Shown here one piece after another: positions 1 to 32,268 of a DNA stretch of 32,268 nt. The first letter of the stretch is position 1, and each line of letters begins with the position of its first letter. Under the pieces are notes generated by a model, which worked only from the letters and a program-made list of their open reading frames with translations, had not been told where the DNA came from and searched no databases. The DNA comes from Sulfurovum sp. (GTDB lineage: Bacteria > Campylobacterota > Campylobacteria > Campylobacterales > Sulfurovaceae), in NCBI GenBank assembly GCA_013139765.1, contig WTAE01000144.1, forward strand, positions 1 through 32,268, in the 5' to 3' direction. A program made the position numbers and the translations under genes.

Positions 1-1
1 C

Positions 2-256
2 TGGGACTTTGCAGGACGTGAGTCTAAAGATGCTTATGAATGTCTACGTGGCTTTTCTACTAAAAAGGCATTTTTGGGTTACTATGAACGCGCTAAGACA
101 AACATTGCACGTGTGGCACAACAGCAACTTCAAAAGTTACAGCATAAAATGAACATTATTAACGACAATTCAGGGACAGATGCAGAGACTACGGCACTGT
201 TAAGAAACAACAAAGACAGAGTCTTTAAACAATACCTAACTTTTGAGGACAGATAA
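2..256 (+). CDS. C-terminal part of an unidentified protein, 5' truncated by window edge
   Basis: Open frame from base 2 (WDFAGRESKDAYECLRGFSTKKAFLGYYERAKTN...) to TAA at 256; continues the 74..256 ORF upstream; directly followed by the next gene. Confidence 0.6.
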   Translation, partial: WDFAGRESKDAYECLRGFSTKKAFLGYYERAKTNIARVAQQQLQKLQHKMNIINDNSGTDAETTALLRNNKDRVFKQYLTFEDR

Positions 257-257
257 T

Positions 258-1067
258 ATGAAACGTGTATTACTTTTAGCCTTAACGCTCTCTACCCTAC
301 TTTTGGCACGTAACGATGTACCAAGTTGTTATGATGCTTTGCGTCTAAATAACCCTAATCCGGGAATAGAAAAAGAGTTGTTCATCTTGGTAGACCAAAC
401 CACACCTCTTGATAAAAAGATGATGATTTACACTTACAAAATCATGATGCATTTCATTAAAAATGGCTACGCTGTGACCATCGCATCATTTTCTGCAAAC
501 TCTAACGGTAAATACACCGATGTGTCGTACTCTGGAAAACTTGAAGCGCTTTTGCCAGACTCTTCTAAACATGCCATTGCAAAAAAGACTTTACGTAAGT
601 ATGAAGGCTGTATGAATGGCCAATACAAATACGCAAAGAAAAAAGCAACCAAAGCTTTGGTAGGTGTACTCAAAGGTGCAAACAAAACCTTACCTCACTC
701 TGACATCATTAAGTCACTGAATGACATTGCTAAACATATCATCCAAAAATCAAGCGCAAAAGAGAAAGTGGTTTTACTTGTCTCAGACATGATTGAACAC
801 TCTTCTATTACTACGTTTTACAAACAAGGACGCATTAAAAAGATAGATGCAAAAAAAGAGTTGGCAAAAGTAAAAAGTTCTGGACACTTGGCAAACTTTG
901 ACAATGCAGATGTGTATGTTATTGGTGCTGGAACCATAGGTAAAAAGGGTTACAGAGATGCGAAGACACTGAAAATGCTTACTTCTTTTTGGGAGCAGTA
1001 TTTTTCTCAGACACAAGCAAAACTAAAAGCCTTTGGTACACCTATGCTTTTAGAGGACATCAACTAA
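258..1067 (+). CDS. Exported protein with von Willebrand factor A-like fold (periplasmic)
   Basis: ATG at 258 followed by signal peptide MKRVLLLALTLSTLLLA; ELFILVDQTTPLD... and VVLLVSDMIEHS resemble vWA beta strands. Confidence 0.6.
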   Translation: MKRVLLLALTLSTLLLARNDVPSCYDALRLNNPNPGIEKELFILVDQTTPLDKKMMIYTYKIMMHFIKNGYAVTIASFSANSNGKYTDVSYSGKLEALLPDSSKHAIAKKTLRKYEGCMNGQYKYAKKKATKALVGVLKGANKTLPHSDIIKSLNDIAKHIIQKSSAKEKVVLLVSDMIEHSSITTFYKQGRIKKIDAKKELAKVKSSGHLANFDNADVYVIGAGTIGKKGYRDAKTLKMLTSFWEQYFSQTQAKLKAFGTPMLLEDIN

Positions 1068-1086
1068 AGTAAAATGGTTTAAAAGG

Positions 1087-2277
1087 ATGTTTATGAAACT
1101 AAAAAAGATTGTATCACTAAGTTTACTGGCCTTAGCGCTTAGCGCATGTGGAGGTGGTGGCTCAGACTCAGCTAGCAGTGTTGGTTTGAGTAACAGTGAA
1201 AAAATCTTTGTACACAATCTTTTTTTAGACGAATACCTTTGGAACACCCAAGTAGCAGAGCAAATTGACTATGGTGACTACTCTACACGTCAAGGGCTTA
1301 TAGATGGGCTTAAAGTCACCCCTCCAGACATATGGAGCTTTACCATTACTGCCCAAGAGTATGAAAACTTTGCCAACCAAAAAACAGCAGGGTTTGGTTT
1401 TGCCTATGCTTCAGACTTTACCCTCTCTTTGGTACGTATTGATGCACCAGCGTATGAGAAACTTTTTAGAGGTGACAAACTATTGCAAGTTAATGGTGAA
1501 GCGGTGACACAAGAGAATATTTCTGCTGCTGCTTCTAACTTAAACAATCCTACTTCCTTTAAACTCTTACGTAATGGTTCAGAAGTTACCGTGGTAGTAA
1601 CCCCTTCTGAATACAGCTTTAAAGTGAGTTTAGGCAAAGTCATAGACCACAATGGTAAGAAAGTGGCTTATCTGCGTTACGACTCTTTTACGGAGAGTTC
1701 AGTGGAGGAATTTGAAGCCATTTTTACTACCTTTAAAAATGCCAATGTCGATGAACTTGTTATTGACATGCGTTATAACGGTGGAGGGTCTATCTTAACT
1801 GCTTCTCTTCTTTTAGACAATATTACCGATGCTTACCCAGAGCAAAGACAAGTTTATTTGGACTGGAATGATGACTTGAAAAGTAATAACAATACCTACA
1901 CATTTTCAGACCTTGACTTGCAAGATGGCAATGAACTTACAATGCCAAGGGTATTCTTTTTAACCACAAGCAACTCAGCCTCTGCTTCTGAGCTTGTTAT
2001 CTCTGCTTTAACGCCTTACCTAGGTAAAAGCAATGTCATCACCGTTGGAGAAGCTACCCATGGTAAACCTGTGGGGATGACAGGACGTACTTATGGAGAG
2101 AACTTCTATTTTTTAGTGAACTTCCTTGTTCGTAACAATGCCGAAGAGACCACAAGTTTTGAGGGCATTCCTGTGACTTGTGCTGCAGAAGATGACATTA
2201 CAAAACGTATGGGTGATCCGGAAGAAAAAATGTTTGCTACAGCCTTGTATTATATAGATAATACAAGCTGTCCTTAA
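1087..2277 (+). CDS. S41-family (C-terminal processing) peptidase, lipoprotein with PDZ-like region
   Basis: Lipobox LALSACGGGG; DELVIDMRYNGGGSILTASLLLDNI and FFLTTSNSASASELVISAL typical of S41 peptidases. Confidence 0.85.
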   Translation: MFMKLKKIVSLSLLALALSACGGGGSDSASSVGLSNSEKIFVHNLFLDEYLWNTQVAEQIDYGDYSTRQGLIDGLKVTPPDIWSFTITAQEYENFANQKTAGFGFAYASDFTLSLVRIDAPAYEKLFRGDKLLQVNGEAVTQENISAAASNLNNPTSFKLLRNGSEVTVVVTPSEYSFKVSLGKVIDHNGKKVAYLRYDSFTESSVEEFEAIFTTFKNANVDELVIDMRYNGGGSILTASLLLDNITDAYPEQRQVYLDWNDDLKSNNNTYTFSDLDLQDGNELTMPRVFFLTTSNSASASELVISALTPYLGKSNVITVGEATHGKPVGMTGRTYGENFYFLVNFLVRNNAEETTSFEGIPVTCAAEDDITKRMGDPEEKMFATALYYIDNTSCP

Positions 2278-2326
2278 TTGTCTGTTATCAAGAGAAATGC
2301 AATCATAAAGCAAGTATAATACCTTT

Positions 2327-2989
2327 ATGAAAAACCTTAAAAATGCCCTTTTACTAAAACAGCTTTACCAGCTTAAACAGTTGGGCTATCGTTACACTTC
2401 TGTGAATATTTTTACAGAAAAAGAACCTGACTTAACGCTGCCAAATACTTTGGAACTTTTAGAGAAACAAGCAAAAGAGTGTCACCTTTGTGTACTTTCT
2501 AAAACCAGAGAGAAGGTTGTTTTTGGAGAAGGTAACCCTTCTGCTCGCCTCATGTTTGTAGGTGACTTCCCGTCCAATAGTGATGACAGTACAGGTAAAG
2601 TTTTTACCGGGCGTGCAGGAGAATTGCTTACGAAGATGATAGAAAATGTCTTAGGACTTAAACGTTCAGATGTTTACATTACGAATGTTTTAAAATGTAA
2701 AGCCCTGGACAGCCAAAACCCCTCACCTACACATGCACATACTTGCCATCCTTACTTACTCAAAGAGATTGCTTTGGTAAAACCTGACATCATTGTGACT
2801 TTGGGACAAATGGCAGCGAAGTACTTGAGTGAAGATGACAGTCCTCTTTCAGAAGTACGTGGAACGGTGTATGAAAAAGAGGGGTTTAAAGTCATTTCAA
2901 CCTATCATCCTACACACCTTTTACGAAATCCTTCTGCTAAAAAAGATGTTTTTGAAGACTTAAAAAAGGTCAAATCTCTACTACTATAG
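2327..2989 (+). CDS. Uracil-DNA glycosylase, family 4 (Fe-S)
   Basis: CHLCVLSKTREKVVFGEGNPSARLMFVGDFPSNSDDSTGKVFTGRAGELL and paired Cys residues; STYHPTHLLRNP motif. Confidence 0.88.
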   Translation: MKNLKNALLLKQLYQLKQLGYRYTSVNIFTEKEPDLTLPNTLELLEKQAKECHLCVLSKTREKVVFGEGNPSARLMFVGDFPSNSDDSTGKVFTGRAGELLTKMIENVLGLKRSDVYITNVLKCKALDSQNPSPTHAHTCHPYLLKEIALVKPDIIVTLGQMAAKYLSEDDSPLSEVRGTVYEKEGFKVISTYHPTHLLRNPSAKKDVFEDLKKVKSLLL

Positions 2990-3018
2990 TTAACTCTAAT
3001 ATAAAAAGAGTAGAATAG

Positions 3019-4848
3019 ATGATGTCCAGTAAAATAAACAATCTACTTTTTATTGTTTTTTACTCTCTCTTGAGTACTTTAACTTTTGCAGACAATACAG
3101 TTATGCTTGAGAATAATCAAGCGCGATATGCGAACTTTACACTCTCCTATTTTGAAGACACATCCACCAATCCGCTTACCTTTAATGAAGTACCATCACA
3201 AACATTTAAAGAGATAAATAACGCTTTTGCCTTTGGATACAACAAAAATAACTTCTGGTTTCACATTGAAGTGCTTAATGATTCGCAGCAGCCAAAAAAG
3301 ATGTTTTTAGAACTCACAGAAATCATACATAAAAATGTTGACCTTTACATTGTTTCAGACTATGACGATGACTTAATTGAGAAAAATGGACTCTCTGTAC
3401 TTATAAAAGAGCGTTCGGTAAAAGTTTCGAATCCAAGTTTTGCTCTAGAGTTTGCTGGCAATGAAAAAAAAGATATCTACATCAAACTCTCCTCTCTTTA
3501 TGGAGTGTTTGGCTCTTTTGTTTTAAAAACACCAGAAGCTTTTCATGCAGACAATCGTTTCAATAACCAGCTCTACATGTTTTACTTTGGCGCCATCCTT
3601 ATGATTGGTCTTTATAATCTTTTTATCTTTTTATATCTTAGAGAAAAAGTCTATTTATATTATGTCTCTTATGTTTTTATTTTTGCGCTTTGGATAGCAA
3701 ACTACAAAGGCGTATTACTCCCTTATACCTCTATGGCTATCTATGATCTGTTTCAAATTGCGATACCCATGTTTTTCACCATGCTTGCCCTCTTTTCCCA
3801 AACTGTTTTAGAAACTAAAAAGTATTTTCCAAGTTTTCATAAAATACTCAATCTATTTATTGGTATATTGATCATCAGTGTAGTGTGGATGCTAGTAGAC
3901 ATGCACACAGGTTTTTACGGTATGAATATTGTGGTAGCGCCATTTTTACCATTTTTACTTTTTGTCGCAGCATGGGCACTCTACAAAAAGCATAAAATTG
4001 CCAGAATATATCTTCTGGCCTTAACGGTTTATCTCTTCTCAATGATCCTACTGAGTCAACTGTACTTGGGCCTAGTCTCTTATAGTATATTCACTTCCAC
4101 GGCACCCATCATTGGATCCTTTTTTGAAATTGTATTACTCTCTCTTCTTTTGGCCTACCGTATCAGTAAATTACGTAAAGAAAAAGAGCGAAGTCAAGAG
4201 AAACTTTTAGCACAAAAAGCAAGTGAGAGTATACGTTTAACACAAATGGTGGAAGACAAAACCATTGAACTCTTAAAGCTAAACGACACACTTAGCATTG
4301 AACTAGAGGAAAAAGAAAGACTGCAACAAACGTTGATGACTGAAGCAAGAACCGATGACCTTACCGGTGCATTAAACAGACGAGCCTTCTTTGAGATGTC
4401 TATGAAAGAATTGGAAACTTCAAAACGCTACAAACATCCTCTCACCTTTCTCATTATCGATATTGACTTCTTTAAAGCCATTAACGACACACATGGACAC
4501 TTAAATGGGGATATTGTACTCATAGATATGGTAAACGTGATTAAGGGAACCATACGTAACACAGATGTGTTTGGACGTATTGGAGGGGAAGAGTTTGCAG
4601 TACTGATGCCTGAGACAAATTTAGATGATGCCGCGCATTTGGCAGAACGTATTAGGTCAAATGTTTTTGAGAATATAAGCCTCTTGGATGAGGAACAAGT
4701 TTCCATTACCGTAAGTATTGGGCTAAGTCTCTTAAGAGAAGAGGACAATATGATTCAAACACTCTTAAGACGTGCAGACTTGGCACTCTTTAAAGCCAAA
4801 GAAAATGGGAGGAATCAAGTATGTATAGAGGAAGATGTAGCTGCGTAA
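3019..4848 (+). CDS. Diguanylate cyclase with 7TM-DISM sensory module and GGDEF domain
   Basis: 7 hydrophobic segments, coiled coil, then TDDLTGALNRRAFFE...FGRIGGEEFAVLMPE...ADLALFKAKENGRNQV. Confidence 0.92.
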   Translation: MMSSKINNLLFIVFYSLLSTLTFADNTVMLENNQARYANFTLSYFEDTSTNPLTFNEVPSQTFKEINNAFAFGYNKNNFWFHIEVLNDSQQPKKMFLELTEIIHKNVDLYIVSDYDDDLIEKNGLSVLIKERSVKVSNPSFALEFAGNEKKDIYIKLSSLYGVFGSFVLKTPEAFHADNRFNNQLYMFYFGAILMIGLYNLFIFLYLREKVYLYYVSYVFIFALWIANYKGVLLPYTSMAIYDLFQIAIPMFFTMLALFSQTVLETKKYFPSFHKILNLFIGILIISVVWMLVDMHTGFYGMNIVVAPFLPFLLFVAAWALYKKHKIARIYLLALTVYLFSMILLSQLYLGLVSYSIFTSTAPIIGSFFEIVLLSLLLAYRISKLRKEKERSQEKLLAQKASESIRLTQMVEDKTIELLKLNDTLSIELEEKERLQQTLMTEARTDDLTGALNRRAFFEMSMKELETSKRYKHPLTFLIIDIDFFKAINDTHGHLNGDIVLIDMVNVIKGTIRNTDVFGRIGGEEFAVLMPETNLDDAAHLAERIRSNVFENISLLDEEQVSITVSIGLSLLREEDNMIQTLLRRADLALFKAKENGRNQVCIEEDVAA

Positions 4849-4850
4849 AA

Positions 4851-4887
4851 CGAAGAAGAACTTAGCACAGAACTTAGCTCTTCTTCG
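4851..4887. terminator. Stem-loop between convergent GGDEF and acs genes (possible bidirectional terminator)
   Basis: CGAAGAAGA ... TCTTCTTCG 9-bp inverted arms directly after the GGDEF stop; no strong U tract. Confidence 0.5.
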
Positions 4888-4898
4888 AATGTAAAAGA

Positions 4899-6845
4899 TT
4901 AAGACTCTTTTACAATGCCTTCAATGATTGCAACAATGCTAGGGTCTTCAAGCGTTGACGTGTCTTGGGTAATCTCTTCACCTTTGACGATAGAACGTAA
5001 AATACGTCTCATGATTTTACCTGAACGTGTTTTTGGAAGATCAGGTACAAACGCTATACCGTCACAAAGAGCAATGGCACCAATCTCGGCTTTAATCACT
5101 TTGTTAATGGCCACTTTAAGCTCTTCTGAGGCATCCTCTGGGTTCTTGAGTACAATGTAAGCAAAGATACCCTCACCTTTGATTTCGTGAGGTACTCCTA
5201 CCACGGCTACCGTAGCCACAGCATTGTGTTCATCAATGGCCGCTTCGACTTCAGCTGTACCCATACGGTGTCCTGAGACGTTAATGACATCGTCGGTACG
5301 TCCTGTGATGGTAAGGTACCCATCTTCATCTATCATGGCACCATCACCGGTAAAGTAAACGGCTTTACCCTCTTTTTTACAATCACCAAAATACGCTTTT
5401 TTAAATCTTTCAGGGTCACCCCAAATATTACGAATCATGGACGGCCAAGGACGTGTGATGCACATAAGTCCTTTTTCACCTACAGGGGTAGGTGTACCAT
5501 CTTCTTCAATGACTTCTGCAATTATTCCTGGCAAAGCAAAGGTTGCACACCCAGGTTTAATAGCTGTGGCCCCAGGAAGTGGTGAAATCATGTGTCCTCC
5601 TGTCTCTGTTTGCCAATACGTATCTACAATGGCACACTTAGAGTTACCTACTGTCTCATAGTACCATTTCCAGGCATGAGGGTCAATAGGCTCTCCCACA
5701 GTACCGAGTATTCTTAGTTTAGACAAGTCATATTTCTTAGGCTCATCTTCACCAGTTTTGTGTAAAAGACGAATGGCAGTAGGTGCCGTGTAAAACTGAG
5801 TGATGTTATGGTCTTGTACCATTTTCCATGCACGTCCAGCATCTGGGTAGGTAGGTACACCTTCAAACATGAGTGTGGTTGTCCCCGCAGCAAGTGGTCC
5901 GTACACAATGTACGTATGTCCTGTAATCCAGCCAACGTCTGCTGTACACCAAAAAACATCATTTTTACGTAAATCAAAGACCCATTCCATAGTCATTTGT
6001 GCCCATAAAATGTACCCAGCAGTGGTATGTAGTACCCCTTTTGGTTTACCCGTTGAGCCTGAAGTATAAAGTAAGAAAAGTGGGTCTTCAGAGTCCATTG
6101 CTTCAAAAGGACAGACATCAGATTGTGCATCTATCAAATCATTATAAGCGTGGTCTCTCCCCTCTTTCCAAGTAATCTCTTCAAAGTTTCTTTTTACAAC
6201 AAGTACAGCTTCAATACTCTTAGCACCTTTAGTCAGTGCTTCATCTACCACATTTTTAAGCATATAAGGTTTGCCTTTACGAAAAGCCCCATCTGCGGTG
6301 ATAACAATTTTCGCTTCAGCATCTTCAATACGGTCTCTAAGTGCCGCAGAAGAGAAACCACCAAAGACAATAGAGTGAATGGCACCTAAACGGGTACACG
6401 CGAGCATGGCATAAGCAGCTTCAGGGATCATTGGCATATAGAGAACAACCCTGTCCCCTTTTTTTACGCCAAATTCATTTTTCAGTAAGTTTGCCATTTT
6501 ATTGACACGTTGTGAAAGTTGTGCATAAGTAATGTGCTCAACATCCCCTTTGTCACCCTCAAAAATGATGGCATTTTGATTGGCTTTTGTCTCTAAGTGC
6601 CTGTCAATACATTGGTTAGAAACATTGAGTTTACCATTGGTGAACCATTTGTAAAAAGGCGCATCTGACTCGTCAAGTACTTTATCGTAAGGCGCAAGCC
6701 ACTCTATTTTTTCGTCCGCAAAATCTTTCCAAAATCCATCATAGTCTTCTATGGCTTTGTTTTGTAATTTCCAGTAGGCATCCATACTAGGGATTAGGGC
6801 ATCTTTGGCAAATTCTGGGTTTGGCTTGAATATTTCTTTCAACAT
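4899..6845 (-). CDS. acs: Acetyl-CoA synthetase (AMP-forming)
   Basis: [55 protein letters not shown]; full-length 648 aa. Confidence 0.96.
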
Positions 6846-6930
6846 TTTTTTCCTTTAAGCGATTAAAATATTTTAGCGTAATAAAATGAAGAGTGAGGGT
6901 TAAAAGAGTATGAAGAGTGATTATTTTTAT

Positions 6931-6951
6931 ATAGGAGTAAAATACTCCTAT
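6931..6951. terminator. Hairpin between porin and acs
   Basis: ATAGGAGTA AAA TACTCCTAT, 9-bp perfect arms, 3-nt loop. Confidence 0.4.
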
Positions 6952-6984
6952 TTGTTACAACTAGTGTGTGAATACACCTTCTGA

Positions 6985-8337
6985 TTAGAAATCATAATTT
7001 ACAATGAGTCTGTACTCATCCCAGTTAAGACCTTCTTTAAAGTCTCTTGGATAGTTGGCTCTTGCTCTTAGGTTTAACCCTTTGATTGAGGCTACTTTAT
7101 ATTGTATATCCCAGCCTGCTTCTCTTGCTGTCCATGCATTGTCCGGCACCATGATATTGCCTAAGCCAACATCATTTTCTAAGTAGTAGGCAGAGGCTTT
7201 TACGCCATAGTCTTTAAAATGGTATGCTGCAGCAATTTTCCACGCATCTGTGTTTGCAAAAAATTGATGTCTTGTGACCATCCCTACTGTATAAGCAGGC
7301 ATACCGCCCCAAGGAGAAATGACATTCCCACCAAACACACCATTGGTATTACCCGTTGTTGAGTAAGCAAGATAGGCAGAAAAATCTTCATAATATCCTG
7401 TGATCTTCGCAGCATAATAATCTGTATCTATCTCTGCAGCCAGAGCTTTACCAATTTCTGTTTGAGTTATATATTGTCCAGAAAACTTTATTTTTGAACT
7501 TTCATTCAGTGCAAGGGTATAGTCCGCTTCTAAATAAAGGGTATTCATGATATCCCAGCCAATATAGTCCCATGCATGAAGTGTAACACCTTCCCAACCT
7601 ACATAGTCAGCAGAGAGTATAGAGACCCCTGCTGTGGCGTTGTCTGTACTTCCATTGTCATTAAAGTCATTGTCTCCAAGTGCCAGTGTTCCCATGTTTA
7701 GAAAGTGTCCACTTGAAGCTTGGGCAAGTCCCTTACCGTAACCTGATGTCAAGTCTTCAGTATGCCCATCAAATAAACTGGCGTAGGTACCGACAGTTTC
7801 TCTAAAAACATGTCCAGCCATTAGCGTTGTGTTTTCTAAACTTTTATTTTTTACGACAGCTGCTTCAAAGAGGTTAGGTAACATACGGGCATCATCTGCA
7901 CCCAAAAAAGGAGTATCAAGTCTCATACGCCCTGCTTTTACAGTGGTAGCATTATAAACGTAATGAATATAGGCTTGCCCTATAAACAGATAGTTGTCAA
8001 ACCCTACACCATACAAAGAAGGATCATACTCCGCAGAACCAACAATCTCTGCATCTTCTGAGTGAATCTCAAAACCATAGGTACCATAAAGTGCTACAGT
8101 GGCAGAAAAGTTTGAAAATTCAGGACTTGTATACCCAATGTATCCACCTGTTGCGAGTGAAGACCTACTATTGGTTTTTGTGCCATCATGTGTTCTATGT
8201 AAGTAAAAACTTCTAGATTGACCAAAAATATTTCCATGGTCTTGTGCTTCTATTTGAGAGAGTGGAAGATGTGAGGGTTCACCCTCTGCCATCATTGCAG
8301 AGAGCAAAAGTGTTGTAAGTGTTAATACTTTATGCAC
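6985..8337 (-). CDS. Outer-membrane porin, OprD/Opr-like
   Basis: Signal peptide, repeated amphipathic beta-strand patterns, C-terminal aromatic residue (IVNYDF); GTG start abutting the upstream stop. Confidence 0.8.
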   Translation of the reverse strand: MHKVLTLTTLLLSAMMAEGEPSHLPLSQIEAQDHGNIFGQSRSFYLHRTHDGTKTNSRSSLATGGYIGYTSPEFSNFSATVALYGTYGFEIHSEDAEIVGSAEYDPSLYGVGFDNYLFIGQAYIHYVYNATTVKAGRMRLDTPFLGADDARMLPNLFEAAVVKNKSLENTTLMAGHVFRETVGTYASLFDGHTEDLTSGYGKGLAQASSGHFLNMGTLALGDNDFNDNGSTDNATAGVSILSADYVGWEGVTLHAWDYIGWDIMNTLYLEADYTLALNESSKIKFSGQYITQTEIGKALAAEIDTDYYAAKITGYYEDFSAYLAYSTTGNTNGVFGGNVISPWGGMPAYTVGMVTRHQFFANTDAWKIAAAYHFKDYGVKASAYYLENDVGLGNIMVPDNAWTAREAGWDIQYKVASIKGLNLRARANYPRDFKEGLNWDEYRLIVNYDF

Positions 8338-9372
8338 TTATTTAATCTCAATCTTTTCAACCACATCCAAACCAAAGCCTGCAAGTCCAACAAACTCTGT
8401 GTCAATATTGGTCGTAAGAAGGTTTATCTCTTTTATGCCCAAGTCTGTGAGTATTTGTGCACCCACACCAAACTCTCTGGCTTGTTCTTTTGAAATCATT
8501 TTTGTATCTAGGAAAATAATAACACCGCCATTTTGCTTTAAGTACTCTATAGAGTTATCTAAAGCAGAAAAACGTTCATGGTCTAAAATAAGATCTAAAT
8601 CATTTCCAATGTTGTGAAACTTTACGTTAGCACGTGTATGGGGTTTGTAAAACTGAATCACTGTATGTGTACGCTCTAAGTGGTCAATGTAAATAATTTT
8701 CTCTACTTGCGTACCTCTAAAGTCACACTCTTCTTTAGAAAGACGTTGCACTAACTGCTCATGAGCCAAACGATACTCCACAATGTCTGCAATGTAGACA
8801 ATACACAGGTCATGCTCTTTGGCAAAGATCTCTAAGTCATCCATACGTGCCATGGTGCCGTCATCTTTAATGATTTCACAAATAACTGCTGCAGGAGCGA
8901 GGCCTGCGAGTTTACATAAGTCTACAGAGCCTTCAGTGTGCCCTGTACGTACCAACACCCCACCATCTTTAGCAATGAGTGGAAAGATGTGTCCAGGACG
9001 TACAAAGTCACTAGCAACGGTTTGTGGGTTAGAGAGTTTAGAAATACAGTCATCTCTCTCGTGTGCAGATATACCTGTCTCAGCATTGGTTGAGTCAATA
9101 GACACCGTAAATGCTGTTTCATGGTTAGAGATGTTGTTTGTTACCATAGGTAAAAGTTCTAACTTTGTGGCTATCTCTTTTGTTAAAGGCGTACAAATGA
9201 GCCCTCTTGCTTCTTTGGCCATGAAGTTTACCATCTCTGGCGTAGAAAATGTTGCGGCATAGACAAGGTCACCCTCGTTTTCTCTGTCTTCGTCATCCAT
9301 CATGATGACCATACGACCTTTTTTGGTCTCTTCTATGGCTTTTTCAACTCTTTTTATAGCTTCTGCTGACAT
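8338..9372 (-). CDS. ribB: 3,4-dihydroxy-2-butanone-4-phosphate synthase with degenerate GTP cyclohydrolase II-like C-terminal domain
   Basis: MMDDEDRENEGDLVYAA, ARGLICTPL, GHTEGSVDLCKLAGL; C-terminal half resembles RibA fold but lacks the zinc Cys motif. Confidence 0.9.
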   Translation of the reverse strand: MSAEAIKRVEKAIEETKKGRMVIMMDDEDRENEGDLVYAATFSTPEMVNFMAKEARGLICTPLTKEIATKLELLPMVTNNISNHETAFTVSIDSTNAETGISAHERDDCISKLSNPQTVASDFVRPGHIFPLIAKDGGVLVRTGHTEGSVDLCKLAGLAPAAVICEIIKDDGTMARMDDLEIFAKEHDLCIVYIADIVEYRLAHEQLVQRLSKEECDFRGTQVEKIIYIDHLERTHTVIQFYKPHTRANVKFHNIGNDLDLILDHERFSALDNSIEYLKQNGGVIIFLDTKMISKEQAREFGVGAQILTDLGIKEINLLTTNIDTEFVGLAGFGLDVVEKIEIK

Positions 9373-9475
9373 AGTATGTGCTCCCTATAGTTAGATTCAT
9401 ATATGGTGTTATTATACCTTGCATGACTTTAGGTAAGAAAAATTTAAACAATTTTAGTCTTTTTTAAAAAACCTC

Positions 9476-9504
9476 TTGACATGTAATACATTTGGTGCTA
9501 TAAT
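9476..9504 (+). promoter_or_regulatory. Consensus sigma70 promoter for the tRNA cluster
   Basis: TTGACA (9476-9481), 17-bp spacer, TATAAT (9499-9504), about 30 nt before tRNA-Gln. Confidence 0.85.
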
Positions 9505-9535
9505 GCCGTCCACATAAGCAATGACTTATGAATGT

Positions 9536-9610
9536 TGGGGTATCGCCAAGCGGTAAGGCACTAGTTTTTGGTACTGGTATTCGGGGGTTCGAATCCCTCT
9601 ACCCCATCCA
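9536..9610 (+). tRNA. tRNA-Gln (anticodon TTG), CCA encoded
   Basis: Acceptor TGGGGTA/TACCCCA, anticodon loop TTTTGGT, T loop TTCGAAT, encoded CCA; cloverleaf folded by eye. Confidence 0.95.
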
Positions 9611-9666
9611 TTATTTAACATTTAAATAATACAAGTATTTAAGACGTCAAAATCTTAAAATCCTGT

Positions 9667-9743
<77 letters not shown>

Positions 9744-9796
9744 ATTATTTAAATGTAAAAACAACACCAAGTAGATTTTTAATCTACACTTCCTGT

Positions 9797-9873
<77 letters not shown>

Positions 9874-9920
9874 ATTCACACAAAAATCACAATTCAAATC
9901 ATTTATTTTATACTAAGAAA

Positions 9921-10077
9921 CTGTTAATTTTTAATTAACCCTATGTTACCCTCTATTAACGCTATCACATTATAATTCAATTAGAAAGACTAACAACCGA
10001 GTATCTTCTTACTCCTTGTCCAAAAGTTTGTAATCTTCCCTTGTTTACTTGGTTATGGTCTTTTCTTTTACTTCCCC
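9921..10077. repeat. ~157-bp direct repeat, copy A (intergenic; candidate small RNA or mobile element)
   Basis: Aligns by eye to 11297-11455 with about 10 substitutions and 1 indel; includes GTTAATTtttAATTAAC and TATAAT. Confidence 0.9.
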
Positions 10078-10146
10078 TTTAAAATCCCATGTAACCTTAC
10101 TTTCAATCAAATAACTGTGATATATGTCCTATTATGCATTACTTGT

Positions 10147-10788
10147 TCAACAGTTCCCTACAGCCCATTCTCTATGTGTGTTTGCTACATTAAAGAGATC
10201 TCCACCCTTACTTCCTTTTGGATATTTATTTAATATCGCTTTATTTTCAACTTTTTGTAAAATAGGTACATGCAACGAACAATGTATATATGCTTCTTCA
10301 ATCTCAACAAGTATATAGCTGACTGTTTTAAACTGTGGCTTGTTGATCAATAACTTTTCATAAAGTCCCTCAAATACTGACAAATCTTTTTTTAAAGACT
10401 CTTTTCTTATGATCTTGGCTTTCCCATTCACATGAAGACCTACTTTTGTTTCAAAAAAATCTATAAAAAGCATCCCTATATTTGGATTCTCAGATATATT
10501 TCCCATACTTGCCATCACGCCATTGCCAGTATACTCAGGATAAATCAAATGCGTTTCATTTATAACATGGACAAAACCTTTTTCCCCTGCACGAAAAGAA
10601 GAATCACACTCCCCTTTACTATCTGAAGTTGAAATGAATATCATCTCTTGATTTGCAATGAATTCTTGCATCAATGGCGCAAGATGGGTCAGTACCTGTT
10701 TATTATAGAAGTTCAAGGCATCTTGTGTAGTATCAAATATTTTCTGAAGTTTTTTTTCACCTTCTGAACCTGGTGTATGCGTATTCAA
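10147..10788 (-). CDS. Pyridoxamine 5'-phosphate oxidase-like FMN-binding protein
   Basis: MIFISTSDSKGECDSSFRAGEKGFVHVINETHLIYPEYTGNGVMASMGNISENPNIGMLFIDF typical of PNPOx-like family. Confidence 0.8.
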   Translation of the reverse strand: MNTHTPGSEGEKKLQKIFDTTQDALNFYNKQVLTHLAPLMQEFIANQEMIFISTSDSKGECDSSFRAGEKGFVHVINETHLIYPEYTGNGVMASMGNISENPNIGMLFIDFFETKVGLHVNGKAKIIRKESLKKDLSVFEGLYEKLLINKPQFKTVSYILVEIEEAYIHCSLHVPILQKVENKAILNKYPKGSKGGDLFNVANTHREWAVGNC

Positions 10789-11177
10789 TTTTATCCCTTA
10801 TGTATTTTATTTTTAATATTTAAATGTTGTAGCTGGTTGAAATTTATACTTTCAAAACTGTATATAAAACAACTCAATATGTTTGATGGTATCAAACTCT
10901 TTTATTCAGTATAATCATTTGACAACTTCTGAAACAAGACCGCAATATGTCTATAATTTACTTCATAATCGCTTAAAATACTTTCAAATTGTTGTGCCAA
11001 TAAATTATAAAATTCATACATTACATAATTTAATTTATAAAAGACAAAAGTTTCATTTGTTAAAGTATACTCTATATATTTTCTTTTAGTTTAAGTGGCT
11101 AATCACTGATACTAGCATCATAAAGTAACAGTGCATTCCTCCTGTTCCCTCAAGTATGTTATCCCTATTATTTACTC

Positions 11178-11201
11178 GTTTAACAGCTCCAGCTGTTAAA
11201 C
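11178..11201. repeat. 24-nt palindrome, family copy 1 (CC centre)
   Basis: GTTTAACAGCT-CC-AGCTGTTAAAC, perfect 11-bp arms. Confidence 0.9.
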
Positions 11202-11259
11202 CTCTATCGGAATCTAATTGTATAAACAAGTTTTTGTATGTAACACAACTCTGCTAGGG

Positions 11260-11283
11260 GTATCACAGCTGGAGCTGTGATAC
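11260..11283. repeat. 24-nt palindrome, family copy 2 (GG centre)
   Basis: GTATCACAGCT-GG-AGCTGTGATAC, perfect 11-bp arms. Confidence 0.9.
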
Positions 11284-11296
11284 TAAATATAGATAT

Positions 11297-11455
11297 CTGT
11301 TAATTTTTAATTAACCCTATGTTACCCACCATTAACGCTACTATATTATAATTCAATTAGAAAGGCTAACAACCGAGTATCTTCTTTACTCCTTGTCCAA
11401 AAGTTTGTAATCTTCCCTTGTTTACTTGGTGATGGCCTTTTCTTTTAACTCCCCC
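11297..11455. repeat. ~157-bp direct repeat, copy B, upstream of antiporter gene
   Basis: Near-identical to 9921-10077, same orientation. Confidence 0.9.
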
Positions 11456-11566
11456 TCCCTTTTTTTAATACGTCCCTTCTAAATTATGAGACAATACCAA
11501 TAACTTTGCTATACTTTCAAATCTACTGAACCTTCTAAACATTGCATTAAAGGATAAGACTATTTT

Positions 11567-13168
11567 ATGTTAGAGATTATCATCATTACCATACTCATAT
11601 CAACAATGCTGAACTTGTTTTTAAGACAGTATAAAATACCTACTATTATTGGTTATATCGCAACGGGGACAGTCATAGCTTATGGCTTTGATCTACACGA
11701 TGCCATACACAATCAAGAGTTAAAAGATATAGCAGAGTTTGGTGTAGTCTTTTTAATGTTTACTATTGGTTTGGAGTTCTCGGTAAAACACCTTGTAAAA
11801 ATGAAAAAAGAAGTGTTTTTATATGGAGGCCTTCAAGTTATTTTAACAGCCGGTGTTTTTACTTTTATTGCACATTATTTCTTCAATATAGAGATAAAAT
11901 CATCCATAGTTATAGGGGCAGCACTTGCACTTTCTTCCACTGCCATTGTACTAAAACTTTTAAATGAAAATAGAGATATCAATAGACAATACGGCCACAA
12001 GGTATTGGGTATATTACTGTTTCAAGATATTGCTGTCATTCCTATTTTACTTATGATCACCCTCTTTTCTATTAAAGATGGTTCTGTTTCCTCTTTGCTT
12101 TTTTTAACATTCATCAAAGCCACTGCATTAATAGTCGGTTTGTTTATGGCAGGGAGATATTTGCTTGAGCCTTTTTTCCATGAAGTCAGTAAAACCAAAT
12201 CAAACGAAATATTTATATCTTCTATTTTACTTATCGTGATAGGCTCGTCATTTGTAGCCCATGAAATGGGTTTTTCTTACTCTTTAGGTGCATTCATAGC
12301 AGGAATGATGATATCAGAAACCCAATATAAACATCAGGTTGAAGCAGACTTGATTCCTTTTAGAGATCTCTTACTTGGTATATTTTTCATCACGGTAGGC
12401 ATGCAGCTTGATTTTAAAACTATTTATGACAATCTACTCACTATTACGCTTCTATTGCCTCTATTAATTGTGATAAAAATACTTATTATTTTTGCAATTT
12501 TAAGGTTTGCTCTCAACAAAAGAAATGCGCTTAAAAGTGCGCTTGCCTTGTTTCAACTTGGTGAGTTTGGACTCGTAATTTTTGAATTGTCACTGGCACA
12601 AGGTTTACTGGAACCTGCACAGGGACAAGTGCTCATTATTACTATTGTTATCTCTATGATACTCACGCCATTTGTCTTAAAAAACATTTCCCAGATAGCA
12701 GACCTTTTACATAAAAAAGAAGACGATAGTGACGATGAAATAACTACTTTAGAAGAGACGTCATCAGGGCATGTGGTTATTATAGGATTTGGGAGACTTG
12801 GAAGACATATCTCAAAACTCATTGAAAAAGAAGGCCTTAGCTTTATTGCCATTGAAGATGATATCAAAGCAGTGAAAGATGCGCAAAAACAAGGTTTACC
12901 TGTTATATTTGGAAATGCCACACAAAAAAGTATCTTGGAATCTGTAAACATCAGAGATGCCTCTGCTGTCATCATTTCGCTAGGGAATAGTCAAAAATTA
13001 AATCATGTTTGTGAAGCAGTAAACGACTTAACATCTAATATTAAAACTATTGTTAAAGTCAATAACCAAGAAGACAAAGAGTCACTTGCAGGTTTAAATT
13101 TAACACATATTATTGTGGAAACAGAAAAAACCGCGGCAGCTATGTTTAAAGAATTAAAACAAATATAA
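11567..13168 (+). CDS. Kef-type monovalent cation:proton antiporter (CPA2) with TrkA-N domain
   Basis: IPTIIGYIATGTVIAYG, FGVVFLMFTIGLEFSVKHL, ALALSSTAIVLKLL, GHVVIIGFGRLGRHISKLIEKEG. Confidence 0.9.
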   Translation: MLEIIIITILISTMLNLFLRQYKIPTIIGYIATGTVIAYGFDLHDAIHNQELKDIAEFGVVFLMFTIGLEFSVKHLVKMKKEVFLYGGLQVILTAGVFTFIAHYFFNIEIKSSIVIGAALALSSTAIVLKLLNENRDINRQYGHKVLGILLFQDIAVIPILLMITLFSIKDGSVSSLLFLTFIKATALIVGLFMAGRYLLEPFFHEVSKTKSNEIFISSILLIVIGSSFVAHEMGFSYSLGAFIAGMMISETQYKHQVEADLIPFRDLLLGIFFITVGMQLDFKTIYDNLLTITLLLPLLIVIKILIIFAILRFALNKRNALKSALALFQLGEFGLVIFELSLAQGLLEPAQGQVLIITIVISMILTPFVLKNISQIADLLHKKEDDSDDEITTLEETSSGHVVIIGFGRLGRHISKLIEKEGLSFIAIEDDIKAVKDAQKQGLPVIFGNATQKSILESVNIRDASAVIISLGNSQKLNHVCEAVNDLTSNIKTIVKVNNQEDKESLAGLNLTHIIVETEKTAAAMFKELKQI

Positions 13169-13251
13169 ATATTCGCTACATTAACTAAATAATTATTTCA
13201 ATAGAAGAGATTTATATTATAATAATTGCTCTAACATAGGAAGGAGGTAAA

Positions 13252-14580
13252 ATGAAGAAAAAAAATGTTGTAGTGTCGCTATTGTTTTGGTTGGGTATTT
13301 ATTTGATGATGGTACTTGCTCCACTCATAGTGCTAAACATCGGAGATCTCCCTCCTGGTTCCGGATTTTGGTGGGATCTCTCTATGGCATTTGGTTTTGC
13401 AGGTATGGCGATGATGGGCATGCAGTTTTTCCTAACGGCAAGATTTAAACGTGTATCTGCTCCTTTTGGTATAGATATCATCTACTATTTTCATCGTTAT
13501 TTGGCGATAGCCGCTTTTGTATTTATCTTTTTGCATTTTCTCATTATTCGTATTAACAACGTAGAAGCACTTGGTGCGATGAGTCCCCTTGAAGCACCAT
13601 GGTATATGACGACTGGTCGAGTAAGCTTATTGTTGTTTATGTTGCTTATTGTCACTTCACTTTTTCGTAAACAATTAAAAATCAAGTATGAAACTTGGCG
13701 CATATTGCATATCGTTATGGCTGTGACTGCACTTTTACTTGCTCTCTCACATATTGAAGGTGTAGGGTATTATCTCGCTACGCCTGAAAAACGCTGGTTA
13801 TGGACAGCATATACCCTATTTTTCGTATTACTCATAGTTTACATACGCTTTATTAAACCATGGAGTATGAAAAGACATCCCTACCGAGTTGTAGAGATCA
13901 AAAAAGAATATGGTAGTGCTTATACTATTGTTGTTGAGGCTGTAAATCATTCAGGTATGCAGTACAAAGCAGGTCAATTTGCATGGTTGACACTCAAGGA
14001 CTCTCCATTCCACATCAAAGAGCACCCTTTCTCTTTTTCATCTTCGCCTGCCAACAATAATAGAATAGAATTCACCATCAAAGAGCTTGGTGATTTTACA
14101 AAAACCATCAAAGACACCCCTATAGGTGAAGCTGTATATCTTGATGGTCCATACGGGACATTTTGCGTAGATAACTACCCAGATGCACCAGGATTTGTCT
14201 TCATCACTGCTGGCGTTGGAGCGGCTCCTATTATGAGCATGTTACGCAGTATGGCAGATAAAAATGATAAAAGACCACTCATTTTTCTTAACATTAACAA
14301 AAATTGGGAAAGTATTATTTTTCGTGATGAATTGGAGGATATACAAAACCATCTCAATTTAAAACTTATTCATCTCCTAAGTAAGGCTGATGATGCTTGG
14401 CAAGGAGAAAGAGGTCGTGTTTCTAAAGCGTTATTTCAAAAGATACTTCCGGAAGATTTTCTTGAATTTGAATATTTTATTTGTGGTCCAAAGCCCATGA
14501 GTAATGCGGCACAAAAGGAACTTTATGGTTTAAGAGTTCCTTTAAGTAAAGTTCATTTTGAACTATTTGATATGGTGTAA
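13252..14580 (+). CDS. Ferric reductase-like transmembrane flavocytochrome with FAD/NAD(P) reductase domain
   Basis: Multi-TM N terminus with spaced His residues; HPFSFSSSP (FAD), GVGAAPIMSMLRS and FICGPKPMSNAAQ (nucleotide binding); SD AGGAAGGAGG. Confidence 0.88.
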   Translation: MKKKNVVVSLLFWLGIYLMMVLAPLIVLNIGDLPPGSGFWWDLSMAFGFAGMAMMGMQFFLTARFKRVSAPFGIDIIYYFHRYLAIAAFVFIFLHFLIIRINNVEALGAMSPLEAPWYMTTGRVSLLLFMLLIVTSLFRKQLKIKYETWRILHIVMAVTALLLALSHIEGVGYYLATPEKRWLWTAYTLFFVLLIVYIRFIKPWSMKRHPYRVVEIKKEYGSAYTIVVEAVNHSGMQYKAGQFAWLTLKDSPFHIKEHPFSFSSSPANNNRIEFTIKELGDFTKTIKDTPIGEAVYLDGPYGTFCVDNYPDAPGFVFITAGVGAAPIMSMLRSMADKNDKRPLIFLNINKNWESIIFRDELEDIQNHLNLKLIHLLSKADDAWQGERGRVSKALFQKILPEDFLEFEYFICGPKPMSNAAQKELYGLRVPLSKVHFELFDMV

Positions 14581-14589
14581 GGAGTAAGA

Positions 14590-15489
14590 ATGCGCGAACG
14601 TATTTCAAAATACATTGTTCTTTTAACGTCTGTTCTCATTGTTGCACTCTCAATTCTCTTTGCTCTTTCGCAAAATCAAGATCGAACTGAGACAAAAAAT
14701 GAAAATGAAATTAAAAAAGATATTTCTTTGCCCGAAAGCTTAAAAACAATAACTTTAGATTTGGAAAAAATTCAAAAAGGAAAAGAGGTTTTTTCAGCCC
14801 AAGGCTGTGCACGCTGTCACTCAATTGAGGGGAAAGGAAACCGTAGGAACCCTCTTGATGGTGTAGGTGACAAGTTAGAAGAAAAAACACTTGAAGCGTG
14901 GATTATTGCTGCAGATTCAGTTAAGGATAAAATGCCTGAGCGTGCATTTGAGCAAAAGCAAAAATACAAACAACTTACATTCCCCGAACTGGAAGCTTTG
15001 GTCGAATATATGCAAAGTCTGCGAAGCGAAATAAAAGAAACGGTAGAAAATAAAAAATCTACCGATGTAATTTTGTCGACAACAAAAGAAGGGGTTGAAC
15101 CTGATGTTCATTTTGAGGCAGGTATGCATTGTCTAGACTGCCATAAAAATGATATGCATGGTGACGGTACGAGCTATACGAGTAGAGGGGATGTCAAAGG
15201 GCGTCCACAATGTACGGACTGTCATGATGCCCTTCCGAACAGTTCAACGCCTCAACACAATACATTGCATAAAAATGTAAGTTGTCAAGTCTGCCATGCC
15301 CAACCCTACCAAAACTGTTTTGGTAAAAATCAGATGCCGAATTTTGATAAATATCCTACATGGAAAACTATTGCACCGCATAACATTAGACGTATTACAC
15401 CACAAAATAGCAGCTGTCAAAACTGTCATGGAAACAAAAAACTCTTTTTGCAGAAAGAAGATCTTGATGAAAACGGATCAAAACCATGA
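14590..15489 (+). CDS. Multiheme c-type cytochrome (five CXXCH): N-terminal class I-like domain plus C-terminal tetraheme domain
   Basis: CARCH, CLDCH, CTDCH, CQVCH, CQNCH; N-terminal membrane anchor/signal; 9 nt after the preceding gene. Confidence 0.88.
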   Translation: MRERISKYIVLLTSVLIVALSILFALSQNQDRTETKNENEIKKDISLPESLKTITLDLEKIQKGKEVFSAQGCARCHSIEGKGNRRNPLDGVGDKLEEKTLEAWIIAADSVKDKMPERAFEQKQKYKQLTFPELEALVEYMQSLRSEIKETVENKKSTDVILSTTKEGVEPDVHFEAGMHCLDCHKNDMHGDGTSYTSRGDVKGRPQCTDCHDALPNSSTPQHNTLHKNVSCQVCHAQPYQNCFGKNQMPNFDKYPTWKTIAPHNIRRITPQNSSCQNCHGNKKLFLQKEDLDENGSKP

Positions 15490-15518
15490 TTAGCTTTATA
15501 ACAGCTCTCGTGATTACA

Positions 15519-15815
15519 CTATTTTTTTCTCTCCTTATACCGTACAACATACTTCTCCAATTCTACAAGGAAAAGTACAGAAGATGCAACCAATACAATA
15601 TGTAACCATATAGCAAAGTCGATCGCTGTTGTACCAAACAGGATTTGCATTGGCGTAAGGTAGGTAAACCCAAGCTGGAGTATGATGAGTATAGCAATGG
15701 AGATCAGTACATAGCGGTTACCGGTAAATCCTTCCCAATTTAGCACTGAATCAGTAATATAACGAGAATTAAACAGATAAAAGATCTCAAACATGACCAG
15801 TGTATTTACAGCCAC
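15519..15815 (-). pseudogene. C-terminal relic of a cation-transporting P-type ATPase
   Basis: AVNTLVMFEIFYLFNSRYITDSV...TPMQILFGTTAIDFAIWLHIVLVAS matches the cation-ATPase C-terminal domain; no catalytic DKTGT region in the window. Confidence 0.75.
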
Positions 15816-15874
15816 CGTTATTTAAATATAGCAGAAAGATAAATTAGGTGGTTTTATTTATGGTATTTATTATA

Positions 15875-17011
15875 CTATTTTTTTACGGGTAGAGAAAGAC
15901 TATGGTTTGATTCATTAATCTCATTAAAGACTTTCACTTTTACTTCTTTTTTTCTCTTCTCCTCTGAGAGTTTTTCCTTGATAAGTTTCTCTTGGGCTAA
16001 TTTTTCCTCAGCAAGTTTCTTCTTCTCTTCTTCTCGTTTCTTTTGGTACGCTCTAAAGGTACGGATATTGGTTAAGTGTTCCTCATAACTTTCACAAAAA
16101 ACATGTTTACCACTAGGCTTCAACATGAAGAAAAGATGTTTACAATCTTCAGGGAACATCGCCGCACGTAAGGCGTCTATGGAGATGCTTGCCATAGGAT
16201 GTGGTGGTAACCCCTTGTGTTTGTACGTGTTGTAGTAGCTTGTGTCCGTTTTAATACGTTCAGGGGTCACAATGGTGTGTGAAAACTTACCGTAGTTCAA
16301 GGTAGAGTCCATTTGAAGTCTCATTTTCTTCTTTAAACGGTTATAGATGACCGCAGAAATGGTAGGCATCTCTGAAATGGCATTGCTCTCTTTTTGAATG
16401 ATAGACGCAATGGTTAGTAAAATTTTGACTTCAAGATGGTCTGGTGGGTTTGTGAAGCTTTTGGCTATGAAAAAGTCTAGTACTTTTTGAGAGTCGTTTA
16501 CTAAGTAGCGTATGAGCGTCTCTTCTTTGACTTTTCTTGCCACTTTGTAGTGTCCCGAAAAGATGCTGGCTTCTCTAAAGGGTGCGTATGCCTTATACGC
16601 TTTTTGAAGTTCTTTTTCATTGAGCTTCATGTCGTTGGCTAAACGTCTCACAATCTCTGTATGTGTCTCAGCAGCGTAGATGACAATGTTCATGGTTTTT
16701 GCTTTATGTTTGTAAATGTCTTTAAAAAAAGCATACCGTCCATCATGCTGTTTTTTAAGCGTGTACCACCCTCTTTTGGGAAGTGCATCAAAATCCAACA
16801 TCACTTTATCTATAAAAGTAAGGGTGTAGCCCTGCGCTTCTAACGATGTCACGATACCCTGCTTGTTTTCACCCTCTAAGTAAAATGTTTCTGTGGCATT
16901 TTTACTAATAGGAACGAAGTTGTAGAGAAAAATGAGCATTACTAAGGCCACGAAAAATTGGAAGTAGTGTAAGATGCGTATGTATTTTTTACAGATAAAG
17001 GTTTTAGGCAT
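15875..17011 (-). CDS. mltG: Endolytic murein transglycosylase MltG (YceG-like) with KE-rich C-terminal tail
   Basis: LTIASIIQKESNAISEMPTISAVIYNRLKKKMRLQMDSTLNYG...YNTYKHKGLPPHPMASISIDALRAAM. Confidence 0.92.
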   Translation of the reverse strand: MPKTFICKKYIRILHYFQFFVALVMLIFLYNFVPISKNATETFYLEGENKQGIVTSLEAQGYTLTFIDKVMLDFDALPKRGWYTLKKQHDGRYAFFKDIYKHKAKTMNIVIYAAETHTEIVRRLANDMKLNEKELQKAYKAYAPFREASIFSGHYKVARKVKEETLIRYLVNDSQKVLDFFIAKSFTNPPDHLEVKILLTIASIIQKESNAISEMPTISAVIYNRLKKKMRLQMDSTLNYGKFSHTIVTPERIKTDTSYYNTYKHKGLPPHPMASISIDALRAAMFPEDCKHLFFMLKPSGKHVFCESYEEHLTNIRTFRAYQKKREEEKKKLAEEKLAQEKLIKEKLSEEKRKKEVKVKVFNEINESNHSLSLPVKK

Positions 17012-17028
17012 GAAAGATTATAGCATAG

Positions 17029-17057
17029 AAGTTTGGCCTTCTGAGAGAAGACCAACT
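17029..17057 (-). terminator. Hairpin downstream of 17076 gene
   Basis: AAGTTTGGcCTTCT-GAG-AGAAGaCCAACTT imperfect inverted repeat. Confidence 0.45.
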
Positions 17058-17075
17058 TACTAGGTGTCAAGAGCT

Positions 17076-17450
17076 TTAATCGTGACTAGCCTCATTGATT
17101 GCTGCACCAATAACAGCACCCACAACAGCTGCTCCTACGACAGCACCCGTATTACTTCGTCTGTTACGTCCTCTGTGGTAAGCACGGCTTCTTCTATGGT
17201 GTCTGTAGTTGGCACGACGATGATTTCTTCGTATAGATTTTCTACGTGCTTTTCTATATCTTCTTTTTTTATATTTTCTAGCTTCAGCCTGATGAAACAA
17301 TGTGAAGCTGACCTTAGCAGTAGAGAGCTGTGATAATACGGTCATTTTTGGTGATGTAGTACTCTGCTCAATAGAAATAGAAGGAGAGAAGAGTCCCAGC
17401 ATTAAAGTAACCGCTACAAGTTTAACGGCAAAAAAGTTTTTTCTTCTCAT
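17076..17450 (-). CDS. Small exported Arg/His/Tyr-rich protein with C-terminal glycine-zipper segment
   Basis: Signal-like N terminus; KYKKRRYRKARRKSIRRNHRRANYRHHRRSRAYHRGRNRR then GAVVGAAVVGAVIGAAI; 4-bp overlap with upstream gene. Confidence 0.65.
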   Translation of the reverse strand: MRRKNFFAVKLVAVTLMLGLFSPSISIEQSTTSPKMTVLSQLSTAKVSFTLFHQAEARKYKKRRYRKARRKSIRRNHRRANYRHHRRSRAYHRGRNRRSNTGAVVGAAVVGAVIGAAINEASHD

Positions 17451-18268
17451 TTTTCATCCTTTTTGACTGTTTTGTCAGTGGTCATTTGTTCAACTACAAT
17501 CTTTTTCGCGACTACCTTCTTTGCATCTTTGGGCGCAGTAAAAGTAAAGATACTTTGATCTTTAATTGCATCAAGATTCCACGCTACCTTGATCATACTA
17601 CGAGGTTGGTCTTTCATGGTTTTATCTACAAAAGCTGCACGTCTGATGAGAGGTGTATCTCCTTTTTCAATCCAAAGCTGGATATCCCATTCTTTACCAG
17701 GAAACCCAACATAGTAACAATGTTTTCCATCTACTGTGACGGTACCAAAGTAGAAGCCTTTGTCAAAATCAAGGTCTTCAGCGACGTCAGAGTAAAGCAA
17801 TTGCGTCAAAGGAACTGCAAAACCATAATCCTCAGTCAGTGTATCAAGTGCATCATCAATGTCACCATCAAAAGGAACCTCTGCATATTCATTGTCTGCA
17901 ATGTCATAGATAGATACTTTTCCATTGTTCATCACCGTATCTCTATTGTCTACATCTCCTCTTACTTGCATGCGTACTTTATCGGGTCTTTGTACTGAAG
18001 CACTGTAGTTGTGTGTCAGAAAAAGCATCATATGGTCAGCATACTCATCTTCGTTGACGATGGTTGCTTTAAAAGAGTAGTGTTTGAGTGCACCAAGGTA
18101 AGCATAAGATTTTTTAACCAGTTCAAGTGGGGAGACCCCTGCTTCTGCCTGAGTCTTTTTACCTGCTTCTGTGACAGCAGCTGTGGTGTCCTCGGCAGCA
18201 GAAAGTGTCATACTTGTTGAGAGAAGTACGGCACCTGTGATACCAAGGAGTTTTTTATACATAGTCAT
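17447..18268 (-). CDS. DUF2092-like exported protein
   Basis: Signal peptide; LGALKHYSFKATIVNEDEYADHMMLFLTHNYSASVQRPDKVRMQVRGD..., WIEKGDTPLIRRAAFVDKT; LolA/DUF2092-like. Confidence 0.7.
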   Translation of the reverse strand: MTMYKKLLGITGAVLLSTSMTLSAAEDTTAAVTEAGKKTQAEAGVSPLELVKKSYAYLGALKHYSFKATIVNEDEYADHMMLFLTHNYSASVQRPDKVRMQVRGDVDNRDTVMNNGKVSIYDIADNEYAEVPFDGDIDDALDTLTEDYGFAVPLTQLLYSDVAEDLDFDKGFYFGTVTVDGKHCYYVGFPGKEWDIQLWIEKGDTPLIRRAAFVDKTMKDQPRSMIKVAWNLDAIKDQSIFTFTAPKDAKKVVAKKIVVEQMTTDKTVKKDEK

Positions 18269-18427
18269 TATTCCATCCTTTGTTTTGTTGTAAATTTTTA
18301 TGCCCTGTATTAATGATACTCACAAAGCTTCATCTCTATTGTAGTTAAATAATTAATAAAATCAAATATTTATATATTATTTTAATTTTTAAAAATAACT
18401 TATACATTTATTCGTTAAAATAGTTCT

Positions 18428-19675
18428 ATGATTAAACCAATATTAGTAATTCACAAAACTTTCATCACATCAATGGTATTGCTAGCAGCAGTACATGCCA
18501 ATGAAACACCGGTATTTACCTCTCCCAGCAGTGTTGAAGGTACGATGATCGAAAATGAACTACCCGATACCTCATTTTTTCGCCTTGAATCTGTAGATAA
18601 CTTCTTTACACCCTACAATGAATGGAAAGCATCTATCAACAAAGAACACAACCTTCACTTCGGTGGAGACTATCAAACACTTTACCAAAATGCCAATCCA
18701 AGTCTAACAGATAAAGAGGCTTTTTCTGGAGTATTTAGAATTTACGGTACATACAAAGCCTACAATGCAGACTCTGCCAATTCCGGCTCACTCATCTTTA
18801 AAGTAGAAAACCGTCATACCTTTGGCAATCATTTAGATGCCCAAAACTATGGTTTTTCTGCAGGATATTACGGTATTACAGGTGCATTATTTGGTGACTA
18901 TACGCAACATGATGGTTGGGGACTTACCAACCTCTTTTGGAAACAGTACCTCAATGAAGGGCAAACAACTTTCCAAGTTGGTATCTTGGATCCAACGGAC
19001 TACTTAGGGGTATACGGGCTTATAAATCCCATGACAGCTTTTTCAAACCTCGCTTTTTTATCGGACCAGTCCATGTTTTTGCCAAATCAGGGGTTAGGGT
19101 TGGCTGCTGCAAGTATGTTAGATGAGAACTTTTATGTGATAGCTGGAATTAATGATGCCAATGCAGATGCACAAGAGCTAGGTTTCGATACGTTCTTTGA
19201 AGACAATAAATACTTTACTTCCATAGAGATAGGTTGGACAACAGGACAGGACCGTATCTACTTTGAGAACATTCACTTGACACTATGGCATGTAGATGAA
19301 CATTCAAAGTTTAACGCTTCACCTGAAGGCTGGGGAGCAAACTTTTCAGCTGCATGGTTTGTAGATGACACATGGATGCCTTTTTTAAGAGCAGGATATT
19401 CAGAAGATGGTGCTGCGCTTATGCAAAAAAACATAAGTGCAGGTGTAGGCTACTATGTAAACCAGACAAGAGACCTCTTTGGTTTTGGACTTAACTGGGC
19501 GGACCCCTCTGATGACAGTCTAAAGGACCAAACCACGGCAGAGATGTTTTACCGTGTACAATTGGCACAAAGCATAGCCATCACACCAAGCATACAGTAC
19601 TTTAAAGACCCTGCGTTTTTCCCTGCAGAGTCAAGTATGTGGCTCTTTGGACTAAGAACACGGTTTACGTTTTAA
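18428..19675 (+). CDS. Carbohydrate-selective porin, OprB-like
   Basis: WKASINKEHNLHFGGDYQTLYQNA...GYYVNQTRDLFGFGLNWADPSDD...QSIAITPSIQYFKDPAFFP...FGLRTRFTF. Confidence 0.8.
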   Translation: MIKPILVIHKTFITSMVLLAAVHANETPVFTSPSSVEGTMIENELPDTSFFRLESVDNFFTPYNEWKASINKEHNLHFGGDYQTLYQNANPSLTDKEAFSGVFRIYGTYKAYNADSANSGSLIFKVENRHTFGNHLDAQNYGFSAGYYGITGALFGDYTQHDGWGLTNLFWKQYLNEGQTTFQVGILDPTDYLGVYGLINPMTAFSNLAFLSDQSMFLPNQGLGLAAASMLDENFYVIAGINDANADAQELGFDTFFEDNKYFTSIEIGWTTGQDRIYFENIHLTLWHVDEHSKFNASPEGWGANFSAAWFVDDTWMPFLRAGYSEDGAALMQKNISAGVGYYVNQTRDLFGFGLNWADPSDDSLKDQTTAEMFYRVQLAQSIAITPSIQYFKDPAFFPAESSMWLFGLRTRFTF

Positions 19676-19754
19676 TGCACGTATGAAAAAGTAGATTGGA
19701 GCGCTAGACAAAAGCGTTCTGATGTGTTTTTAAGCTCACATAAAAGGAAAAAGA

Positions 19755-21155
19755 ATGAAAAAATTAGTAAGTGTAATGGCTGCAACAGTAGCCTTGACTA
19801 TATCTCTCTCAGCGAGTCAGATTCTCATAAACAATGTCAATATTTTTGATGGGAAAAATGATAAATTAGAGATGAAAATGAATGTCTTGGTAGAAGACAA
19901 TCTGATTAAGACCATCTCATCAAAAGCTATTGTACATGAAAAAGGTGCAATAGTATTAGACGGGAAAGGTAAAACATTAATGCCTGGTCTTATAGAAGGA
20001 CATGGGCATCTACAGATGAATGGTACCTCTTTAGCAGATATTGAAAATAATCGAGGCTGGGAAGAACTCGCTGTTAGGTCAGTAGCAAAAGCGAAGATGG
20101 CCTTGATGTCGGGATTTACATCTTGGCGTGATATGGGTGGTATGGGAATAGGACTTAAAAAGAGTATAGATGCAGGTTTAGTGGAAGGACCTCGTATTTA
20201 CCCTTCCGGTGCTTTTATAGGACCCACAGGCTCTCACGCAGATTTTAGAAACTATACTACACCAAATGAAACGGTTAATGATATTCAATCAGCTGGCGGA
20301 AGACTGGGTATGACCTTTACTGCAGATGGCGTGGATATGATAAAAACAGGTGCACGACAAAACTTTATGCAGGGAGCAACACAGATCAAAATCATGTCTA
20401 GTGGTGGTGTAGCTTCTGCTTTCGATCCATGGCAACTTGATGCTTATTCTGCAGAAGAGATACGTGCTGCTGTAGAAATAGCAGATGCTTATGGTTCTTA
20501 TGTTGGATCACATGCATATAGTAAAAAATCAATTATACGTTGTTTAGAAAATGGTGTAAAAACGATAGAACACGGTTTTATGTTTGATGGTGACGTTGCT
20601 AAATTAATGGAAGAGAAAGGTGCTTATATCACAACAAATATGCATGCCTTTTCTCCTTACTTAGGAGAAATTGAAGCGATCAAGTCTAGTCCCGCATCTG
20701 CGCGTAAAGCTGCATCTGCTCAAAAAGCTTTTGTTAACTATATTGAAAATGTAAAAAAGTATCAACCAAAATTTGGGTTCCATTCAGATTGTGTGGGTGG
20801 TGTTGAGTCTTGTAAAAAGCAGACAGATCATGAAATATATTTAAGTGCTAAATTCTTAGGAAATTTCTTTGCACTTAAATCATTAACCTCTGTAAATGCT
20901 GAGATTTTAGCCCTTTCAGGTGATGTGCTTAATCCTTATATAGATGGTAAATTAGGAGTGATAGAAGAAGGTGCATACGCAGATATTCTAGTGGTTGATG
21001 GTAATCCACTGAAAGACATCACTGCCATTGGTGGTAATTATAAATGGTTTGATGCAGAGCCTCGTGATGGAGTTAAAGTTTTACGTATCATTATGAAAGA
21101 TGGTAAGATTTATAAAAATAGTTTAACAAAGGGTATGAAGACCAACTTACATTAA
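19755..21155 (+). CDS. Exported amidohydrolase (imidazolonepropionase/prolidase-like)
   Basis: Signal peptide MKKLVSVMAATVALTISLSAS; GKTLMPGLIEGHGHLQ (HxH), IEHGFMFDG, GFHSDCVGG, ADILVVDGNPLKDI. Confidence 0.88.
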   Translation: MKKLVSVMAATVALTISLSASQILINNVNIFDGKNDKLEMKMNVLVEDNLIKTISSKAIVHEKGAIVLDGKGKTLMPGLIEGHGHLQMNGTSLADIENNRGWEELAVRSVAKAKMALMSGFTSWRDMGGMGIGLKKSIDAGLVEGPRIYPSGAFIGPTGSHADFRNYTTPNETVNDIQSAGGRLGMTFTADGVDMIKTGARQNFMQGATQIKIMSSGGVASAFDPWQLDAYSAEEIRAAVEIADAYGSYVGSHAYSKKSIIRCLENGVKTIEHGFMFDGDVAKLMEEKGAYITTNMHAFSPYLGEIEAIKSSPASARKAASAQKAFVNYIENVKKYQPKFGFHSDCVGGVESCKKQTDHEIYLSAKFLGNFFALKSLTSVNAEILALSGDVLNPYIDGKLGVIEEGAYADILVVDGNPLKDITAIGGNYKWFDAEPRDGVKVLRIIMKDGKIYKNSLTKGMKTNLH

Positions 21156-21285
21156 GAAGAATTAGTGCTTAATTAGCGAATACTGTAAAAAGCTTGACCC
21201 TTTACTTTTCTCTTAGTCCACGTATACTGCACGTTTAGACTTTATGCTATAGTAAAGAATAGCCCTCAAAAAGGAGCTTATTGTT

Positions 21286-21765
21286 ATGAAAGATGAAGAA
21301 GCAATAGAGACACAAAAAAAGAATGACTTAAAAACCTTATATAAAAAGTACCACCCTCACCCAATGTTGGTACACTTTCCCATTGCCCTGCACTTCTTTG
21401 CAGGGGCTTTAGACATCCTCTTTTTCTTTCTTCCTAAAAGTGCTTTTGCCTCAGCCATTTTCTATACCTTTTTTGCAGCCGTTGTGACAGGCTTTTTTGC
21501 CATGATCCCTGGCATCTTTTCTTGGTGGATTAACTACAAATTGTCCTGGACGCGTATTTTCATTGTAAAACTTCTACTCTCTGTGCTTAACCTTCTTCTA
21601 GGGCTTGTGGCTATTGAGATTTATTGGCAAAATCCTGAAGTGGTTTTTACACTCTCACTACAAAGTGTCCTCTATCATAGCATTGTCCTAATCACGATGG
21701 TCTTTGTGACGATTGTGGCGTATTATGGGGCAAAACTTACTTGGTCTAAAAAGGATGTTAAATGA
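21286..21765 (+). CDS. DUF2231-like integral membrane protein
   Basis: HPMLVHFPIALHFFAGALDILFF plus four hydrophobic helices. Confidence 0.7.
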   Translation: MKDEEAIETQKKNDLKTLYKKYHPHPMLVHFPIALHFFAGALDILFFFLPKSAFASAIFYTFFAAVVTGFFAMIPGIFSWWINYKLSWTRIFIVKLLLSVLNLLLGLVAIEIYWQNPEVVFTLSLQSVLYHSIVLITMVFVTIVAYYGAKLTWSKKDVK

Positions 21766-23537
21766 GTAAAGAAAAATTAGAGTCAGAACACTTTAACACT
21801 ATTAATGAATCTCCCATCAAGCTAGCAGTTGGCCAGAGAGAAGAAAGTGCTAGTAAACATGAAAGTACCTCTATCCTTATAGGAGGTGCCGCAGGTGCAG
21901 GTATTATGAGCTTGGAAAATGTTTTAACCGATGCCTTTAAACGCTCTGGGTATTTTGTATTTTCCACCAAAGAGTATATGTCTCGGGTAAGGGGAGGAAG
22001 TAACACCACCCTACTACGCATTTCAAATGTTCCCATTTGCGCACCTTGTTGGCAAGTGGATATTTTCATCGCACTAGACAAAGAGGCTTTAGACCATGTG
22101 CAGGAACGTTTAGGGCCTACGACGATCGTGCTTGCTGATGAAAGCATTAAAGATGAAACACTTACCATTACAGCTATGCCTATGTTAGAAGCGGTCAAAG
22201 AAGTGGGGAATCTACGTTATGCCAATGCTTATGTGGCGGGTGTATTGTTTGCTATGTTTTCACTTGACAATCAAAACCTCTCTAAGAGTATAAAGACTTT
22301 GTTAAAAAAACAACACCCAGAAGAGAATGAAACAGCGATGCAAGAGGGCTTTAGCTATGCGACAAGTTTGAGAAGTGTAGAGATGCCAAAACATCTTTCT
22401 GCTCTAGTTCATGATCCAGAAAACATGCATCTTCTCAATGGTTCAAGCGCATCAGGATTTGGCTTTTTACTAGGAGGTTGTAACATGATTACCTCCTACC
22501 CTATGTCCCCCTCTACAGGTGTGCTGAACTTTATGGCTTCCATGTCTAATGAGTTTGAGATAGTTGTGGAACAAAGTGAAGATGAAATTGCATCAATTAA
22601 CATGGTCTTAGGGGGATGGTATAGCGGTGCAAGAGCCATGACATCAACCTCAGGAGGAGGATTTGCACTGATGACAGAAACTATCAGCCTTTCAGGGGTA
22701 AGTGAAACACCAGCAGTGGTTTATCTGGCACAGCGTCCCGGTCCTGCAACAGGTTTACCCACAAGAACAGAACAGGGAGACCTCAATCTCGCCATACACT
22801 CTGGACATGGGTACTTTGGACGTATTGTTTTAGCTCCGGGGGATTTACAGGAGTGTATAGACTATGCCTATCTAGCCGTTGAACTGGCAGACAGATACCA
22901 GATGCCCGTAATTTATCTGAGTGATCAATACTTGGCAGACTCCATTGCTATGATTTCTGATGTTGATTTTTCCGCTTATGAACAACGTAGATATATTCAA
23001 AGAACAGAAGCATCTTATAATCGTTATAGCTTGAAAGATGGCGCTATTAGTCCTAGAGGTGTACCAAGTTTTGGTGAAGGTCTCATCGTCTCTTCTAGTC
23101 ATGAGCATGAAGAGCGTGGTCAAAGTACGGAAAACTATCACATACGTGACCAAATGCAGCAGAAGCGACAAGAAAAAATAAACCTTAGTATTGAAGAAGC
23201 TTTTAAACCTCAAGTCATGGGTCAAGGTGACATTGCAGTCATAGGATGGGGTTCTACAAAAGCTGTCATAGAAGAAGTGCTAAAAGTCTTAAATGATGCA
23301 CAACTCTTTCAAGTACACTTTAACTGGGTGCATCCACTTAATCCAGAGCATTTAAAAGTACTTAAAGAAGCCAAAACTCTTATTGTCATAGAAAACAATG
23401 CTGTAGGAGACTTTGCAGATATACTCAAATCCCATGATGTCAACATAGACCATCGTATTTTACAGTCTAACGGCTTCCCTTTCTTCACAGATCTATTAGA
23501 AGAGAAATTAAGTAAAATCCTAAAGGAGATAAGATGA
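21762..23537 (+). CDS. korA: 2-oxoacid:ferredoxin oxidoreductase alpha subunit (gamma-alpha fusion)
   Basis: ILIGGAAGAGIMSLENVLTDAFKRSGYFVFSTKEYMSRVRGGSN; ITSYPMSPSTGVLNFMA; ATGA overlap with both neighbours. Confidence 0.92.
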   Translation: MSKEKLESEHFNTINESPIKLAVGQREESASKHESTSILIGGAAGAGIMSLENVLTDAFKRSGYFVFSTKEYMSRVRGGSNTTLLRISNVPICAPCWQVDIFIALDKEALDHVQERLGPTTIVLADESIKDETLTITAMPMLEAVKEVGNLRYANAYVAGVLFAMFSLDNQNLSKSIKTLLKKQHPEENETAMQEGFSYATSLRSVEMPKHLSALVHDPENMHLLNGSSASGFGFLLGGCNMITSYPMSPSTGVLNFMASMSNEFEIVVEQSEDEIASINMVLGGWYSGARAMTSTSGGGFALMTETISLSGVSETPAVVYLAQRPGPATGLPTRTEQGDLNLAIHSGHGYFGRIVLAPGDLQECIDYAYLAVELADRYQMPVIYLSDQYLADSIAMISDVDFSAYEQRRYIQRTEASYNRYSLKDGAISPRGVPSFGEGLIVSSSHEHEERGQSTENYHIRDQMQQKRQEKINLSIEEAFKPQVMGQGDIAVIGWGSTKAVIEEVLKVLNDAQLFQVHFNWVHPLNPEHLKVLKEAKTLIVIENNAVGDFADILKSHDVNIDHRILQSNGFPFFTDLLEEKLSKILKEIR

Positions 23538-24379
23538 ATCATCCACTTGACAGAGCAAATATAAACAATGCATGGTGTCCAGGATGTGGAAATTTCGGTA
23601 TCTTAAAACTCATAGAAGAGGTACTGACAGAACTTGAACTTGATGCTAAAAACATTGTGATAGTCGCAGGTATCGGGCAAGCGTCTAAAACACCCTATTA
23701 TATAGATACAAACATGTTTTCTGGTCTTCACGGACGTGCACTACCGGTAGCCACAGCCATTAAAGTTTCTAACCCAACACTCACTGTCATTGCTGAAGGT
23801 GGAGATGGTGATATGTATGGAGAAGGTGGAAACCACTTTATGCACACGGTAAGACGTAACCCAGATATTGTACATATTGTACACAACAACATGGTGTATG
23901 GTCTTACCAAAGGCCAAGCTTCCCCCACAAGTCAAAAAGGTTTTGAAACGCCTGTGCAAGTCAAAGGTGTGAGCTCTGAGCCCTTTAATCCCATTTCTGT
24001 TGCCTTGGCTTTAAGGGCTGGCTTTGTAGCACGTGTGAACATTGGAAATTATGAACATGCTAAAATAGTACTCAAAGAAGCCTTTTTACACAAAGGGTAT
24101 GCTTTGGTAGATATCTTTCAGCCCTGTGTGGTCTTTAACAAAGTCAACACTTATAGATGGTTTAAAGATAACACTTATGAACTAGAAGAAACATACAAGA
24201 CAAATAACTTGATATCTGCCATGGAAAAAGCCCTTGAAGATGCACCTGTGCCTATTGGGGTATTTTATCAAGCGCTTTCCCCTACTTTTGAAGATCATAA
24301 AAGAGGTGAAAATAAAAAGCCTTTATTTGAGATGAAACATGACCTTAAAAAACTCCAGTCATTTTTCGATAGCTATTAA
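23534..24379 (+). CDS. korB: 2-oxoacid:ferredoxin oxidoreductase beta subunit
   Basis: NNAWCPGCGNFGILKLIEEVL; IAEGGDGDMYGEGGNHFMHTVRRNPDI TPP-binding region. Confidence 0.93.
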   Translation: MNHPLDRANINNAWCPGCGNFGILKLIEEVLTELELDAKNIVIVAGIGQASKTPYYIDTNMFSGLHGRALPVATAIKVSNPTLTVIAEGGDGDMYGEGGNHFMHTVRRNPDIVHIVHNNMVYGLTKGQASPTSQKGFETPVQVKGVSSEPFNPISVALALRAGFVARVNIGNYEHAKIVLKEAFLHKGYALVDIFQPCVVFNKVNTYRWFKDNTYELEETYKTNNLISAMEKALEDAPVPIGVFYQALSPTFEDHKRGENKKPLFEMKHDLKKLQSFFDSY

Positions 24380-24447
24380 TTTCTGGGGTAATGACTACAC
24401 CAGCACTACACAGATACCTCTTATCATAAGATAAAAAAGGATTTAAA

Positions 24448-25038
24448 ATGACACATACATTAATGACTTTACCTTTTGACAAAAATGCCTTGGAACCTTT
24501 TATCTCGGAAGAGACCTTAGAGTACCACCATGGCAAACACCATGCAGCCTATATTAACAACCTAAACAAGCTCATTGAGGGTACGAAGTATGAGGAGAGA
24601 ACTTTAGTGGACATTGTCACAAGTTCGGAGGGTGGCATATTTAACAATGCTGCACAAGTGTATAACCATAACTTTTACTTTTCTGGCATGTCTAGTACAA
24701 ACACAGAACCCTCAGAGACATTAAAAGCATTATTATCTAAAGAATTTGGTTCCTTAGAGGCATTTAAAGACCAATTTGTTAGAGAAGCAAGTGCACTCTT
24801 TGGTGCAGGTTGGGTATGGCTTAGCATTGACAAAGAAGGTGCATTACTAATAGAATCTTTCTCCAATGCAGGAAACCCCCTACTCACAGGAAACACACCC
24901 TTAATGACTTGTGATGTTTGGGAACATGCTTACTACATTGACTACAGAAATGTACGGCCTGAATATATTGAAAAATGGTGGGGACTTATTAACTGGGACT
25001 TTGTCTCTCAAAACCTAGCAGCAGTCATTGCAGCATAA
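24448..25038 (+). CDS. sodB: Superoxide dismutase (Fe type)
   Basis: LEYHHGKHHAAYINNLNKL, GIFNNAAQVYNHNFYFSGM, CDVWEHAYYIDYRNVRPEYIEKWW. Confidence 0.95.
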   Translation: MTHTLMTLPFDKNALEPFISEETLEYHHGKHHAAYINNLNKLIEGTKYEERTLVDIVTSSEGGIFNNAAQVYNHNFYFSGMSSTNTEPSETLKALLSKEFGSLEAFKDQFVREASALFGAGWVWLSIDKEGALLIESFSNAGNPLLTGNTPLMTCDVWEHAYYIDYRNVRPEYIEKWWGLINWDFVSQNLAAVIAA

Positions 25039-25176
25039 CACGCGCTAGGTCTTGCAGAGGTGTTGCAAAGATGTTGATAAAACGGAACACTCTAATGCAT
25101 AAAAAGCTATAATTACCATAAGAGTAACGAATATCCTTGCTTTGTAGGGCTATTTGTGATATAAGTACTAAATAAG

Positions 25177-25196
25177 ACTAATTTTATCCGATTAGT
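25177..25196. promoter_or_regulatory. Candidate operator upstream of sufB
   Basis: ACTAAT-TTTATCCG-ATTAGT dyad about 27 nt before the sufB start. Confidence 0.35.
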
Positions 25197-25222
25197 GATT
25201 AGCTAGAATATGAAGGAAACAC

Positions 25223-26662
25223 ATGGCAAATGAAGGGTTAGATAAAGCTCTCTCCGGTGAGTATGCACTCGGCTTTGAGATAGATATCGAAACAGACATT
25301 ATAGAACCAGGACTTAGTGAGAATACGCTTAAGTTCATTTCTAAGAAAAAAGAAGAACCTGAGTGGATGTTAGAACTACGTTTAAAAGCGTTAAAGAAGT
25401 GGGAGTCTATGACAGAACCTCACTGGGCAAAGCTAGACTATACACCTATTGATTACCAAAGCATCTCTTACTTTGCAGCACCAAAAGAGATGATAGACTC
25501 TTTAGATGAGGTAGACCCTAAAATTTTAGAAGCCTATGAAAAACTAGGTATTTCACTTGATGAACAAAAACAACTTGCAGGCGTAAAAGTAGCTGTAGAT
25601 GCAGTTGTGGATTCTGTTTCAGTGAAGACAACCTACTCTGCTGAACTTGAAAAACATGGGGTTATCTTCTGTTCTATTTCAGAAGCCATCCGTGACTACC
25701 CAGAACTTGTCAAAAAATATATGTTCTCAGTTGTGCCTATGGCAGACAATTACTTTGCAGCACTAAACTCTGCTGTCTTTACCGATGGAACATTTGTTTA
25801 CATCCCTAAAGGTGTACGTTGTCCTATGGAGCTTTCTACTTACTTTAGAATTAATGCACTCAATACAGGGCAGTTTGAACGTACACTCATCATTGCTGAT
25901 GAAGGTTCACATGTTTCATACAACGAAGGGTGTTCTGCACCTACACGTGATGAGCATCAACTCCACGCTGCAGTCGTAGAGCTTGTCATCCTCAAAGATG
26001 CTGAGATCAAGTACTCAACCATTCAAAACTGGTACCCTGGTGATGAAAATGGTAAAGGTGGTATTTATAACTTCGTAACCAAAAGAGCCATCTGTGCCGG
26101 TGACAACGCGAAAGTTTCTTGGACACAGGTTGAGACAGGTTCTGCGATTACATGGAAGTACCCTTCTTGTATTTTAAAAGGTGACAACTCTGTGGGTGAA
26201 TTTTACTCCGTAGCAGTCACTACCCTAGCCCAACAAGCAGATACCGGTACCAAAATGATACATATTGGTAAGAACACACGTTCAACCATCATTTCTAAAG
26301 GTATTTCGGCCATGAAAGGTCAAAATACGTATAGAGGATTAGTCAAGATTGCTGCATCTGCGACAGGCGCAAGAAACTACTCAGAGTGTGACTCACTACT
26401 TATTGGGTCTAACTGTGGGGCACATACGTTCCCTTACTTAGAGTCAAAAGATATGCAAGGACAGATAGAACATGAAGCAACCACTTCAAAAATATCAGAT
26501 GAGCAACTCTTTTATTTACGTCAAAGAGGGATTAGTGAAGAAAATGCCGTGAGCATGATTGTGCACGGTTTTTGTAAACAAGTCTTTAGCCAACTCCCTA
26601 TGGAGTACGCGGTAGAAGCAAAAGCATTATTAGAATTAACATTAGAAGGAAGTGTAGGATGA
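25223..26662 (+). CDS. sufB: Fe-S cluster assembly protein SufB
   Basis: [71 protein letters not shown]. Confidence 0.97.
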
Positions 26663-27423
26663 GTACAAAGAACAGCATTATGAAAATAGAGAATTTACAA
26701 GCAAAAATTGGTGACAAAGAGATACTAAAAGGACTTAACCTAGAGTTAGAACCTGGAAAGGTACATGCTATCATGGGACCAAATGGTGCTGGTAAATCTA
26801 CACTTTCAAAAGCCCTTGTAGGTCACTACGATGTAGAAGTCACAGGTGGAGACATCCTTTACAAAGGTGAAAGCATTAAAGAGATGGAACCTGAAGAGAG
26901 AGCGTTAAACGGCATCTTTCTTTCGTTCCAACACCCAGTAGAAATCCCTGGTGTAAACAACTCTTACTTCCTTAGAACTGCACTCAATGCGAAGCTTAAA
27001 CATCAAGGTAAAGATGAGTTAAATGCAGCAGAGTTTTTACGTCTTATGAAAAGCCACTTAGAGAACTTAGGTATGAAAGCTGACATGATTAGCCGTTCAC
27101 TCAATGAAGGTTTCTCAGGGGGAGAGAAAAAGCGTAATGAAATACTTCAAATGCTTATCTTAGAGCCTGAAGTAATAATTCTTGATGAAATTGACTCGGG
27201 ACTTGACATTGATGCGCTTAGAGCAGTATCTGAAGGTATCAATAAAATGAAAGATGGTAAACGTACTTTCTTAGTCATCACACACTACTCTCGTATTCTT
27301 GACTACATTAAGCCTGATTACATTCATGTGTTAAAAGATGGTCGTGTTATCAAAACTGCTGGTCCTGAGCTTGTTGCAGAGCTTGAAGAGCATGGTTACG
27401 ATGACATTGAGGAAGAAAAATGA
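26659..27423 (+). CDS. sufC: Fe-S cluster assembly ATPase SufC
   Basis: [19 protein letters not shown] (Walker A), [36 protein letters not shown]. Confidence 0.97.
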
Positions 27424-28604
27424 AACTCTCTGAGCTAAAAGGTAAAAGTGCAAAGGAACTGACAGCTGTTTTAGGTTTATCTGACAAGGTAAACCTCGCT
27501 GAAAAGTTTGCTACGCTTGACTTACCCAACAAAAAGACAGAAGAGTATCACTACTTTGATGTTGAAAAGCTTTTTGACAAAGAGTATACCCTTTTAGAGT
27601 ATCCTCATGCGCCTATTGCTGAGGGTGAAAAACTTGTTATTACCGATGGTGTGGTTACTTCTGCACCTAAAGGTTTACGTATTTCGTATGCAAATGACAC
27701 AAAAATTGACCCTGCTCATTTTGATGCTATGTATTATTTAGGGCACCTCTTGTGTTCACATACGATTAAAATAGAGATAGATGGTGATGTACAACTAGAA
27801 GTTGAGCACCACTATACACAGTCAAATGCTCTGATTCACTACCGTATAGCCTTGTCTAACCAAGTAAACCGACATTCTACTGTGTATGAAACATTTGTTG
27901 CTGATGACATACAAGATACGCTTGTACTGTATGGTTTTGACTTAGACATTGCTAAAGACTCAACGCTAAGAATGTTAAAACTACAAAACATGTATGACAA
28001 TAAATACAGCATCATTGCTTCACATAAAATGAATGTAGGGAAAAATGCCCAAGCCATCTTTAAAAGTTTTGATTTTGGTGGAGACCATGGTTTACAGCTT
28101 CTCAAAATTGACTTAGAAGAACGTGCACACATAGAAGCAAACCACTTACTTTACGTGAACCAACATTCTCGTCGTGGTACTGTTTCGCAGATTGTCCACA
28201 AAGGTGAGCACTCTACGTCTAAACAAGAAGCAAAAAACATTTTAGATGGTAATACCAGAGGTATTTTTGATGCACTCATCCGTGTGGAAAAGACAGCAAA
28301 ACATACCAAAGCAGAGCAAAACTCTAAAGCCATACTTTTACATGAAAAAGCCTATATGGCTGCAAAGCCTCAGCTTGAAATCTACATAGATGAACTAGAG
28401 GCTTCTCATGGTTCAACCACGGGTCAACTCGATGCAAAACAGATTTTTTACCTACAAAGTCGTGGACTTTCTTATGATGAAGCAAGAAAAATGCTAGTCA
28501 TCGCTTTTGCGAATACGCTCATAGAAAAAGTGATGGATGCAAGATATCAAGAACGTATAAAAGAAGCTTTTGAAGCAGTATTTTATTCAACAAATACAAA
28601 CTAA
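27420..28604 (+). CDS. sufD: Fe-S cluster assembly protein SufD
   Basis: QLEIYIDELEASHGSTTGQLDAKQIFYLQSRGLSYDEARKMLVIAFANTLIEKV. Confidence 0.93.
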   Translation: MKLSELKGKSAKELTAVLGLSDKVNLAEKFATLDLPNKKTEEYHYFDVEKLFDKEYTLLEYPHAPIAEGEKLVITDGVVTSAPKGLRISYANDTKIDPAHFDAMYYLGHLLCSHTIKIEIDGDVQLEVEHHYTQSNALIHYRIALSNQVNRHSTVYETFVADDIQDTLVLYGFDLDIAKDSTLRMLKLQNMYDNKYSIIASHKMNVGKNAQAIFKSFDFGGDHGLQLLKIDLEERAHIEANHLLYVNQHSRRGTVSQIVHKGEHSTSKQEAKNILDGNTRGIFDALIRVEKTAKHTKAEQNSKAILLHEKAYMAAKPQLEIYIDELEASHGSTTGQLDAKQIFYLQSRGLSYDEARKMLVIAFANTLIEKVMDARYQERIKEAFEAVFYSTNTN

Positions 28605-28623
28605 TAACCAAGAAGGAGCAGTC

Positions 28624-29046
28624 ATGTCAATGGAAACAACAATAGCAAACTTTAAAGAGGATTTTGAACTCTTCCCAACAGACAATGAAAAGTTAGAATA
28701 TATTTTTGACCTTGGAAAGAGACATCAAACCCTTCCAGAAGAAGAGAAAAATGAAGCAACTTTTGTACAAGGCTGTGCCTCTGCTGCATGGTTAGTCGGT
28801 GAATGTGCTGAAGGTAAACTTCTTCTACGTGGTGAAGGTACGTCAGAAATGGCAAAAGGTATGCTCACAATGCTTTTAGACATCTTCTCTAACCGTACTC
28901 CAGACGAGATACTCAACTTTGACCCTGCAAAACTGCATGACATGGGTGTGGTGGAACTCCTCTCCCCTGTACGTCAACAAAGTCTTGAAGCCTTCTTAAA
29001 AATGGTGTATGCATATGCACAAAAATGTAAAGAAAGTGCTGCATAA
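28624..29046 (+). CDS. sufE: SufE-family sulfur acceptor protein
   Basis: ATG at 28624 with AAGGAG SD; ATFVQGCASAAWLVGECAEGKLLLRGEGTSEMAKGMLTMLLDIFSNRTPDEIL. Confidence 0.9.
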   Translation: MSMETTIANFKEDFELFPTDNEKLEYIFDLGKRHQTLPEEEKNEATFVQGCASAAWLVGECAEGKLLLRGEGTSEMAKGMLTMLLDIFSNRTPDEILNFDPAKLHDMGVVELLSPVRQQSLEAFLKMVYAYAQKCKESAA

Positions 29047-29444
29047 TGAGTCCTTTAGACAATAAATCCATTGATGAAAAAATGGCAAAAGAGAGACAAA
29101 AGTTCATCGATAATCAGCCTACAGATGAAGAGATGGTAGAAATAGTTATCGCACACCTCAAAGAGATCTACGATCCTGAGTTACCTGTAAACATTTATGA
29201 CTTAGGTCTTATCTACAACGTAGACGTCTGGACCGATGAAGTTTCAATGATGAAAAAATGTAAAATCACCATGACACTGACGTCAGCCACGTGTTCTTTC
29301 TCTCAAGTGATTATTGACCTTGTAAAAAGTATTGCAAAACGTCAAGAAGGTCTTGAAGATATCGATGTAGAAATCGTATTTGACCCACCATGGGGACAAG
29401 ACAGCATGACAGACGAAGCAAAATTGGCAATGGGACTACTCTAA
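29046..29444 (+). CDS. sufT: SufT/MIP18-family (DUF59) Fe-S assembly protein
   Basis: LKEIYDPELPVNIYDLGLIYNVDV; CKITMTLTSATCSFSQVIIDLVK; VEIVFDPPWGQDSMTDEAKLAMGLL. Confidence 0.88.
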   Translation: MSPLDNKSIDEKMAKERQKFIDNQPTDEEMVEIVIAHLKEIYDPELPVNIYDLGLIYNVDVWTDEVSMMKKCKITMTLTSATCSFSQVIIDLVKSIAKRQEGLEDIDVEIVFDPPWGQDSMTDEAKLAMGLL

Positions 29445-29495
29445 ATTCTGATCCCTCGCATCACAGCTCCAGCTGTGATGCATATATCAGAATTT
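29443..29495. terminator. Extended stem-loop directly after sufT stop, containing palindrome family copy 3
   Basis: Outer arms AAATTCTGAT/ATCAGAATTT around inner 24-nt palindrome. Confidence 0.6.
29458..29481. repeat. 24-nt palindrome, family copy 3 (CC centre)
   Basis: GCATCACAGCT-CC-AGCTGTGATGC, perfect 11-bp arms. Confidence 0.9.
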
Positions 29496-29724
29496 CCCTC
29501 TCCAACACAACATAAATCCTACAAAAACCCGCTCTTCCCATCAATCACACGAACGTGTGCACTGTCTCTGTGAACGACCTTATAAGCAAAGCGATTCGAG
29601 AACAGAGACGACTTTTGTTTTCCTTTTCTAGAAAAGGAAAGAGAGAAACATCACCACAATTAAGACTTCAAGGGAATTAAAAAAATATATACAAACTATA
29701 TAAGCAAAAAAACCACTGATAATT

Positions 29725-29748
29725 GTTTCACAGCTGGAGCTGTTAAAC
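29725..29748. repeat. 24-nt palindrome, family copy 4 (GG centre)
   Basis: GTTTCACAGCT-GG-AGCTGTTAAAC, one arm mismatch. Confidence 0.88.
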
Positions 29749-29752
29749 GAGT

Positions 29753-29803
29753 AAAGAAAATGGTAGAAATCAAGTATGTTTAGAGGAAGATGTAGCTGTG
29801 TAG
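29753..29803 (+). pseudogene. Fragment matching the 3' end of a GGDEF diguanylate cyclase gene
   Basis: 46/51 nt identical to 4798-4848; encodes KENGRNQVCLEEDVAV* versus KENGRNQVCIEEDVAA*; stop codon just upstream in frame. Confidence 0.85.
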
Positions 29804-29844
29804 CCAAGTACAAAATGTACTTAACTACTTTTTAGTTTGACCAC

Positions 29845-31494
29845 TTAGGGCGTAGAGGTTGGTTCTGTACAGTTTCCACTGTCACAAAGTTTACAAGTTG
29901 CGGTGGCCGTTGTGTTCACATCAGTTTGACCTAAAGCACTTGTACCTGTAGCTGTAACAGTATTACTATGTGAACTGTTATGTGCACAAGCTTTTACTGT
30001 TTCACTAGGATAATATATAGAACTATAGTCAGCACAGTATGGATAATTTTCTCTAACTTCACCTGTTTCAAGAGGATGATCTTCTGGATAAAGCGTAAAT
30101 GGACCAAAACTTTCAAGAGAAACATCATCTGTGACCCATACATCGTTTAAAAGTGTTCCGTTTTCATCATTACAAACTTCACCTTGATAGTCAATACGAA
30201 CAACGACATGTCCATTTCTGGCTTCAAGTGTTTGTTTACATTTTTTGTCAACAATGATAGAAGGACTTAATATTACTTTCTGACACGTTGCCTCAGCAGA
30301 GACTACTTCCATCGTAAATTCTCCAATGTGACCTGTCGCATAAATAGTATTGGTTGGAGGGTTTTTTGTACTGGTATGTGTATAGGTAGCATTGACTTCA
30401 GCACCCATTCCTAAATCAAGTACCTCTGGTAAATCAAAGTCATCAGTTTCTATAATAGGTGTACCGGCATCATCACGTAGTGTAACGCTGTCAATAGCAC
30501 CAAAACCACTATTGGTTAGTGTGTATTTATAAGTATGTAACAAGCTTGTATAGGCTCCTGGCACCACTTCTGATGAGAGACATGTTTTAGTAATAGCTAA
30601 TTTACATGTATTTAGCTCACCCACAACAAAATCTTTTAATTGAGCTGTTTCGCGATGTGAAGAACGGGTCTCCATTAAAAAACTACTAAAACATGGAAGG
30701 TTCTGAGAACCACCAAATATTGCACTTACATTGAGACCCCCTTCAAAGAATGCATTAGGAGGGTAATACCCTGCTGGACCACTTTTAGGAGAATACCCAC
30801 TTAACGCTGGAGTAGACACTCCGTTTGAAATTGCGTAGAAGTCATCTGACTCATCACCTGTCCCATCAAAGAGGAGGTTAAGATTATTCTTTTGACTGTC
30901 ATCCCATTTGTAGAGTTTAATATTCGCTTGAACCCCACCTTTTGTAAATTCCGCCAACATCAAAATATCACCATTTTTATGTTTACCATCAAATTTACCA
31001 GTATCTGTATTCATTTTAACATTCTCTTGGAAGAACCAAATACCCATTTGGGCTGATCCATCAATAGAAAATCTATCACCCATCATATAGATGATCAATT
31101 CTCCATTGTGGTTGTACGCAGCAGCTGCTGCATTAATAATTTCATCTTTGTCTGGTACTGAACCATTCGTCCATTTCCATAATGGTATATCACGAATATC
31201 TTTGGAACCACCACCAATGAAGATGCTTTTTTTAAGTCCATCATGCAAAATACCTCCTTCTGTGCTTGAAAATGCACCTGAAGTACCTTCTACAATATTT
31301 TGCCAGTCATCACCATCTAAGGTTATATCACTTTTAATATCATCTTTTATATCACCGTCAAGTTCAAAAAGACCAATTGCCTCAGGGCCATTAGCTGCAA
31401 AAGCTTGCGAGCTTAAACCAAACATTAAACCTAAGACTAAAAGTAGATTTAGTAAGAATGAATGGAACCATTTATTTTCTCTATAAGTTCTCAT
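29845..31494 (-). CDS. Large secreted protein with DUF11-like/Ig-like repeat regions, Cys-containing
   Basis: Signal peptide ending SSQAFAANG; YKYTLTNSGFGAIDSVTLRDD and SHSNTVTATGTSALGQTDVNTTATATC DUF11-like; no sorting motif at the C terminus. Confidence 0.7.
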   Translation of the reverse strand: MRTYRENKWFHSFLLNLLLVLGLMFGLSSQAFAANGPEAIGLFELDGDIKDDIKSDITLDGDDWQNIVEGTSGAFSSTEGGILHDGLKKSIFIGGGSKDIRDIPLWKWTNGSVPDKDEIINAAAAAYNHNGELIIYMMGDRFSIDGSAQMGIWFFQENVKMNTDTGKFDGKHKNGDILMLAEFTKGGVQANIKLYKWDDSQKNNLNLLFDGTGDESDDFYAISNGVSTPALSGYSPKSGPAGYYPPNAFFEGGLNVSAIFGGSQNLPCFSSFLMETRSSHRETAQLKDFVVGELNTCKLAITKTCLSSEVVPGAYTSLLHTYKYTLTNSGFGAIDSVTLRDDAGTPIIETDDFDLPEVLDLGMGAEVNATYTHTSTKNPPTNTIYATGHIGEFTMEVVSAEATCQKVILSPSIIVDKKCKQTLEARNGHVVVRIDYQGEVCNDENGTLLNDVWVTDDVSLESFGPFTLYPEDHPLETGEVRENYPYCADYSSIYYPSETVKACAHNSSHSNTVTATGTSALGQTDVNTTATATCKLCDSGNCTEPTSTP

Positions 31495-31822
31495 AACAAA
31501 TCCTTTTTCTATTATTTGTTAGTTTTGAAAAGAGACAGGCCTTTATTTGAGTGGGCGGGAATCTTAAAACGCATGTTTAAGTTCCTACATCATTTCCTAC
31601 AAACTACTTCACAAGAAGTGTATGTAGTGAACATAAGTAAATTTAGGGGGAAGAGACAAATCGAAAATAAGTGGATTTGAATCTTTCCACTAAAACATAA
31701 AGTGCCTACAAAAGACTTCAAAAGATGAAGTATTGAGTCACTCTACATTTTCATTATAAAATAGTTAAGCTTGATTTAGTATAAAAGTACAAATGATACC
31801 GTCGGGGTAAGGGTACCCAGAT

Positions 31823-32268
31823 CTACGAGTCTTCCTCTTCCTTTTTCTTCTTCCGAGGCTTCTTCTCTTTGACCTCAGGCTCTACAAACTCCCCTTTAAT
31901 CAACCCTGCTTCATGTAAAAACTGCGAAGGTTTGTAGTCTATCTTCTTGACTTTGTCGAACTTAGACAGAGAGAGGTAGAGTTTGTCTTTGGCTCTGGTG
32001 ACTGCCACGTAAAAGAGACGTCTTTCTTCTTCAATGCTTGACATCATCTTCCTGTTTGGGAAACGACCGTCTACAAGGTCGATGACATAGACTTCTGGAA
32101 ATTCTAAACCTTTGGACGCATGAACAGTAAGTAAGTTTACACCCTCACCTTCACTAAGTTCATTTCCACCTAAGACCATGGCATTCACAAAACGTCGTAA
32201 TTCTTTGTATTGACGGGAAAGGTCTAAAAGCAGTCTTGCTTTACGTTCTATTCGTTCTTTGGCTACTT
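31823..32268 (-). CDS. C-terminal part of UvrD/PcrA-type ATP-dependent DNA helicase (truncated by window edge)
   Basis: GVNLLTVHASKGLEFPEVYVIDLVDGRFPNRKMMSSIEEERRLFYVAVTRAKDKLYLS; frame open to base 32268. Confidence 0.93.
   Translation of the reverse strand, partial: VAKERIERKARLLLDLSRQYKELRRFVNAMVLGGNELSEGEGVNLLTVHASKGLEFPEVYVIDLVDGRFPNRKMMSSIEEERRLFYVAVTRAKDKLYLSLSKFDKVKKIDYKPSQFLHEAGLIKGEFVEPEVKEKKPRKKKKEEEDS

Follow-up and report, generated by a model that had tools for sequence, protein, structure and literature searches.

A stretch of 32,268 nucleotides from Sulfurovum sp. (contig WTAE01000144.1), referred to here as the window, carries almost the same intergenic sequence twice, raising the question of what these two copies encode. 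A sequence-only reading had described a direct repeat, copies A (9921–10077) and B (11297–11455), with 93% identity, and suspected a non-coding element downstream of a shared TATAAT. The repeat is real. A repeat search aligns 9921–10010 with 11297–11386 (93%) and 10009–10077 with 11386–11454 (94%), the two blocks being split by a single extra T in copy B. The TATAAT hexamers sit where they had been placed (Table 1), and no ORF lies over either copy, the longest start-to-stop run inside the RNA being ~10 codons. The similarity is not due to chance, as copy A used as a query returns copy B with E = 2.7e-62 and three more copies with E-values of 2e-42 to 1.5e-25.

Copy A sits 3' of a tRNA-Gln/Met/Met cluster, a pyridoxamine-oxidase-like gene lies between the copies, and the ORF ~120 bp downstream of copy B is, read from its sequence, presumably a KefB-type cation transporter. 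Neither copy adjoins a porin gene. The window also contains near-palindromes around CAGCTCCAGCTG (TTTAACAGCTCCAGCTGTTAAA, ATCACAGCTGGAGCTGTGAT) at 11175–11213, 11247–11283, 29455–29493, and 29718–29763. These form two pairs, one just upstream of copy B, and are possibly a small mobile or REP-like element. A 50-nt repeat (4798–4847 vs. 29753–29802, 92% identical) corresponds to the 3' end of a GGDEF gene, recurring beside one of the CAGCTCCAGCTG palindromes.

A multicopy family in Sulfurovum

From their sequence, the two copies appear to be genes of an undescribed predicted sRNA family found in many Sulfurovum. The window's own genome (2.2 Mb in 262 contigs, 88.5% complete) holds at least six copies, of which five are close (A, B, C5, C6, and C99) and the sixth, on contig C250, is longer and was found by covariance model. 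C5 precedes argH, tRNA-Phe is close to C6, and C99 is flanked by a 5S rRNA gene and a porin gene. Among 78 sampled Sulfurovum genomes the family is present in 51; the exact loop pattern occurs in 39, with 0 hits for a reversed control pattern, and a covariance model (E ≤ 0.01) identified 12 further genomes. No family match was found outside the genus in 377 genomes of the order's other genera and 387 of the class, two overlapping samples searched with strict filters. An exact loop scan of 85,462 GTDB species representatives gave 53 matches, 39 of them in Sulfurovum/Campylobacterota records that all score ≥37 bits with the R1 covariance model. The 14 matches outside Campylobacterota were rejected as chance, with R1 scores of at most 19.3 bits or no score. 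Rfam searches over the repeat, at the gathering threshold and at E ≤ 5, gave no relevant match, and no description of this RNA family turned up in the literature. This is a new predicted sRNA family, with a proposed mode of action of a known kind and no sequence relation to any Rfam family.

Promoter, structure, and strand of the predicted RNA

At the start of copies A and B stand four TTAAC-like boxes spaced by 11, 11, and 10 bp, and 10 bp separate the end of the fourth from the -10 hexamer. The sequence-only reading had described a dyad at this point. The sequence GTTAATTtttAATTAAC does open both copies, but the palindrome is not kept across the genus whereas the 11-bp-phased boxes are, and the dyad is better read as boxes 1 and 2 of the series. 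In 45 upstream regions from the genus, aligned on the -10 hexamer itself, the same phasing recurs with T-rich positions at -47, -36, -25, and -15 from the -10 start, and the -10 reads TATAAT or TATACT in 45/45. The RNA stem begins 7–9 nt 3' of the -10 in these copies, opening with AGAAAG, which places the structured RNA directly downstream of a promoter of its own. Tandem direct repeats with 11-bp spacing are the arrangement of the Pho box, and the repeats here, ending ~10 bp before the -10, follow the layout of OmpR/PhoB-type promoters. The TTWAC boxes therefore represent, on their sequence, a putative binding site for a response regulator of this type. A search of 12 genomes with TTAAY-N6-TTWAC-N6-TTAAC plus a -10 returned some of the sRNA promoters mixed with a different TTAACAC box before TonB-system-like genes, and therefore no regulator is named from the pattern. 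Tandem TTAACAC-N4-TTAACA boxes were also observed in relatives (L187, L192, L194, L186) upstream of TonB-system-like genes (exbB-like, tonB-like, and receptor-like), and apparently mark a response-regulator regulon distinct from the sRNA boxes.

The predicted RNA is ~85–90 nt long in this genome and ends in a two-part terminator-like stem. Copy A folds at -18.4 kcal/mol (z -2.6) and copy B at -21.0 kcal/mol (z -2.8), with R1 matches at 9984–10064 (60.7 bits) and 11360–11441 (61.6 bits), respectively. The loop, UUUACUCCUUGUCCAAAA..GUAAACUUCCUUGUUU in general and UUACUCCUUGUCCAAAAGUUUGUAAUCUUCCCUUGUUU in the copies of this genome, is nearly invariant and contains the motifs CUCCUUGUCC and CUUCC(C)UUG. 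The 3' side of the stem ends in CCUUUU with a U-rich tail. A terminator scan (consensus, loop limit 8) found none because the loop enclosed here, at ~40 nt and followed by the tail TTTTCTTTT in A and B, is longer than the limit of the scanner.

Table 1. Positions of the promoter elements, predicted RNAs, and loop motifs of the two copies in the window.
Feature	Position	Strand	Description and basis
Copy A upstream boxes	9924–9960	+	TTAAT 9924–9928, TTAAC 9935–9939, TTACC 9946–9950, TTAAC 9956–9960
Copy A -10 hexamer TATAAT	9971–9976	+	TATAAT/TATACT in all 45 aligned genus copies
Copy A predicted sRNA	9983–10070, ends approximate	+	two-part stem, loop, then TTTTCTTTT; fold, R1, covariation
Copy A loop motif 1 UUACUCCUUGUCCAAAA	10009–10025	+	complementary to UUUUGGACA...AGGAG of the DUF3373 porin leader
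Copy A loop motif 2 CUUCCCUUGUUU	10035–10046	+	second CU-rich anti-Shine-Dalgarno motif (sequence)
Copy B upstream boxes	11300–11336	+	TTAAT 11300–11304, TTAAC 11311–11315, TTACC 11322–11326, TTAAC 11332–11336
Copy B -10 hexamer TATAAT	11347–11352	+	sequence; genus alignment
Copy B predicted sRNA	11359–11447, ends approximate	+	fold; R1 match
Copy B loop motif 1	11386–11402	+	repeat alignment, sequence
Copy B loop motif 2	11412–11423	+	repeat alignment, sequence

The structure is maintained by compensatory change. Between A and B, two of the substitutions 3' of the TATAAT compensate each other within the outer stem (AAAGAC/GTCTTT vs. AAAGGC/GCCTTT), exchanging A-U for G-C. Over 25 sequences, 5/10 outer stem pairs change on both sides, with 31 double-change cells vs. 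10.7 ± 3.4 in shuffled alignments and a covariation score of 0.305 vs. 0.160, values reached in 0/500 shuffles. Outer stem cells are 94% paired, falling to at most 55% when the two sides are slid. As G.U cells outnumber A.C cells by 38 to 1 (27 to 1 with the first pair left out), the RNA was assigned to the + strand, which also has the lower mean folding energy (-21.6 vs. -18.2). The RNAs of relatives are often longer, with one or two extra downstream hairpins whose loops repeat CUUCCUUGUUU. Judged by sequence, copies A and B have two CU-rich motifs and the longer relatives three or more. A longer class of the sRNA (L176:820–1020; L013, L022, L052) was also observed, in which a further hairpin is added on the 5' side and the 3' side forms a double hairpin, motifs resembling UUCCUUGUUU recurring in its loops.

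The search for relatives in Campylobacterota thus found homologues across the genus in which the promoter is conserved, the stem covaries, and the loop hardly changes, and a plain segmental duplication is therefore excluded. The same features support the suspected non-coding element, and its transcription is inferred from them.

Complementarity to a porin leader and competing explanations

Several copies of the family lie just upstream of a gene whose product begins MKKI..SLVAAMA. In the window's own genome this product is a DUF3373 protein (PF11853, E = 1e-105) that also weakly matches a 50 kDa outer membrane protein of solved structure. DUF3373 corresponds to TCDB 1.B.62, a putative outer-membrane pore family (PMC4827864). 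The leader of these genes has the consensus ACAUGUUUUGGACAAACAU...AAAGGAGUAAACAUG. Around its Shine-Dalgarno this leader carries the split sequence UUUUGGACA...AGGAGUAAA, to which the contiguous loop UUUACUCCU-UGUCCAAAA is exactly complementary. The complementarity covers the ribosome-binding site of a putative outer-membrane protein. In the window's own genome the second half-site reads AGGAGUUAA, leaving one mismatch in the pairing. The split pattern TTGGACAN{5,25}AGGAGTNA occurs in 50 places in the 78 genomes, 33 of which are directly before DUF3373 genes. Of 52 start regions sampled from the window's own genome, the DUF3373 leader gives the strongest pairing, at -24.1 kcal/mol, and in 7/8 genomes the cognate sRNA-leader pairing beats dinucleotide shuffles of the leader (0–19 of 1000 as low). 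The leader also forms a small hairpin of its own, which would compete with sRNA pairing.

It is proposed, with a probability of roughly 0.72, that A and B are multicopy, response-regulator-driven sRNA genes and that their RNA represses the DUF3373 porin in trans without Hfq. The computed elements of this proposal are the family, strand, structure, promoter, complementarity, and Hfq absence, the last resulting from a search of eight Sulfurovum genomes with 0/8 positive and control rings found in five. An OmpR/PhoB-type response regulator would probably activate the genes by binding the phased TTWAC boxes, which would replace a -35 element; the identity of this activator and repression as the direction of the effect are both inferred. 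The RNA would start 6–8 nt after the -10, and its two-part stem would double as a terminator while presenting the nearly invariant loop with its two CU-rich anti-Shine-Dalgarno motifs. Motif 1 is predicted to pair in trans, without Hfq, with the split site UUUUGGACA and AGGAGUAAA over the DUF3373 ribosome-binding site, which would hide this site and block porin translation. Other porins may come under the same control through motif 2.

The distribution of site and sRNA is consistent with this proposal, with exceptions. Of 50 scored genomes with DUF3373, 33 have both the half-site and the sRNA, eight have neither, six have the site only, and three have the sRNA only. The half-site goes with the sRNA (33/6 vs. 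3/8, Fisher p = 6e-4) in a test that ignores shared ancestry and includes some sites called by eye. Two genomes with the sRNA (G083, G009) read TTGGACG where a close relative with no sRNA found (G078) reads TTATATG, the leaders being otherwise near-identical. The TTGGAC half-site is kept with no sRNA detected in G005, G077, and G086 and in the less complete G079, G092, and G099, and in view of these six genomes conservation of the DUF3373 leader may have an additional cause. G005, G077, and G086 are the main counter-evidence. Conversely, G034, G072, and G096 have the sRNA and lack the TTGGAC site, their leader reading AACARGAAGGAUUA. The sequence suggests a change to pairing with motif 2, which is UAAUCCUUCCUUGUU in G072 and its relative G035; shuffles were as good in 163 of 1000 cases, giving no statistical support.

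An sRNA whose main role lies elsewhere, with CU-rich loops that recognise either a protein or a wide range of Shine-Dalgarno sequences and a porin match that is one of many or incidental, is considered unlikely. Such a role would fit the repetition of CUUCCUUGUUU, up to three times in motif 2 and the extra hairpins of relatives, and the complementarity seen at start regions of further genes, among them OprD, Porin_5, and OMP_b-brl, part of which come from genomes with no detected sRNA. However, the match at DUF3373 spans 18 nt in split form and recurs in 33 genomes, a specificity well beyond that of a general anti-Shine-Dalgarno match.

The element could also be a cis-acting leader, a terminator or attenuator upstream of the next gene with a loop that pairs with the Shine-Dalgarno of that gene in the same transcript. 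Among 65 distinct copies, 13, including C99, immediately precede a DUF3373 porin gene that shares their strand and has a complementary leader, and 13 others are upstream of argH, as expected for such a leader. Most copies, however, precede other genes, the window copies adjoin no porin, and the porins keep a promoter-like conserved stretch of their own. In G024 and G060, each a single contig, no sRNA copy is linked to the porin: it lies at 48 kb in G024, with sRNA genes at 1,397 and 2,391 kb, and at 2,115 kb in G060, with sRNA genes at 1,405 and 43 kb. The putative target mRNA is thus encoded elsewhere in both, its status as target being read from the complementarity, and a leader acting in cis is quite improbable.

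A functionless mobile repeat (MITE or REP-like) or a recent segmental duplication would account for several near-identical copies per genome, including C5 and C6, which are identical over 125 nt and located at contig ends. Such an origin is highly improbable given that neither shared terminal inverted repeats nor target duplications were seen beside A and B, the stem covaries while the loop stays, the promoter is conserved, positions upstream of argH and DUF3373 recur across genomes, and the sampled order and class genomes hold no copies outside the genus. A CsrB-like sponge for CsrA on the - strand, where the loops carry several GGA motifs and read ACAAGGA, near the CsrA site consensus, is scarcely credible, as the G.U bias and the mean fold energy favour the + strand, which also carries the -10 and the U-tract, and the GGA loop motifs exist on the - strand only.

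Further candidate targets and comparison with known sRNAs

The proposed repression of DUF3373 by motif 1 leaves a second loop motif to consider. Genes with an exact ACAAGGAAGT site immediately 5' of the start codon include members of OprD and Porin_5, and start-codon scans with the complements of motif 2 and of contiguous motif 1 returned a scatter of genes in which outer-membrane proteins were visibly represented. These matches are kept only as a lead because they also occur in genomes with no detected sRNA; by sequence, motif 2 may act on other porins. A broader and tentative idea, with the odds tilted somewhat against it, is that this genus-wide multicopy, Hfq-independent sRNA is an envelope-remodelling switch through which one response regulator represses several unrelated porin families, with sRNA and leaders co-evolving in separate clades. 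DUF3373 would then be controlled via loop motif 1 and OprD/Porin_5-type porins via motif 2.

The five copies of LhrC (LhrC1-5) in Listeria monocytogenes are expressed in a LisRK-dependent manner, need no chaperone for target binding, and use redundant CU-rich sites to bind the Shine-Dalgarno region and block translation of a surface protein (PMC4132741). The Sulfurovum sRNA is similarly multicopy, with redundant CU-rich loop motifs and a response-regulator promoter that is here predicted. The three UCCC sites of LhrC are spread over two stem-loops and a linker, whereas the Sulfurovum sRNA has one stem with a nearly invariant loop, a split target site, and an outer-membrane porin as predicted target. 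LhrC was absent among the Rfam matches to the repeat, and the Sulfurovum family is restricted to its genus among the genomes sampled. The combination of copy number with redundant loop motifs would make it an independent parallel to LhrC.

OmrA/B are twin copies under OmpR. Together with MicF and RybB they are short, terminator-ended sRNAs that pair near the Shine-Dalgarno of outer-membrane protein mRNAs, as predicted here, but they need Hfq (PMC9988348, PMC12692685, PMC1804206), which was not found in the eight Sulfurovum genomes. They have no sequence relation to the Sulfurovum sRNA and act on a different porin family. RepG of Helicobacter pylori, likewise an sRNA of Campylobacterota, acts on a 5'UTR without Hfq or ProQ, but its site in the tlpB-hp0102 leader is a homopolymeric G-repeat that varies (PMC8322730), whereas the Sulfurovum sRNA is multicopy and its predicted site, within a porin leader, is fixed and comprises 18 nt in split form. 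H. pylori CncR1 is activated by the OmpR-family response regulator HP1043/HsrA, which binds TTTAAG direct repeats with 11-bp centre spacing, a layout like that of the boxes here; CncR1 differs in its length of 213 nt, its target fliK, and its box sequence, which is TTWAC in Sulfurovum (PMC8322730, PMC5253667).

The characterised sRNAs of Campylobacterota come from pathogens such as Helicobacter, and with Hfq and ProQ missing the rules of riboregulation are unclear (PMC8322730). Sulfurovum is a common sulfur oxidiser of vents and sediments, and the predicted sRNA family described here, being multicopy and combining a promoter that can be read from the sequence with a predicted target site open to direct testing, offers a concrete case for porin control in bacteria without Hfq.

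Two further observations concern porin genes. Porin or porin-like genes in L259, L261, L264, L271, L274, L276, and L277 have, whether or not the sRNA is found, a short leader of the form ...AACAAGGAAGT-ATG, and in most of them TATACTTCC lies just upstream, forming an inverted repeat with the Shine-Dalgarno region. The DUF3373 porin gene is often directly 3' of the 5S gene of an rRNA operon (L243, L244, L246, L247, and L180 of the window's own genome), and in L180 the sRNA lies between the 5S rRNA gene and the porin.
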